64,000 nt of DNA, taken from the NCBI RefSeq assembly GCF_002215215.1, contig NZ_CP018632.1, forward strand, positions 5,700,501 to 5,764,500. The letters are read 5' to 3'. Positions 1 through 64,000 of this stretch are shown here, one piece after another. The notes under the pieces are model-generated. The model saw only the letters and a program-made list of their open reading frames with translations, did not search any database and was not told the origin of the DNA. The position numbers and the translations under genes are program-made. Origin of the DNA: Granulosicoccus antarcticus IMCC3135. Lineage in GTDB: Bacteria > Pseudomonadota > Gammaproteobacteria > Granulosicoccales > Granulosicoccaceae. The first letter of the stretch is position 1, and the number at the start of each line of letters is the position of its first letter.

Positions 1-19
1 AGTTGGGAACGCACTTCAT

Positions 20-104
20 GCCGAGGTGGCGGAATTGGTAGACGCGCATGCTTCAGGTGCATGTATCTTAGGATGTGGAGGTTCAAGTCCTCTTCTCGGC
101 ACCA
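20..104 (+). tRNA. tRNA-Leu, anticodon CAG
   Basis: The acceptor arm GCCGAGG pairs with TCTCGGC, followed by discriminator A and an encoded CCA (102-104). The anticodon stem CATGC/GCATG closes the loop TTCAGGT, placing anticodon CAG at 54-56, which reads CUG. A long variable arm and the T-loop TTCAAGT are present, as expected for a class II leucine tRNA of about 85 nt. Its promoter lies before the window. About 225 bases with no recognisable gene separate it from the next CDS. Confidence 0.96.
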
Positions 105-330
105 CTTGGTTCTGTGTACAGAACAAGTGAATTCAGGATCAAGAATCCCGATCAGATTTGCCACACCAGTCTCACCATTCAGACTGCACAAGGCGCTACA
201 ATCGCAACTCACCAACCGTAAATGTAACCACTTGGCTGCTTCTGCATCCATTCAAGTGTTGCCTCTTGCGGATTTAAAATAGTTGCGAACAAGTTCTCAG
301 TATATATCGACCGAGAACAAAGGTACCCAA

Positions 331-1419
331 ATGGCTTCTTACGCGCTGTATCTGTTACCGGCCCTGGCCATCATCATACTAATCGAGGGATCCCACGTTT
401 CGGTCAAGGGCAATCTTGCCTACCGCTCCAGAAAAATCCAGCGACAAATCCGCAACCGGGTGCTGTTCTTTCGCGCTCTGGTCATCTCACTCATATTGGC
501 AACAGTGCTGACCAGGGTAGCGCCCCTCGAATCTCTTTCGCAAATAGCGCAGGGCGTACTTTTCACCATTATCATAATGGCCCCGGTCTGCCTGTTTATC
601 CTCATCAGCAATTGGTGGGAAAAGCGCCACCTCAGACTCGAAGATGAACCCGGGCAACTCGACACCACACCTGCCAACGCAGCCGCTCTTGATTTGCGTG
701 CAGCATCTGCCCCGTCAAAACCGCCGACAGATATTCCAGCTACAGCAACACGACCACCTGCAGCAGCCACAACCCCACAGCCATCCGCAGCCAGAAAAAA
801 CACTTCCAGGAAGGCCGAGAAGTTCTCAGCAGCAAACCTGCAAACGCAGCAACCTCCTGCCCCCGAACAGGAGTCCGCACTCGATCAGACACTCAGTGTT
901 GGCGAACAACTAGAAACTCTGGACGAGCTGGTCGATTTTCACGACATTGGCGATAGCCGCTTTGGAGCGCCAGGCGCCGATGAACCAAACTCATGGCTTC
1001 TACACAACCCGCTCGAGAAAGCGATCGCCATTGCCCGTGAAGGCATGCTCGAAGAGCCGGGCATACAGGACTACTCTACCGAGAATCTACCCGCCAAGAG
1101 CCGCATAGAGCTCTCTGAGATGGTGGTTCGTCTGCGCAATGACAAAATGAAACTGCAAAAGCTGATCATTGCGCAAAAAGCGGTTATCGATTCAGAGAAA
1201 CAAGCCCACGAACGCACTCGCGTCGTAGTTAAGGATGCAATCTCTGTCATGCGCCATGCCCGCCATGGGCAGCGCATTGCCGAGAAAGTTGCTCGCCGTG
1301 AACGCGCACAGCGCCTGCGAGTGGAGAAGGACTACATCAAGGTACGACGCCAGCTGGACAACGCCCTTTCCACATTGAAGCCAGAACAACACGCTCAAGT
1401 GGAAAAAGAGAAAGCCTGA
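331..1419 (+). CDS. Unknown membrane protein with C-terminal coiled coil
   Basis: I do not recognise a named family. From the ATG at 331 (AAAGG at 319-323, 7 nt spacing) the product has 362 residues. A TTG at 283 in the same frame would add 16 residues but has no visible ribosome site. Hydrophobic segments lie at about residues 4-20, 46-63 and 73-93. A Pro/Ala/Thr-rich low-complexity stretch follows (about 110-185), then an acidic region. The last 100 residues are highly charged and look like a coiled coil (about 255-350), ending in a basic helix. The layout suggests a membrane anchor presenting a cytoplasmic coiled coil through a flexible linker, but no function can be assigned. Confidence 0.8.
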   Translation: MASYALYLLPALAIIILIEGSHVSVKGNLAYRSRKIQRQIRNRVLFFRALVISLILATVLTRVAPLESLSQIAQGVLFTIIIMAPVCLFILISNWWEKRHLRLEDEPGQLDTTPANAAALDLRAASAPSKPPTDIPATATRPPAAATTPQPSAARKNTSRKAEKFSAANLQTQQPPAPEQESALDQTLSVGEQLETLDELVDFHDIGDSRFGAPGADEPNSWLLHNPLEKAIAIAREGMLEEPGIQDYSTENLPAKSRIELSEMVVRLRNDKMKLQKLIIAQKAVIDSEKQAHERTRVVVKDAISVMRHARHGQRIAEKVARRERAQRLRVEKDYIKVRRQLDNALSTLKPEQHAQVEKEKA

Positions 1420-1445
1420 CCCGGATTCAAGAGCGCCAAGGGCCT

Positions 1446-1481
1446 CCCCTCGCACTGGCAAAAGACAAGCCAGTCGAGGGG
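1446..1481 (+). terminator. Hairpin downstream of the unknown membrane protein
   Basis: CCCCTCG (1446-1452), a one-base bulge and ACTGGC (1454-1459) pair with GCCAGT and CGAGGGG (1469-1481) around a 9-nt loop. The stem has 13 pairs. The following tract, CTTTGATC, is a poor U-run, so termination may be weak. Confidence 0.5.
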
Positions 1482-1520
1482 CTTTGATCAGAGCGACTTC
1501 ACCTCTGCACAGCCCAAATC

Positions 1521-1584
1521 AAAAAGGCCGGCTGCAACTGCACCTAAAACCCTGAGGCTATAAGTGCCGTCGCTAACCGGCCTT
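1521..1584 (-). terminator. purA terminator with long loop
   Basis: On the minus strand AAGGCCGG (1584-1577) pairs with CCGGCCTT (1531-1524), and the transcript then reads into a run of T (1525-1521). The loop is unusually long at 45 nt. It lies 30 bases beyond the purA stop codon. Confidence 0.6.
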
Positions 1585-1613
1585 GAACTTCTCTCAATCA
1601 AACAAAACCAGAC

Positions 1614-2924
<1,311 letters not shown>

Positions 2925-2970
2925 TTAATTCTCGGATTTTCAACTGACTGGTGGGGTTGATGAATTAAAA

Positions 2971-2999
2971 ATATTACAGATGTTGGATTTCGTGAACAA
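2971..2999 (-). promoter_or_regulatory. Candidate sigma-70 promoter for purA
   Basis: Reading the minus strand, TTGTTC (2999-2994) and TAATAT (2976-2971) are separated by exactly 17 bases. The -10 box lies 50 bases upstream of the purA ATG. This is consensus matching only. Confidence 0.4.
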
Positions 3000-3024
3000 C
3001 AGACCGACTATCGGATAACCGTAG

Positions 3025-4245
3025 TCAGGATTTCAGGACTTCCACTTTCCAGACACCATCGCGATTCGCAAGCGTGCGGTCGCAATGACAATCCGAGGCG
3101 CTCATTGAAGAACCTGGCAACGCTGTCACCACTCGCTCTCCCGATTGCCTCAGCAGACAGATCTGCATCCAAAGCTCGTTATCGATAGCTGAGTCAACCC
3201 AGATGCCAACGGCAGCGGGAGCCATACTCTGCTCTATTGAATTTCTTGCCAAAGCCAGACTCACCAGATCACCACTGAAGCCGGTTGCAGGTCTGGCACG
3301 ACCAAAGGATTCACCGATAGCGTCGTATCGCCCACCACGCGCAAGCTCTGAGCCCGCATCATCATAGAGGGCGAAGACAATACCCGTATGGTACCGATAA
3401 CCACGTAACTCGGCCAGATCTACATGCACTTTGAGCCCGGGAAAAACCAATCGAACAGAATCGATGACCGACTGCAGGTTATCGAGCGCCTGTGAAACAG
3501 CTGGCCCTGCATCGGCAAAACACAACCGGGCACGAGCCAACACCGAATCGGCCTCTCCTGCCAATGCAGTCAGATCAGTAAAATACTGGCAGGCCTGCGG
3601 GGATGCACTAGCTTGCTGCAGCAACTCCTGAACCTCTGGCCGGGAACCTCGCAACAGCGCTTGAAAAAGCGCCTCGGAGAGCTCTTCAGAAAACCCTGAA
3701 TCCAGGATGAGCCCGCGAAACACACCGACATGCCCTACATCAAGCAACAGTTCGGACTCCTGCAATCCTGACAACATGACGTTGTTCAGCATGAGCTGGA
3801 TGATTTCGGTATCACTGGCCGGCCCTGCATGGCCAAAAAGCTCAGCACCAAACTGCAGGGGCGTACGACTACTGCCAGCACCATCGGAGCGTGTTCGCAA
3901 CACACTGCCGATATAGAACAAGCGGTTAGGCTGCTCGCTGCGCATGGCGTGAGCATCAATTCTAGCCACCTGCGGCGTCATATCTGCACGAACACCCAGT
4001 GAGCGCCCGTTGTGTTGATCAATAAATTTGAATGTCTGCAAGCCCAGCGTCTCGCCAGTACCCGTCAGCAGACTATCCAGGTACTCAATCAGAGGTGGCA
4101 TGACCAGCTCATAGCCCCATCGGTAGCTACTATCCATGATCAGCCGGCGCAATGACTCAACTCGCCAAGCTTCGGCAGGCATCAATTCATTGACGCCATC
4201 AGGCAGTAGCCAGCGTTCAGTACGCGGATCGTTTGTGGTTTTCAA
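3025..4245 (-). CDS. hisZ: ATP phosphoribosyltransferase regulatory subunit
   Basis: HisZ is a catalytically inactive histidyl-tRNA synthetase paralogue that complexes with short-form HisG to catalyse and regulate the first step of histidine biosynthesis. The product has 406 residues with the family opening WLLPDGVNELMPAEAWRVE. Class II synthetase-like motifs follow, including GVRADMTPQVARIDAH near residue 85, RYHTGIVFALY near 285 and the glycine-rich ARGGRYDAIGE near 305. The start is TTG at 4245, six bases after the yjeT stop; no ATG lies early enough to keep the conserved N-terminus. Tight spacing implies translational coupling with yjeT. No other his gene is in the window. Confidence 0.94.
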   Translation of the reverse strand: MKTTNDPRTERWLLPDGVNELMPAEAWRVESLRRLIMDSSYRWGYELVMPPLIEYLDSLLTGTGETLGLQTFKFIDQHNGRSLGVRADMTPQVARIDAHAMRSEQPNRLFYIGSVLRTRSDGAGSSRTPLQFGAELFGHAGPASDTEIIQLMLNNVMLSGLQESELLLDVGHVGVFRGLILDSGFSEELSEALFQALLRGSRPEVQELLQQASASPQACQYFTDLTALAGEADSVLARARLCFADAGPAVSQALDNLQSVIDSVRLVFPGLKVHVDLAELRGYRYHTGIVFALYDDAGSELARGGRYDAIGESFGRARPATGFSGDLVSLALARNSIEQSMAPAAVGIWVDSAIDNELWMQICLLRQSGERVVTALPGSSMSASDCHCDRTLANRDGVWKVEVLKS

Positions 4246-4248
4246 AGG

Positions 4249-4434
4249 TCAGCGCACTAGTGTTAACAGGACGACACCTGCAATCATACTGCACAAACCT
4301 ACAATTCGCATGCGACTCTCTGGCATTTCGAGCATGAGCCGAATGGTATTTTTGTAACCGTTAGGATTGAGGAATGGCAACAGCCCTTCAAGAACAAGAA
4401 CCAGACTAATAGCGGTAAGTATCTCGACAAGCAT
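4249..4434 (-). CDS. yjeT: DUF2065 (YjeT-type) small membrane protein
   Basis: This 61-residue protein has two hydrophobic helices (about 5-24 and 42-60) around the loop LNPNGYKNTIRLMLEMPESRMR, a pattern shared by the DUF2065/YjeT family. The family is regularly found between hflC and hisZ or purA in Gammaproteobacteria, as here, and its role is unknown. The gene sits after an hflC terminator and is coupled to hisZ. Confidence 0.88.
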   Translation of the reverse strand: MLVEILTAISLVLVLEGLLPFLNPNGYKNTIRLMLEMPESRMRIVGLCSMIAGVVLLTLVR

Positions 4435-4489
4435 GCAGGTACGAATTGGTGACGGACAGTCAGGGATGAGTTCGACCGAAAAAGTCGAA

Positions 4490-4519
4490 GAAAATCAGGA
4501 GCCTTCGCAGACTCCTGAT
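4490..4519 (-). terminator. hflC terminator
   Basis: On the minus strand ATCAGGAG (4519-4512) pairs with CTCCTGAT (4501-4494) around a 10-nt loop, followed by ATTTTC. It lies 10 bases past the hflC stop and would separate hflKC from yjeT-hisZ. Confidence 0.6.
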
Positions 4520-4528
4520 ACCTTCCTA

Positions 4529-5410
4529 TCAGGGTTTAGGGGCCAGCTCGGGGCCATTGAAGTACTTGAAGAACTCGGAATCCGGCTTGAGCAACAACAC
4601 GTCGCCGTTACCAGAGAAAGCCGTTCGATAAGCACTCAGACTACGATAGAGACTGTAAAAATCCGGATCCTTGGTATAGGCCTCCGCATAGATACGAGCG
4701 GACTCTGCATCACCCAAACCTCGTGTCTGCTCGGACTTGGAGTAGGCTTCAGCCAGCAATTCTTCGCGAATACGATCAGCCGTTGCGCGAATCTTCTTGG
4801 CCTCTTCCTCACCCTGAGAACGAATCTCACGAGCAATCTTGGCACGATCCTTTTCCATTCTCTGGAAAACGGACTCACGAACATCACCAGGCAACTCAAC
4901 CTTCTTGACCCTGACATCGACAATATCGATACCCAGGCTTTCTGCCTGCTTGTCTACCGAAGCCAGAATCTCCTCTCGCAGAGTGGAACGGGCTGAGGAG
5001 ACAACTTCCTTGATCGTTCTTCGACCGAAAGCATCCTTGACCCCTTCTCGTACAAACTGGGTCAGGCGGCTGTTGGCACGAGACTCGACACCACCAAGAC
5101 GGGTATAGAATATTCCGGCATCTGCAATTCTCCACTTGATGAAAGAATCGACAATGACGTTCTTCTTCTCATTGGTCAATACGCGTTCGGGCTGCACATC
5201 AAGCGTCAGAATCCGGCTATCGAACTTGTAGACACGTTCGACAAAAGGAATCTTGAAATGTAGTCCCGGAGTGTAATCAGACTCGGTAATCTCACCCAGA
5301 AACAGCTTGATAGCACGCTCGCGCTCGTCGACCGTAAAGACCATCGAGCTACCCAGCAGCAACAGCAGAGCCAGACCAATGAGCACCAGCGGGTTGTTCA
5401 GGCGATTCAT
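4529..5410 (-). CDS. hflC: FtsH modulator HflC
   Basis: HflC is a prohibitin/SPFH-family membrane protein that assembles with HflK into a large periplasmic cage around FtsH and restrains its proteolysis. The 293-residue product has one N-terminal membrane helix (about 7-25) and then VDERERAIKLFLGEI, the usual start of the SPFH domain. A long charged helical region near residues 160-225 contains EKDRAKIAREIRSQGEEEA. The ATG overlaps the hflK stop by four bases, so the two subunits are coupled. The C-terminal YFNGPELAPKP is typical of the family. Confidence 0.96.
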   Translation of the reverse strand: MNRLNNPLVLIGLALLLLLGSSMVFTVDERERAIKLFLGEITESDYTPGLHFKIPFVERVYKFDSRILTLDVQPERVLTNEKKNVIVDSFIKWRIADAGIFYTRLGGVESRANSRLTQFVREGVKDAFGRRTIKEVVSSARSTLREEILASVDKQAESLGIDIVDVRVKKVELPGDVRESVFQRMEKDRAKIAREIRSQGEEEAKKIRATADRIREELLAEAYSKSEQTRGLGDAESARIYAEAYTKDPDFYSLYRSLSAYRTAFSGNGDVLLLKPDSEFFKYFNGPELAPKP

Positions 5411-6612
5411 CGGACACTCCCACGTTCACGTGAGCGAAGGTCGTCACGATTAGGCTGATTGGCTTCCTGAGGCAGATCGGAAAAACGCGGAGAATCGTTA
5501 CTGCCGCTATTCAATGGCGAGGAATCATCCAGCCCACCATCGCTAGCCGTGCCCCTGTTCTGATTCATCAGCTGGTCGATAGGCAAATACATCAGACTAT
5601 TACCACCATCATCATCAATCAGCACCTTGTTGGTCTTGCTCAGCACAGTTTCCATTGCCTCCAGATAGAGACGCTCCCTAGTGACTTCAGGCGCCTTGCT
5701 GTATTCAGTCAAGAGAGACAGGAATCGCTCGGACTCACCGATCGCAGCCTGTTCGACTCGAGCCTTGTAGGCTTCTGACTGCTCCAGTGCGCGCTGTGCA
5801 TCACCTCGTGCTCGTGGCAACACTTCATTGCTGTAAGCCTGAGCTTCATTAACAAACCGTTCTTTGTCTTCTCGCGCCTTGATAGCATCAGAAAACGCAT
5901 CCTGAACTTCTTCAGGTGGCTGTGCACGCTCCAGGTTGACCGCAGTAATGAAAATACCGGCCTCATAGGAATCCAGCACTTCCTGCAAACTGTCCAGTGT
6001 CGTATTCCATACAACATCCCGCCCGGTTGTCAGCACCGACTCGAGAATGGTGGATCCAACAACTTCACGCAAGGCACTTTCAACGACCTCTTCCAATGTA
6101 CGGTCTGGACCGCGAACATTGAACAGGTAGTCCTCTGCACTATTGATGTTGTACTGAACGGCCAGATCGATATCGACGATGTTTTCGTCTTGCGTAAGAA
6201 TCAGCTGATTGGTGAGCTTCGCACTGCGAATCTCTTCAACTTCAACTTTCTCGACCGTTTGCAGTGGCCACGGAAGCCGCCAATGTGGTCCGGGAGTCGT
6301 GGTTCTTACAAACGCACCAAATTGAGTCACCACACCTGCCTGAGCTGGCTGGATGACGTAGATGCCCGACAGTAACCATACGATGCCAAGAATTCCGGCA
6401 ATCAGCCCGAGTCCCTTACCACCGATATTTCCGCTCGGAATACCACCACCGCTGCGAGAAGGACCGTTACCGCCCGCCTTTTTACCGGCAACGGATCCGA
6501 ACCATTTCTTGAGGTTCTTGAATACTTCATCCAGATCGGGCGGCCCGCCAGAATCCTTGTTGCGGTTGCCCCAAGGATCGTTGTCGTTTCCGCCTGGCTC
6601 ATTCCAAGCCAT
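5407..6612 (-). CDS. hflK: FtsH modulator HflK
   Basis: HflK is the partner of HflC in the FtsH-regulating membrane complex. The 401-residue protein opens with MAWNEPGGNDNDPWG and a Gly/Asn-rich cytoplasmic segment, then a membrane helix (about residues 69-90), then the SPFH domain (ENIVDIDLAVQYNI near 165). The C-terminus is polar and disordered. The start is a clear ATG with AGGAGCG about 10 bases upstream. A hairpin GCCGG/CCGGC (6631-6644) sits just before this ribosome site and could affect initiation. The gene overlaps hflC by four bases. Confidence 0.96.
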   Translation of the reverse strand: MAWNEPGGNDNDPWGNRNKDSGGPPDLDEVFKNLKKWFGSVAGKKAGGNGPSRSGGGIPSGNIGGKGLGLIAGILGIVWLLSGIYVIQPAQAGVVTQFGAFVRTTTPGPHWRLPWPLQTVEKVEVEEIRSAKLTNQLILTQDENIVDIDLAVQYNINSAEDYLFNVRGPDRTLEEVVESALREVVGSTILESVLTTGRDVVWNTTLDSLQEVLDSYEAGIFITAVNLERAQPPEEVQDAFSDAIKAREDKERFVNEAQAYSNEVLPRARGDAQRALEQSEAYKARVEQAAIGESERFLSLLTEYSKAPEVTRERLYLEAMETVLSKTNKVLIDDDGGNSLMYLPIDQLMNQNRGTASDGGLDDSSPLNSGSNDSPRFSDLPQEANQPNRDDLRSRERGSVR

Positions 6613-6651
6613 AAGGGTCTTCGCTCCTAAGCCGGTAACCCGGCGATTGAA

Positions 6652-8013
6652 TTAACCTCGAACACCAGCCACGGATGGCCGGTTATCGGGCACGATAATG
6701 TCGTCTGTCAGATGGTGTTCACGAGCTATGCGCGCAAACTCCGTTTTGTCGATATCGAGCAGCAGGTTAACGCTACCGTCCTCTTGAGTTACTTCCTCCA
6801 AAACCGCTAGTGCGGCATACAGCTGTGCCCTGAGTCTACCCTGAGAAGGGGAAACCAGCAGCCAGCCGGACATCCTTGCATTGGAGAGTCGATCGCTGAT
6901 AGCAGCCAACAGCTCCTGCACCCCTTCGCCTCTGGCTGCAGAAAGCCAGACTGCTTGCGCCATTCCGCTTTCAGCCTGCTCTACGAGCACAGAATGCCCA
7001 GAAAGATCAATCTTGTTGAACACCATCAGTTGCGGGACCTTATCCGCTCCGATACCCAACAAGACCTTGTCGACATCGTCTCGACGCTGCTCTCTTTCCG
7101 GATCACTGTCGTCTACAATATGCAGTAAAAGATCAGCTTCAAGAGTCTCTGTCAAAGTTGATCGAAATGCGTCCACCAACTCGTGCGGAAGATCCCTTAT
7201 AAAACCGACAGTATCCGCCAGTACTGCACTGACTCCACCAGCAAGATCAAGTCGCCGCAGTGTCGGGTCCAGCGTGGCGAACATCTGATCTGCAGCATAA
7301 ACTGTTTCCTGCGTGAGTCGGTTGAATAGCGTGGATTTCCCCGCATTCGTATAACCCACCAGCGCCACAGTTGAAATTCCGGACTTGCCGCGCTTGCTAC
7401 GCCCCTGTTCGCGCTGCTGACGAACCTTCGTCAGGCGCTTCTTGAGCACTCGCACTCTTTCGTTCAACAGGCGACGATCCGTCTCAAGCTGGGTTTCCCC
7501 GGGACCACGCAAACCAATTCCACCCTTCTGTCGCTCCAAGTGGGTCCAGCCACGCACCAGTCTTGTTGACAAATGTACCAACTGGGCGAGTTCGACCTGC
7601 AATTTGCCCTCAAAGGTTCTGGCGCGCTGGGCAAAAATATCCAGTATCAGACTATTGCGATCAAGAACCCGGACCTTGAGTTCTTGCTCCAGGTTCCTTT
7701 CCTGGCTTGGCGAGAGCGTCTGCCCGAACAAGACCACATCAGCCTCGTGCTCAGCCAGCGCCAACTGGATCTCTTCTATCTTGCCCTTGCCGATAAAATG
7801 CCGGGCCGAGGGCTTGGAACGACTGCCTGTGATGAGATCGACGACCGTCAAGCCAGCAGATGTCGCAAGCTCGACAAACTCTGAACGCTCATCATCAACG
7901 TCAGAAATAGCTTCACGAGGTCCATGACCTGATCGGGCAGCGGCATTACGCCATTGCGCAATGTCAATATGTACGAGGAGCGCTTTGTCTCCACTATCGG
8001 GGCGATCAAACAA
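6652..8013 (-). CDS. hflX: Ribosome-associated GTPase HflX
   Basis: HflX is a TRAFAC GTPase that binds 50S subunits and splits or rescues stalled ribosomes, notably under heat stress. The 453-residue product has the N-terminal HflX domain (SRSKPSARHFIGKGK), a helical linker carrying the GLRGPGETQLETDRR motif, then the G domain: G1 GYTNAGKS, G3 DTVGF and G4 NKID. Translation starts at TTG 8013, with AAGGAG at 8025-8030. No ATG gives the expected N-terminus. The gene follows hfq by about 56 bases in the usual order. Confidence 0.95.
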   Translation of the reverse strand: MFDRPDSGDKALLVHIDIAQWRNAAARSGHGPREAISDVDDERSEFVELATSAGLTVVDLITGSRSKPSARHFIGKGKIEEIQLALAEHEADVVLFGQTLSPSQERNLEQELKVRVLDRNSLILDIFAQRARTFEGKLQVELAQLVHLSTRLVRGWTHLERQKGGIGLRGPGETQLETDRRLLNERVRVLKKRLTKVRQQREQGRSKRGKSGISTVALVGYTNAGKSTLFNRLTQETVYAADQMFATLDPTLRRLDLAGGVSAVLADTVGFIRDLPHELVDAFRSTLTETLEADLLLHIVDDSDPEREQRRDDVDKVLLGIGADKVPQLMVFNKIDLSGHSVLVEQAESGMAQAVWLSAARGEGVQELLAAISDRLSNARMSGWLLVSPSQGRLRAQLYAALAVLEEVTQEDGSVNLLLDIDKTEFARIAREHHLTDDIIVPDNRPSVAGVRG

Positions 8014-8069
8014 TCCGGGGCTGACTCCTTAAGCCGCCCTGACTGACGTGCAGAGTGGCCTGGTAAATA

Positions 8070-8315
<246 letters not shown>

Positions 8316-8570
8316 TTATATCCTTACGGGATGTGCTTTGATCGCGCAGCGGCCCACACAGCAAAACAATTGCAGGCGCCAGCGGTTTGGGAACAGAACC
8401 CTGATTGTCGCTTGTAAGACTGCATCATGTCAACGTTGTGTGATGAGTCGCCCGTAATTAGTACGACAGAAATGACCGATTCTGGTGCTGCCGACAGGCC
8501 CATTAAGTCTCGGTTCAGTCGCTCAACGGTAATCTGGCCGCATGATTCGACTAAGCGAGACAACACGCTC

Positions 8571-9419
8571 ATGCCCACACATCTTGAATTCACCCGCTCA
8601 AAACCGACAAACACACACAGGCAGATACCGCAAACCGCCGGCAGAAACCACATCGTACCCTCTCTCAAACTGACACTGATCGGCCTGCTAGCCCTGCTTC
8701 CATGGGCTCCGGCACACGCACAATCACTGATTCCAGCGCCAACAGAAGGCATTTATATCAGCACTGAGCAGTCAACACTGCACGCCGACACACTCGCCTC
8801 TGCCCTACCTGACATCGAGCGACAGGATCCGGCCCTCCTTCTTCTACAAGACGCAGCCAGCCCCAAAACCGATCTCCGCAATGCCCTCTGGTTTGATGAC
8901 GATGCCTGGATCACCGAGCTTGGCACATTGCTCTATAACGATGAAGATCGTGACGGCTACCATTCAAGCATCAGCCTGACCATTGATGCCGATACTGTCA
9001 GTAATTACATGGAGGTCTATGTAACCATTGACCTGCAGCGCATACCCGGTACACGCGAACGGTTGCACACCAGTGACAATTTTTCGATCTATCAGAGCTC
9101 ACTGTCTGACGAATACCAGATCGATTTCGACTTACTGCAAAACTACCCGGCAGGTTTCTACAACCTGTTTATCGAGTTACATGACGCCTATGATCAGAGC
9201 GTTCTGGATCGTGTCAGCGCGACGGATTTCAGCAATCTATCCAGGCTACCGCTCGAATCCGAAGACCTGGACTACGTTTACGACCCGGCACCCTATGAAC
9301 CTCAACACCCACCGGCAAATGACGACGTCTATGCAACCGAGTACGCCGGCAGTGCTGGTTTTCTTACGATACTTTGCCTGACGCTGGTTCTGGGCGTGCG
9401 CCGAGGCATGCGCAACTGA
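8571..9419 (+). CDS. Exported protein with GlyGly-CTERM-like tail (choice-of-anchor H-like)
   Basis: From ATG 8571 the protein has 282 residues. A hydrophobic segment (about residues 30-50) ends in AHAQS, a plausible signal peptidase site. An in-frame ATG at 8427 would add 48 residues in front of the signal, so I reject it. The body is acidic with a central beta-rich region (NDEDRDGYHSSISLTIDAD) and a segment on feeding into EYQIDFDLLQNYPAGFYNLF. This resembles, from memory, the choice-of-anchor H family. The C-terminus is a short Gly/Ser turn, a hydrophobic helix and RRGMRN, the architecture of sortase-like sorting tails such as GlyGly-CTERM, but without the double glycine. Function is unknown. 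Confidence 0.7.
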   Translation: MPTHLEFTRSKPTNTHRQIPQTAGRNHIVPSLKLTLIGLLALLPWAPAHAQSLIPAPTEGIYISTEQSTLHADTLASALPDIERQDPALLLLQDAASPKTDLRNALWFDDDAWITELGTLLYNDEDRDGYHSSISLTIDADTVSNYMEVYVTIDLQRIPGTRERLHTSDNFSIYQSSLSDEYQIDFDLLQNYPAGFYNLFIELHDAYDQSVLDRVSATDFSNLSRLPLESEDLDYVYDPAPYEPQHPPANDDVYATEYAGSAGFLTILCLTLVLGVRRGMRN

Positions 9420-9563
9420 TCGGATCAAGAGCTCAGCTACTTCAATTCCACTGTGATTGATCTTTATCATAAGAAGCGTTTTCAGGTTGTGCCTGTTAGC
9501 ACTTATACTGATTCCATCGCTGTGTAGTGCAGCCTGTTTCAGTTAGTTGAGGACGCTAATTCG

Positions 9564-11465
9564 ATGACCACTTATCAAGAGGAATTTCAACGCTCTCTGG
9601 ACGACCCGGCCGCTTACTGGCTTGAACGGGCAAAAGATGTTCATTGGAGCACCCCGCCAAGCCAGGGCATCGACAGTAGCAGATCGCCACTTAACACCTG
9701 GTTTGCGGATGGAGAAATCAACGCCTGCTACAACGCTCTGGATGTCCATGTGGAAAACGGGCGTGGAGATCAGCCTGCGCTGATACACGACAGTCCGGTC
9801 AGCAGCTCCCAATCCACACTCAGCTACCGGGAGCTACTCGATCAGGTTGCCTTGTTTGCAGGCGTACTCAAAGCCTCGGGAATCGATCGTGGAGATCGAG
9901 TCATGGTCTACATGCCAATGATCCCTCAGGCTGTCATCGCCATTCTGGCCTGCGCTCGAATCGGCGCTGTCCACACCGTGGTTTTCGGCGGCTTCGCGGC
10001 CAAAGAACTCGCTATTCGCATTGACGATTGCAGCCCCAAGGTCATCGTCAGTGCCTCCTGTGGAATTGAACCTGGCCGCATCGTCGAGTACGAACCGCTG
10101 GTTGCCGAAGCCATGCAACTGGCTTCGAACAAGGTCGATTCGTGCATCGTGTTTCAACGCTCGCAATGCCAATGGCCCATTGTCGAGGGGCGAGACCAGG
10201 ACTGGGACACTTCAATGGCATCTGCCACCCCCAGTGACTGCGTTCCTCTCAGGAGCACTGAACCTCTTTATATTCTGTACACATCGGGCACCACCGGCTC
10301 ACCCAAGGGTGTCGTCAAGGATATTGGCGGAACAGTGGTCTCTCTTAAATGGACCATGTCGTCCATCTACAACGTCAAACCAGGAGATGTTTACTGGGCG
10401 GCCTCTGATATTGGCTGGGTCGTCGGTCACTCCTATATTATTTATGGCCCTCTGTTTCAGGGTTGCACAACGGTTATGTATGAAGGCAAGCCTGTTGGCA
10501 CTCCGGATGCCGGTGCATTCTGGCGAGTCATCGAACAGCACAAGGTCAAGGTTCTGTTCACGGCTCCGACAGCCTTCCGCGCCATCAAACGGGTAGACCC
10601 GAACGGTGAGATGCTGAAGGACTACGATCTCTCAAGTTTGCAAGCTCTCTACCTGGCTGGTGAGCGTTGTGATCCGGACACCCTGCAATGGGCTCAGGAC
10701 AAGTTAAAGGTCCCGGTCATTGATCACTGGTGGCAAACGGAAACCGGCTACGCTATTTGCGCCAACTGCCAGGGCATCGAAGCGCTGCCCATTATCGCTG
10801 GCTCACCCTCAGTCGCGGTACCAGGTTATGACGTGCAGGTCCTGAACAGTGAAGCTGAACGGATGCCAGCCGGAGAAATAGGCTCCATTGTCGTCAAACT
10901 TCCCTTGCCACCAGGCACTTTCATCAACTTGTGGGGCGCTGAAGATCGCTTCAAATCAGCCTATTTCGAACGCTTTCCCGGCTACTACGAAACAGGCGAT
11001 GCCGGCTTCATCGATGAAAACGGCTACGTGTTTGTCATGGCTCGCACCGATGATGTCATCAATGTAGCTGGACATCGACTCTCCACTGGCGCCATGGAAG
11101 AAGCCTTGTCCAACCATCCTGATGTCGCCGAATGCGCTGTCATGGGTGTGCACGATGAACTCAAGGGACAGCTACCTGTAGGGCTTGTCATACTCAACGA
11201 TGGCTGCACCCGGCCTCATGAAGACATTACCGCAGAGCTGATCAAACAAGTACGCAACAGCATTGGTCCTGTTGCAGCCTTCAAGCTGGTTGCCGTCGTC
11301 GACAAACTCCCCAAGACTCGTTCAGGAAAGATTCTGCGCGGCACCCTTCGATCCATCGCCGACTCTACAGATTGGAAGATGCCCGCCACCATCGAAGATC
11401 CGACGGTGCTTGAAGACATCACGCAAAGCCTGCGCTCTCTCGGACTTGCCAGGGAACCTGCATGA
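9564..11465 (+). CDS. prpE: Propionyl-CoA synthetase (acyl-CoA synthetase family)
   Basis: This enzyme activates propionate with ATP and CoA through an acyl-adenylate. The 633-residue product belongs to the acetyl/propionyl-CoA synthetase branch: AMP-binding loop [15 protein letters not shown] (about residues 236-250), the WWQTETG motif near 392, the hinge region YYETGDAGF near 475, and the C-terminal acetylation-site motif [14 protein letters not shown] with its conserved Lys near 593. GAGGA at 9549-9553 precedes the ATG. Its stop overlaps pccB by four bases, so the activating enzyme is translated together with propionyl-CoA carboxylase. This supports propionate over acetate as substrate. 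Confidence 0.9.
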
Positions 11466-12994
11466 GCACTATTCACACCCGGCTGGAAGACATGCGTTCA
11501 GCAGCGCTTGCCGGTGGTGGAGCCAAACGAGTCGATGCACAACACAACAAGGGCAAGCTAACGGCTCGTGAACGACTCGCGGTCCTGTTCGATCCACATA
11601 CGTTTCGCGAATGGGACATGTTTGTCGAACATGATTGTCACGATTTCGGCATGCAGGACAACCGTGTACCAGGCGATGGTGTTGTCATTGGCTATGGCCA
11701 GATAAACGGTCGCTTGTCTTTTGCATTCAGTCAGGACTTCACGGTTCTGGGCGGCTCCCTGTCAGCTGCACATGCCCGCAAGATCTGCAAGCTCATGGAT
11801 CATGCGATGAAGGTCAAGGCCCCCGTCATCGGCATCAACGATTCGGGGGGGGCACGCATACAGGAAGGCGTGGCATCTCTTGGAGGCTATGCCGATGTTT
11901 TCCAGAGAAACATCATGGCCTCGGGCGTCATACCCCAGATCTCTCTGATCATGGGCCCCTGTGCAGGCGGTGCCGTGTACTCACCAGCCATGACCGATTT
12001 CATATTCATGGTCAGAGACACCTCTTATATGTTTGTGACGGGACCAGAAGTAGTCAAAACGGTCACCCACGAAGAAGTCACGCAAGAAGAGCTCGGCGGC
12101 GCGGGCACACACACCACCAAGAGCAGTGTGGCGGATGCTGCGTTTGACAACGACCTGGAAGCTTTACTACAAGTACGGCGCTTTCTGCATTTTTTACCTG
12201 CCAGCAACCGCGAACCGGCACCTCGCCGTGATACCAGCGATGATCCGGGCCGCTTGATCCCTGCGCTGGACAGTCTGATACCCGACAACGCCAACCTGCC
12301 CTACGACATTCGAGAGCTGGTAACACGGGTTTGTGACGAAGAGGATTTTTTCGAAGTTCAGGCCGATTTCGCCGCCAATATCGTAATTGGCCTGGGCCGA
12401 ATGAACGGTGAAACCGTTGGCTTTGTCGCCAATCAGCCGATGATTCTGGCCGGCTGCCTGGATATCAACGCCAGTCGCAAAGCGGCGCGGTTCGTTCGCT
12501 TCTGCGATGCCTTTTCTATTCCGATTGTGACTTTCGTCGACGTTCCGGGCTTTCTGCCAGGGAGCGCCCAGGAGTTCGGTGGCATCATCAAGCACGGCGC
12601 CAAACTATTGTTTGCCTATGGTGAAGCAACCGTTCCCAAAATCACGATAATCACGCGCAAGGCCTACGGTGGTGCTTACGATGTCATGTCCTCAAAGCAT
12701 CTGCGCGGCGATGTCAACTATGCCTACCCGACCGCCGAAATAGCCGTTATGGGTCCCAAAGGTGCGGTCGAAATCATTTTCCGGGCAGATCGGAACGATC
12801 CGGAACGAATCGAGGCGCGCACCAGCGAATACCGGGAAAAATTTGCCAACCCCTTCGTCGCAGGCAGGCTGGGCTTTATTGACGATGTCATTCGACCGCA
12901 TAGCACCCGGGCGCATATTTGCAGGGATCTGGACATGCTGCGCAGTAAGCATGTAGAAAATCCCTGGAAAAAACACGACAACATTCCACTGTGA
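11462..12994 (+). CDS. pccB: Propionyl-CoA carboxylase beta (carboxyltransferase) subunit
   Basis: PccB transfers CO2 from carboxybiotin to propionyl-CoA, giving (S)-methylmalonyl-CoA. The 510-residue protein has the two crotonase-fold carboxyltransferase halves. The N-terminal half shows [30 protein letters not shown] and [17 protein letters not shown]. The C-terminal half shows [25 protein letters not shown] and [17 protein letters not shown]. The ATGA overlap with prpE and the TGATG overlap with pccA make a tightly coupled operon. Confidence 0.95.
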
Positions 12995-15021
12995 TGAATC
13001 CCGTGATCAAGAAAATACTCATCGCCAATCGCGGCGAGATTGCCTGTCGCGTCATTCGTACAGCCAAACGCTTGGGCATAGCCACAGTTGCTGTTTACTC
13101 TGACGCTGACGCACAGGCCTTGCATGTGCGTCAGGCAGACGAGGCGGTTCATATCGGCGGCAACGCCTCAGCCGACAGCTATCTTCGCATTGATGCCATT
13201 GTGGATGCTGCCAGAAAAACGGGAGCCGACGCCGTGCACCCGGGGTTCGGTTTTCTTTCAGAAAACGCAAAATTCGCCAAAGCACTGCATGATGCCGGCA
13301 TCATTTTCATAGGTCCTGGCATCAAGGCCATCGAAGTGATGGGCGACAAGATAGAGTCGAAGAAGCTGGCTGACGCCGCCGGCGTGAGCACCGTTCCCGG
13401 AAGTCCAGAGGCCATGGAGAACGCCGACCAGGCCTTTGAGGTGGCCAGCCAGATTGGCTGCCCGGTCATGCTCAAGGCCTCCGCTGGTGGTGGTGGCAAG
13501 GGGATGCGCGTAGCAAATACGCTTGATGAGGTACGCGACGGCTTCATTGCTGCACAGAACGAAGCCCGCAATGCATTCGGTGACGACCGTGTTTTTGTTG
13601 AAAAATTCATCGAGCAACCGCGTCATATCGAGATTCAGCTAATTGCCGACTCACATGGCAATTGCATCTACCTGGCCGAACGTGAATGCTCCATCCAGCG
13701 GCGTCATCAGAAAGTGATCGAAGAGGCTCCCTCGTCTTTCATCAATGAAGCGACTCGCAAGGCGATGGGTGAGCAGGCAGTAGCACTGGCGGCCGCGGTT
13801 GACTATCAGTCAGCTGGCACCGTTGAGTTCATTGTCGATGCCCAGGCGAATTTCTTTTTCCTCGAAATGAACACCCGATTGCAGGTTGAGCACCCGGTCA
13901 CCGAGTGTATTACTGGGGTGGACCTGGTCGAATTGATGATACAGGTAGCAGCGGGTCAACCGCTTCCGTTAAGCCAGAGCGATGTCAGGATAAACGGTTG
14001 GTCTTTCGAGGCACGTGTCTACGCCGAAAATCCGGACAAAGGCTTTCTACCCTCAACTGGACGTATCACGCACTACTCACCACCGGACACACGAGTGCGT
14101 AACAACGGCGCTTACACACGTGTGGATACCGGTGTCGATGCTGGTGGCGAAATCTCCATGTTTTACGATCCGATGATCGCCAAACTGGTGACCTGGGCAC
14201 CCAGTCGAGAAGAGGCAATTGCACACATGCGCAATGCTATCGATGCCTACCGTATTCGCGGAGTTCAAAGCAATCTGCCTTTTCTGGCAGCCCTCTTCGC
14301 TCACCCCGCCCTGCTTGCTGGCGATTTGACTACGCGTTTCATCGAAGATCATTTTCCGGACGGATTCGACAGCCATTCCTTTGAAGGCGATGCATTCGAA
14401 GCATTACCACTGGTTGCCGCCTGGATCGAATGGCGTACCCGCCTGCGTGATCGCAAAATCGTCAATGCCCCCAAGGTGGCACGCTCATCCGTCATGGCGG
14501 CGCTGGGCCAGGATCAGGAAAGCCTGTCAAACAGCAACCGGGGTTCTGATGAGTCCCTGTCGGTTCTACAGGGTGACAGTCGATACGATATTTCCATGAA
14601 CAGACTGGTGGGAATCGACACTGACTGGCAACCGGGAGACTGGTTGTTTCATGGCACCGTTGACAAGAAAGTGGTCAGTATCGGCGTGGAGCGGGTCGGT
14701 AACTGGTGGCGCCTGAGCCAGGGCGGCTCAACTCGTGACTTCATGGTGCTGGACCCACATGTGGCCGACCTGGCTGACTACATGCCAGAGAAGAAAACAA
14801 AGGATATGTCTCGCTTCCTGCTGTCACCCATGCCGGGTTTACTCATGAAAATTCTGGTCAGAGAAGGCGACAAGGTTTCCGCAGGTCAGGATCTGGCCAT
14901 CATCGAGGCCATGAAAATGGAAAATACACTGACGGCGAGTGTCGGCGGAACGGTCTCGAAGATTGTTGCCGCTACCGGTGATAGCCTTGCGGTTGATGCT
15001 GTCATCATCGAATTCGAATAG
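12994..15021 (+). CDS. pccA: Propionyl-CoA carboxylase alpha subunit (biotin carboxylase + BCCP)
   Basis: PccA carboxylates its own biotin with ATP and bicarbonate and delivers it to PccB. ATG 12994 overlaps the pccB stop as TGATG and gives 675 residues; a GTG one codon earlier is possible. The biotin carboxylase core starts KILIANRGEIACRVIR, with the ATP-grasp loop ASAGGGGKGMR near residue 165 and the catalytic EMNTRLQVEHPVTE near 290. The C-terminal biotinyl domain contains EAMKMEN with the biotinylated Lys about 36 residues from the end. The linker between the two is the variable region typical of acyl-CoA carboxylase alpha chains. The operon context supports propionyl-CoA as the substrate. 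Confidence 0.94.
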   Translation: MNPVIKKILIANRGEIACRVIRTAKRLGIATVAVYSDADAQALHVRQADEAVHIGGNASADSYLRIDAIVDAARKTGADAVHPGFGFLSENAKFAKALHDAGIIFIGPGIKAIEVMGDKIESKKLADAAGVSTVPGSPEAMENADQAFEVASQIGCPVMLKASAGGGGKGMRVANTLDEVRDGFIAAQNEARNAFGDDRVFVEKFIEQPRHIEIQLIADSHGNCIYLAERECSIQRRHQKVIEEAPSSFINEATRKAMGEQAVALAAAVDYQSAGTVEFIVDAQANFFFLEMNTRLQVEHPVTECITGVDLVELMIQVAAGQPLPLSQSDVRINGWSFEARVYAENPDKGFLPSTGRITHYSPPDTRVRNNGAYTRVDTGVDAGGEISMFYDPMIAKLVTWAPSREEAIAHMRNAIDAYRIRGVQSNLPFLAALFAHPALLAGDLTTRFIEDHFPDGFDSHSFEGDAFEALPLVAAWIEWRTRLRDRKIVNAPKVARSSVMAALGQDQESLSNSNRGSDESLSVLQGDSRYDISMNRLVGIDTDWQPGDWLFHGTVDKKVVSIGVERVGNWWRLSQGGSTRDFMVLDPHVADLADYMPEKKTKDMSRFLLSPMPGLLMKILVREGDKVSAGQDLAIIEAMKMENTLTASVGGTVSKIVAATGDSLAVDAVIIEFE

Positions 15022-15034
15022 GACTTGAAATAAC

Positions 15035-15451
15035 ATGTTGGGAAACCTGAATCACGTAGCCTTGGTCGTCAGCGATCTGAAGCTGGCCTGTCAGAGTTGG
15101 CAGAATTTGCTCGGAGCGACCGTGTCTGAGCCACAGGCCCTGCCAGAACACGGTGTCACTGTTGTGTTCATTGATCTGCCCAACACGCGAATCGAGTTGC
15201 TGGAACCATTGGGTGACGGCTCGCCAGTCAGCCGGTTTCTGGAGAAACATACCGGTGGTGGCATGCACCATATCTGCATGAATGTCGAAGATATCCTGCT
15301 CGCACGAGATGAGCTGATCGCGAAGGGTGCTCGTATTCTCGGTGATGGCGAACCGCGTATCGGTGCGCACGGCAATCCCGTCCTGTTCATGCACCCTGGC
15401 GACTTCCATGGAACGCTGATTGAACTTGAAGAGGTAAAACCGGTCAACTAA
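15035..15451 (+). CDS. mce: Methylmalonyl-CoA epimerase
   Basis: The epimerase interconverts (S)- and (R)-methylmalonyl-CoA for the B12-dependent mutase. The 138-residue VOC-fold protein starts LGNLNHVALVVSDL with the first metal His. It has TRIELLEPLGDGSPVSRFLEK and GGGMHHICMNVEDI, and ends HGTLIELEEV with the last metal Glu, all characteristic of the family. It lies 13 bases after pccA and completes carboxylation plus epimerisation. No methylmalonyl-CoA mutase is in the window. Confidence 0.93.
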   Translation: MLGNLNHVALVVSDLKLACQSWQNLLGATVSEPQALPEHGVTVVFIDLPNTRIELLEPLGDGSPVSRFLEKHTGGGMHHICMNVEDILLARDELIAKGARILGDGEPRIGAHGNPVLFMHPGDFHGTLIELEEVKPVN

Positions 15452-15517
15452 CGGGTAAGCTTTACAACAGACCCCACCCTCCTGTCCATCCAGCTTTCCC
15501 TCAGAATCAAACCAGCA

Positions 15518-15946
15518 ATGCGCACAATCAATACCATCAGCCTGTTGGTTCATGATTACGATGAGGCTATCGACTTCTATATCAACAAGCTGGGCTTTCG
15601 CTTACTGGAGGACACCGCCTTTCCCGGCTGCGAGAAACGATGGGTGGTCATCAGTCCCTCCAGCCTGTCGCCAGATCAGGGCAGCAGTGACACCCCCATA
15701 CATAACGCCGGTGTGCAACTGCTCCTGGCGAAAGCCGGCGACGAAAAGCAGAAACAGGCGGTAGGTAATCAGGCCGGTGGCCGCGTCTTTCTCTTTCTGA
15801 ATACTGATGATTTCTGGCGTGACCACGCGGCCATGAAAAAAGCCGGCGTAACATTCAACGAAGAGCCACGCGAAGAGCCCTACGGTATCGTTGCCGTTTT
15901 TCAGGATCTGTACGGAAATCTCTGGGATCTCATACAAGCTCGCTAG
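15518..15946 (+). CDS. VOC (glyoxalase/dioxygenase-fold) family protein
   Basis: This 142-residue protein has the paired beta-alpha-beta-beta-beta units of the VOC superfamily: INTISLLVHDYDEAIDFYINKLGF at the N-terminus and EEPYGIVAVFQDLYGNLWDLIQ at the end. The position that usually holds the first metal His carries Ser (TISLLV). The C-terminal metal Glu is replaced by Asp (WDLIQ). The substrate is unknown. It follows the propionate operon by 66 bases on the same strand, but nothing shows that it takes part in that pathway. Confidence 0.85.
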   Translation: MRTINTISLLVHDYDEAIDFYINKLGFRLLEDTAFPGCEKRWVVISPSSLSPDQGSSDTPIHNAGVQLLLAKAGDEKQKQAVGNQAGGRVFLFLNTDDFWRDHAAMKKAGVTFNEEPREEPYGIVAVFQDLYGNLWDLIQAR

Positions 15947-16134
15947 AAGACATACACTGCGGACGCCAGAGTGGCTGCAGTCGCCACGGCAGACTGTTAC
16001 CCTCTAAACCTCAGACAGAACCCGATCAGTGAACCTGCCTTGCAGGTACCCCCATTTGGCTCATTGGCAACGATGCGTACCGTCGTTAATGCCGCAGCCG
16101 ACCGATCAACTCAAGATATTGCACGGATTTCAGC

Positions 16135-17415
16135 ATGACACTGTTTTTCATATCGGCCGCGTTGCTGGTCGGGCTTTGCCTGTCATGGTTACTGCTTGGC
16201 CTGTTCCGCTCCAACCACTCAGATACCGACCAGGAGGCCGTCAATATCACGCTTGCACGTGAGCGACGAGCCACGCTGGACGAAGCTCTGGCGAACGGCT
16301 CCATTGACCAGGCAAGCCATGATTATGAACGTGAGCAACTGGAATATGACCTGGCTTCCGAGCTGAAGCTGGAAACTGACCGGCCCACCACCCGCAAGGG
16401 CCATATGGCAGTTGCCATCATTGTTGCCATTTTCGTTCCGGTAGCTGCCGGCGCACTGTATCTGCAACTGGGCAACCCCACGGCAATTCTGCAAGCTGAC
16501 AACCCACCACAGAGCGTAGCAGCAGCCACCGATCAGGCACCGGCACTGGCAGATCTTCTGCCTCAGCTGGAAGCGCGCCTGGCAGCAGCCCCCGACGATG
16601 TGAATGGATGGCGGCTTCTGGGTCGCAGCTATCTGTCGGTCAACGAGTTTTCCCGAGCTCGAGGTGCCTTTGAACGGGCACTGGCGCTGGAAGAAAATGA
16701 TGTCACGACTCTGGCACAGCTTGCGGAGTCCATTGCCATGACAAAGGATGGCGATTTATCCGGGGAATCACTGACTTACCTGGAACGGGCCAATCTGATC
16801 GATCCTGACCATGAACACACTCTTTGGCTGCTGGCAATTGCCCGACAGCAGACCGGCGATCACGAAGGGGCATTGCAAGCCTTTGATCGGCTCGCAGCCA
16901 TGTCTCAGGACAATGCCGAAGCCATCACCACCATCGACCAGATGCGTGCAAGATCACTCGAAGCCATGGCTGGAGCTACTAGTGCTGTGCCCAGTGAGTC
17001 AACAGAGTCAGCTGTAAGCGAGCAATCCGATACTGATCAGACCAGTGCAGAACCCGTTGCCGACACCGTAACGTCGGTGCAAGTGAGTGTCTCTCTAAGT
17101 GATGCCGCCAAGGCCCAGGTTAGCGATGACAATGCAGTCTTCATCTACGCCCGTGCGAGTGAGGGCCCACCGATGCCATTGGCAGTCAGTCGCCTCAGCG
17201 TTCGTGACTTACCCGCTACAATCACCCTGGACGATTCCATGGCAATGATTCCGAACATGACCTTGTCAGCCTACCCCAGTGTCACAATCGGTGCACGAGT
17301 CTCCCCTTCTGGCAACCCACTGTCCCAACCCGGAGACTGGTTCAGCGAGCAAAACAATGTCCTTGTCGATGAAACGGACAGTCTCAATCTGATCATTGAT
17401 ACTCAAACACCCTGA
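16135..17415 (+). CDS. ccmI: CcmI/CcmH-type c-type cytochrome biogenesis protein
   Basis: CcmI presents apocytochrome c to the haem ligation complex. The 426-residue protein has two membrane helices (about 4-24 and 86-107) around a cytoplasmic loop with ARERRATLDEALANGSIDQ, a family hallmark. A periplasmic TPR domain follows (about 135-275; NGWRLLGRSYLSVNEFSRARGAFERALAL). After a Ser/Glu-rich linker, the C-terminal domain carries VFIYARASEGPPMPLAVSRLSV and the PGDWFSEQNNV end typical of CcmI. It is odd that no other ccm gene is adjacent, since ccmI usually closes a ccmABCDEFGHI operon. Confidence 0.88.
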   Translation: MTLFFISAALLVGLCLSWLLLGLFRSNHSDTDQEAVNITLARERRATLDEALANGSIDQASHDYEREQLEYDLASELKLETDRPTTRKGHMAVAIIVAIFVPVAAGALYLQLGNPTAILQADNPPQSVAAATDQAPALADLLPQLEARLAAAPDDVNGWRLLGRSYLSVNEFSRARGAFERALALEENDVTTLAQLAESIAMTKDGDLSGESLTYLERANLIDPDHEHTLWLLAIARQQTGDHEGALQAFDRLAAMSQDNAEAITTIDQMRARSLEAMAGATSAVPSESTESAVSEQSDTDQTSAEPVADTVTSVQVSVSLSDAAKAQVSDDNAVFIYARASEGPPMPLAVSRLSVRDLPATITLDDSMAMIPNMTLSAYPSVTIGARVSPSGNPLSQPGDWFSEQNNVLVDETDSLNLIIDTQTP

Positions 17416-17510
17416 CCCCAACAATCACCAGCTGATCTGGGCAACACCTGCCATATTGCAGGCGTTCCAGATCAACTAGCCCGCAATCGAACCTTGAGGA
17501 AGCATCGCAA

Positions 17511-18356
17511 ATGCGTGGTATCGGTTTGATGATAGTGGCCATTGGCCTGCTATGCACCATGGATGCAGTAGCAAAGGTACTGATGCATCGCGGCATGCCA
17601 GTCATACAGATACTCGCCATGCGCAGCCTGGTCATCATGCCGCTCATTCTGCTGGTATTTGCCACCCAGGGAAAACTTGCAACGCTGCGGCCCACCCGCC
17701 CCCTGCTTCATGCCTGTCGAAGCCTGGTCGGATTTATCGCACCGCTCACGTTCTTTCTGGGTATCAGGCATTTGCCACTCACAGATGCCGTGACAGTTTC
17801 CTTCTCCTCCATCTTCATGATCACACTGCTGTCCATTGTATTTCTGGGAGAAAAAGTGGGCCTGCCGCGCTGGAGCTCGATCATTGCAGGCTTCATTGGC
17901 GTGATCATAGTCATTGGCCCGGAAGGTGGCGGTGAACTGGGTGGTTACCTGCTCATACTCATCGGCAGCGCCGCCTATGCCGTCCTGTTTGTCAGCGGAC
18001 GTTACCTGTCGTCGACTGAATCAGTGGCGTCTCTGGTATTCAGTTTCAATCTGGGTGTTGGTGTTGTCAGCCTGTTATTACTGCCCTGGTACTGGCAGCC
18101 GCAGACGCTGGATCAGTACGGCTTGTTATTGTGCCTGGCCCTACTGGCCGTCTGCGGACATTTTCTGTTGACTCTGGCGTTCAGTATCTCGGAGGCATCA
18201 TTGATTGCACCGTTCGAATACACAGCCGTATTGTGGGCTTTGGGGTTTGATCTGCTGATCTGGCAAATTGCACCGTCGGCAACAACGAGCATCGGGGCCA
18301 TCATCATCATTTCAAGCGGGCTGTATATCGTCTACAGAGAGCGACTTCACCAATGA
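17511..18356 (+). CDS. DMT-superfamily transporter (EamA)
   Basis: The 281-residue product is almost entirely hydrophobic, with about ten predicted helices forming two EamA repeats. The family landmarks are RSLVGFIAPLTFFLGIRHLP followed by LTDAVTVSFSSIFMITLLS, and FLGEKVGLPRWSSIIAGFIGV in the first half. The second half ends YTAVLWALGFDLLIW. Family members export amino acids, nucleosides or other small metabolites; the substrate here cannot be told from sequence. It stands alone on the plus strand, 95 bases after ccmI. Confidence 0.88.
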   Translation: MRGIGLMIVAIGLLCTMDAVAKVLMHRGMPVIQILAMRSLVIMPLILLVFATQGKLATLRPTRPLLHACRSLVGFIAPLTFFLGIRHLPLTDAVTVSFSSIFMITLLSIVFLGEKVGLPRWSSIIAGFIGVIIVIGPEGGGELGGYLLILIGSAAYAVLFVSGRYLSSTESVASLVFSFNLGVGVVSLLLLPWYWQPQTLDQYGLLLCLALLAVCGHFLLTLAFSISEASLIAPFEYTAVLWALGFDLLIWQIAPSATTSIGAIIIISSGLYIVYRERLHQ

Positions 18357-18442
18357 TGAGCGGGGTGCTCTGCCTGAAAAATCTTAACCACCCTGGCGGC
18401 GCTAACGACAGCGATCCTGACCTCGTGTAAAAAGCCAGGCCC

Positions 18443-19327
18443 TCAAACGCTACGCGGTGATCCCATCACACGCATCTCATACTCGCGTTGATTTTCCAGC
18501 GAAGGAATTTGCTGTCTTGCCGCATCCGATTCTGATAAGTCAATATCCACGACAACCGAGCCTACAGGCTCTTTCAAGTCTGTCACTACGACGCCCCAGG
18601 GGTTCGCTATCAGTGAATGGCCATAGGTTTGCCGTCCGTCATCATGCTCGCCGCTCTGCGCTGCAGCCACCACGAAACACCCATTCTCGATAGCCCGTGC
18701 TCGCAGCAGCACCTCCCAGTGAGCGGCACCGGTGGGCCGTGTGAATGCCGAGGGCACGAACATCAAACGCGCACCTGCTTTGGCATAATCGCGGTAGAGA
18801 TGGGGAAACCGGAGGTCATAGCAAACGGACAAACCCATACGCCCCCAGGGCGTTTCAGCAACAACCGCCTCTACGCCAGCCTCATACCCGCTGGATTCCA
18901 GATAGCAAGTTCCGTCAGCCAGCCGTACATCAAACAAATGAATCTTGTCGTATCGAGCAACAATCTCGCCCTTATCATCTATCAGGCAAGAACGATTGAC
19001 TGGCAAATCGCCGTGTCCGAGCACAGGAGAGGAGCCATTGTGTAACCACAAACCGTATCGTGCGGCCTGCTCTCGACATGCAGCCAGATAAGGATCTTCG
19101 GCCTCCTGGCAAATGATCTGCCGTGCTGCCGAACGATTTCGATTCATCAATCCGGACGCTTCAGGCAGACAAAGCATATTGCAGCCTGCCTCGGCCGCTT
19201 GCGCACACAAGCCCTCCAGAGCAGGGATATTGCCTGTGTGGGTGTTTGTGGAACACATCTGCCCCAGCAGAAGACGCAATCGGTCAGAGGGGCGTTCTTC
19301 TACACCGGCTTGCTCATTCATGCGCAT
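18443..19327 (-). CDS. Nit-type carbon-nitrogen hydrolase (deaminated glutathione amidase-like)
   Basis: The 294-residue protein has the nitrilase-superfamily triad: Glu in LCLPEASG, Lys in YDKIHLFDV and Cys in SVCYDLRFPHLYR. The DKIHLFDV and YDLRFP motifs are those of the Nit1 branch, whose characterised members hydrolyse deaminated glutathione, a repair reaction in the cytoplasm. Two in-frame ATGs two codons apart at the N-terminus leave the start slightly open. It lies downstream of dnaJ on the same strand but beyond a terminator. Confidence 0.88.
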   Translation of the reverse strand: MRMNEQAGVEERPSDRLRLLLGQMCSTNTHTGNIPALEGLCAQAAEAGCNMLCLPEASGLMNRNRSAARQIICQEAEDPYLAACREQAARYGLWLHNGSSPVLGHGDLPVNRSCLIDDKGEIVARYDKIHLFDVRLADGTCYLESSGYEAGVEAVVAETPWGRMGLSVCYDLRFPHLYRDYAKAGARLMFVPSAFTRPTGAAHWEVLLRARAIENGCFVVAAAQSGEHDDGRQTYGHSLIANPWGVVVTDLKEPVGSVVVDIDLSESDAARQQIPSLENQREYEMRVMGSPRSV

Positions 19328-19361
19328 CTGAAGCTTATCTGGACAGTCAGCTGCAGGATAA

Positions 19362-19429
19362 AACCTGACTCATTGTGGATGCAAGCTCTAATTCAAGCTT
19401 GCTCCATGCCAGTCGCAATGAGTCAGGTT
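19362..19429 (-). terminator. dnaJ terminator, nested inverted repeats
   Basis: AACCTGACTCATTG (19362-19375) and its exact reverse complement (19416-19429) form a 14-bp stem enclosing a second stem GCAAGCT/AGCTTGC (19381-19387 and 19396-19402). On the minus strand the outer stem is followed by TTATCC. It lies 30 bases beyond the dnaJ stop. Confidence 0.6.
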
Positions 19430-19458
19430 GCCGTTCATCCAACGTTAATGGCCGATCA

Positions 19459-20601
19459 TCAGCCACGCAGGTCGTCGAAGAATTTCTTCACACCACCCAG
19501 CCAGCTATGTGCCTGCGGGCTATGTCGCTGAGCATGATCGCCGCTGATTGCCTCGTGAAACTGCATCAGCAAATCACTCTGATCCTTGTTGAGGTTAATC
19601 GGTGTTTCCACACGCACCTTAGCCAGAAGATCACCAACAGCACCGCCACGTACCGGCTTCACACCCTTGCCGCGCAAGCGAAACGTCTTCTCTGTTTGCG
19701 TACCTGCTGGAACCTTGAGCTTCACCCGACCGTTCAGAGTAGGCACTTCCAACTCACCACCCACAGCCGCCGTAGCGAAATTGATGGGCACGCTGCACAG
19801 CAAATCTGCTCCGTCGCGCTGGAATATCGGGTGTGCCTTGACAACGATTGCAACGTACAGATCGCCAGCCGGACCACCACTATCACTTGCCTCGCCTTCA
19901 CCGGACAAACGAATCTTGTCACCGGTATCCACGCCAGCAGGAATCTTGACCGACAGCGTCTTCTCTTTCTGAGTACGTCCCTGGCCGCGACACTTCGGAC
20001 ACGGATCGGTAATGACCTTGCCCTTGCCACGACAGGAAGGACAGGTTTGCTGTACAGAAAAGAAACCTTGCTGCATACGGACCTGACCCACACCGTGGCA
20101 GGTTGAACAGGTAGAAGGTGACGTTCCTCGCTTGGCACCACTACCGTCACAGACGTCGCAGCCAACCATATTCGGAATCTTTATTTCGGTAGATGTACCG
20201 GCAACAGCTTCCTCGAGACTGATCTCAAGGTTGTACTGCAAATCATCACCACGGTACACCCGAGGGCCACCACCACCACGGCGACCACCGCCGAAAATAT
20301 CACCAAAGACATCACCGAAGATGTCGTTGATATCAGCACCGCCGCCGCCACCAAAGCCGCCGCCGCCAGGCTGATTACTGACTCCCGCATGACCAAACTG
20401 GTCATAGGCAGCCCGCTTTTCCTTGTTTTTCAGAATTTCGAAAGCCTCTTTGGCCTCCTTGAATTTCTCAATGGCCCCGTCGTCGTCCGTATTGCGATCG
20501 GGGTGGTACTTCATCGCAAGACGCCGGTAGGCTTTTTTCAGTTCTGCTTCGGACACGTCCTTGGAAACGCCCAAAACTTCGTAGTAATCCCGCTGCGCCA
20601 T
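19459..20601 (-). CDS. dnaJ: Chaperone DnaJ
   Basis: DnaJ (Hsp40) stimulates DnaK ATPase and hands over unfolded clients. The 380-residue protein has an N-terminal J domain with YHPDRN (HPD about residue 33) and a Gly/Phe-rich linker. Its zinc domain contains four CxxCxGxG-type repeats ([32 protein letters not shown]), and the C-terminal client-binding domains end in a dimerisation region. It is the last gene of hrcA-grpE-dnaK-dnaJ, separated from dnaK by about 210 bases that hold a terminator-like repeat. Confidence 0.98.
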
Positions 20602-20695
20602 GAATTATCGACCTGGTGTAACAATGCACGACTACAAGCAGAAGGCCTGCAGTCTTAGAAAAATACAGATTTGAAGAAGTGACAAGGATAAACGA

Positions 20696-20776
20696 CAAAA
20701 AGGTCGAAGGTCGTGATCAGTTGTTTCATCAGTGCTTGCGCACACTCTGAAATGCTCCGAACAGACCTTCGACCTT
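20696..20776 (-). terminator. dnaK-dnaJ intergenic terminator or attenuator
   Basis: AAGGTCGAAGGTC (20700-20712) and GACCTTCGACCTT (20764-20776) are a perfect 13-bp inverted repeat with a 51-nt loop. The loop holds a small GTGC-GCAA-GCAC hairpin. On the minus strand the stem runs directly into TTTTTG. It lies 39 bases after dnaK and would lower dnaJ expression relative to dnaK. Confidence 0.65.
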
Positions 20777-20814
20777 CCCTGTTTCAAGTCACCCTGGAGC
20801 GACCTGAAAGTTTA

Positions 20815-22749
20815 TCAGGAAGCTTTGTCTTCCTTGACTTCCTCGAACTCAGCGTCGACAGCATCATCAGCACCATCTTTGGAAGCTGATGCCTGGCCGC
20901 TTTCAGCATTTTCAGCTTCGGCTTCCGCATTCTGCTTGGCATAAGCTCGTTCTGCCAATTTGCCAGTCGCCTCACCCAGAGCTGCTGTCTTGGCATCGAT
21001 AGCTTCTTCATCTTCACCGGCAATTGCTTCACGCAACTCGGCAATCTTGCCTTCGATGTCAGTCTTCTCAGATTCTTCAACCTGGTCAGCCAGATCTGTC
21101 AGAGACTTCTGAGCTGCATGCATCAGCTGCTCGGCCTGGTTACGCTTGTCGATCAGGCTACGCAATTTCGCATCTTCAACAGCATGCTCTTCTGCATCCC
21201 GCACCATGGTTTCAATCTCTTCGTCCGACAGACCACTGGAGGCCTTGATGACGACAGACTGCTGCTTACCAGTTGCCTTGTCACGAGCCGATACATTCAT
21301 GATGCCGTTGGCATCGATATCGAAGATAACTTCGATCTGTGGCACACCTCTGGGCGCAGGAGGAATGTCTGCCAGATCAAATCGACCCAATGATTTGTTC
21401 GTATTAGCGATTTCACGCTCGCCTTGCAACACATGCACGGTCACGGCAGTCTGATTGTCATCAGCCGTAGAGAATACTTGCTGTGCCTTGGTAGGAATCG
21501 TAGTGTTCTTGTCGATCAGCTTGGTCATGACGCCACCCAGAGTCTCGATACCCAGAGACAGAGGAGTTACATCCAGCAGCAATACGTCCTTGACCTGACC
21601 GCCCAGTACACCACCCTGGATTGCCGCGCCAACAGCAACAGCTTCGTCCGGGTTGACATCCTTACGGGGTTCTTTACCGAAGAAGTCCTTGACTGTTTCC
21701 TGCACTTTAGGCATACGAGTCTGACCACCGACCATGATGACATCATGGATTTCGGAAGCCGACAGGCCTGCATCCTTCAGAGCAAGCTTGCATGGAGCAA
21801 CGGTACGTTGAATCAGATCTTCAACCAGTGATTCCAGCTTGGCACGTGTCACCTTGATGTTCAGGTGCTTGGGACCAGAGGCATCTGCCGTTACATAAGG
21901 CAGGTTCACATCGGTCTGCTGTGTGCTGGAAAGTTCGATCTTCGCTTTTTCAGCAGCTTCCTTCAGACGCTGCAGAGCCAGTGGATCATTATGCAGATCG
22001 ATACCGGATTCCTTCTTGAATTCTTCCGAGAGATACTCGATCAAACGGTTGTCGAAATCTTCGCCACCCAGGAAGGTGTCACCGTTGGTAGACAGCACTT
22101 CAAACTGGTGCTCGCCATCGACTTCGGCAATTTCAATGATAGAGATATCGAAGGTACCGCCACCCAGATCGTAGACCGCTACCGTTTTGTTACCGCGCTG
22201 CTTGTCCATGCCATAGGCAAGGGCTGCTGCGGTCGGCTCGTTGATGATGCGCTTTACTTCCAGACCGGCAATCCGTCCTGCATCTTTGGTTGCCTGGCGC
22301 TGGGAGTCATTGAAGTAGGCAGGAACCGTAATTACCGCTTCGGTGACCTTTTCGCCCAGATACTCTTCAGCAGTCTGCTTCATTTTCATCAGGATGCGCG
22401 CGGCAACTTCCGGCGGCGCCATACCTTTTCCAGCAGCCTCAACCCAAGCGTCACCGTTGTCCGCCTTGACGATCTTGTAGGGGACCAGCTCGATATCCTT
22501 CTGGACGGCTTCTTCTTCAAAGCGACGACCAATCAGTCGCTTGACCGCGTAAAGCGTGTTCTGTGGATTTGTAACAGCCTGACGTTTTGCAGGCTGACCG
22601 ACGATGACTTCGCCGTCGTCTGCAAATGCGACGATGGACGGAGTTGTACGATCGCCTTCTGCGTTCTCGATTACTCGGGGCTTGCCCCCTTCCATGACCG
22701 CGACACACGAATTCGTCGTGCCAAGATCGATTCCGATAATGGTACCCAT
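20815..22749 (-). CDS. dnaK: Chaperone DnaK (Hsp70)
   Basis: DnaK is the ATP-dependent Hsp70 chaperone. The 644-residue protein starts [22 protein letters not shown]. Its ATPase domain has [28 protein letters not shown] and [11 protein letters not shown]. The linker [15 protein letters not shown] leads to the substrate-binding domain. The C-terminal lid ends in an acidic tail, [11 protein letters not shown]. The order grpE-dnaK-dnaJ is standard. A candidate heat-shock promoter lies in the 214 bases between grpE and dnaK. Confidence 0.99.
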
Positions 22750-22827
22750 GATTTTAATCCTTTACTTTTAAATCAGATGTTGAAAAGACAGAACCCTCGA
22801 AGAGGCATTCTGTTCGTTGCAAAGATG

Positions 22828-22853
22828 ATGTGGCAGTCATGCTGAAATTCAAT
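22828..22853 (-). promoter_or_regulatory. Candidate sigma-32 promoter for dnaK
   Basis: On the minus strand ATTGAA (22853-22848) is followed after 14 bases by CCACAT (22833-22828). The sigma-32 consensus is CTTGAA, 13-15 bases, CCCCAT. The match is fair and sits about 80 bases upstream of dnaK. A TTGACA (22862-22857) just upstream lacks a partner -10 box. Confidence 0.35.
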
Positions 22854-22963
22854 AGTTGTCAACCATTTTCTGGCGTCAGACAGCCACTCAAGAGGGCATG
22901 AACACTGGCATTGTTGCAGCTTTACGAGGAGTGCGAACGATACCAGTGAACGTGGTTGCCGTA

Positions 22964-23671
22964 TTACTTGGCAACCATGACCAGAGCCGGTCGTACCAGC
23001 CGCTCGTTCAGGGTGTAGCCCTTCTGCATGACGGAAGCTACTGTATTGGCAGCCTTGCCTTCGATCTCTTGCATGGACATGGCCTGATGAAATTCAGGGT
23101 CGAATTTCTCGTCCACTGGATTCACTTCAAGAATGTTATTTTTCTCAAAAACCTGTGCCAGCATTTTCAGGGTAAGTTCGGCACCCTGCACGATCGATCC
23201 TGCATCGGCATCATCAGCCTGCGCTGCAGCCAGTCCCATCTCGAGACTGTCCTTGATAGGCAGCAGATCACTGACGATCCCTTCAAGTGCAAACTTACGC
23301 GCCTTGGTTACATCGTTCTGAGCTCGCTTGCGCTGGTTTTCCATCTCGGCCTGCAGACGCACCAGGCGATCCCAGTTTTCCGCAGCACGTCCTTCAGCGT
23401 CAACCAACTGTGAACGCAGTTGATCCAGCTCACTCAGCGGCTCTTCTTCCTCGCCCATTCGCTGCTCTCCAAACCCTAAAGGGTCATTTTGAGCATCAGC
23501 AGAACCTGCGTCCTGACCGGCACCAGAGGTGTTAGCTCCCTGGGCGGTTTGATCTTCCGACGATGCACGTATGTCCTGCTCATCCACCACGTCATAAGAC
23601 GCGGCATCAAGCGTTATATCGTCAACGGATTCGTTGCGCGCATTGTCAGACGTTTCAGTCTTGTCTGGCAT
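22964..23671 (-). CDS. grpE: Nucleotide exchange factor GrpE
   Basis: GrpE drives ADP release from DnaK. The 235-residue protein has an unusually long acidic, low-complexity N-terminus (about the first 75 residues). The GrpE coiled coil follows (DRLVRLQAEMENQRKRAQND near residue 100), then the C-terminal beta domain with FDPEFHQAMSMQE and NTVASVMQKGYTLNERLVRPALVMV. It lies between hrcA and dnaK on the same strand, 51 bases after hrcA. Confidence 0.97.
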   Translation of the reverse strand: MPDKTETSDNARNESVDDITLDAASYDVVDEQDIRASSEDQTAQGANTSGAGQDAGSADAQNDPLGFGEQRMGEEEEPLSELDQLRSQLVDAEGRAAENWDRLVRLQAEMENQRKRAQNDVTKARKFALEGIVSDLLPIKDSLEMGLAAAQADDADAGSIVQGAELTLKMLAQVFEKNNILEVNPVDEKFDPEFHQAMSMQEIEGKAANTVASVMQKGYTLNERLVRPALVMVAK

Positions 23672-23722
23672 AATTGGTTAGAAACTCTCTGGGATGATTA
23701 AATCGCTTCGCGAATATAGGTG

Positions 23723-24802
23723 CTAATTACGCATGTTCAAGGCGGCACTGAGTAGTTTGGAGGTGACATCCACTACAGGAATGACTTGTGCGTATGACAT
23801 GCGCTTGGGGCCAACGACCCCCAGCACTCCCAGAAGTTTACCGTTGATTTCATAAGGTGCGGTCACGACGCTACATTCACCAAGCGCATCATAACCGGAC
23901 TCGCGTCCAATGAAAATCTGCACACCGTCGGCAGAGACGCAACGCTCCAGCAAATGGAAGATATCGCGTTTTTGCTGAAAAGCATTGAAAAGATCCCGCA
24001 GCTTGCTGACATCTCCCAGATCGGCATGCCCCAACAGGTTGCTCTCACCCGCCATCAGCATGCTGTCTTCATTGTCTTCAGCCTCATCGGGTCCGAATAC
24101 CTGGCCTGCGACATCAATCATGCGCTGCATGGAATTCCCCATATCCTCGCGCGTCCGCTCCAGATCCTTGCGCATACGGTCACGCACTTCTGCCAATGGT
24201 CGCCCCAGATACACCTCATTGAGTTCGCGAGCAAATTCGGCCAGCTCATCCTTGCTGTAATTGCGCTGTACGTGAATGATGCGATTCTGTACATCATCAT
24301 CACTGATGATAAGAATGACCAGAACCCGCTGATCGGAAAGTGGCAGAAACTCTACCTGCTGGAGTGGTTTTTCCTCTCGCCTCGGCACGGTCACCATACC
24401 GGCCATTCGCGTAAAGTTCGACAGGTAGTTTGACGCTATCTTGACTAGCGCCTGGTCGTTCAAAGAGGGGTCCAACAACGTGCGAATGTGCTCGATGGTT
24501 CCTTTTTCAGGCGGCTTGACATCAAGAAGCTTGTCTACGAAGACCCGAAAGGCTGCCGAAGTAGGTACTCGACCCGATGAGGTGTGCGGGGATTTCAACA
24601 GCCCCATATGCTCAAGATCACCCATGACATTTCGTACCGAAGCGGCACTGATGTCGATACCGGGCAGCCTCGATAGCGTCCGGGAACCTACAGGTGTGCC
24701 CTGTTCGATGTAATGATCAACAAGCAACTTGAGTATATGCTGCTCTCGTTCGGTGAATTCATACACCGGGTTGGCTGTCATGAAATCTGTTTCATTCCGC
24801 AA
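23723..24802 (-). CDS. hrcA: Heat-inducible transcription repressor HrcA
   Basis: HrcA represses heat-shock operons by binding the CIRCE operator, with GroEL as a folding-dependent corepressor. The 359-residue protein has the N-terminal winged helix ([28 protein letters not shown], then [16 protein letters not shown] and SGRVPT). It ends in [25 protein letters not shown], both family hallmarks. TTG 24802 is preceded by AAGG six bases upstream; an ATG seven codons later is the alternative. HrcA is absent from enteric bacteria but known in some other gammaproteobacterial lineages. I found no CIRCE in its leader or elsewhere in the heat-shock cluster. Confidence 0.95.
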
Positions 24803-24909
24803 TTAATGCCTTATTGAGTGACAATACAGGTAGCAGGAGTCGTCATTGCACTACCAACAACGATAAACTAAGTCTCATTTCGTTTCCAATCAAGCATTTA
24901 ATTCTCACA

Positions 24910-26127
24910 ATGCCACGTAAAATCACACAATCCGTTCAAGTTGGCCCAGTGACCGTCGGAGGCGCCGCACCGATTGTGGTCCAGTCGATGACTAATACGG
25001 ACACCGAGGATGCCATTCGTACTGTCGCACAGATTGCTGATCTGGCGCGCGCAGGTTCAGAACTGGTACGTATTACGGTGAACACCGAGGCTGCTGCCAA
25101 TGCAGTACCCGAAATCCGCGATCGTCTGCTGAAAATGGATCTGGATGTACCTCTGGTTGGAGATTTCCATTTCAATGGTCATAAACTGCTATCGGCAGTG
25201 CCGGATTGCGCAACTGCTTTGGCAAAGTACAGGATAAACCCGGGCAACGTAGGGCGTGGCGCGAAACGCGACGAGCAGTTCGCACAAATGATCGAAATTG
25301 CGGCCCGCCATGACAAACCGGTACGAATCGGAGCCAACTGGGGCAGCCTGGACCAGGAGCTACTGGCCCGCCTGCTTGATGAAAATGCTTCAAGAACACA
25401 TCCCAAACCACTGGAACAGATCAACCGCGAAGCTGTGATCAAATCTGCTCTGGATAGCGCGGCACGCGCCGAAGAGTTGGGCCTGTCCAGAAACAAGATC
25501 ATCCTGTCATGCAAGATGAGCCGTGTGCAAGACCTGGTACAGGTCTACGAATCTCTGGCCTCTCAGTGTGACTACGCCCTGCATCTGGGCCTGACTGAAG
25601 CGGGTATGGGCTCCAAGGGAATCGTGGCCTCAACAGCGGCTCTGGCCATACTTCTGCAACAAGGCATCGGCGATACCATTCGTATCTCACTGACGCCGGA
25701 GCCCGGTGGCGATCGCACCAAAGAGGTCGTGGTCGGTCAGGAAATTCTGCAAACCATGGGATTACGCTCCTTCACGCCCATGGTTACCGCCTGCCCCGGG
25801 TGTGGTCGAACCAGCAGCACCTATTTCCAGGAGCTTGCCAGTCGTATCCAGACCTATCTGCGGGACAGCATGCCGGGCTGGAAAGCGGACCATCCGGGAG
25901 TGGCAGACATGTCTGTTGCCGTCATGGGCTGCGTGGTCAATGGTCCCGGGGAAAGCAAGCATGCCAATATCGGTATCAGCCTGCCAGGCACCGGTGAACG
26001 ACCGATCGCCCCCGTGTACATTGATGGCGAAAAGGCCATGACACTCAAGGGTGATCATATTGCCGAAGAATTTCAGCAGATCGTCGATGAATACGTACAG
26101 ACGCACTATCGGGCCGAGAGTGCCTGA
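24910..26127 (+). CDS. ispG: 4-hydroxy-3-methylbut-2-enyl diphosphate synthase
   Basis: IspG is the 4Fe-4S enzyme that converts methylerythritol cyclodiphosphate to HMBPP in isoprenoid synthesis. Starting at ATG 24910 the protein has 405 residues. The TIM-barrel half shows [14 protein letters not shown] and YRINPGNVG. The C-terminal half carries the cluster Cys in [10 protein letters not shown] and [21 protein letters not shown]. An earlier in-frame start (24814) would add 32 residues with no homology and overlap the region upstream of hrcA. The gene is divergent from hrcA. Confidence 0.97.
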
Positions 26128-26301
26128 CGTTCGTATTCCCATCGTCCTCATGTCACGCCGACATCACGGCACATTCAGTTTCCATGCGTCGAACTCATTG
26201 GCGCTCAGCCCCAGATGAATCTGCCATGGAACAGGTTCGAATCCGCCACGCCACCTCTGACACCGGGTAAACAGTCGCTGACGCTGCCATTCCGGGGCTC
26301 G

Positions 26302-27501
26302 ATGAGCACCATTGAGCCCGTTATAATCATCGGTGCAGGTCTGGCGGGCTGCTGGACTGCACGCTTGCTGGCAGAGCATGGCCTGCCGGTACGATTGATC
26401 GATTCTCATCAAGGGGTCGCCCATGCGGCATCGGGCAATCCGGCTGGCATCGTCAAACCCTATGTCACACGAACTCCCTGCCTGGCCATGGACTTCCATG
26501 TGGCAGCACACCAATATCTGTTGCAGCAACTTCGCTCAAAACCGGACATTCGCCAATCCAGTGCCAACGAAGCCCTTTTCAATGACATCGGTGTTCTGCA
26601 GCTGGTCGAGCAGGCATACCCGGAATCAGCACACTATGGCTCTGTAACCCGGACAGAGGCACAAACTCTGGCAGGCCTTGCAATGATGGGCGGAGCATTG
26701 CATTTCAAAAACAGTGGCTGGCTGAATCCGGGCGAACTGTGTCGCAGCCTGGTCAAACATCCGGGTATCACACTATCAACCGGATGCACTATCTCGAGCA
26801 TCAATCGCATCCAGCTGCCACAACTGAAAAACGGCTGGCAGCTAGTCACAGCCGAGGGCAAGCAGTATCGGGCCGTGCGACTGGTACTGGCCTCTGGCAG
26901 TGCGTTGAATGGGTTCCAGCAAACACATGCCCTGCCCATTACCGCTGCACGGGGGCAAATCAGTCGATTCGGGCTGCAAGACGACTCACCACGCCCACAG
27001 TGTGTCGTCAACGGCAAGCACTACATCATCCCGGACGGTGACACCGTACTGGTGGGAGCCACGTTCGATCGTGACATTGTCGATGAGCGCGTCAACTTGC
27101 AGGATCACACCCGCAACCTGTCGGGACTTCGGCAAACAGCCCCCTCATTACGAGTTCATGACACCGCTCTGGCAGGCTATGCGGGTGTGCGAGCAACAAC
27201 ACCTGATCGTCTGCCCATGGTCGGCCCAGCTCCGGATACAGAACAGATCGCTTCAGTTTATGCGGACCTGAAACATGGCAGGCCGCTGCATGAGCTTCCC
27301 GCTCTGCCCTGTCACGAAGGACTGTACGTGCTCGGTGGACTCGGCTCCAGAGGCATTGTCAGTGCGCCACTGGCGGCAAACATACTGACCCAGCTACTGA
27401 TGCACCTCAGCACGGAGTCATGGAAGCAATGGGCTCCCTTGCTGAATCCCGCTCGATTCCAGATTCGGGATATAAAGCGGGGTAAAGTCAGAACATCATG
27501 A
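26302..27501 (+). CDS. mnmC: FAD-dependent cmnm5(s2)U34 oxidoreductase, C-terminal domain of MnmC
   Basis: This domain demodifies cmnm5s2U34 to nm5s2U34 on tRNA before methylation. It has an N-terminal Rossmann FAD loop (IIIGAGLAGCWTARLLAEHG) and DAO-family features: ASGNPAGIVKPYVTR, HFKNSGWLNPGELCRSLVKH, AGVRATTPDRLPMVGPAPD and LGGLGSRGIVSAPLAAN. These match the MnmC oxidoreductase half. The methyltransferase half that precedes it in the bifunctional enzyme is missing. I take ATG 26302; an in-frame ATG at 26215 would add 29 non-homologous residues. The last codons overlap the next gene by four bases. Confidence 0.85.
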   Translation: MSTIEPVIIIGAGLAGCWTARLLAEHGLPVRLIDSHQGVAHAASGNPAGIVKPYVTRTPCLAMDFHVAAHQYLLQQLRSKPDIRQSSANEALFNDIGVLQLVEQAYPESAHYGSVTRTEAQTLAGLAMMGGALHFKNSGWLNPGELCRSLVKHPGITLSTGCTISSINRIQLPQLKNGWQLVTAEGKQYRAVRLVLASGSALNGFQQTHALPITAARGQISRFGLQDDSPRPQCVVNGKHYIIPDGDTVLVGATFDRDIVDERVNLQDHTRNLSGLRQTAPSLRVHDTALAGYAGVRATTPDRLPMVGPAPDTEQIASVYADLKHGRPLHELPALPCHEGLYVLGGLGSRGIVSAPLAANILTQLLMHLSTESWKQWAPLLNPARFQIRDIKRGKVRTS

Positions 27502-28325
27502 ATCGAAATGAGACACTAGCTCAAGGCGTTCTGGCTCGTGAACCTGCCATGCTCTCGCAAGCCATCACCTTGGCAGAATCCAACCTGGCAGCTCATAGGG
27601 CACAGGCACAAGATATACTGCAACGCCTGCTATCGCGAACCGGCAAAGCCATGCGCATCGGCATCAGCGGTGCTCCGGGGGGCGGCAAGAGCAGGCTCAT
27701 TGAAGCTTTGGGGCTGCGCCTGATCGAACAGGGACACAGGGTTGCAGTACTGGCTATCGATTCAAGCAGCCAACCTGGCGGCGGCAACACCCCGGATGAC
27801 AAGACTCGCATGGCGCAATTATCACTGCGCGATGAAGCTTATGTACGCCACTCCCTCACAAGCGGGCATCCTGATAGCGATACACGAGTGAGCCGCGAGT
27901 CTTTGCTTCTGTGCGAAGCCGCAGGCTTTGATGTCATCCTGGTCGAGACTGTCGGGGTTGCTCAAACAGAAGCAGGGATATCAAAGATGGTTGATTGCTG
28001 TCTGCTACTGGTGTCAGGCGCCGATGATGAGCTGCAGAGTATCGAGAAAGGCATGCTGGAGCTGGCAGATATCGTTGCCGTCAACAAGGCCGACGGCAAC
28101 ACGATCAATGACGCCGGACAAGCCCGAGCGACCTCGACCTGTCAACATGCCTTGTCTCTTCTCCAGCCAGCTTCCAGCTGGAAGCCTGTCGCACTTACCT
28201 GCAGTGCAACCACAGGCGATGGCCTGGACGAACTCTGGCAAAACGTTCGCACGCACCGACGACAGATGATTGATACCGGAGAACTGGTGGAGCGACGCGA
28301 ACAACAGCGTATTAGCTGGACGTGA
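27498..28325 (+). CDS. meaB: MeaB/ArgK-type GTPase, ends at an in-frame TGA
   Basis: MeaB is a G3E P-loop GTPase that protects and reactivates methylmalonyl-CoA mutase. The product has 275 residues: Walker A GISGAPGGGKS (about residues 51-61), DDKTRMAQLSL, LLLCEAAGFDVILVETVGVAQTE with the switch/Walker B region, and VNKADG for base recognition. The usual SILGDKTRM and SLGGVA segments are diverged (NTPDDKTRM, SDTRVS). Family members run about 40-60 residues further into a dimerisation helix that starts W-x-W. Here the frame reads W-T-TGA-S-M-V and continues open for 65 more codons. So the gene is truncated by a nonsense codon at the second Trp, is read through, or holds a sequence error. It overlaps mnmC by four bases. 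Confidence 0.85.
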   Translation: MNRNETLAQGVLAREPAMLSQAITLAESNLAAHRAQAQDILQRLLSRTGKAMRIGISGAPGGGKSRLIEALGLRLIEQGHRVAVLAIDSSSQPGGGNTPDDKTRMAQLSLRDEAYVRHSLTSGHPDSDTRVSRESLLLCEAAGFDVILVETVGVAQTEAGISKMVDCCLLLVSGADDELQSIEKGMLELADIVAVNKADGNTINDAGQARATSTCQHALSLLQPASSWKPVALTCSATTGDGLDELWQNVRTHRRQMIDTGELVERREQQRISWT

Positions 28326-28520
28326 TCAATGGTCAGCCAGCGCTTGCTGTCGTCACTGCGTGAAAAACCCGAACTACAACTCCTGGCACACGATACAGAC
28401 TCGGCAGTACGTCAACAGAAACTGACCGTCCTGCACGTCGCTAATGCAATACGGGCGGCGTGGCATCCAGACTATCTGATTGCATGGATTTCTCCTGAAC
28501 CAGAACCCAAGGTGCGGTAA
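28326..28520 (+). pseudogene. 3' part of meaB, beyond the in-frame TGA
   Basis: This is the same reading frame as meaB, separated only by TGA 28323-28325. It encodes a helical segment (MVSQRLLSSLREKPELQLLA, then a TVLHVANAIRAAW end) that looks like the C-terminal dimerisation arm of MeaB. An ATG at 28329 could in principle allow reinitiation. The last 80 bases overlap tail-to-tail with the DUF2288 gene, and the final 18 or so residues look like run-on beyond the family's normal end. Confidence 0.6.
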
Positions 28521-28809
28521 CCACGCACCAGAATTCTGGCTCACGAGCCGTCCAGTCACGAGCATCATCATCACTGGCCCGCCTCAGGACCCCACTGTCG
28601 AGCCACTTTTTGAGCATCTCGACATCATCACGGGTCAGGCATTCTGCTGTCTCAACGAGGTCGAGCTCCACAGAAACATGAATGACGACGCCGCGTGCAA
28701 AATGTCTTACCAGCTCCGACCAGGCAATGATCGCTGTTTCACCATTCAAATCGGATGACAGATTTTCATCGCCAGGCTCAAGGGTGCTTTTCTTGTCGTC
28801 GTCATTCAT
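28441..28809 (-). CDS. DUF2288 family protein
   Basis: The 122-residue soluble protein matches, from memory, the DUF2288 pattern: ETAIIAWSELVRHFARGVV, LDLVETAECLTRDD, WLDSGVLRRASDDDARDW and FWCVVTAPWVLVQE. No function is established for the family. The acidic N-terminus (about 25 residues) precedes the domain. It is eight bases upstream of the DUF2959 stop side on the same strand and converges with the meaB remnant. Confidence 0.8.
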   Translation of the reverse strand: MNDDDKKSTLEPGDENLSSDLNGETAIIAWSELVRHFARGVVIHVSVELDLVETAECLTRDDVEMLKKWLDSGVLRRASDDDARDWTAREPEFWCVVTAPWVLVQEKSMQSDSLDATPPVLH

Positions 28810-28816
28810 GAGTCAA

Positions 28817-29458
28817 TCACTTCATCTGCTTGATGAATTCATCTGATCGAGCGATCGACTGATTCAGACGCTGAATCAGAACACCAATATCGCCTTCCAG
28901 ATTACTGTATGTACTTTTAAGTGAGCCTACAGCCTGTGCATTCAGGTTGTGCTTGAGATACAGCACATTATCGTGCAATGAGGCCAGTATTGGCTTCATG
29001 CTGGCTTCCGCCTGCTTCATGCTTTTAAGCATTTCCTTGTAACGCGCTTCCGTATCAGCAAGCTTGCTCTCACTGTCACGTCGCAACACCTCATCGTTAT
29101 AGGTCTTGTTTTCCTTGCGCCACTCAGCAAACAGATCCTTGGCTACCTCTTCCGTTTCCTCGATCTGCTCGCTGACCTCTTCGGCGGCATCCTTGCTGCT
29201 TTCGTATTCCTTGTCGAGTCGATCATAGGCTTTCTTGAGATTGGTGTTCTCGATGGTCACGATATTGCCGAATCGCTCCAGAGCATCCTGGAATTCTTCC
29301 TGCGCATCTTTTTGAGCATTGCGCGTGTCCTTCACATTGCCCACCAGCAAATCGCGCTTGTGAATTCCGACCTTTTCGAGTGTGTTGTACTTCACTGTTG
29401 CACAGCTGGTCAGTAGCACTACAGCTACCACCAACATCGCATTCTTCATGAAACGCAT
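28817..29458 (-). CDS. DUF2959-type lipoprotein
   Basis: The 213-residue protein begins with a lipoprotein signal peptide, MRFMKNAMLVVAVVLLTSC, with the lipobox LTSC at Cys19. The mature part is nearly all charged helix and should form an extended coiled coil (about 45-210). It opens YNTLEKVGIHKRDLLVGNVK, which I recognise as DUF2959. Known members have no defined role; the layout suggests a periplasmic coiled coil tethered to the membrane. ATG at 29458 or at codon 4 may both serve as start. Confidence 0.8.
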   Translation of the reverse strand: MRFMKNAMLVVAVVLLTSCATVKYNTLEKVGIHKRDLLVGNVKDTRNAQKDAQEEFQDALERFGNIVTIENTNLKKAYDRLDKEYESSKDAAEEVSEQIEETEEVAKDLFAEWRKENKTYNDEVLRRDSESKLADTEARYKEMLKSMKQAEASMKPILASLHDNVLYLKHNLNAQAVGSLKSTYSNLEGDIGVLIQRLNQSIARSDEFIKQMK

Positions 29459-29658
29459 ATTCTTCGACTGTCTACAGGGTTTGACATCAATAATATCATG
29501 ACGGTCCGTTCGCCCGTTCAGTGTTGTCGGACCTACAGATGTTATTCTGGAGCCGTGGATTGAAGAGAAACTGTTGATTTATCGCCAATCCATGAGCGAT
29601 TAATAGCGCTAATGAGCCATTTCACACCAGCATTACAGATAACCTCGGGACATTGACG

Positions 29659-30186
29659 ATGCAAATCCGCGACTCCATACGCACCATTCCCGATTTCCCC
29701 AAGCCCGGAATCCAGTTTCGTGATGTCACTACGCTGTTTGGCGATGCCCAGGCGTTTCGCATGGCGATCGATAATCTGCTGCATCCCTATGCAGGTGCCC
29801 GAATCGACAAGGTAGCGGCTCTGGAAGCCCGTGGCTTCATCATGGGAGGCGCTATTGCCCATCAGTTGTCCGTAGGCTTTGTGCCCATTCGCAAAGCCGG
29901 CAAGCTGCCTGGACCCTGCATGAGTGAGTCCTATAGCCTGGAGTACGGGGAAGCCACCATGGAATTGCACGAAGGGGCTTTCAAACCCGGTGAACGTGTG
30001 TTGCTGGTTGATGACCTGATTGCCACAGGTGGCACCTGTGAAGCGGGCATAAAGCTCATCAGACGTGCCGGTGCCATCGTCATCGGCAGTGCATTCATCA
30101 TCGATCTGCCAGCTTTGGGTGGTCGTGAACGCATTGAGGCACTGGATGTTCCCGTACATATTCTGTGTGAATTCGAAGGTGATTGA
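29659..30186 (+). CDS. apt: Adenine phosphoribosyltransferase
   Basis: Apt salvages adenine to AMP with PRPP. The 175-residue product has the usual length and motifs: [17 protein letters not shown] at the N-terminus, the substrate-binding [14 protein letters not shown], and the PRPP loop [13 protein letters not shown] (about residues 116-128). The ATG at 29659 is preceded by CGGGA; a TTG two codons earlier is less likely. It is divergent from the DUF2959 gene, with about 200 bases between them that show no clear promoter. Confidence 0.97.
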
Positions 30187-30241
30187 AAAGCACCGGACAA
30201 CCGTTCGAGCTCCAGTCATCCGAACCAGTTGACGACATTAC

Positions 30242-30820
30242 TCATCTGGGCAGATCTGTCAGCCTGAGAGCGTCAGAACGATCCCGCTCTGCCCTGCGGA
30301 TGACTCTGCCCAACGCCAGAGTCACGGCATCCTCTTCTCGCGATTGCTGACGTAAATGCCGCTTTGTTGAAACCTTGTCAGCGATAAGTACAAATGGCCG
30401 AATATTCTCCAGAGTCTTGGGGCCGATTCCTGACACTTCCAGTAACTGCTCGATCGTCTGGAATGGGCCGTTACTCTCGCGCCACTCAACGATGCGTTGC
30501 GCCTTGCCAGGGCCAATCCCGGGCAAGGCTGCTGCCAGCTCTTCGACCGATGCGGTATTGATATTGACCATTGCTGGCGGATCTGTCGGCTCATCCGTAT
30601 TGACAGGCAAGGCATCGGGTAGCTCGAACACAGCTCCGACTCTGGAATAGATATGTCGGCCCGGGCTACTGGCAGCCGGATTATGGCCTGCTCCAGAGCC
30701 GCTCATCGAAGCAGCAGGTACTGCCCCCGCCCGGACGATGTCCGGAATCAAGGCCCAGACTGACAGGCAAAACAGCGTCAGAGCGAACAAATAGTGGTTA
30801 CGGCAATACTGAGTAATCAT
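30242..30820 (-). CDS. comEA: ComEA-like exported helix-hairpin-helix protein
   Basis: The 192-residue protein has an N-terminal signal or anchor segment (about residues 9-30) and a low-complexity spacer. A double helix-hairpin-helix DNA-binding module follows at about 85-145: VNINTASVEELAAALPGIG, then a second hairpin with LLEVSGIGPKTLENIRPF. This is the ComEA module that binds incoming DNA in the periplasm during natural transformation. The C-terminal 45 residues are basic and not part of the usual family. It stands alone, convergent with apt; no other competence gene is nearby. Confidence 0.85.
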   Translation of the reverse strand: MITQYCRNHYLFALTLFCLSVWALIPDIVRAGAVPAASMSGSGAGHNPAASSPGRHIYSRVGAVFELPDALPVNTDEPTDPPAMVNINTASVEELAAALPGIGPGKAQRIVEWRESNGPFQTIEQLLEVSGIGPKTLENIRPFVLIADKVSTKRHLRQQSREEDAVTLALGRVIRRAERDRSDALRLTDLPR

Positions 30821-30996
30821 GGCGACATCCTTGTCAAAAAATCAGTGCTTCCTGAAGTTGATCCTGCCTCTGAATCAACCTGTTGACAACCCATCAAGCC
30901 TGTTTTTACTGACAATTCAGACAGTATCCTGTGCCAGACAAACTCTAATTATGGGATGATGCCCTACTGATTTCACCACCCGGAGACCATGCAGAC

Positions 30997-32265
30997 ATGA
31001 AACCCGAAACGATAGCCCTGCATCACGGCTACACCCCAGATGAACAACATTCAGTTGCCGTGCCCATCCACCAGACCACCGCCTATGCGTTCGACAGCGC
31101 ACAACACGGTGCAGATCTGTTCGATCTGAAGGTTGCGGGCAATATCTACTCGCGCATCATGAACCCCACCTGCGCTGTGCTTGAACAACGTGTGGCAGCA
31201 CTCGAAGGCGGCATTGGCGCGCTAGCTGTTGCCTCGGGCATGTCAGCCATTACCTATGCCATCCAGACCATTGCTGAAGCCGGTGACAACATCGTCTCCA
31301 TCAGCGAACTCTATGGCGGAACCTATAACCTCTTTGCACACACCTTTCCCCGTATGGGACTGACAACCCGGTTTGCTGACAAGGACGATTTCGAAGGCAT
31401 CGCAAAACTGATCGACGCACGAACCAAAGCGGTGTACTGCGAAAGCATCGGCAACCCTTCCGGCGGGGTAGTCGATATTGCCAGACTGGCGACCCTTGCT
31501 CATGAGCATGGCGTTCCGCTCATCGTCGACAATACGGTTGCCAGCCCGACCCTGTGCCGCCCCATCGAACATGGCGCAGATATCGTCGTGCACTCTGCCA
31601 CAAAGTACATCGGTGGTCATGGTACGACCCTTGGTGGCATCATCGTAGACTCCGGCAATTTCCCCTGGGCCGAGCATGCCGAACGTTTTTCTCTGCTCAA
31701 TGAACCGGATGTCTCGTACCACGGTGTCAGCTATACCCGAGATGTCGGCGCAGCCGCCTTCATCACTCGTGCGCGTGTTGTGCCACTTCGCAACATGGGC
31801 GCGGCCCTCTCAGCCCAGGCAGCCTGGAACCTGATCCAAGGTCTGGAAACGCTGTCATTACGCGTAGAAAGAATCTGCAGCAACAGCTTGGCTGTCGCAC
31901 AGTTTCTGGACAATCATGACAAGGTCAAATGGGTCAGTTATGCCGGCCTGCCTTCTCACAAGGATCATGCGCTTGCCAGACAATACATGGCTGGGCACGC
32001 CTCCGGCATCCTGAGTTTCGGGGTCGAAGGTGGACTTGAGGCTGGTATAACGGTGTATGACGCCCTCAACCTGATCTTGCGACTGGTTAATATTGGCGAC
32101 TCGAAAACACTGGCATCCATGCCGGCTGCCACCACACACCGTCAATTGAATGATGAAGAGTTGAAGGCTGCAGGTGTAACACCCGATATGGTGCGACTCT
32201 CGATAGGTATCGAGCATATCGATGACATCATCGAAGATCTCGAACAAGCTCTGGCAAAAGTCTGA
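30997..32265 (+). CDS. metY: O-acetylhomoserine sulfhydrylase (Cys/Met metabolism PLP enzyme)
   Basis: MetY makes homocysteine from O-acetylhomoserine and sulfide. The 422-residue protein has the Cys/Met-metabolism PLP fold. Family motifs are SVAVPIHQTTAYAFDSAQHG and YSRIMNPT at the N-terminus, GMSAITYAI, ESIGNPSG and VDNTVASPTLCRP. The PLP Lys lies in HSATKYIGGHGTTLGG. The 420-residue length and LYGGTYNLF favour the O-acetylhomoserine branch over cystathionine enzymes. A strong terminator follows. I looked for a SAM riboswitch in the 176-base leader and saw no convincing one; GTTGAT/ATCAAC forms a weak hairpin there. Confidence 0.92.
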   Translation: MKPETIALHHGYTPDEQHSVAVPIHQTTAYAFDSAQHGADLFDLKVAGNIYSRIMNPTCAVLEQRVAALEGGIGALAVASGMSAITYAIQTIAEAGDNIVSISELYGGTYNLFAHTFPRMGLTTRFADKDDFEGIAKLIDARTKAVYCESIGNPSGGVVDIARLATLAHEHGVPLIVDNTVASPTLCRPIEHGADIVVHSATKYIGGHGTTLGGIIVDSGNFPWAEHAERFSLLNEPDVSYHGVSYTRDVGAAAFITRARVVPLRNMGAALSAQAAWNLIQGLETLSLRVERICSNSLAVAQFLDNHDKVKWVSYAGLPSHKDHALARQYMAGHASGILSFGVEGGLEAGITVYDALNLILRLVNIGDSKTLASMPAATTHRQLNDEELKAAGVTPDMVRLSIGIEHIDDIIEDLEQALAKV

Positions 32266-32273
32266 CTGACACT

Positions 32274-32309
32274 CCAGCCGTTGCTCTGGCATAAGCGAGC
32301 AACGGCTGG
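32274..32309 (+). terminator. metY terminator
   Basis: CCAGCCGTTGCTC (32274-32286) pairs perfectly with GAGCAACGGCTGG (32297-32309) across a 10-nt loop, then ATTTCATTC. It starts 8 bases after the stop codon. Confidence 0.75.
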
Positions 32310-32367
32310 ATTTCATTCGAATTCATGGACGGCCTCATTGGAAGCTGGGTTCATCCAATCAGCGGCA

Positions 32368-34710
32368 TCAGGTTTTCAGATATCGTATCGCAGCCGCTGA
32401 CCTGTCCTTCTCGGCAGCTCTTTTTCGTATTCTGTGCAATCGCTTCGGCACACCTGGCAACAACGTAAATCCGTTGTCCGACCAGACATCGGCTCCACCA
32501 TGATCATAGGTGACAAACAGAGCCAGAGAGTCGCTCAGCAGTTCAACCTCGTCTCCGTCAAAGCCTGCATCAATTCTTACGCTGATATTGGGCTCGGCAA
32601 GTCTGTACTGTTTCGGTCGCAATGGCAGGTAATCGTTTTGCCCGGTATGGTCTGAATTCTCGCCCATCCAACTTAAATGCAATATCTGTCCCCCATCTAA
32701 AAGAGCAGCTTGCACGCGACAGACTTCAAGTGCTTGATCGGTAGGCACCACCAGCGACCATTCACCTGCACTCATGGATTTACCCTCAGGTGTCACCGTT
32801 GTAATTTCAATGTCAATATTCAACGGCTCTGCTGTGTCATTCACGGCGAGAACGACGATCTCCCCGGTTTTCTCATCCGGCCGGGCACTGACAAGTACTG
32901 GGGCAAAGAAACGTCTGGCAAAGTATTGAGTCAGCTTCCAGCTACCGCCGTACTCCAGACTGGACCAACTGGCAACGGGCCAGGTATCGTTCAATTGCCA
33001 GTAAAGCGTGCCCATGCATCTGGGCTTGCTACTGCGCCAGAACTCGATGGCAGTCTTCATGGCCAAAGCCTGACTAAGCTGACTTAGCCATGTCATGTCC
33101 TCGAACTTATCCGGAAACCTGAAATACCGAACCAGGGTTTCCACAATCCTGCTATTGCCACCCTCGTTGCGTTGATGCACATCCATGACAGAGGAGGAAA
33201 CATTCCTGTCCTGTGGATCAGTAAAGGTTTCGATCAGCTGATTTGACGGAAAAGACTGAAAGCCGAACTCCGAGCAGAAACGTGGTTTAACGGTTCGATA
33301 ATGCTCAAAGTCCTTTGATGAGTGCCACACATCCCAAAAGTGCATATCCCCGGCAGTATCATCATGCCAGGCATCGCCAAAGTGAAGTCGGCCCACCGCA
33401 GGAGACGATGCCCAGAAGGGAATATCCGATGCCTCCCGCTCCATAGCCTCTTCCAGTGCGTGACTCAACCGGGCATAAACAGCCACATAGTGATCACGGT
33501 TTTTACGGGACACTTCAAACCAGCCTAGTGCGCCAATGACCTCATTATCACCACACCACAACGCCAGCGATGCGTGCTGACTCAGGCGGCGTATCTGTTG
33601 CCGGGCCTCGATACGTACAGAGTCAAGCCAGACAGAATCTGATGCGGGATACAAGTTGCAGGAAAACATGAAATCCTGCCAGATCATCAGTCCCTTTTCC
33701 GAGCACATCTGATAAAACCAGTCAGGTTCATACTGGCCCCCGCCCCACACTCGAAGCATATTCATGTTGGCATCCAGCGCTGAGCACAACAGATCATCCA
33801 CGAGCTCCGGAGTAACTCTTGCCGGCAATGCATCGGCAGGTATCCAGTTTGCGCCTCGCATGAATATTTCCTTGCCGTTAACTCTGAATGCAAAACGGTT
33901 ACCGATCTCATCCGCATCGGTAATCAGTTGCACTTCCCGCAAGCCAATTCGATAGTGCCTGGTATCCTCGCCCAACTGCACGGTCACATCGTACATCTCC
34001 TGCACACCGTATCCGGCAGGCCACCACAACCGAGGGTTCTTCAACTCGAGCGTCAAGTGAGTCACGCCTGCTCCCGGGTAGGCATCTATTTCACACTCGG
34101 TTAGCTCTGCTTCGCAGATGATCTTCGCCTTCAGAGCAGTCGTTGACTGGGCGGTGTAGTGAATATCAACACTCAACGCCACCGAATTATCAGTGTGCTT
34201 CTGACGCACCATCACCTCGTCGATGCGTACGGCATCGACTCGTTTCAGGCTAACCGGTCTGTACAAGCCCAGCGGTGACAGGGCAATATTCCAATCCCAC
34301 CCTGCATGGCATTGCGCCTTGCGCAAGAAATTGAAATGCGCCAGTCGGTTATTCCACTTGATATAGGGAACCGGGAACGGGGCTTCTGCAGCACGTTGAG
34401 CAGCCATTGCTGAATTTGACAGGAACTTCACTTGCAAGTGGTTCTTGCCCTGGCGCAGCAAGGTGCCGACTTCAAAATCCCATCGAATGAACTGATTATC
34501 GCAGCGTCCGATCAAATGATCGTTCAACTGCACCTCTGCCATGCAGTCAATACTGTCAAACGTAAGCGTCCACAAACCAGGCTGCAACTCATCGAGACAA
34601 AAAGATGTTTCCGCAAGCCACTCGCATTCGTGAACCCAGTCCAGACTTGTTTCCGTGTCTCGCCAATAGGGATCCTCTATCTTCCCTGCTGTCAGCAGTG
34701 CTGAATGCAC
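32368..34710 (-). CDS. GH2-family beta-mannosidase
   Basis: The enzyme releases terminal beta-mannose from oligosaccharides. The translated 780 residues contain the jelly-roll, immunoglobulin and TIM-barrel domains of GH2. Landmarks are [27 protein letters not shown] and [11 protein letters not shown]. The acid/base Glu lies in LWCGDNEV and the nucleophile Glu in [12 protein letters not shown]. No secretion signal is seen. The GTG at 34710 is the first ordinary start codon, yet homology continues about 23 codons upstream in the same frame (GWIVSNG and [10 protein letters not shown]), up to the stop of the preceding oxygenase gene. Translation may begin at a non-standard codon (CTG 34782 or ATT 34779). 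It is downstream of the oxygenase gene in one operon. Confidence 0.9.
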
Positions 34711-34778
34711 ATCACCAGGGACCGGTAAAGCAACCTTGTGCTCACCATTGGAGACAATCCAACCTGTATTGATAAAAA

Positions 34779-35714
34779 TCAGATCTTTACCGACTGAGGA
34801 TGACCCGGCAGATACGCCGCCTGCACATCCTCAGGCAGGTGCTCCAGGGTACTGGCACACAGATAGTCACCAATGGCAGAACCAGTACACCGTGAATCGA
34901 CGTTTTCTGCACCGCGCTCAGCCCGCAGATCGCCTTCATGCACGACACGAAAATCTATCGAGAAGCGAGTTCGACCTGTGCTGTTGGGAATAGAGGAGTG
35001 CAGATGTGCGGCCGAGAATAGAATCATGGCACCTGGTGGCGGAACCAAGACAAGGCTGGGTTCCAACTCCACCTCTTCCTGAGCTTTTGGCTGCGGCCGG
35101 GTATCAGTCTTTACATTCTGATCGACCGTGAATCGGCTTGTCGCATTCCACTCCTGGTAGTTGTAGGTCTCGGAACTGTTCTTGACCGGTGCATCAAAAT
35201 ATTTTGGATGGAATGCCATTGCATTACCTGCCTCGATATCGAAGATAGGCAACCACCAGTTGATCTGTGACATGGGTGCCGAGTACCAGGTATCACGGTG
35301 CGGATGAAACGCAAAGGCAATACCACTGGTCAGAAAATCATCACTGGTCGAAGTTCGCATGCGCGGCACATCAAAATACATCTGGTCCAGATCACACCCC
35401 AGAGATTCGAATAGTCGTGGAATGATTTTCTTGCACTCAGGGTGATGAATGAAGGCAGGCTTCAGTTTCATCAGTATCTGGGCATAGTCTTCGACGGAGT
35501 GCTCAAATTGCGCGAGTGCCGGGTCCCCTCCTCCTGGAAAGGCTTCGTGGATCATTTCGCGCGCCAGCTCCACCAATGCCATGGAGTGCTCGTTGGCTGA
35601 ATAGACAAGAATATCGCCTGCGTAGAGGCGCTCTCGGCGCTTGTCGTCATCTAGAGGTTGGTCAAATAAAATCGCGGTCACTGTCGGGTTCCTGACAATC
35701 GTAATAAACGTCAC
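34779..35714 (-). CDS. Putative Fe(II)/2-oxoglutarate-dependent dioxygenase (PhyH-like)
   Basis: The protein has up to 311 residues, no signal peptide and a double-stranded beta-helix pattern. The candidate metal ligands are the His and Asp of HPHRDTWYS (about residues 137-145) and a distal His in [12 protein letters not shown] (about 243), with the 2OG Arg in TRFSIDFR. I infer the Fe(II)/2OG family; the substrate is unknown. GTG at 35714 has no ribosome site, while a GTG at 35681 follows AGGAA by seven bases, so a 300-residue form is more likely. Its stop overlaps the beginning of the beta-mannosidase reading frame, which suggests the pair acts on the same glycan or glycolipid substrate. Confidence 0.7.
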
Positions 35715-35754
35715 ATGAGCGACGAATTTTGCGAATCTTATGCCATTCCGCGAT

Positions 35755-35775
35755 CATTTTGTTGAGATCAAAATG
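35755..35775. promoter_or_regulatory. Inverted repeat upstream of the oxygenase-mannosidase operon
   Basis: CATTTTG (35755-35761) and CAAAATG (35769-35775) are perfect 7-bp arms with a 7-base spacer, about 40-75 bases upstream of the oxygenase start. ATGCCATT also occurs twice as a direct repeat around it, and the neighbourhood is very A/T-rich. This is a candidate operator. Confidence 0.35.
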
Positions 35776-35873
35776 CCATTTTTTAGTTATTTTTATTACA
35801 GATTCGACCCGTTCTCAAATACCTCGTCACACTGCCTGCAAACACATCAGAACAACTGCATTAAAATGCAAAT

Positions 35874-36335
35874 TCACAGCCAGCGCCGGACTTTGTTCTG
35901 ATATTCCGCGTACTCGTCTCCAAATTTTTCCCTCAACACCCGCTCTTCAGGTGCGATCTGAAAGCGGTTCATGTACAGCACGAATAACGGCAACAGGACT
36001 ATCGGTAACAAGTTGCCCAGAAAGATCAGCCAGGCCACAAGAATCAGTAATATGCCCAGGTACATAGGGTTACGCGTCAAACCGTAAATACCGATTGTAA
36101 CCAGCACTCTGGTTGCACTTGGTGTCCTGGGGTCTACCGTAGTATGCGCGTGGCGGAAGGCAAAAATGCCTGCGAACCCAGCCACCCCTCCCGTAATAAG
36201 CAGCAGAATCGACAATGCTTCTCGCCCCGGCAGGTCAATGGAGAGAAAGGCCATCAATGCGGATAAAAACCACATGCCAATGGCCGTTATCAGCGCCAGA
36301 ACGGGGGGCTGTATTTTGAGTTCCAGTGCTTTCAC
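35874..36335 (-). CDS. Isoprenylcysteine carboxyl methyltransferase-like membrane protein
   Basis: The 153-residue integral membrane protein has about four helices and the C-terminal ICMT/PEMT-type cofactor motif: GIYGLTRNPMYLGILLILVAW followed by EERVLREKFGDEYAEYQNKVRRW. Bacterial members are SAM-dependent methyltransferases of unknown substrate. It lies 62 bases downstream of ctaA on the same strand. Co-transcription is plausible but tells little about its role. Confidence 0.85.
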   Translation of the reverse strand: MKALELKIQPPVLALITAIGMWFLSALMAFLSIDLPGREALSILLLITGGVAGFAGIFAFRHAHTTVDPRTPSATRVLVTIGIYGLTRNPMYLGILLILVAWLIFLGNLLPIVLLPLFVLYMNRFQIAPEERVLREKFGDEYAEYQNKVRRWL

Positions 36336-36397
36336 GCGGCAGCAGTTCCTGTATCGGTAATCGTTGGACAGAAAGGAAGAATTCCCGGGGCAGGAAT

Positions 36398-37435
36398 CTA
36401 CACACCGCCAGTCGAAAGACTGGCCATCGATTCATGCTCTCGCAGAGCATTTGCCTTGTCATCTTCCAGAGCATGTCGAAGAACCAACAGAATGGCTAAC
36501 TGAGTCCCGAATATCAACGATGCCAGCAGTAGATGCAGAGGCTGGGAAAACATTGGCATATGCAGACGATCCATACTCATGCCGATGGCGATGGTGCCCA
36601 GCAGAAAAGCTCCCAGAGCAATACTTAGCTGACGCAGTATTCTGGAGTCTGAATGATTGAGCACTGAGACAATCAACCAGCCGTTCAGCCCTACCAGCGC
36701 GATGGCGTAGTATTTATGAACGGCAAAGACCAGCGGCAAATTATCTATCCACAAGTGTCGATCCTGGAAATTACTGCTCCGTGCGATAAGGTCTACCGCC
36801 TCGCGAACCTGAGTCCCCATGATCAGCTGCAATAGTCCAGCCACCATGGCAACAATAAACAAGGGATAGAACAAGCGCGGCAGTCGATCAATACGGATAT
36901 CGCGATAGTTCGCACGTCCCGAACGTATCAAAGCGGCAATGAGTACACCAACGATCACTTGCGCAAGCAGCATATGCAGCGTTATCAGCCCAGTGTGAAG
37001 ATTGGTAGCCACTACTTGCGAGCCCAGCCAGCCCTGCACACCGACCAGTACGAACCCCACCATTGAGAACCAGAATATCCGAGGTTCGCGGCGACGATAG
37101 GGTATCGAAAACAATAACGTTGCGAATATCGTCATACCGGTGAAAACGCCCAACAGCCTGTTCAGGTATTCGGTCCACGTCTTGCGAACGTTAAAGGTGG
37201 TATCCGCATATCCACGCTCAGCGTAGATCTCCTGATAGTTATCAGGTAACTGGGCCTCACTGGTAGGTGGAACCCACTGCCCAAAACAGGTTGGCCAATC
37301 CGGGCACCCCATACCCGCACCGGTCGCTCGCACAATTCCACCGACCAGAATCAGAGAGAAGATCGTGGCAACGGTCAGGGCGGCACACCACCAGAAACGA
37401 CGTTGAGTTGACTGACTGGGCATATCGGCGGACAC
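36398..37435 (-). CDS. ctaA: Heme A synthase (COX15/CtaA)
   Basis: Heme A synthase oxidises the C8 methyl of heme O for aa3-type cytochrome oxidase. The 345-residue protein has eight predicted helices. The signature segment is VGGIVRATGAGMGCPDWPTCFGQWVPP with its paired Cys region. Conserved His include those in KTWTEYLNRLLG-VFTG context, TGLITLHMLLAQ, AVHKYYAIAL and FSQPLHLLLA. Heme O synthase and oxidase subunits are not in the window. A divergent DUF3047 gene begins 120 bases away. Confidence 0.92.
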   Translation of the reverse strand: MSADMPSQSTQRRFWWCAALTVATIFSLILVGGIVRATGAGMGCPDWPTCFGQWVPPTSEAQLPDNYQEIYAERGYADTTFNVRKTWTEYLNRLLGVFTGMTIFATLLFSIPYRRREPRIFWFSMVGFVLVGVQGWLGSQVVATNLHTGLITLHMLLAQVIVGVLIAALIRSGRANYRDIRIDRLPRLFYPLFIVAMVAGLLQLIMGTQVREAVDLIARSSNFQDRHLWIDNLPLVFAVHKYYAIALVGLNGWLIVSVLNHSDSRILRQLSIALGAFLLGTIAIGMSMDRLHMPMFSQPLHLLLASLIFGTQLAILLVLRHALEDDKANALREHESMASLSTGGV

Positions 37436-37555
37436 GGCAGAAAAACCTTCGGGAAATTTCCTTAATGGTACGCCATACGCGCCTCAACGCGCATTGGTTC
37501 TGAAAACGTCAGATTCTCTCTGAACTTTCGTGGCTCAAACCTGATCTTAATCCGT

Positions 37556-38305
37556 ATGAATAGAAACCTTCCTCCCAGACAGATAACCCCTCTCGTGACG
37601 CACACCACACACGCAGTAACCCATCATCGAAGAAATCAGTTCGCAGCGTTGATGGCGACAACGATCCTGGGGTTCGGCTGGCTAATGCTGGCTTCCAGTT
37701 CCGCTCCTGCCGCGACAGGCCAGATCAGTGGTCTGACGGGCGAATTTTCCAGTGGCTCACTCAGCGGTTGGAAAGAGCGCAGCTTTGCCGGTAACAGCAA
37801 ATATGAGCTGATCGAAGAGCAAGGCACGCAAGTGCTTCAGGGTAGTACCAATGGCAAAGCCTCCATTCTGTACACGGAACAAAAGGTGGATCTGAAAACC
37901 ACCCCTCTCATCGAGTGGTCATGGAAAGTAGATCGCACCTACGAGGGTATTGATCAACGCAGCCGCCAGGGTGATGACTTCCCTGCTCGCCTGTATGTCG
38001 TGGCTAAGACCGGCTTTCTGCCATGGGACACATTGGCCATCAACTACGTCTGGTCAACGGATGCCCCACTGGATGACTCATGGGCCAACCCGTTTACGGA
38101 CAAGGCCCACATGGTGGTTGTACAGACAGGCAATCAGCGTGTCGGCTCCTGGGTAACACAGCAACGAAACATCGCTGAGGATTTCAAGACTTATTTCGGT
38201 GCAGATATCAAGCAACTGAGTGGCTATGCGGTGATGATTGACGGTGATAATGCCAACAAAGAGGGGATGGCCTGGTTTGGCAAGATTCAGTTCAGCGCCA
38301 ATTAA
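37556..38305 (+). CDS. DUF3047 exported protein
   Basis: The 249-residue protein has a hydrophobic segment at about 31-51 followed by a likely signal cleavage near APAATG. The domain shows LIEWSWKVDRTYEGIDQRSRQGDDFPARLYVV, INYVWSTDAP and the end SGYAVMIDGDNANKEGMAWFGKIQF, which match DUF3047 as I know it. The fold looks like a lectin-type beta sandwich, but no function is known. The long polar N-terminus (30 residues before the hydrophobic core) suggests that a later ATG (37652) could be the true start. Confidence 0.82.
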   Translation: MNRNLPPRQITPLVTHTTHAVTHHRRNQFAALMATTILGFGWLMLASSSAPAATGQISGLTGEFSSGSLSGWKERSFAGNSKYELIEEQGTQVLQGSTNGKASILYTEQKVDLKTTPLIEWSWKVDRTYEGIDQRSRQGDDFPARLYVVAKTGFLPWDTLAINYVWSTDAPLDDSWANPFTDKAHMVVVQTGNQRVGSWVTQQRNIAEDFKTYFGADIKQLSGYAVMIDGDNANKEGMAWFGKIQFSAN

Positions 38306-38350
38306 CAGCAGCCTCGTGACCGCCGGCGCCAAGGGTTCTATACTGCACTC

Positions 38351-39037
38351 ATGGACAGACGGACATTCACTTCTCTCTGCACGGCACTAATTGCCGGTGC
38401 AGCCAGCACGCATGCCAACTCGGGGAGCCAGCGGATTCACTATCCGACCAGCAGATTGATCTACGAGGACGACAGTAGCGTTACCCTGGCTTCACTTCAG
38501 ACTGGCAGAGCCTATATTTTTGGCTACCCTTATTTGACAACTCCGTGCTTTCTCATGCGCCTTGGCAAATCTGCCCCGGCTCGTGGGTCATGGCCTGGGG
38601 GCCTCGACACAGATCAATCCGTCGTTGCATTCTCTGCCATCTGCAGCCACAAGATGTCACATCCTGCCAAACCTATCAGTCATATAGCCTATCGCCCCGA
38701 ACCGATCGTCTTCCATGACAGCAACGGTGAACGTCAAACACGTGACGGACTGGTCAGCTGCTGCTCCGAACGCAGTGTCTATGACCCTGCCGCAGGGGGT
38801 GAGGTTTTATCGGGACCTGCCCCCGCTCCTCTGGCAGCCATTGCGCTGTCACATGATGACTCTGGCAATCTGTCGGCAACTGGCAGCTTCGGACCCGACC
38901 AGTACGAACAGTTTCTGACAAAATTCGGTTTTCGACTAGCCATGGAATACGGTGTAACCGACGTCCGGCAGCGTGCTGCCGAGCGCATAGTCGTTGTGCC
39001 TGCCGAAGAGTTTTCAACGCAGCAGGTGCTCTGTTGA
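38351..39037 (+). CDS. Rieske-like Tat-exported protein with altered ligand set
   Basis: The 228-residue protein starts MDRRTFTSLCTALIAGAAS, a short twin-arginine-type signal. The Rieske region has box I AICSHKMSH (Cys98, His100) and box II SCCSERSVYDPAAGG (Cys137). Aligned with the usual box II C-P-C-H-G-S, the His ligand is Glu140 and both disulfide cysteines are Ser. The ending GFRLAMEYG is a conserved-looking helix. It may be a Rieske variant with a modified cluster or one that has lost it. Its stop codon overlaps the TTG start of the patatin gene, so the two are probably made together. Confidence 0.75.
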   Translation: MDRRTFTSLCTALIAGAASTHANSGSQRIHYPTSRLIYEDDSSVTLASLQTGRAYIFGYPYLTTPCFLMRLGKSAPARGSWPGGLDTDQSVVAFSAICSHKMSHPAKPISHIAYRPEPIVFHDSNGERQTRDGLVSCCSERSVYDPAAGGEVLSGPAPAPLAAIALSHDDSGNLSATGSFGPDQYEQFLTKFGFRLAMEYGVTDVRQRAAERIVVVPAEEFSTQQVLC

Positions 39038-41325
39038 ACGACGCTCGCGCAAAAAAGCAACTCAAGAAACTTCCTCTGCTCAAAGGCATAGACGAGTCGC
39101 TATGGGATCGATTGATCCCGTTCATATCCTTCACCGACCTGGCTGAAGGTGAAACGCTATTCATGGCTGATCAGGATAGCCAGAACCTGTATCTGGTCGT
39201 TGATGGTGAGCTGGGCCTTTACATGCCTTGCGGTAATTCGACAGAAACTTTTTATCTTCAATCTCGTATAAAAGGCGAGACTGCCGGCGACTTCACCGTA
39301 CTCAACGGTGGCAGACATCTGGTGACAGCCATTGCGGTCAGAAAGTCCTGCATAGCTTTGTTTCCACGTTTCTCCTTTGATCAATTAACCAATATAGACC
39401 CCGGAATCCTGGCGCATGTCTACGATGCTGCGGCCCTGCTTTCCAGGCGCGTGACCCTCGCCCGCGCATTCCTCGAGCTGTTTGGCGATGTGAGCAATGC
39501 GACCATGGACAAGTTGCTCGAGAAAACCGTCACCCGCCATTATCACAGTGGTGAGGTCTTGTTCCAGGAGAACGAACAGCCAGACGGGCTCTACGTAATC
39601 GTCTCGGGAAAACTGATTATCGAAAGTACCGATGCCGAAGGTCAACTAGTTCGCATCGGTGAAGTTCGAGCCCCGGAAACTGTCGGCGAACTGGCTTTGC
39701 TGGCAGACAGCACTCGCACCGCCACAGTGACTGCGGCACGTGAATCGACGGTAGCCATGTTGAACCGTGAGGCATTTGATACCCTCGTCGCGCCACGCGC
39801 CGACATGATGATTCGGCTGTCACGCTTGATCGTGCGTCGGCATGTAAACAATGTTCAGCTGGAAGATACTCCCAGGACAGATTGTAACTTTGTCATTCTG
39901 CCGCTGGATTCACGCCTGCCTCTGCGTCGATTTTCCCATCAGTTGAGAAATGCAATGCGCGAACTCGGCGATTGCATGTCACTTGATTCACGCAGCTTCG
40001 ATACCCTTTACGGCCGCTCAGGTGCCTCGCAGACAAGTTTTGACAATATTTTCAACTCAGCCATCGCTGAGTGGCTTGATGACAAGGAAAACCGTTTCGA
40101 CTCCCTGATGTTCATTGCTGATCGCGAATGGACACCCTGGACACAGCGATGCGTCAATCGTGCAGACCGCATCTTGCTGCTGGTTGATGCACTGCCCGAG
40201 AACAGCGCCGAGATTCGCGAGCGCGAACAGCAACTGAACAAGCTATTCAGTGAATCGCGCATTCGACCAAAGGTTGATCTTGTATTACTACATCCCAGCA
40301 ATACACGATTCCCAAAGGATACGGCCCGTTGGCTTAACAAACGAGATCTGGATGCCTTCTATCATGTGCGTATCAATGATCCCCTGCAGTTCTCGCGTCT
40401 GGCCCGACGCCTCCAACACAAGGCACGTGGCATTGTATTCAGTGGCGGTGGGGCACGCGGTTACGCTCATCTGGGAGTTCAGCGCCTGATAGAGGAACAA
40501 TCGGTAAACATCGATTACATCGGCGGATCCAGCATGGGCGGGCTTCTCGGTGCCGCCATGGCCATGGGACGCAGTTACAAGGATATCGAAAGCCTGTCGG
40601 CAGCCTTCGCTTGCAAACAGGCTTTGTTCGATTACACCCTGCCCCTGGTCTCATTGATGAAATCTGCCAAGCTCACCCGTTTTTGCAAAGACGTGTATGG
40701 CCATACGCTGATCGAGGATCTGTGGACACCCTTTTTCTGCATATCATCAAATCTTGCCGATGGTCGCGAAGTCATTCATGACCAAGGCCCTCTATGGAAA
40801 GTAGTTCGCAGCACCATTTCTCTGCCCGGGGTTTTCTCACCGGTTCCGACAACCAATGGTGATCTGTTGATTGACGGTGCTGTACTCAATACTTTTCCGG
40901 TCGACGTCATGCACGAACGTCTGGGTGGGCGCGGCAACATCATCGGTGTCAATGTCAGTCACATCCCGGAACAATTTCACTACTACGATTTTGGAACCAG
41001 CCTTTCCGGTTGGCAGGTACTGCTCTCACGCCTCAATCCGTTTGCTGACCGTATTCGTATCCCGCGCATTGCAGAAACTCTGTTACGTGCAACCGATATC
41101 AAAAGTATTGAGCGCTTGAACGAGGCCAGACGTTCGCTGGAAGTTCTGATTGAACCCAATGTCAGATCCATCTCGCTGCTCGATTTCAAATCCTATGCGC
41201 AGACCAGCGAACTGGGGTATCAGGAAGCACGCAAGGTTTTCGCGCGCCATGGCCTGTGCCCTGAGGTTGCTACCGAGACAGTTTCACCCGTCAGTGACGA
41301 CCTGACAGATGCTCCGCTTTTCTGA
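39034..41325 (+). CDS. Cyclic-nucleotide-binding patatin-like phospholipase
   Basis: The 763-residue protein is built like neuropathy-target-esterase relatives. Two cNMP-binding-type beta-roll domains (about 10-130 and 145-255) carry signatures such as FQENEQPDGLYVIVSGKLII and GEVRAPETVGELALLADSTRTATVTA. After a linker, the patatin domain has the oxyanion loop FSGGGARGYAHLGV (about 468-481), the nucleophile GGSSMGG (about 497) and the Asp of LIDGAVLNTFP. The predicted activity is hydrolysis of membrane phospholipid acyl esters under cyclic-nucleotide control. Translation starts at TTG 39034, inside the Rieske gene stop, with AGG seven bases upstream. The 3' end overlaps the ankyrin gene tail-to-tail by 35 bases. 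Confidence 0.9.
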   Translation: MNDARAKKQLKKLPLLKGIDESLWDRLIPFISFTDLAEGETLFMADQDSQNLYLVVDGELGLYMPCGNSTETFYLQSRIKGETAGDFTVLNGGRHLVTAIAVRKSCIALFPRFSFDQLTNIDPGILAHVYDAAALLSRRVTLARAFLELFGDVSNATMDKLLEKTVTRHYHSGEVLFQENEQPDGLYVIVSGKLIIESTDAEGQLVRIGEVRAPETVGELALLADSTRTATVTAARESTVAMLNREAFDTLVAPRADMMIRLSRLIVRRHVNNVQLEDTPRTDCNFVILPLDSRLPLRRFSHQLRNAMRELGDCMSLDSRSFDTLYGRSGASQTSFDNIFNSAIAEWLDDKENRFDSLMFIADREWTPWTQRCVNRADRILLLVDALPENSAEIREREQQLNKLFSESRIRPKVDLVLLHPSNTRFPKDTARWLNKRDLDAFYHVRINDPLQFSRLARRLQHKARGIVFSGGGARGYAHLGVQRLIEEQSVNIDYIGGSSMGGLLGAAMAMGRSYKDIESLSAAFACKQALFDYTLPLVSLMKSAKLTRFCKDVYGHTLIEDLWTPFFCISSNLADGREVIHDQGPLWKVVRSTISLPGVFSPVPTTNGDLLIDGAVLNTFPVDVMHERLGGRGNIIGVNVSHIPEQFHYYDFGTSLSGWQVLLSRLNPFADRIRIPRIAETLLRATDIKSIERLNEARRSLEVLIEPNVRSISLLDFKSYAQTSELGYQEARKVFARHGLCPEVATETVSPVSDDLTDAPLF

Positions 41326-42118
41326 GCAAGGACTGCATGTCCGGTTTATCGTCGGCCAGCATGGCGGCCACAGAGCCATTGCGATTGCGTATATTCGTGT
41401 CCGCACCGTGCTGCAAGAGCAATTCAACCATTGCTGCATTATCAGCTGATACAGCATGATGCAGTGATGTATTACCGAACTCATCCTGCACATTGACATC
41501 GGTATTCGGTAGTTCAAGCAGCACTGAGGCCACCTCATCATGATTATTTTCAACAGCTCGCATCAGAGGTGTAAACCAATAAACATCTCTCAGCTGCGCA
41601 TCCGCATGTTCAACAATCAGCCATTGCAATAGATCAACATACCCCTTGGCAGCAGCAATGCTCAGCGCGTTCCAACCATTTGATCCGATGACGTGAATAT
41701 CTGCATTTCGGTTCATCAACCACTGGGCAGTTTTTTTCTGATTACCTAAAACAGCAAACATGAAGGCCGTACCGTTCGTCTGAGTCGTATCGTTTACTCG
41801 GGCACCCGCATCAACCAGGGAAATAACCAACGGCAGCTCGCCGAGCTTGGCAGCGACCATCAGCGCACTTTTGCCGTTACTGGCGGTAATTGCCAGTAAT
41901 TGCGCCGGTTCGTGCAATTCCAGAAGACTCTTCAACCGTGCAGCCTGATCATTCCCAATGGCGCTCATCCACGCCTGCCGCGCCTTGGCATCGACGAGCT
42001 GGTAGGTGTTGTTCCTGGTTGCTACGGTAGGCGATTTGTCGAAAGCCTGCGCCACACCATTGAGCGCCAGAAACAGCACGGCGATCAAGGGAATGCAACG
42101 GCGCATCGTCTGCAGCAT
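41291..42118 (-). CDS. Exported ankyrin-repeat protein
   Basis: The 275-residue protein has a signal peptide (about residues 1-25, ending in GVAQAFDKS). It carries five to six ankyrin repeats at about 75-270, for example NGKSALMVAAKLGELPLVIS, NGWNALSIAAAKGYVDLLQ and FGNTSLHHAVSADNAAMVEL. Export plus ankyrin repeats indicates a periplasmic or outer-membrane interaction platform; the partner is unknown. It lies 12 bases downstream of another minus-strand gene of unknown function and is probably co-transcribed with it. Confidence 0.85.
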   Translation of the reverse strand: MLQTMRRCIPLIAVLFLALNGVAQAFDKSPTVATRNNTYQLVDAKARQAWMSAIGNDQAARLKSLLELHEPAQLLAITASNGKSALMVAAKLGELPLVISLVDAGARVNDTTQTNGTAFMFAVLGNQKKTAQWLMNRNADIHVIGSNGWNALSIAAAKGYVDLLQWLIVEHADAQLRDVYWFTPLMRAVENNHDEVASVLLELPNTDVNVQDEFGNTSLHHAVSADNAAMVELLLQHGADTNIRNRNGSVAAMLADDKPDMQSLLRKAEHLSGRH

Positions 42119-42130
42119 GGTCTTGACGAT

Positions 42131-42682
42131 TTACGATAGCTGCAGCGAGGCAACTACATCACTGAAAACCAGATCTGGATCATAGTGACCTGTCATACGA
42201 ATGATGGCATCACGCCCCACGGCCTCATCCAGCAACTGACGGAAACCTTTTTGCATGGCTTCGCTGACCGGGATTCGTTGTTTGTAGAGAACCCGACAAT
42301 ATTCATCGCCAATGAACAAGGGTAGCTCGTCTTGCTGGCTGATCAGCTGTAAGGTTTCAAAGTGAGACGGACTATGGCCCGTGATGAATAGCAAGGTGCC
42401 ACGACTGGGTTCGATCGGGGTAATGATCTCGATGCCGATTTCAATCAGCGTACCTTTTTCATGCTCGTGCAGATCAGCATCGAACTCGACGGTGTAGGGA
42501 CCACCCAGTAACCGTCCATGAGTCAGACAAGGCGCATCGGCAGGCAGAACGAAGAAGATGGCGGCCTGCCAGTTTCCATCATCGAGTTGGATAGGTACAC
42601 AACTGACGGTGATATTGGCATTGTGCAGCAGCACGATGACATCATCAGGGAAGCGTTCTTCGGGACGTTGGGCAGCGGACAC
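42131..42682 (-). CDS. Unknown soluble protein upstream of the ankyrin gene
   Basis: I do not recognise this family. GTG 42682 is preceded by AGGAA, giving 183 residues; a TTG at 42706 would add eight but has no ribosome site. The protein is acidic, with no signal or membrane segment. It contains VEFDADLHEHEKGTLIEIGI, a hydrophobic strand GTLLFITGHSPSHFETLQ and the C-terminal IIRMTGHYDPDLVFSDVVAS. The alternating strands suggest a beta-rich fold. It is probably co-transcribed with the ankyrin gene. Confidence 0.7.
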   Translation of the reverse strand: MSAAQRPEERFPDDVIVLLHNANITVSCVPIQLDDGNWQAAIFFVLPADAPCLTHGRLLGGPYTVEFDADLHEHEKGTLIEIGIEIITPIEPSRGTLLFITGHSPSHFETLQLISQQDELPLFIGDEYCRVLYKQRIPVSEAMQKGFRQLLDEAVGRDAIIRMTGHYDPDLVFSDVVASLQLS

Positions 42683-42799
42683 GTTATTCCTGCAAGCGGA
42701 TTTCAAGGAACTGACAATACCACTCGATGAGATTCAAGACTGGGGCTCTTTAGCAGTTCCTCCTTATCAACGACTGGCAAAGTCAGATGAGAAAATGCA

Positions 42800-42826
42800 G
42801 AAGGGCCCCAGAGACTGGAGCCCTTC
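42800..42826 (-). terminator. Terminator of the fdh structural operon
   Basis: On the minus strand GAAGGGCTCCAG pairs with CTGGGGCCCTTC (one T-G wobble) around a 3-nt loop, followed by TGCATTTTC. It lies 23 bases past the stop of the gamma subunit gene. Confidence 0.75.
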
Positions 42827-42848
42827 ATTCTTGCCGTACTGAAAACTG

Positions 42849-44006
42849 CTAGCTTCTGGCAGAAACCGTTGCACCTTCATGATCAACGCCCTGTCCCGGC
42901 TCAGCACTGGCATCGATTATCTTGCCCTCTGCCTGCACCTGCTCATACCACAGGTCGTGGTGCTGTTTTGCCCACTCAGCGGATACATAGCCGGTCGCCA
43001 TCCCTTCGAAGGCGCCTTCGGTACCGGCGGTACCGATATAGATATGTCCCACCGCAATCGCAGCCCAGATCAGTGACACGACAGCGTGTATCAGATTAGC
43101 TTGCTGCATCTGTTCACGAGTGCCACCTACCAGAGGCAGAAAATCCAGCGCCGCAGGAATGGTGATTCCATAGGAAGGTGCCACCATCAACAAACCTGAG
43201 GCGCACACGGCCAAACCTAGAAAAGTCACCGCCCAGAACCAGACCTTCTCACCGCCGTTCATGCGGCCCGCGGATGGATGCCCGTCTCCGACAATGCCTC
43301 CCCCTTGTTTGAACCACTTGATGTCAACAGCATTGGGGACGTTGTACCAGATCCACATGACAATCATCAGAACGATACCGATGGAAAAAACCGGACCGAT
43401 CACGTTGTGAATGGTTATGGACGCCTGAGCCCACAAAGAAAAGCCAGCCTTGCCCAATAAGGGTATCAACACCACTTTGCCAACCAGCATGCTTAGCCCG
43501 GTAATGGCCAGTGCGATGAACGATACAGCCGTCACCCAATGCACAGTCCGATCAAGCCAGTTCCAGCGCTTTATCGTTTTACCCGAACGCGGCTCTTCCA
43601 GTTTGCTACGACCTTTGATCAAATGAAAGGTCGTTACAATCAACAACATGATCAGAATGCCCCAGGGCGCATAGCTGGCAACAGGTCCGTCGCGTAGTGC
43701 CTGCCAGCGAACTCCACCGGGCCCAATCAGCACATTGCTTTCCTGGCCTTTCACCGCAGAATAGCCACTGACACCATCATTCACCGCGCGCCAGTAGTTG
43801 GACCGTGGATTGACGCTGGCACCCGTTTCCTGAGCAATGGCTTCGCTGCCCAGAAAATGCAGGGAATAGCTTCCCAGAGGCAAAATGAAAGCCAGAGCCA
43901 GAATGGCCAGCAAGCTGTACGTGGTGATCTTCCGCTTTTTGGCAGAACTCATTTTCTGTCGTACCGGCTCACTGGCCGGCACTTCGTTCGGATGGTCCGT
44001 GTGCAT
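42849..44006 (-). CDS. Formate dehydrogenase gamma subunit, cytochrome b type
   Basis: This is the membrane subunit that takes electrons from the beta subunit to the quinone pool. ATG 44006 with GAGGG about 10 bases upstream gives 385 residues; an earlier in-frame ATG (44045) overlaps fdhB. There is a first helix at about 25-48 and a long periplasmic segment. Four more helices then carry the haem b His: TVHWVTAVSFIALAITGLS, ITIHNVIGPVFSIGIVL and NLIHAVVSLIWAAIAVGHIYIG. The C-terminal TEGAFEGMATGYVSAEWAKQHHDLWYE is typical of FdoI/FdnI-like subunits. It starts five bases after fdhB. Confidence 0.92.
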   Translation of the reverse strand: MHTDHPNEVPASEPVRQKMSSAKKRKITTYSLLAILALAFILPLGSYSLHFLGSEAIAQETGASVNPRSNYWRAVNDGVSGYSAVKGQESNVLIGPGGVRWQALRDGPVASYAPWGILIMLLIVTTFHLIKGRSKLEEPRSGKTIKRWNWLDRTVHWVTAVSFIALAITGLSMLVGKVVLIPLLGKAGFSLWAQASITIHNVIGPVFSIGIVLMIVMWIWYNVPNAVDIKWFKQGGGIVGDGHPSAGRMNGGEKVWFWAVTFLGLAVCASGLLMVAPSYGITIPAALDFLPLVGGTREQMQQANLIHAVVSLIWAAIAVGHIYIGTAGTEGAFEGMATGYVSAEWAKQHHDLWYEQVQAEGKIIDASAEPGQGVDHEGATVSARS

Positions 44007-44011
44007 CAGTT

Positions 44012-44602
44012 TCAGCCCTCGGTGTAAGCGGTTTCCCAGCCCCATGTCTGTGGTCGGCCACCGCGACGCAATACTCGCTCGCGATAGATGTCCGCAACCT
44101 CGTCACCGTCACCGGCAATCAGGGCACGCGTTGAACACATTTCAGCACACAGTGGCAGCTTGCCTTCAGCGATGCGGTTACGACCATACTTTTCGTACTC
44201 GGCATCGGACAGATCAACCTCATCCGGGCCACCGGCACAGAAGGTACATTTGTCCATTTTGCCGCGGGCACCAAAGGATGACTGCTGTGGATACTGCGGA
44301 GCACCGAACGGACAGGCGTAAAAACAGTAGCCACAGCCAATGCACAGGCTCTTGTCATGCAACACAATGCCATCGTCAGTCGTGTTGAAGCAATCCACCG
44401 GGCAAACTGCCTGGCAAGGTGCGTCCGTGCAATGCATGCAGGCCACCGAGATGGATTTCTCACCCGGCTTGCCATCATCCAGTGTCACCACCCGACGACG
44501 GTTCACACCCCAAGGCACTTCATGCTCGTTCTTGCAAGCCGTCACACAGCCATTACATTCGATACAACGCTCGGCGTCGCACAAAAATTTCATTCTTGCC
44601 AT
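44012..44602 (-). CDS. Formate dehydrogenase beta subunit, iron-sulfur
   Basis: The electron-transfer subunit carries up to four 4Fe-4S clusters. The 196 residues show ferredoxin-type motifs CIECNGCVTACKNEH, CMHCTDAPCQAVCPVDC, CIGCGYCFYACPFGAP and a fourth set around KCTFC and PLCAEMCST. It lacks the C-terminal membrane helix of E. coli FdnH, as in the shorter FDH3-type beta subunits. It sits between the alpha and gamma subunit genes. Confidence 0.94.
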   Translation of the reverse strand: MARMKFLCDAERCIECNGCVTACKNEHEVPWGVNRRRVVTLDDGKPGEKSISVACMHCTDAPCQAVCPVDCFNTTDDGIVLHDKSLCIGCGYCFYACPFGAPQYPQQSSFGARGKMDKCTFCAGGPDEVDLSDAEYEKYGRNRIAEGKLPLCAEMCSTRALIAGDGDEVADIYRERVLRRGGRPQTWGWETAYTEG

Positions 44603-44615
44603 TGTCGTATCCTCC

Positions 44616-47531
44616 TCAGGCTGCGGTTATCTTGCACAGGGAACACTTGGTTTCCTGCATCTGGGTCACGGAGTCATAGCCGTAGGTCATGGCGGTGTTG
44701 TTGGACTCACCACGCACATAGGGAGCAGAGCCTTCCGGATACTTGTCCAGAAGATCCTTGCCTTCATACACACCACCAAAGTGGAACGGTGTGAACACAA
44801 CACCACGCGCTACGCGATCGGTGACCATGGCCATGATGTGGATCTTTCCACCTTCAGGACCTTCCAGCCAGACCATCTGACCATCCTTGATTTCAATATC
44901 GTTCGCGTCAGCCTGATTGATCTCGACAAACATATCCTGCTGCAGTTCGGCCAGCCATGGATTGGAACGGGTCTCCTCACCACCGCCTTCGTATTCAACC
45001 AACCGTCCGCTGGTATGAATCAGTGGAAAGTCCTTCGAGTAGTCAACGGCCTGGATAGAACCATAACGGGTCGGCAGACGGAAATGCGACTTGACATCTT
45101 CATAGGTCGGGTAGTCGTCGACCAGATCACGACGGGCTGTATAGAGTGGCTCGCGATGAATAGGCACCGCATCTGGAAAAGTCCAGACGACAGCACGTGC
45201 CTTGGCGTTGCCGAAGGGCGCACAGCCATGTTCGATGGCAACTCGCTGAATGCCCCCGGACACATCGGTTTTCCAGTTCTTGCCTTCAGCAGCCGCTTTT
45301 TCATCGGCAGTGAGATCATCCCACCAGCCCAGAGTCTTCAGCATGTCAGCCGTGAATTCCGGATAACCGTCTTCGATCTCGGCACCCGCTGACCAGGAGT
45401 CCTCGGCCAGCAGATTCACACCATCACGTTCAACCCCGAATCTGGCACGAAAATTCAAGCCGCCTTCAGCGACCGGAATGCTGGTGTCGTACAGGTTGGG
45501 CGTACCTGGATGCCCCATTTCCGCCGTTCCCCAGCACGGCCATGGCATACCATAGAATTCGCCATCTAGCGGGCCACCCTTGGCTTGTAATGTAACCTCG
45601 TCAAAAGTGCCACGATGCTCTTTGTGCGCCTTCATACGCTCAGGACTCTGACCGGTATAGCCGATAGTCCACATGCCTCTGTTGAATTCGCGCGTGATAT
45701 CTTCTATCAACGGCTCGTCGTCCTTGACCTCGATATGCTTGGTCAGCTCTTCAGCGAAGCCGAATTTTGCGGCAAATTTGTACATAATGGTGTGATCAGG
45801 CAACGATTCGAACAAAGGTTCAATAATCTTGTCGCGCCATTGCAGTGACCGGTTGGACGCGGTGACCGAGCCATAGGTTTCGAACTGGGTGGCGGCCGGT
45901 AACAGATACATACCGTCCTGGCGATCCGGCAATACAGCCGTGTGCGTGGGGTAAGGATCGACAACAACCAACAGTTCCAGCTTCTCCATGGCCGCTTTCA
46001 TTTCCGGCCCACGGGTTTGTGAGTTGGGGGCATGTCCCCACAGAACCATGGCGCGGATATTGTCTTTCTGCGCAATGTTTTCCTTGTCTTCCATGACACC
46101 GTCTATCCAGCGCGAGACAGGCATGCCTGCGGTGTACATGGCCTGCACGTCCTCATCACCGCTCTTTTCATAAGAACCTTGATCGAAACGGCCCTTGATC
46201 CACTCGTAGTCAAGATCCCAGACCTTCGCCCAATGCTTCCAGGAGCCTTCTGCCAGACCGTAGTAGCCGGGTAAGGTATCTGCCAGAACGCCCAGATCGG
46301 TCGCACCCTGAACATTGTCATGGCCACGAAAGATATTGGCACCACCACCGGATACACCGATGTTGCCCAGCGCCAGTTGCAGAACGCAGTAGGCGCGCGT
46401 GTTGTTATTGCCGATCGTATGTTGAGTTCCGCCCATGCACCAGACGATCGTGCCGGGACGATTTTCAGCCATGGTCTGCGCAGCCTGCTTCAACTGGGCT
46501 TCAGGTATGCCGGTAACCCGCTCTGTTTCAGCCGGTGTCCACTTGGCTACCTCTTCGCGAATTTCTTCCATGCCGTAAACACGCTGGCGGATGTATTCCT
46601 TGTCTTCCCAGCCGTTTTCGAAAATATGCCAGAGAATGCCCCAGATCACAGGCACGTCGGTGCCAGGTCGCATCTGAATGAATTGATCAGAGTGTGCGGC
46701 GGTACGGGTAAAGCGAGGATCAACTACGATCAGCTTGGAGCCGTTCTCTTTAGCCTTGAGAATATGCTGCATGGCCACGGGATGCGCTTCAGCCGCATTG
46801 GAGCCGATGAAAAACATGGCCTTGGACTTCTGCATGTCATTGTAGGAGTTGGTCATCGCACCATAACCCCACGTATTGGCGACACCTGCCACCGTTGTGG
46901 AATGACAGATACGAGCCTGGTGATCGATGTTATTGGTTCCCCACATAGCCGCGAACTTGCGATACAGGTAAGCCTGTTCGTTACTGTACTTCGCAGAGCC
47001 CAGCCAGTACACCGAATCAGGCGAGGACTCTTCGCGAATCTTCAGCATCTGATCGCCGATCTCGTTGATGGCCTGGTCCCAGGAGACACGGGTCCACTTT
47101 CCACCAACCAGCTTCATCGGGTATTTCAGACGGCGCTCGCCATGGCCATGCTCACGTACGGATGCACCTTTGGCACAGTGCGCTCCCATATTGATTGGCG
47201 AGTCGTAGTCAGGCTCCTGCCCGGTCCACACGCCATTCTGGATTTCCGCGATAACACCACAACCGACAGAGCAATGCGTGCAGATTGAATGCACCTCTGT
47301 TGTCGCGATGTCGGCTTTGGCGTAGGTGTCCGCTGCCCGCGCCTTCTTCAGCATGCTGGGGCCGGCACCGATTGCCAGGGCCGCGCCACCTGCCGTCAGG
47401 CCGGAGTTCTTGAGGAATGTTCGTCGATTGATGCTACTGCCCAACAGACCTGTGGACGTACGGCCACCAGCTGTTGACAGCTCAGTCACCTGCCCGGCTG
47501 ACTGGCCGGGGATCTTGCGTTTGAGTTTCAT
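44616..47531 (-). CDS. Formate dehydrogenase alpha subunit, molybdopterin, Cys type
   Basis: This is the catalytic subunit that oxidises formate at a Mo or W bis-MGD centre in the periplasm. The 971-residue protein has a Tat signal (INRRTFLKNSGLTAGGAALA, about 34-53). The 4Fe-4S Cys are at about 84, 87, 91 and 119 (CTHCSVGCGV). In QARICHSTTVAG, Cys209 occupies the place of selenocysteine, so no UGA recoding is needed. GTDVPVIWGILWHIFENGW and the C-terminal molydopterin dinucleotide-binding domain follow. The protein ends with an unusual Cys pair, KCSLCKITAA. The gene is downstream of the Tat-target and chaperone genes. Confidence 0.95.
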   Translation of the reverse strand: MKLKRKIPGQSAGQVTELSTAGGRTSTGLLGSSINRRTFLKNSGLTAGGAALAIGAGPSMLKKARAADTYAKADIATTEVHSICTHCSVGCGVIAEIQNGVWTGQEPDYDSPINMGAHCAKGASVREHGHGERRLKYPMKLVGGKWTRVSWDQAINEIGDQMLKIREESSPDSVYWLGSAKYSNEQAYLYRKFAAMWGTNNIDHQARICHSTTVAGVANTWGYGAMTNSYNDMQKSKAMFFIGSNAAEAHPVAMQHILKAKENGSKLIVVDPRFTRTAAHSDQFIQMRPGTDVPVIWGILWHIFENGWEDKEYIRQRVYGMEEIREEVAKWTPAETERVTGIPEAQLKQAAQTMAENRPGTIVWCMGGTQHTIGNNNTRAYCVLQLALGNIGVSGGGANIFRGHDNVQGATDLGVLADTLPGYYGLAEGSWKHWAKVWDLDYEWIKGRFDQGSYEKSGDEDVQAMYTAGMPVSRWIDGVMEDKENIAQKDNIRAMVLWGHAPNSQTRGPEMKAAMEKLELLVVVDPYPTHTAVLPDRQDGMYLLPAATQFETYGSVTASNRSLQWRDKIIEPLFESLPDHTIMYKFAAKFGFAEELTKHIEVKDDEPLIEDITREFNRGMWTIGYTGQSPERMKAHKEHRGTFDEVTLQAKGGPLDGEFYGMPWPCWGTAEMGHPGTPNLYDTSIPVAEGGLNFRARFGVERDGVNLLAEDSWSAGAEIEDGYPEFTADMLKTLGWWDDLTADEKAAAEGKNWKTDVSGGIQRVAIEHGCAPFGNAKARAVVWTFPDAVPIHREPLYTARRDLVDDYPTYEDVKSHFRLPTRYGSIQAVDYSKDFPLIHTSGRLVEYEGGGEETRSNPWLAELQQDMFVEINQADANDIEIKDGQMVWLEGPEGGKIHIMAMVTDRVARGVVFTPFHFGGVYEGKDLLDKYPEGSAPYVRGESNNTAMTYGYDSVTQMQETKCSLCKITAA

Positions 47532-47564
47532 GGATCTCTCCTTCAGATATCGGTTGACCGGATG

Positions 47565-47795
47565 CTAGATGCGCGCACGTGCGTAATACCTGCTGACGTG
47601 CTCGGTCCGCTCATAGCCTTTCTTGCCAGTCGATTTGTCATCAGTAATCTGGACCTGATCGATTGCCTCGACCAGAGACTCACCACCCAAAACAGCGCCA
47701 CTGGTGACGGCACCACCGGCTACGGCTGCGCCTTGAAGAAACCCGCGTCTTTTGGAATTGATGAATCTGGGTGTTGATGATTGTTTGTCAGTCAT
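47565..47795 (-). CDS. Formate dehydrogenase region Tat-target protein
   Basis: A 76-residue protein begins with a twin-arginine segment, SKRRGFLQGAAVAGGAVTSG. It ends in a short polar tail with YERTEHVSRYYARARI. Such small Tat-target proteins occur just upstream of the catalytic subunit in many fdh clusters, with unknown function. It lies 33 bases before the alpha subunit gene. Confidence 0.85.
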   Translation of the reverse strand: MTDKQSSTPRFINSKRRGFLQGAAVAGGAVTSGAVLGGESLVEAIDQVQITDDKSTGKKGYERTEHVSRYYARARI

Positions 47796-47854
47796 ACTTT
47801 TTGTCCTCTCCTGCCAGACTCTCGGTGGAGTCTTTTTAGATATGGGGTTGTCTG

Positions 47855-48496
47855 TCAGCTCTGCATGTCCAGCAACTGCTGCTCGAATTCGAAAAAGCTC
47901 TCGCCGAAAAATCCGACAGAGCGATAAAAATGCGCCGCACTGGCGTTTTGCATATCATTGAAAAAACGTCCCATCCAGGGAGACAGATGGTCGTTGAAGA
48001 ACGCCTGCTGCGTTTCAAGAGATATTTCGCTGGGGTGCCGGATGATCAACGCCATCGCATCGCACAATGCAGCCACATGATCTTCGGACTCCACGATGCC
48101 GTTCAGCCGCTCGATACCCAGACGCTGCAGATCGCCTCGCAAGACAGCAACCGGCTTTTCCATCAGGAAGCCTGTCATGTACCAGGACCCGAAGGGCATC
48201 AATTCGCCACGTCCGACTCCCAGCAACAAGGCAAAATATTCCTCATGCACGGCCGCCAGATCAGTTTTCAGAGCCGCCTGCTTCATGAGCTCCCAGCCCA
48301 TGGCAATCTTGCCCTCGCTCGGATCTATTTCGCCGATTTGACGCAGTCGTTCGAGAACCTGCTCTTCAGGTTCACGAGCCAGCAGACTGGAAAGCAGCTC
48401 ATAGACATTGGCACGCACAGCCTGTGCCTGATCCTGAAGAAACTGGTCCTCATTCTTGACAGAAATTACAGGCTTTTCACTGGTCATTACATTCAT
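47855..48496 (-). CDS. TorD/DmsD-family molybdoenzyme chaperone
   Basis: The product, about 213 residues from ATG 48496 or ATG 48487, is all-helical with the TorD-family core: VRANVYELLSSLLAREPEEQ, VHEEYFALLLGVGRGELMPFGSWYMTG and DHVAALCDAMALIIRHP, ending FYRSVGFFGESFFEFEQQ. Family members bind the Tat signal of the catalytic subunit and hold it until the cofactor is inserted. An in-frame start at 48532 adds a non-homologous stretch. It leads the Tat-target-alpha-beta-gamma unit. Confidence 0.88.
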   Translation of the reverse strand: MNVMTSEKPVISVKNEDQFLQDQAQAVRANVYELLSSLLAREPEEQVLERLRQIGEIDPSEGKIAMGWELMKQAALKTDLAAVHEEYFALLLGVGRGELMPFGSWYMTGFLMEKPVAVLRGDLQRLGIERLNGIVESEDHVAALCDAMALIIRHPSEISLETQQAFFNDHLSPWMGRFFNDMQNASAAHFYRSVGFFGESFFEFEQQLLDMQS

Positions 48497-48657
48497 TCCA
48501 TCTAGTCTCGGCCAGCGCCGCGACGATCTCAAGGGGTATCAACAAAACGACTCCAGATCCGGCCCAGTCAGGGCAATTGCATCAAATTTTCAGTCGCAGG
48601 GCGCAACGGTTCAAAATGTCTCACTCGCCTTCTGTCAAGAAAACGACGAATAACTCT

Positions 48658-48676
48658 TGCCGACAAGTTATCGGCA
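48658..48676 (-). terminator. Small hairpin after the Fe-S accessory gene
   Basis: TGCCGA and TCGGCA enclose a 7-nt loop; on the minus strand the tract AGAGTTATTC follows. It is weak, 40 bases past the stop codon, and may only reduce read-through into the chaperone gene. Confidence 0.35.
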
Positions 48677-48716
48677 GCACATTCTGCAACTAATCAGGGT
48701 TTTACCGTGGCAACCT

Positions 48717-50372
48717 TTAAAGGTTGTGAACATCAATGCCAGCAGCATCTTCTTCGAACATGTCACGCACGCGACAGTCTCCACACAGACGCAAACGACG
48801 CACCGCCTTGTCATTCTGAAACATCCAGTGACCTGCAAGCTTCTGCGTCATGTTATCGATCATGGACTGTGTGGCAAACGGTGTATGACAGCGTACGCAG
48901 TGAAATGGGGTTTCTTCATGCAGCGTCTCAACCTTGCGTGCAGCTACGCTGTCCCAGATATAACGCGCCTCCAGACTGATGGCAGACTCCGGACAGGCAG
49001 ACTCACACAAGCCGCACTGCAGGCAGTTGGCCTCGACAAAGCGCAGAGCTGGCGTGTCCTGACCATCTTGCAAGGCCTTTGCAGGACAAGTGGAAACACA
49101 GGCCATACACAGCGTACAGGCCGTGGTATCGACGTGTATCTGCCCAAAAGGCGCGCCGCTGGGCAATTTGACGATGGGCTCTGCGGGCCTCAGCTGCTCT
49201 GACAACGCATCAAGAGCCAGACGCAGGGTTTGCCGCTTCTCATTGTGGGTAGAAAAGCTCTGTGCTTTCACGTTCTCCAGAGGACTTGCCGGGTCTCGAC
49301 TGACGGCAAGCTGCTGAAGCCTGGCATCAAGAGCTGTTGAAGCCAGCAATTCGACCGGCACTTCATCGATCCCCAATTCAGCCAGCAAGGGCCCGACCCA
49401 CTGTAACTGCGCATCCAACGCCTGTCGGCCCGGATCATCAGCGGGCGAATCCGTCACGACAAGGATATGCTGGACCGCCCCTGCCAGCATGCTCAGCCAG
49501 TAGTCAGGACCAAAGGCGCTGACCTCCTCGACAAGCAAGGACAGCACCCCTTCTCGGGAGGCGGCTTCATCAACCAGCGACTGCACCTCTTCGGTATGCA
49601 GAATAATGGTGTTGGCCTGATTTTCTCGCAGTGACTTGCGACTGCGTTCCAGCGCATCCGATACCCGTGGGTAGGCATAGCTCATGGCGCCACTCGGACA
49701 GACGGTTGCACAACTACCGCAGCCCTGACATAAAAACGGATCAACAGAAACACCTTCACCACTGGGAGTAATGGCCTCAGCCGTACAGATGTCGATACAT
49801 TGATTGCAACCGTCAAGCTCACTGCGGCTGTGGGCGCAGGTACTCTCGTTGTAGTTGAAGTAGCGCGGTTTTTCGAATTCGCCCCGCATATCGTTGAGCG
49901 AATCAACCGCCTCATCAATCGCTTCGGCCGTCGTCGCATGCACATACCCGAACGGCGCCAGTCTGACCGGCATGACAGCTTGCGATGACAAATCCAGCAC
50001 GACATCAAACAAACCCGTTTCACGATAAACGGACACACCCAGATCCAGTTCTTCACCCGCCGCCATGGGCACCACAGCCCGGTAGGCTCCCAGGTAGCCG
50101 TTCAACGACAGAGCCGGCACGCTGAACACAGCGATACCATCATCCGTCAGACGCTTGTCGGTTCGAGTGATCTCAGGATCTATCTGCACCACGGTAAACC
50201 CGTGCTCGGAAAAGCGTTCACCAGCACTCAGGGCCTGAGCAACCTCACCAATGATCAGGCAATGCCCTTGGGATACGTACTGAATCTGCGAGGTGGCCTC
50301 CCCCAATTGCTGACGCTGCACAAAGACTGACAGATCACTCACGACTGCAATCGGACGTTGTTCTTCACTCAT
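48717..50372 (-). CDS. Multi-cluster 4Fe-4S accessory protein of the fdh locus
   Basis: The 551-residue cytoplasmic protein has several ferredoxin-type units: CAHSRSELDGCNQCIDIC with CQGCGSCATVCPSG (about 185-235), CTLCMACVSTCPAKA (about 420) and CLQCGLCESACPES (about 450). A C-terminal zinc-ribbon-like segment CVRCHTPF ... CGDCRVRDMF (about 495-540) follows. The region between (about 240-410) is an alpha/beta domain with ILVVTDSPADDPG. Proteins like this accompany formate dehydrogenase genes; an electron-transfer or assembly role is inferred. It overlaps DUF3306 by four bases. Confidence 0.85.
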   Translation of the reverse strand: MSEEQRPIAVVSDLSVFVQRQQLGEATSQIQYVSQGHCLIIGEVAQALSAGERFSEHGFTVVQIDPEITRTDKRLTDDGIAVFSVPALSLNGYLGAYRAVVPMAAGEELDLGVSVYRETGLFDVVLDLSSQAVMPVRLAPFGYVHATTAEAIDEAVDSLNDMRGEFEKPRYFNYNESTCAHSRSELDGCNQCIDICTAEAITPSGEGVSVDPFLCQGCGSCATVCPSGAMSYAYPRVSDALERSRKSLRENQANTIILHTEEVQSLVDEAASREGVLSLLVEEVSAFGPDYWLSMLAGAVQHILVVTDSPADDPGRQALDAQLQWVGPLLAELGIDEVPVELLASTALDARLQQLAVSRDPASPLENVKAQSFSTHNEKRQTLRLALDALSEQLRPAEPIVKLPSGAPFGQIHVDTTACTLCMACVSTCPAKALQDGQDTPALRFVEANCLQCGLCESACPESAISLEARYIWDSVAARKVETLHEETPFHCVRCHTPFATQSMIDNMTQKLAGHWMFQNDKAVRRLRLCGDCRVRDMFEEDAAGIDVHNL

Positions 50373-51157
50373 TGGGGGGTCTCATCCGGCTGCGACGCTG
50401 TCGATTGCGTCAGCTTGTTTGGTGGCTTGTTCGTAGCAGAATCATGATCCTGCATTTGTTCATGTGACAGAACCGCCGCATTTACGGCATCCTCTTCCTC
50501 TGTCACCGCGGCATTCGGCTGCTCCTCTGAATGAGTATCCTCAGCCAGGCTTTGCTGCGATGCGAGCTCATCCTCATGCTGCGCTGTCGGTTGCTTCTCG
50601 ACAGCTGAGGCGTTGTCTTGTGCGACTTCCTCATCAACTCGCATATCACTTGTCAGCGGCACCTGCTCTTCTGCCAGACGCTCGGCCTCCAGCCTGGCTC
50701 GCTCCTTACGGGCTGCATGAAATTTCATGTCAGCTGTCACCGTGTCGCCTAGTGGCTCAAAAGAAGTGTAATCGCCGTCGTAGTCGTCTAATCCGTCACG
50801 CACGTTGTAACTGGGCTGCCGGAAGACGTGCCGCAAAGCTGCTTTGCGAAGTGCGGAACTGACCCCTTTGCTGAAAAACCCACTCAGATCGCTACCTGAG
50901 GTCAGTGTTTCGACCGCTGGCATATCGGCGTCCGTGAGTCGTATTTCTGCAGACTCGATGGACTCGATTTCCTGCGGCGGCTGAATAGCATCGCGATCGG
51001 AGGTGTCGGCAATGGAAACAGCTGGTTCTGCTGCATTCGCAAATTCGATATCCGGTCCCAGCACTGCTGCCGGCTCATCAGTTTCTGATCGAGTAGACTG
51101 TTGTTTGCGCGCTGACCATCGACCCAGAAAACTGCCGGAGTCTTTCTGATCACTCAT
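50369..51157 (-). CDS. DUF3306 protein
   Basis: The 262-residue protein is mostly low-complexity Glu/Ala/Ser-rich sequence with no membrane segment. A short conserved-looking N-terminus, SFLGRWSARKQQ, and a central helix (LSGFFSKGVSSALRKAALRH followed by VFRQPSYNVRDGLDDYDGDY) match the DUF3306 family as I recall it, which is found only near formate dehydrogenase genes. Function is unknown. It starts 31 bases after DUF3305. Confidence 0.8.
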   Translation of the reverse strand: MSDQKDSGSFLGRWSARKQQSTRSETDEPAAVLGPDIEFANAAEPAVSIADTSDRDAIQPPQEIESIESAEIRLTDADMPAVETLTSGSDLSGFFSKGVSSALRKAALRHVFRQPSYNVRDGLDDYDGDYTSFEPLGDTVTADMKFHAARKERARLEAERLAEEQVPLTSDMRVDEEVAQDNASAVEKQPTAQHEDELASQQSLAEDTHSEEQPNAAVTEEEDAVNAAVLSHEQMQDHDSATNKPPNKLTQSTASQPDETPQ

Positions 51158-51188
51158 ATATGTTGCCCGAAAAAATCAGATGTAAACC

Positions 51189-51728
51189 TCATTGCTGGCC
51201 AGATGCCGGGCCCTGGGAAGAATCGTTCGACCACTTGTGCCGTTTGCGCTTCTTGAATTCCTTCGGCTTGTAATGCTGCAAAACAAAAGCTTCCATATGC
51301 CGGTACAGCTCTGCCGGAATGGGACCACTGAGCACCAGCTCATCGTTTTCCAGAAAAGCCGCCGCTTCGTCATAATCGATGGTGACCAACACCGGGCGCA
51401 AGGCGATGGCATCATCAGCCACATCTTCGATCTCACGACAGACAACATAGACCAGTGGCTTGTCACCGATCAGTGCATGCCAGTAACGCTCGCATGCATC
51501 TCTGTAGAGCGTGACCTGAAAACCGGACCAGGCAAAAAGCTCGCCTTTGTCTGTCTGTCCAGCTTGTGCTGCTGAGCCTGCTGCCGAATCCGCTGCCGCC
51601 ACATGCTCGCCAACTGCGACCGCATGCAAGTACCAGGACGGCATCGACCAGAACGAACGACTGATCATGCGCCGCTCAAGCAGCAGCGTGACCGGCACGC
51701 TGAATCTGGTAGGAATGTGGTTTTGCAT
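51189..51728 (-). CDS. DUF3305 protein
   Basis: The 179-residue protein opens with TRFSVPVTLLLERRMISRSFWSMPSW and has WSGFQVTLYRDACERYWHAL and LYRHMEAFVLQHYKPKEFKKRKR, the pattern of DUF3305. A Gly/Ala/Gln-rich insert at about 45-60 interrupts the N-terminal part. The family co-occurs with DUF3306 and fdh genes, with no known function. It is the first gene of the leftward fdh accessory operon, divergent from fdhD. Confidence 0.82.
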   Translation of the reverse strand: MQNHIPTRFSVPVTLLLERRMISRSFWSMPSWYLHAVAVGEHVAAADSAAGSAAQAGQTDKGELFAWSGFQVTLYRDACERYWHALIGDKPLVYVVCREIEDVADDAIALRPVLVTIDYDEAAAFLENDELVLSGPIPAELYRHMEAFVLQHYKPKEFKKRKRHKWSNDSSQGPASGQQ

Positions 51729-51834
51729 ATGCGGTTACTATTGCACGACTATCGCCAGTATTGGTCATCGTATCCCTGCCACACAGCAGCAAATACGGCG
51801 CCCAATCATAGAAATTCAATGCATCCTTGTCAAA

Positions 51835-51853
51835 ATGCGACAATATGTCGCAT
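51835..51853. promoter_or_regulatory. 19-bp palindrome between divergent fdh operons
   Basis: ATGCGACA (51835-51842) and TGTCGCAT (51846-51853) are perfect arms around ATA. About 25 bases further right, CAGTTTG occurs twice in direct repeat, 10 bases apart. Both lie in the 222-base region between DUF3305 and fdhD, a natural place for a shared operator. Confidence 0.55.
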
Positions 51854-51950
51854 CGCCCCACTCAAAATTTCAGTTTGTTCCAGTTTGCCCCGTGACTGGA
51901 GCAGTTGAGACTCTTAAAGTCAGGCTAGTTACTAACGAGCGCGAACGAAA

Positions 51951-52832
51951 ATGCATGCCCCGTCCCAACAGTTGCCCAGTCTGAGTAATGAATCCCTGAT
52001 GCCTGCTCATGGCGTCATTGCCATCAATGAGTTTGGTGAATCGGTCGAAGCCTTTATACCCGGCGAGCTGCCTTTGACTATTCAGGTCGATGGCATGGAG
52101 GTGGTCACTCTGATGACACTCGGTACTCAGCCAGAGGCTCTGACCCTCGGTTATATCCGTAATCAAAAACTGATCGAAGATGTATCACTGATCAAATCCG
52201 TGATCGTGGATTGGGACCGGGAGCTGGTCGAGGTCACCACCCACGCAGGCACAGGTATCGCAGACTGGCAAGAGAAGATGAAGCGACGCATCGTGACCAG
52301 TGGTTGCGGGCAAGGCACTATTTTCAGCTGTACCGTCGACAAATTGTACGAGGTAAAGTTGAAAACACCCGCTTTGAAACAATCAGAAATCTATACGCTG
52401 ATCAAGAACGTCAGCCAGCTTAATGATGTCTACCGCGTGTCCGGAGCCGTACATGGTTGCGGCCTGTGCACAGCGACCAACTCAATCATGCATATCGAGG
52501 ATGTAGGTCGCCACAATGCCGCCGATGCCATTGCCGGACGAATGTGGCTGGAAAATCTGGACGGTGCTGACAAGATCTTCTACACCACCGGTCGACTGAC
52601 CTCGGAAATCGTCATGAAAACCGCCTTCATGGGGATTCCGACCCTGCTTTCTCGTTCGGGCGTCACCAATATGGGCCTGGAGTTGGCACAGGAAATCGGC
52701 ATGACCATCATTGCCAGGGCCAAAGGCAGGCATTTCATGATTTATAACGGCCAGGAGCACATGGAGTTCGATGCCATTCCGGCTGAACGTCGTGTTGCAC
52801 CTCCCACCAAAGGCATGCGCGATCTGGACTGA
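51951..52832 (+). CDS. fdhD: Formate dehydrogenase accessory sulfurtransferase FdhD, variant
   Basis: FdhD transfers sulfur from IscS to the bis-MGD cofactor so that formate dehydrogenase becomes active. The 293-residue protein has the family blocks PLTIQVDGMEVVTLMTLGTQPEALTLGYI, IEDVGRHNAADAIAGR, FYTTGRLTSEIVMKTAFMGIPTLLSRS and TIIARAKG. At the position of the usual CxxC loop it has only one Cys (TSGCGQGT, Cys119). A CxxC appears instead at Cys170-Cys173 (VHGCGLCT), where the family normally has no Cys. It is divergent from the accessory operon and is followed 12 bases on by a regulator. Confidence 0.9.
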   Translation: MHAPSQQLPSLSNESLMPAHGVIAINEFGESVEAFIPGELPLTIQVDGMEVVTLMTLGTQPEALTLGYIRNQKLIEDVSLIKSVIVDWDRELVEVTTHAGTGIADWQEKMKRRIVTSGCGQGTIFSCTVDKLYEVKLKTPALKQSEIYTLIKNVSQLNDVYRVSGAVHGCGLCTATNSIMHIEDVGRHNAADAIAGRMWLENLDGADKIFYTTGRLTSEIVMKTAFMGIPTLLSRSGVTNMGLELAQEIGMTIIARAKGRHFMIYNGQEHMEFDAIPAERRVAPPTKGMRDLD

Positions 52833-52844
52833 CACCTCCCGCTG

Positions 52845-53813
52845 ATGAGCTTTCCTGCAGACAAAGTGCTGACAAACGGTTCGGACGAACCGCGCCCGGA
52901 TCCGAACGCCTCGGCATTCCTGACTGTGCCGCAGCTGGCCGAACTGCTTCATGTCAACGAGAAAAAGATCTACCAGTTAGCGGGGGTCGGTGAAATTCCC
53001 GGTACCAAAGTCACAGGCAAGTGGATTTTCCCTCGCCGTTTGATAGAAGACTGGTTACTCGAAAATAGTCACGGTGGCGTCATGCATGATCGCCTGCTGA
53101 TTAATGGCAGCGATGATCAGCTGGTGTACGGCCTGTGCAATAGAGCAGCACTTGACTGGCAGCAAAGTGCGCTTGTGAGCTACAGCCCGACGGGCACCAG
53201 ACACGGCTTGCGCATGCTGGATACCGGACGTGCCGATGCCTGCTTCATCAACTGGGGGGCCAGTGAAGCCAGCGCCCGTCGCCACATGGGCCTGTTACGT
53301 CGCTATCGCAACCATCAAAGCTGGGTCATCGTGCGCTGCCTGCAACGTGTTCAGGGCTTGATTATCACCCCATCGCTGGAACAAAGACTGGACATGTCTG
53401 CAAGCGATACGCTATCAAAGCTGATACTTGATCCGCAATTGCGATGGGCAGTACGGCAGGACGATTCAGGCAGCAAACGCCTGCTGGAGGACTGGTGCGC
53501 CATGGAAGGAAAATGCATCACTACCCTCCGCCTTTGCACCCCTTGTGATAGCGAGCGCAGCGCAGCAGCAGCCCTCAACCGGGGCGATGCGGATATCTGC
53601 TGCGGCGTCAAGAGCACAGCCCTCGACTTCGGTCTGTCTTTCCAGCCAATCGCCGACATATCGCTGGATCTGGTCATGAGCCGAAAGACATATTTTCGGA
53701 CACTGATGCAGGACTTCATCACACGCATGCAGGACACCGAAGCACATACCATCGCCAGCAAACTGGGTGGCTATACCATTCTGCCCTCAGCACAGCTGAT
53801 AACCATCGACTAA
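52845..53813 (+). CDS. Excisionase-type HTH regulator with periplasmic-binding-like domain
   Basis: The 322-residue protein starts with a MerR/excisionase-like winged helix (FLTVPQLAELLHVNEKKIYQLAGVGEIPGTKVTGKWIFPRRLIEDWL, about 24-72). The rest resembles a type-2 periplasmic-binding fold used as a ligand sensor (about 85-320; LVYGLCNRAALDWQQ at the start and RTLMQDFITRMQDTEAHTIASKLGGY at the end). Regulators of this layout occur with formate dehydrogenase or molybdenum genes and may sense molybdate or a related oxyanion; that ligand is inferred. The gene is directly downstream of fdhD, so it probably controls the divergent fdh operons. Confidence 0.82.
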   Translation: MSFPADKVLTNGSDEPRPDPNASAFLTVPQLAELLHVNEKKIYQLAGVGEIPGTKVTGKWIFPRRLIEDWLLENSHGGVMHDRLLINGSDDQLVYGLCNRAALDWQQSALVSYSPTGTRHGLRMLDTGRADACFINWGASEASARRHMGLLRRYRNHQSWVIVRCLQRVQGLIITPSLEQRLDMSASDTLSKLILDPQLRWAVRQDDSGSKRLLEDWCAMEGKCITTLRLCTPCDSERSAAAALNRGDADICCGVKSTALDFGLSFQPIADISLDLVMSRKTYFRTLMQDFITRMQDTEAHTIASKLGGYTILPSAQLITID

Positions 53814-53860
53814 GACTCAGTTCCGCTGGACTCAGTTCGGCTGGTTCTTCACCCACTCAT

Positions 53861-56089
53861 TCATTGATTGACCGCTAATTGGGCGTTGACGGCGTGGTCA
53901 TGCAATTCAGCAAGTGCACCCGATCTACCCGATTTTGCAGTGGATTGCAGGGTTCGGTCATACATGCGCAGCACCTGCTCCTGTCGCAGCGTCAGTGCCG
54001 TCAGTTTCTCCGTAGAATCAATGCCCAGCTCGCGACGCATCTCCTGTCTTCGCAAGGCACTGCTCCTGTAGGCAATAAACGTATCCACCTTGCGTGGAGA
54101 ATCCAGCGTCGCATCTTTGGCATACAGTGTCGTGTAGCCAATGCACGGCAACTCGCCTGCTTCGATGTTCTGATGCAGTTTTTCGTCATCCAGCAAGCCG
54201 ACAAAGACACGTTCATCGAATTGCTCTTCGTTGACATTTCTATCGAAAAAGAGACTGATCAGTGTTTCCCGTTCGGTTGAGTCCAGCCCGAACTCATGAG
54301 CAAGGATGGCCAGATTCTGGGTAGCGTACATATCCTGATACATCAAGACGGTCTCCAGAATGGCGCAACCTGCCTGTAGCCGAACGGCATTGACATGATG
54401 AGGCCTGCTTGCGTATTCAGGGTCCGCACTGGTTTTGATCTCAATCAGCAAGCGTTCAACCAACGGCCTTACGATGGAGCCACGATCGCGCTCAGCCCAG
54501 TAGATCCGAGCACCACTGTGCCTCCAGTGTCCGGACATGAGTTCAGGATCACGGATGCCTTCCTCGATCGATATAACGGTATCGAGTAATTTGATGACAA
54601 TCCCGGCTAGCGTATAAGGGACTTCTGCTTCGGTCGCCTTGACGGTCATATCCGTAAAACGTCCGACATTGTATTGAGCCTGAGGCAACAACAGATGCGG
54701 TTGCTTCAAGGTCAGGTTTGCCTTGTTGGCACCGGCTGACAGCACGCTCGAATCGGTCAGCTCGGATACCATGGCAGCAATCGGGCCACCAAAGCGGAAT
54801 TGAATCTTGCGCAAGGAATGACCATAACCCGTGACCCGCATGGAGCCATCTTCCACCACATCGTGCAACATGGCTAAAGTCACGATCAGCGGCTCCAGTG
54901 CGCGACCCAGCACCCGCTCTGCAATCGCAGAAATTCGAAAGGCATGAGCCGCCATACTGCTCAGAGACTTGCGACGACCTTTTTCCAGAGAGCGCATCAT
55001 CTCCAGACTGGCAACATGGACCGCCTCGATGGAGTTGGGAGCTTCTGACACCGCAAAATATTCCATCACCGGCAAGTTGATATGGACTTCGTGTACCGCC
55101 TTGCCGCGTCGTCCGGACAAGCGCTCGCGTTTGGCAGGATCACGTAGCGCATCACGTACGGCCATCAGCAGCGTATTGCGCAAGGGCTCACGCAGTGCGT
55201 AATGATCCACACCCGGCAACTTGAATGCCTTGATGGTCAGCTTGTAGTGTTTTTCCATCGCCGGACGTTCAGGGAAGTCGGCGCTGCAATCGATGCCCGC
55301 AGCCTCCAGTTCCCGGCTCTGATCCCGGTCCATGAAACTGATGACCCTGTCGCCCGCTGCACGTGCAACCAACCGCAGGCGACTTGCCTGGATGGCAGCA
55401 ACCGCCGTCGCGATTTCCGGACTCGGCGGTTCTGGAATTTCCAGGCCCGCATCGACCGATTCGTTAAACAAAGCCAGATACTCAGCCAGAGTGATCACCA
55501 GCTTGCCAACGGTATCGCCAAACCAGGTAAAAACATAGGTGTCGTCCACGATCTCGTGATCGTGCGAAGAAAATGCACTGTAGCGGTGCGACTTGCCGTA
55601 GGAATCCTGCAGCATGGTAGCCACGATCAGATCGTGCGTCATGGTGCGCGTGCCGTTCCCGTGGCTGCCGTACAACCGCACGCCAAGCAGCATATTGGCC
55701 GCTAGCACTGCCTGGTGAATGATCGGCTCCAGCTTGGGAAGTCGATTGGAATTGATCATGCGGCGCGAACCCGCTATACGAATATCCAGAGTTTCAGGCT
55801 TGATGGTTTCGGGATCGATATCCTGCTTCGCAAACAACTCTGCCGCAAGCAAGTCGCGACCGCGTTGAGTCTCGAACAATCGCACCGGCAGGGAGGAAAG
55901 GGGGACAAGGTGCTCAACTTCCTTGGCGATCCATTCCCTGGACAAGGTACCGGCCAGCACACGTTCCATATCGGACGTGCCGGCCAGGACACCATAGGCC
56001 CTGACGAGTTTGACTAAATCAGTGAGCGGATAAGCACGCGCCACGTTATTGTATTTCCGAAAATGTTCTGGCTTGGTTAAGAATAGCAA
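53861..56089 (-). CDS. 742-residue protein with a RelA/SpoT-like HD hydrolase core
   Basis: I do not recognise the whole protein. Residues about 378-510 resemble the ppGpp-hydrolase domain of RelA/SpoT enzymes: His382, then LAMLHDVVEDGS with His409-Asp410 and Glu413-Asp414, RFGGPIAAMVSELTDSS (about 432-448), and IKLLDTVISIEEGI with Asp503. The N-terminal 370 residues and the C-terminal 230 are helical and of unknown type. No synthetase, TGS or ACT domain is evident. The start is TTG 56089, without a clear ribosome site. The 175 bases to the sensor kinase gene hold nothing recognisable. It may be a nucleotide hydrolase acting in signalling, by inference only. Confidence 0.65.
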   Translation of the reverse strand: MLFLTKPEHFRKYNNVARAYPLTDLVKLVRAYGVLAGTSDMERVLAGTLSREWIAKEVEHLVPLSSLPVRLFETQRGRDLLAAELFAKQDIDPETIKPETLDIRIAGSRRMINSNRLPKLEPIIHQAVLAANMLLGVRLYGSHGNGTRTMTHDLIVATMLQDSYGKSHRYSAFSSHDHEIVDDTYVFTWFGDTVGKLVITLAEYLALFNESVDAGLEIPEPPSPEIATAVAAIQASRLRLVARAAGDRVISFMDRDQSRELEAAGIDCSADFPERPAMEKHYKLTIKAFKLPGVDHYALREPLRNTLLMAVRDALRDPAKRERLSGRRGKAVHEVHINLPVMEYFAVSEAPNSIEAVHVASLEMMRSLEKGRRKSLSSMAAHAFRISAIAERVLGRALEPLIVTLAMLHDVVEDGSMRVTGYGHSLRKIQFRFGGPIAAMVSELTDSSVLSAGANKANLTLKQPHLLLPQAQYNVGRFTDMTVKATEAEVPYTLAGIVIKLLDTVISIEEGIRDPELMSGHWRHSGARIYWAERDRGSIVRPLVERLLIEIKTSADPEYASRPHHVNAVRLQAGCAILETVLMYQDMYATQNLAILAHEFGLDSTERETLISLFFDRNVNEEQFDERVFVGLLDDEKLHQNIEAGELPCIGYTTLYAKDATLDSPRKVDTFIAYRSSALRRQEMRRELGIDSTEKLTALTLRQEQVLRMYDRTLQSTAKSGRSGALAELHDHAVNAQLAVNQ

Positions 56090-56264
56090 TACAGCGCCAG
56101 TTTGAAACTGAACTTGAACCTGCCAGCCGGACGGTAATGTTCCCGCTATCCAAACAACTGATCAAGCAGCCAGAAAACACTCGATCAGATCACTAAATTA
56201 TGCCGGATGAAACTAGTAGAGCACGTAATACCAGCTTTACCATGTGTCCTCTGGTTAACTAATG

Positions 56265-58373
56265 TTAAGTCACATTGCCAACCCCTGGCAGTACTAGTTC
56301 GAACGCACTTCCTGCGCCAAGTTCCGAACGAACCTGAATATCGCCTCCAAAGCGTCTTACAATGCCATAACTGACCGACAGACCCAAGCCCGTTCCGCTG
56401 GCTTTTCCGCTAGTAAAGAAAGGATCGAACACCCGTGGCAAATCTGCAGGACTGATACCACACCCCGAGTCTCTGACTTCGATACTGACAAGATCGGCCG
56501 CCGCGTCGCAAGTGTGTATTGATATCTGTCCGCCCTCGCCTATTGCCTGAATGGCATTGCCAAACAGATTGACCAGAACCTGTTGCAATTCCTGCCGGTC
56601 AATCATTGCTGCCAGGCTTGCACGATGATCTTGCGTCACGATGATGCGACGGCCATCCAGCTCATGCGCCAGAACCGTTAATGAGTCTTCCACAATCGAG
56701 GGCAATCCAACCGGCACCCGCTTGGGTTGATCAGGCACCGGTTGATATTCATCCGACAGAGCCGTGTGTGGCTGATCAGCGCGAGAATACTGCAGCAGAC
56801 GGTCGGTAATCGAACGAATACGAAACACCTGCTCGAAAATGAGATCAATCTCGGTTTGTACCTGCTCGCACCCCTCTCCCAGATCAGCGACCAGGACATC
56901 CATGTTGCCCAGGATAACGGCTGTCGGATTATTGATTTCATGAGCGACACCCGCTGTTAGTTCACCCAGAGCCGCAAGCTTTTCGGCATTGGCCAGCTGC
57001 AAGCGGGTTTGCTGCAACAGATCAATGGAGTTCTGCAACTTCTTGTTCTGCCGTTCCAGTTCTGCGGTACGGTGCTGGACCTTGTCTTCCAGCATGGCGG
57101 CATCTTGTTCAATCTGCTGACGGTTCGAGTCCAGCGCATCCAGCATCGAGTCAAACTGGGTGGCCAGCTCGCCAATTTCACTCCCCTGCGAGATGCGTCC
57201 AATACGCCGATGCTCCCCGGCTGCCGTTGCCCGCACAACCGACGTCATGGTTTCAATCGGAGTAAAGATACTACGGGCCCCCTGGATAGCAGCGACTCCA
57301 GCCAGCAGACTGCCAGCAATCACGAGCACTGAGAGCACCGCAATCGCAGTCAGCAATTCGGATCGTAACGGGGCTTCCAGATAGCCGGCATAGAGCATTC
57401 CCACCCGTTGAGCACTGACATCCAGGATTGGCCGGTAGGCAGATATATACCAGTCGTTGACGACGAAGGCTCGATCCACCCATTGTTCACCGCGCGTCAG
57501 CACAGCATCGAAAACCTCGCGTGAAACCCGCGTCCCCAGGGCGCGGGTATCATCCATGGAAGGTACATTGGTACTTATCCTGACATCATCGATAAACAGC
57601 GTCACGGTACCCCGACTACCCCGCATCAGACTGCCAGGACCATAGACAAGGTCTCGTATTCTGTCGACGAAATCGAAGTTGCGATTAAGTAGTATTCCGC
57701 CTTCGAGCACTGCAATTCGCCGCCCTTGCATATCCACCACACGTTGCAGCGTTCGAATAAGCATCGCACGCTCTTCTTCCACCCGGCGGGTCGGCACTGC
57801 TCTGGCGGTCGGCACCAGTGGCAGCACGATGCGCGAGGCATCCAGGCCGGATACAAGCTGCCAGTCTTCGGGCTGATACACCTCTATACCAACAACGCCC
57901 GCTGGCAACTCGCTGGCGCTCGCAGATGACAGAATCTGCTCACTCGTAGGGCTCTGATGCAACCAAGCCTCTGACCAGCCAGTCGGTGTGAGAAGCTGGC
58001 GTCCATCCTCGGACCAGGCTCGCAGGAAGTCGAAACCCGCCTGTTCTTGCTGCTGTTCCAACAGCGCTATGACATCCGGAGCAGAACCTGTCGCCAGCGT
58101 ATTGGCCAGCACGGCACTGTTTGCCAGGGATAACAGTTCACGCTTTGCATCTTCCTGCAGGCGTTCGAAATTTTCAGCGGACACCTGCAGGTCGGCATGC
58201 ACTCTGGCAAACAGCTGCTCGTAGGTGTAGTTGCTGGACCACTTGGTCGCCAGCAAGATAACCGTGCCACATAGCAGCAGCAGTGGTACCAGTACCAGAG
58301 CCAACAGGCGATATCGCAGCGCATAGAAACGCGGAGTTCTGGAAAAACGCAATATGGCTGCCACCCAGCTCAT
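56265..58373 (-). CDS. Sensor histidine kinase, NtrB/DctB type
   Basis: The 702-residue protein begins at ATG 58373, with AGGAAAA 10 bases upstream. Two helices (about 20-40 and 335-360) flank a periplasmic sensor domain of about 290 residues (double-Cache-like). A HAMP segment follows (FTPIETMTSVVRATAAGEHRR), then a coiled coil, the phosphoacceptor motif GELTAGVAHEINNPTAVI, and the ATP-binding domain with NLFGNAIQAIGEGG, DSGCGIS, FDPFFTSGKASGTGLGLSVS. No receiver is fused. It lies seven bases downstream of the response regulator gene, its likely partner. The ligand is not evident. Confidence 0.92.
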   Translation of the reverse strand: MSWVAAILRFSRTPRFYALRYRLLALVLVPLLLLCGTVILLATKWSSNYTYEQLFARVHADLQVSAENFERLQEDAKRELLSLANSAVLANTLATGSAPDVIALLEQQQEQAGFDFLRAWSEDGRQLLTPTGWSEAWLHQSPTSEQILSSASASELPAGVVGIEVYQPEDWQLVSGLDASRIVLPLVPTARAVPTRRVEEERAMLIRTLQRVVDMQGRRIAVLEGGILLNRNFDFVDRIRDLVYGPGSLMRGSRGTVTLFIDDVRISTNVPSMDDTRALGTRVSREVFDAVLTRGEQWVDRAFVVNDWYISAYRPILDVSAQRVGMLYAGYLEAPLRSELLTAIAVLSVLVIAGSLLAGVAAIQGARSIFTPIETMTSVVRATAAGEHRRIGRISQGSEIGELATQFDSMLDALDSNRQQIEQDAAMLEDKVQHRTAELERQNKKLQNSIDLLQQTRLQLANAEKLAALGELTAGVAHEINNPTAVILGNMDVLVADLGEGCEQVQTEIDLIFEQVFRIRSITDRLLQYSRADQPHTALSDEYQPVPDQPKRVPVGLPSIVEDSLTVLAHELDGRRIIVTQDHRASLAAMIDRQELQQVLVNLFGNAIQAIGEGGQISIHTCDAAADLVSIEVRDSGCGISPADLPRVFDPFFTSGKASGTGLGLSVSYGIVRRFGGDIQVRSELGAGSAFELVLPGVGNVT

Positions 58374-58380
58374 CAAAACG

Positions 58381-59790
58381 CTATTTTCCTGTTGCGCCAT
58401 ACCAGAGCGCCTGTTTGCGCTCCAGGGTCTTGCGCGAGACACCCAGCCGACGAGCTGCTGCCGACTTGTTATTGTCGAACGATGCCAGCACCGCTTCAAT
58501 ATGGGCTCGCTCAACCTGCTCCAGACTCCACTCCAATGAGTAACCGGGCCCCACATCAGCAGACTCCTGAAGCGTCTTGTTCAAACTCTCCAATGGCAGT
58601 TCACCCAACAGTAAAGTACGCTCGACCAGGTTCCTTAGCTCGCGCACATTACCAGGCCAGTGGTATGCAAATAATTGCTCCCAATCGGTATGCAACAACT
58701 GGACAGGTGCCAGGCGCAGCTCAGAGGCCAGCTGCTCCATGAAGTGCTGAACCAATAGCTCTATATCACGACCACGCTCCCGCAAAGGCGGCACATCCAG
58801 CGGCATCGCATTGAGGCGATAGAAAAGATCGGTACGAAACGCACCACTTGCACCGAGTTCATCCAGGTCGCATGAAGTCGCCGCAATGATCCGTACATCC
58901 ACAGGAAACTCCCGCGCACTGCCAACAGGACGGATGACCCCTCGTTCCAGCACACCCAGCATCTTGGCCTGCACCGGTTCGGGCAAACGCCCAATTTCAT
59001 CAAGAAACAGAGTTCCCTTGTCAGCATGGGCAATCAGTCCATCACGCGTCTGCTCGGCACCGGCAAAGGCTCCCTTGATATGACCGAACAACTCGCTATC
59101 AATGCGCTCTTCATTCAGAGTTCCGCAGTTCAGAGAAATGAAGGCACCACTGCGGCGGCTGAGCTGATGCAGTGACTTGGCAACCAGGGCTTTACCAACA
59201 CCGGTCTCACCCCGGATTAGTACGCTCGTCCGAGTTGTGGCGACCCGTTGTACCAGCGCGAAGACCTTACGCATGGCGGGACTCTCCCCGACCACGCCTT
59301 CATCATGCTGCATCTGCTCCACCTGCAGACGTAACAACGAGTTTTCACGCAGAATCTGTCGCCGCATCAAGGTGCGACGCATCGACAACAGAATCTGCTC
59401 AGTGCGAAAGGGCTTCATGATGAAATCATCAGCACCGTTTCTCAACGCTGCAATAGCCATATCCAGATCGGCAAAGGCAGTCATATAGATGACGTGTGTT
59501 CTGACACCTCGTTCACGCAACTTTTCCATCCATTCCAACCCGGACAATCCGGGTAGACGAATATCCACCATCAGCAAATCAAAGTGATAGCGCAGACGCA
59601 AGGCCTCGGCCTCCTCCGCGCTGCCAGCTACTTCAAGCAGGGCGCAGCGATTTTCAAGCGAGCGCTTCAGAAAATTGCGCATGCCAGGCTCATCATCGAC
59701 CACCAGAATCGCCGCCGAACGCAGCAGACGATTGAATTCCAGCTCAACCGTACCCTCAGCTTTTTGCCCATCGTGCAGCGGCATGATCAT
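58381..59790 (-). CDS. Sigma-54-dependent response regulator (NtrC family) with GAFAGA loop
   Basis: The 469-residue protein has a receiver (Asp76 in LLMVDIRLPGLSG, Lys126). A AAA+ domain carries Walker A GETGVGK (194-200), Walker B TLFLDEIGR, and the sigma-54 contact loop as GAFAGA at 240-245 instead of GAFTGA. A C-terminal Fis-type helix-turn-helix (about 430-458, SAAARRLGVSRKTLERK) completes it. The Thr of GAFTGA contacts sigma-54, and its replacement by Ala usually weakens activation, so the protein may act differently. The ATG overlaps the nth stop by four bases and the kinase follows, so nth, regulator and kinase form an operon. Confidence 0.92.
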   Translation of the reverse strand: MIMPLHDGQKAEGTVELEFNRLLRSAAILVVDDEPGMRNFLKRSLENRCALLEVAGSAEEAEALRLRYHFDLLMVDIRLPGLSGLEWMEKLRERGVRTHVIYMTAFADLDMAIAALRNGADDFIMKPFRTEQILLSMRRTLMRRQILRENSLLRLQVEQMQHDEGVVGESPAMRKVFALVQRVATTRTSVLIRGETGVGKALVAKSLHQLSRRSGAFISLNCGTLNEERIDSELFGHIKGAFAGAEQTRDGLIAHADKGTLFLDEIGRLPEPVQAKMLGVLERGVIRPVGSAREFPVDVRIIAATSCDLDELGASGAFRTDLFYRLNAMPLDVPPLRERGRDIELLVQHFMEQLASELRLAPVQLLHTDWEQLFAYHWPGNVRELRNLVERTLLLGELPLESLNKTLQESADVGPGYSLEWSLEQVERAHIEAVLASFDNNKSAAARRLGVSRKTLERKQALWYGATGK

Positions 59791-60440
59791 GGACGCTCAG
59801 ACTTTTTCTTCTGTGCCTTGCGGGCAAAGTCGCACAAATCTTCAATCAGGCAACTATCGCACTTTGGCGTTCTGGCTACACACACATAACGGCCATGCAA
59901 CAGCAACCAATGATGCGCGTCCAGCAAATAGTCTCGCGGCACCATTCGCATCAACTTGCGTTCAACCTCCAATACCGTTTTGCCCGGCGCCAGACCGGTT
60001 CGGTTGGATACACGAAAAATATGCGTATCAACCGCCATGGCCAGCTCGCCGAAGGCGGTGTTGAGAACGACATTGGCTGTCTTGCGACCAACCCCAGGCA
60101 AAGCCTCGAGTGCTTCTCGCTGACGCGGTACTTCACCCCCATGCTGCTCACACAACATCTGACAGGCAGCGATGACATTGCGTGCTTTCGTATTGAACAA
60201 CCCGATGGTGCGAATATAGGGCGTGAGGCCTTCCACACCCAGCTGCAGCAGCGTTCCCGGAGTATTGGCAACCGGAAAAAGCAATGCCGTGGCCTTGTTG
60301 ACACTGACATCGGTAGCCTGCGCAGACAAAATGACGGCGATCAGCAATTCGAACGCAGAGGAATAGTTCAACTCAGTTTGAGGTTTCGGGTTTGCCTCCT
60401 TGAAACGCCGGAACATTTCGCTGCGCTTTTCTTGATTCAT
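59787..60440 (-). CDS. nth: Endonuclease III
   Basis: Nth excises oxidised pyrimidines and nicks DNA. The 217-residue enzyme has the helix-hairpin-helix LEALPGVGRKTANVVLN with the catalytic Lys (GRKTAN). The catalytic Asp lies in AMAVDTHIFRVSNR. The 4Fe-4S loop is C-x6-C-x2-C-x5-C (CVARTPKCDSCLIEDLC). Its length is normal. It is unusual that it opens an operon with a two-component system. Confidence 0.97.
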   Translation of the reverse strand: MNQEKRSEMFRRFKEANPKPQTELNYSSAFELLIAVILSAQATDVSVNKATALLFPVANTPGTLLQLGVEGLTPYIRTIGLFNTKARNVIAACQMLCEQHGGEVPRQREALEALPGVGRKTANVVLNTAFGELAMAVDTHIFRVSNRTGLAPGKTVLEVERKLMRMVPRDYLLDAHHWLLLHGRYVCVARTPKCDSCLIEDLCDFARKAQKKKSERP

Positions 60441-60578
60441 GATACTTCCGTATTTCGATGTAACAGTGGTGTCAAAGAGTCCGACTGCCCGGGTAACCTA
60501 TAAAATCTTGCGTGCATTCATGACAAATCAATACGTATTAAGCGGCTATGATGACTTATTCGTGCAGGAGGCGCTGCT

Positions 60579-60716
60579 GTGAAATTAGTGAATGAATTGC
60601 ACTACAAGCAACAAGTAGGATCACTTCAACTCTGTCAACGACAGACGGTCACCTTCGGCGACAGTTTACTGTCAATCCGTTGTTCGCTCCTCTTTGCCCA
60701 GTGCATTAGCGTGTAG
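60579..60716 (+). CDS. Candidate 45-residue small ORF with strong ribosome site
   Basis: GTG 60579 follows a consensus AGGAGG (60566-60571) by seven bases. The frame reads 45 codons to TAG 60714. The peptide starts MKLVNELHYKQQVGSLQLC, is polar at first and more hydrophobic near the end, with three Cys. It lies in the otherwise gene-free 301 bases between nth and the gene at 60742, and could be a leader peptide or small protein. Nothing beyond the start signal supports translation. Confidence 0.4.
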   Translation: MKLVNELHYKQQVGSLQLCQRQTVTFGDSLLSIRCSLLFAQCISV

Positions 60717-60741
60717 CAAAACATAAGGTAGCCCGTTCGTT

Positions 60742-61923
60742 ATGCAAAAACCGCCAATCCCGCCAGTACCATCTGGCCCAGGATACGAGCGAATAAAGGA
60801 TGCTTTGGAGAATGTACTGGCTTCAGAGAAATTCCTGTCAGCTCCACAGATGTCCGCATTTCTGCGCTACGTCGTGGTCCAGGCAGCCACGGGTAACAAA
60901 AGCAGAATAAAGGCCTACACAGTTGCGGTGGATGCGCTGGGCAAGCCAGAGACATTCGACCCTCAGAATGATCCGGTTGTCAGAGTGCTCGCAGGCCGCC
61001 TCAGATCGACGCTGAGCTCATTCTACGAACTGCACCCAGACGCCGACATCATGATAGAGATGAAGCCAGGCTCCTACGTCCCTAACTTCATCCTCAAGGA
61101 TTCCAACAAGCCGTCGGCGATCGACGAGCAACTATCTGATTCGGGTAATGAGACAAGCTCAACTGTCGAAGGCTCACCCTCCGGAACCACAACGTTATCA
61201 GTGGGCCCGGCTCACGCTGCCAACAATCAATGGGCCGCCAATACTGGCAATGAAGACCGGGGGACTGGCAGGCATGCAAACCACGGTTTTCAACAGGCAG
61301 GTCTCAGCACGGAACATCAACGCTATGCAGGCTCGACCGGCAGCAGCTTTTTCACACTGCTCTCATTTTTTGGCAAATACCGGAAACTGAGTACCGCAGC
61401 GGCACTCGTTTGTGCCGTTCTGATCGGCATGTATATGGGCGACGAGCTGGAAAAAAGCACGGAACCAGCCATGCTGGCAAGCCACCTGCTGCAGGAGCCT
61501 GCCAATACTGCAACGGACAACATGCGGCCTCGATCAGACGTCTTGTCCCTGTTTGTCAGCGCCATGGCACCGGCCGAATCACTGGCAAGTCAATTGAATG
61601 CCATGATGAGTAGCGTGTTCTCGGAGTCGGACAACGTGCGTGTGTATCGAATGCTGCGCTCGACTCAGACGCAACAGTTCTGGCCCGAGGATTACATCAT
61701 GTCTTTGAATGTGCTGCCACTGACAGAGGAAACTCAGATAAGCATCCAGCTGGTTGATGCACAGACCGGACGGATCACCCATACCGAAACCGTTCACCTG
61801 AGTGCTGATGCGCCCAAAGGTCTGAGCAGTGCAGATCTGAAAATTCTCACTGATTTCTCACGACATCTGATCAGTGCAGACGGGCCCTTGAGCCTGGATT
61901 ACGAAAGCAAGCTCAAGAACTAA
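60742..61923 (+). CDS. Membrane protein with cyclase-type N-terminal domain
   Basis: The 393-residue protein has three parts. Residues about 15-118 form a small domain (FLRYVVVQAATGNKSRIKAYTVAVDALG, DPQNDPVVRVLAGRLRSTL, then MKPGSYVPNF). I know this pattern as the N-terminal domain of many adenylate-cyclase or TolB-like regulatory proteins. A disordered Ser/Gly/Asn-rich linker leads to one membrane helix (about 217-233). The periplasmic part (about 255-393) contains YIMSLNVLPLTEETQISIQLVDAQTGRITHTE, a fragment resembling TolB/FlgO-type substrate domains. The orientation places the DNA- or partner-binding-like domain in the cytoplasm. The function is unknown; signalling across the membrane is inferred. 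Confidence 0.72.
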   Translation: MQKPPIPPVPSGPGYERIKDALENVLASEKFLSAPQMSAFLRYVVVQAATGNKSRIKAYTVAVDALGKPETFDPQNDPVVRVLAGRLRSTLSSFYELHPDADIMIEMKPGSYVPNFILKDSNKPSAIDEQLSDSGNETSSTVEGSPSGTTTLSVGPAHAANNQWAANTGNEDRGTGRHANHGFQQAGLSTEHQRYAGSTGSSFFTLLSFFGKYRKLSTAAALVCAVLIGMYMGDELEKSTEPAMLASHLLQEPANTATDNMRPRSDVLSLFVSAMAPAESLASQLNAMMSSVFSESDNVRVYRMLRSTQTQQFWPEDYIMSLNVLPLTEETQISIQLVDAQTGRITHTETVHLSADAPKGLSSADLKILTDFSRHLISADGPLSLDYESKLKN

Positions 61924-62326
61924 TGGGGCATCTGATCGCAGTGTTGGCACTATGTTTCAGAGGCGGCGGTGTAGCCACGTCGATACCGCACTCGCGACTG
62001 GCAATTACGGCTGCCATATGCAGCAATCGGGAATCACTGACAAACTGTTCAAACGTTGCACAATCAGTTAGTCCGGGTTCGCCTCTCTGAAGGACAGGCT
62101 TGCCACCCAGCTTGACCAGATTTTGGTCAAGTACAGGAGAACCGATCACATGTTCAAGGTAGGTTCGGTACAAATCCATGAAGTTGACCAGACGCATCAT
62201 GCCCAGATCAGGCTCATGTTCGCACGCCGTTTCAATGATATTCATCATCATGCTGACCACGGTTTTGGCGCTGTTCTCAGACAGGGCAATGGTACCGAGC
62301 GTCTCGAAGGTTTCTGTATTCATCAA
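61913..62326 (-). CDS. Unknown small protein
   Basis: The 137-residue soluble protein has no recognised domain, signal or membrane helix. It is helical in the first 80 residues (SAKTVVSMMMNIIETACEHE, then MRLVNFMDLYRTYLEHVIG). The C-terminal 55 residues are rich in Ala and end in a disordered tail. The 3' end overlaps the membrane-protein gene tail-to-tail by 11 bases. The two may be independent. Confidence 0.55.
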   Translation of the reverse strand: MMNTETFETLGTIALSENSAKTVVSMMMNIIETACEHEPDLGMMRLVNFMDLYRTYLEHVIGSPVLDQNLVKLGGKPVLQRGEPGLTDCATFEQFVSDSRLLHMAAVIASRECGIDVATPPPLKHSANTAIRCPISS

Positions 62327-62526
62327 TTAACCACGTTCCCTAGTAAACGGCCAGACTTGCCGCGCGAGCTGAACTGTCTGGCGCCAGCATAGCCAGCTTC
62401 AGGCAACTATTGCGCGCGTACAGTCCGATTTCCCTGCTTGTTCACACTCTATCAATCAGCATTCTCTATCACTACTCAAATGTAACTGCTTCGACGGATA
62501 ACTAGCCAGAAGTCAGTCTCCTCAAT

Positions 62527-62745
62527 TCAATACGACGAGTTATTGGCAAGATCAGGATGAATTTCATCAGCGACCTCATCTGGATCAACCTCGTTCATCA
62601 ACAGTACTTCACGTACGGCTTCAATGTCAGCCAATATTTGCTGCACCCGTCCCGGGTAATCGAATTCATTGACGTCATTCGCTTTCGGCATGTAACAAAA
62701 TGCCGTTTTCAGAGCGAGCAGTGCTTGCTCATCCAATTTGCTCAT
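62527..62745 (-). CDS. Small acidic protein downstream of the DUF427 gene
   Basis: A 72-residue protein, strongly acidic at the C-terminus (VDPDEVADEIHPDLANN). Its ATG lies inside the last codons of the DUF427 gene (17-base overlap), which indicates an operon. I recognise no family; helix prediction by eye covers residues 5-20 and 32-50. The 200 bases beyond it, to the next gene, hold no recognised element. Confidence 0.65.
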   Translation of the reverse strand: MSKLDEQALLALKTAFCYMPKANDVNEFDYPGRVQQILADIEAVREVLLMNEVDPDEVADEIHPDLANNSSY

Positions 62746-63145
62746 TCACTCCTCCACGCTTTGAGGTGAATATTTCACTGAACTGCTCTGTATCAAAGGC
62801 AATCTGTTTACGCAGTAAAGCGAGTTCGTCAGGAGCTTCAGGATAGGCCCATGCACCATCGAGAACAACTTCGCCATTACTCAGGTGCACATCGTAATAC
62901 CGTGCAGCTCCTTTCCAACGGCAGTTGTACGCGGTATCAGACACCTGCAATGTCGCGCCGGTAATTTCATTAATCGGCACATAGGTCACCGGAGTACGGT
63001 CGCCTTCGAGTAATCGAAGGGCATAGTCGGTTTCAATGACCACATGGTTGCCCCACAGAACCTCGACCACATCGTCAATGAAACGTGTGCTCAGATATCT
63101 GTCCGCCACGATTACCCGGTAGCTCTCTCGCATTCTGATCGTCAT
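62729..63145 (-). CDS. DUF427 protein
   Basis: The 138-residue protein matches DUF427: a first strand pair with VVEVLWGNHVVIETDYALRLLE, then VPINEITGATLQVSDTAYNCRWKGAARYYDV, then GAWAYPEAPDELALLRKQIAFDTEQ. The small beta-rich family has no established role. It lies 20 bases downstream of lexA on the same strand and overlaps the acidic protein gene, so SOS-linked expression is possible. Confidence 0.82.
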   Translation of the reverse strand: MTIRMRESYRVIVADRYLSTRFIDDVVEVLWGNHVVIETDYALRLLEGDRTPVTYVPINEITGATLQVSDTAYNCRWKGAARYYDVHLSNGEVVLDGAWAYPEAPDELALLRKQIAFDTEQFSEIFTSKRGGVNEQIG

Positions 63146-63165
63146 GAACCCTGTCTTGTTGCTAG

Positions 63166-63903
63166 TTAGTAACTGCGTAGTTGTCCGACCAATACACCCT
63201 GGAAACTGACGCGGCTCGCATCATACCGCATGGTTGCCATGGAACTGTTCTCCGGAATGAGCTCCACTATACCGTTACGGGTTTCACCCAGTCGCTTCAG
63301 AGTTGCTTCTTGTGCATCAATCAACGCAACCACGATATCTCCGGTCTGCGCTGTGTCCTGTTTTCGCAGAATGACTGTGTCACCGTCAAGGATACCGACA
63401 TCCATCATCGACTCTCCTGTGACACGTAACGCATAACGGTCGGGGCCGATGAAAAAAGCCGCCAGATCCAGGTAATTCGCATCCTCGATGGCCTCAATCG
63501 GCTGACCTGCAGCAATGCGACCCAGCAGAGGAATGACAAAGTCACCACTAGTGAAATCATCTCTTTTCTCAGGTAGATCCATTGGCCCTTCCACATTGGA
63601 TTCTGGCACCATATGTGTGAGTGATCCTACACTCGGGTTGATCGGCAGATGCTGAACGTTGGAAGGTCGATCCGGCATGGCCAACCCGACGATACGCAGC
63701 CCCCTCCAACCGTTACCATGCCGTTCCAGACGACCTTTGGCAATCAGCGACTGAACATACCGATGCACAGTTCCCTTCGACTTCAATCGCAGGTTACCTG
63801 CCAGCTCGGCAATGGTCGGTGCAACACCCTCAGCCCTGATATAGCGCTCTATTGCAGCCAGCACCCGTGCTTCAAGATGAGTGAGCGGGTTTGTGGGTTC
63901 CAT
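63166..63903 (-). CDS. lexA: LexA-family SOS repressor
   Basis: LexA represses SOS genes and cleaves itself when RecA is active. The 245-residue protein has an N-terminal winged helix (about 8-62; VAPTIAELAGNLRLKSKGTVHRYVQSLIAKGRL), a linker about 40 residues longer than in E. coli, and the S24-type latent peptidase. The cleavage bond is Ala132-Gly133 (RIAAGQP), the nucleophile Ser165 (GESMMD) and the base Lys203 (TLKRL). The recognition helix differs from the enteric form (KGTVHRYVQ), so the operator may be non-canonical; see the repeats upstream. Downstream DUF427 and an acidic protein gene follow closely. Confidence 0.92.
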   Translation of the reverse strand: MEPTNPLTHLEARVLAAIERYIRAEGVAPTIAELAGNLRLKSKGTVHRYVQSLIAKGRLERHGNGWRGLRIVGLAMPDRPSNVQHLPINPSVGSLTHMVPESNVEGPMDLPEKRDDFTSGDFVIPLLGRIAAGQPIEAIEDANYLDLAAFFIGPDRYALRVTGESMMDVGILDGDTVILRKQDTAQTGDIVVALIDAQEATLKRLGETRNGIVELIPENSSMATMRYDASRVSFQGVLVGQLRSY

Positions 63904-63904
63904 A

Positions 63905-63943
63905 AACGTTCTCCAAAAGTACTCGGCAAGGATAGAGAACGTT
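63905..63943. promoter_or_regulatory. Candidate LexA operators upstream of lexA
   Basis: The core AACGTT occurs at 63905-63910 and 63938-63943, 33 bases apart centre to centre (about three helix turns), each in a broader partial palindrome (AAACGTTCTC and GAGAACGTTC). A third palindrome, TCAACGGTTGA, is at 63954-63964. None matches the E. coli CTG-N10-CAG box. The placement against the lexA start suggests autoregulation. Confidence 0.4.
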
Positions 63944-64000
63944 CAGAGAAATTTCAACGGTTGACTGCCTGTTCCGCCGTTAACCTCATCAACAGTTTGC

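Follow-up and report, generated by a model that had tools for sequence, protein, structure and literature searches.

A gene of Granulosicoccus antarcticus IMCC3135, located on the minus strand of the window (the whole stretch of 64,000 nucleotides which was analyzed), is rather likely to encode a protein of the RelA/SpoT (RSH) superfamily with two domains, a dead N-terminal hydrolase and an intact C-terminal one, followed by a helical tail and without a synthetase. In such a protein the C-terminal domain would remove the 3′-pyrophosphate of (p)ppGpp or of a close relative and the N-terminal domain would regulate or position it. The signature, homology, predicted folds and lineage-wide conservation were computed; the activity, the substrate and the regulatory role of the N-terminal domain are what we infer. 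The original prediction for this gene holds in its core, an RSH-type hydrolase domain without synthetase, and gives way on the point that the flanking sequence is unfamiliar throughout; a reading of the neighbouring two-component system as a meaningful partner was not supported either.

The frame 53861-56089 (-) is present and open throughout as predicted, with 742 codons counted from a TTG. Homologues can be aligned from about residue 16 of this frame, where GTG is found in 25 of 33 full-length homologous frames, and the GTG at 56042-56044 is therefore the likelier start, giving a gene of 53861..56044 (-) and a protein of 727 amino acids. All residue numbers given here belong to this protein and equal those of the original prediction minus 15. 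Against the nearest orthologue (L002) the differences at codon positions 1, 2 and 3 were 0.139, 0.081 and 0.503; the third position being the most variable, the reading frame is constrained at the protein level. A search for promoter-like sites near the gene gave none, and the repeats near it are short two-copy matches.

The C-terminal region (residues 318-584; 54293..55093 (-)) carries an intact hydrolase signature and, judged by profile-profile comparison and the predicted model, is a divergent hydrolase domain of the RSH superfamily. Conservation was taken from an alignment of 26 rows including the window protein, the other rows being 41-85% identical. The signature residues were all found where they had been claimed, namely His367 (formerly 382; 54944..54946 (-)) as first metal ligand, HDVVED at 394-399 (formerly 409-414; 54848..54865 (-)) with the metal His-Asp and the Glu-Asp pair, RFG at 417-419 (formerly 432-434; 54788..54796 (-)) and, in the segment Lys485..Asp488 (54581..54592 (-)), the last metal ligand Asp488 (formerly 503). 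The metal ligands thus come in the order His, His-Asp, Asp. Arg358, Lys359, His367, His394, Asp395, Glu398, Asp399 and Asp488 are invariant in 26/26 rows, so that the Arg before the first His and the Glu-Asp pair after the HD are both kept; RFG is present in every row, HDVVED varies only between V and I at 396, and Ser360 is kept in at least 90% of rows.

The spacing from Arg358 to the His ligand is nine residues, the same as in RelSeq, and Arg358-Lys359-Ser360 (54965..54973 (-)) occupies the places of RelSeq Arg44-Lys45-Ser46, which contact the guanine side of pppGpp according to the accessible part of PMC13299517. The place of Rel Asn148, which in the same part of that source touches the base and the 3′-phosphate, is taken by Ser492. 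This replacement had been predicted correctly: the residue at Asp+4 is Ser in 23 rows and Thr in 3, whereas Asn stands there in 37 of 38 RSH rows. The longer spacing was also confirmed, because 93 residues separate the HD Asp from the last Asp against 66 in RelSeq (Asp78 and Asp144, from the accessible part of PMC13299517), which is a difference of 27. Most of the extra length lies in residues 432-475 (54620..54751 (-)), which are poorly conserved (3 of 44 invariant).

This signature is more than chance, because HDxxED is found only once when all window frames of at least 150 amino acids (26,809 residues) are counted, because all eight signature residues are invariant (P 5e-6, given 61 invariant among 267 columns) and because the frame is constrained. 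In the Pfam search HD_4 (PF13328) was the sole family up to E 1, with E 5e-6 and 26.7-26.8 bits, just under the cut-off of 27.2; it was matched by 16 of the 26 family rows at E up to 0.01 and reached 40.2 bits in the relative L068. No RelA_SpoT, TGS or ACT match was obtained up to E 1, in agreement with the predicted lack of these domains. NCBIfam and PADLOC gave no match for the window protein, PHROGs gave one weak match (phrog_990, E 0.015) and phmmer against PDB gave only unrelated proteins as weak leads (E 0.015-1.1). A profile search of PDB returned, weakly (E 0.021-0.27), the HDc protein 7qoe (called a small alarmone hydrolase), one ACT-domain RSH and two MESH1 entries.

Profile-profile comparison (hhalign) of residues 318-590 of the 26-row alignment with 38 RSH hydrolase domains gave E 4.7e-9 and a score of 64.0, and column shuffles of the profile scored at most 30.7 in 60; the hhalign E-values belong to a one-to-one comparison with these 38 domains and not to a database search. 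Arg358 was mapped on the RSH Arg (37/37), His367 on the first His (38/38), His394-Asp395 on HD, Glu398-Asp399 on ED, Phe418-Gly419 on FG, and Lys485 with Asp488 on the KLAD motif.

A model of residues 318-584 was built from 22 sequences (mean pLDDT 62.0, pTM 0.66), the five models ranging from pLDDT 62.0 down to 38.1. By VIA-align the closest structure to this low-confidence model was human MESH1 3nr1 (Z 13.1, 165 of 178 residues, rmsd 3.0). RSH hydrolase structures filled 19 of the first 20 rows (Z 7.3-13.1), the sole other row being the HD protein 2qgs at rank 16, and phosphodiesterases came after the RSH rows with Z 7.0 and below. Foldseek alone gave this model no match within E 0.001; P. 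aeruginosa SAH came first in its list, with E 0.11. The predicted helix layout, and the match of the whole domain to MESH1, fit a shared metal site, in a model of mean pLDDT 62. Two of the checks proposed with the original prediction, a structure prediction and a profile search against HD families, place the domain with RSH hydrolases and not with the other HD families listed.

The N-terminal half, which had been described as unfamiliar, appears as a second RSH hydrolase fold in degenerate form. In the full-length model (mean pLDDT 75.1, pTM 0.75) the best structural matches cover residues 3-307 (55124..56038 (-)) and not the HDVVED half. The top match was P. aeruginosa SAH 6yvc (Z 11.2, 168 residues, rmsd 2.9), with SpoT 7qpr (Z 11.0), MESH1 3nr1 (10.8), Rel 8acu (10.2) and 6s2v (8.7) also found; rows 1-7 were all RSH hydrolases (Z 8.7-11.2) and the best unrelated row had Z 7.8. 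Foldseek gave no match for the full-length model at E up to 0.001 either; its searches covered PDB and BFVD. Unrelated helical models can reach Z 13-14 in VIA-align, and sequence support was therefore needed for this fold. Residues 100-312 matched the RSH profile with a profile-profile E of 1.2e-6 and a score of 47.6, where 60 shuffles did not exceed 20.0, and positions 110-260 of the family profile matched L078 at i-E 2.5e-6, which is a genuine long RSH having HD_4, RelA_SpoT and TGS by Pfam.

Three segments of this domain stand at the places of RSH motifs. Residues 98-111 (55712..55753 (-)) correspond in position to the Rel RKSGEPYIxH motif; they lack a conserved His, yet are highly conserved. 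Residues 145-151 (LQDSYGK; 55592..55612 (-)) stand for LHDVIED, the HD pair falling on Gln146-Asp147 (Gln in 16 rows, His in 7, Arg in 3; Asp in 15/26) and the lost Glu-Asp pair on Gly150-Lys151, which are mostly Gly-Lys in the hhalign mapping. Residues 223-233 (LRLxARAAGD(R); 55346..55378 (-)) stand for IKLADRLHNM, with the last metal Asp replaced by Ala227 and Asn148 by Gly231, each in 26/26 rows. The HD pair is retained in a few rows (L041, L042, L044), so the decay is not uniform. Despite this, the domain is read as an inactive RSH hydrolase (pseudo-hydrolase), because the last Asp and the Glu-Asp pair are lost.

The segments 98-111 and 223-233 (first and fifth RSH motifs), which were picked after the alignment had been inspected, have 14 of 25 columns invariant against 50 of 312 across the N-terminal half (P 1.6e-6). 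A first alignment of this domain with a single SpoT had set His137 on the first metal His; it was dropped for the fuller RSH profile, which is preferred because its placing of LQD on LHD fits the predicted helices 107-129 and 137-148. In the fuller profile Gln111 takes the position of the first His, with His110 one column away, and neither is conserved.

The linker between the two domains is conserved. Direct comparison of the N-terminal with the C-terminal half was not significant (E 0.087 and 0.098), although both halves match RSH domains; the protein may have originated by internal duplication or by fusion. The tail (residues 585-727; 53864..54292 (-)) has about 140 amino acids, is predicted to be mostly helical and is the least conserved part, and no homology was found for it. 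Segments 1-100 and 585-705 gave no match with the RSH profile (E 0.098 and 0.27). FANCI/FANCD2 and other helical proteins, matched with Z up to 7.8 over residues 314-697, were set aside as generic helix packing.

We see this gene as a near-universal, free-standing core gene of the order. It is present in 46 of 48 genomes of the order (the two misses are 80% and 92% complete), in 35 of 36 family genomes sampled and in 4/4 genomes of one other small order (that of G086), and in 0/21 other genomes of the class. Full-length matches occur in 7 of 369 genomes of the class, and another 27 have only a short one, which lies around the HD signature except in one genome, where it covers the N-terminal part. 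The genome of the window itself (7,783,862 bases, one contig) is the only one to pass E 1e-8 in 398 genomes of the phylum. Of 22 loci with named relatives, 21 belong to Granulosicoccus or Granulosicoccaceae, and the remaining one is a weak Myxococcota match to the HD stretch. Plasmids searched by tblastn gave no match to the gene and viral contigs no confirmed one; with these results and no PADLOC hit, a toxin-antitoxin or defence reading was rejected.

RelA_SpoT and HD_4 also occur together in two long proteins of the host genome, one with all hydrolase residues kept (L057, SpoT-type) and one in which they are lost (L058, RelA-type). A third RelA_SpoT synthetase of the host genome, of 375 amino acids, is found at L059:1297-2424 and adjoins a pyridoxal-dependent decarboxylase. 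RelA_SpoT matches occur in 48/48 genomes of the order and three such matches in only 6/48; the extra synthetase therefore does not explain the gene. In other gammaproteobacteria N-terminal HD_4 proteins with the motif RRKY..QPY..HL ... AWLHDVVEDT were observed (L070:478-2766, L071:1402-2769, L072:1342-2148, L073:1357-2784, L074:1315-2814 and L075:505-1917), and in some of them weak CBS-like and HEPN (Swt1)-like matches come after HD_4; these form another RSH-like hydrolase family without synthetase.

The genes near the hydrolase gene in the window are Nth, a sensor kinase, a sigma-54 regulator, an HTH-PBP protein and FdhD. The two-component system had been noted as a neighbour; as a conserved partner it was rejected when 20 loci (L002-L020, L022) were compared: a kinase or regulator match is found in 11, Nth but neither kinase nor regulator in 8, and in one (L009) there is hardly any upstream DNA; matches to the kinase or regulator below 40% identity were excluded from the count. 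The surroundings differ in more distant relatives: L054 has 4PPT and leucyl-tRNA synthetase nearby, L083 and L085 have an HTH-shikimate kinase protein, and L056 has a LuxR-type regulator and patatin. We see no conserved partner gene for the hydrolase. The HTH_17-PBP gene adjoins the hydrolase gene in many, not all, relatives; in the window it lies at 52845-53813 (+) beside FdhD, and its product is possibly a molybdenum/formate-type regulator. As listed, the frame of the sensor kinase (56265-58556) and that of the sigma-54 response regulator (58381-59790), which together span 56265-59790 (-), share 176 bases, and the true start of the kinase is therefore probably further downstream. In one relative, at L012:10358-17965, a frame of 2535 amino acids with DUF4347, cadherin-like and bacterial Ig repeats lies directly downstream of the hydrolase gene.

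The most likely mechanism is that the C-terminal domain would bind Mn2+ through His367, His394, Asp395 and Asp488 and would cut the 3′-pyrophosphate off (p)ppGpp or a close relative; Glu398-Asp399 would be the catalytic pair, and Arg358-Lys359-Ser360 would lie at the nucleotide base. The N-terminal domain, which retains the fold and a conserved pocket without a metal site, would most likely regulate or position the active domain; the nearest precedent is the pseudo-hydrolase domain of RelA, which controls its synthetase, as shown in E. coli RelA in the accessible part of PMC8012599. A more tentative extension, which we hold at rather low probability, is that the dead domain may be a sensor of alarmones or related nucleotides, binding without cutting and switching the C-terminal hydrolase on or off, so that the protein would be a self-gated [hH] counterpart of RelA.

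Several results stand against the main reading, namely the change of Asn148 to Ser/Thr and the 27 extra residues before the last Asp, the HD_4 score just under the cut-off, the pLDDT of 62 of the C-domain model and the lack of a significant Foldseek match for either model. To these may be added that the two domains have no significant mutual match (E 0.098), that the HD pair persists in some N-terminal domains and that the host already has an intact SpoT-type hydrolase. The main rival reading, which is possible but clearly less probable, draws on some of the same facts: the C-terminal domain would be catalytic, but on NADPH, PAPS or another 3′-phosphorylated nucleotide and not mainly on a guanosine alarmone. 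The replaced Asn148, the longer loop before the last Asp and the SpoT-type gene would suit such a substrate, as would the nearest predicted fold, MESH1, whose structures include NADPH and PAPS complexes by title (5vxa, 9chy); in the accessible part of PMC9765508, XccSAH hydrolyses alarmones and NADPH, and MESH1 acts on NADPH. The places of RelSeq Arg44-Lys45-Ser46 argue for an alarmone instead, as they keep Arg and Lys throughout and Ser in nearly every row (at least 90%).

A reading in which both domains lack significant enzyme activity in the cell, and the protein senses a nucleotide as a binding or scaffold protein, is considered unlikely. The change of Asn to Ser, the long loop insertion, one degenerate domain and the strong conservation of its pocket segments would fit this, but the metal and Glu-Asp residues of the C-terminal domain are invariant in 26/26 rows, which binding alone would not obviously need. 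Very improbable is an HD domain from another family (dGTPase, HD-GYP, cyclic-nucleotide phosphodiesterase or YedJ-like) with a convergent Rel-like motif: phosphodiesterase, dGTPase and YedJ-like structures do appear in the C-domain list at Z about 5-8.4, but they rank below the 19 RSH rows, save 2qgs, while HD_4 is the only Pfam family and the PDB profile search gave only RSH-related proteins, weakly.

Among known systems, MESH1 (HDDC3) and the bacterial SAH proteins (P. aeruginosa 6yvc, C. glutamicum RelH 7qod) resemble the window protein in having a hydrolase domain without synthetase. They are the nearest predicted folds for both halves, and their metal ligands, Glu-Asp pair and Arg-Lys are also present in its C-terminal domain. 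Their solved chains have 157-193 residues and one domain, whereas the window protein has 727 residues with two RSH hydrolase folds and a tail, so it is not a single-domain small alarmone hydrolase; its C-terminal domain also differs from theirs by Ser/Thr for Asn at Asp+4 and by about 27 extra residues before the last Asp. With the long RSHs SpoT/Rel ([HS] in the notation of the accessible part of PMC3153485) it shares a hydrolase signature co-linear over the whole motif series. These have synthetase, TGS and ACT domains, which the window protein lacks, and unlike in SpoT/Rel its intact hydrolase domain sits C-terminal of a dead copy. As in gammaproteobacterial RelA ([hS]), an inactive RSH hydrolase domain stands N-terminal of an active catalytic domain; the partner is a synthetase in RelA and a hydrolase here, which would make the protein [hH] and sets it apart from the RelA type. 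The degenerate residues also differ, being Gly-Thr, Ala-Ala and Tyr in the host RelA against Gln-Asp, Gly-Lys and Ala in the N-terminal domain of the window protein.

In the RSH classification, as given in the accessible part of PMC3153485, hydrolases are found in long RSHs or small single-domain proteins and a dead hydrolase precedes a synthetase; no group with two hydrolase domains is described in that part. No report of a protein with two RSH hydrolase domains was found in the literature covered, mostly freely readable papers, nor anything on Granulosicoccus with an HD domain or with the stringent response. From the alignments and predicted models, this protein appears to carry two copies of the RSH hydrolase domain, one intact and one degenerate.

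If this is true, control by a pseudo-hydrolase would have arisen twice, here acting on the breakdown of alarmones instead of their synthesis. The pairing of a dead and an intact hydrolase is near-universal in a bacterial order, beside normal SpoT- and RelA-type genes, and would offer a natural system for asking what dead RSH hydrolase domains sense. A possible new mode of ppGpp control thereby becomes testable, and if the substrate differs (NADPH, PAPS or ppApp), the range of RSH enzymes would be widened instead.
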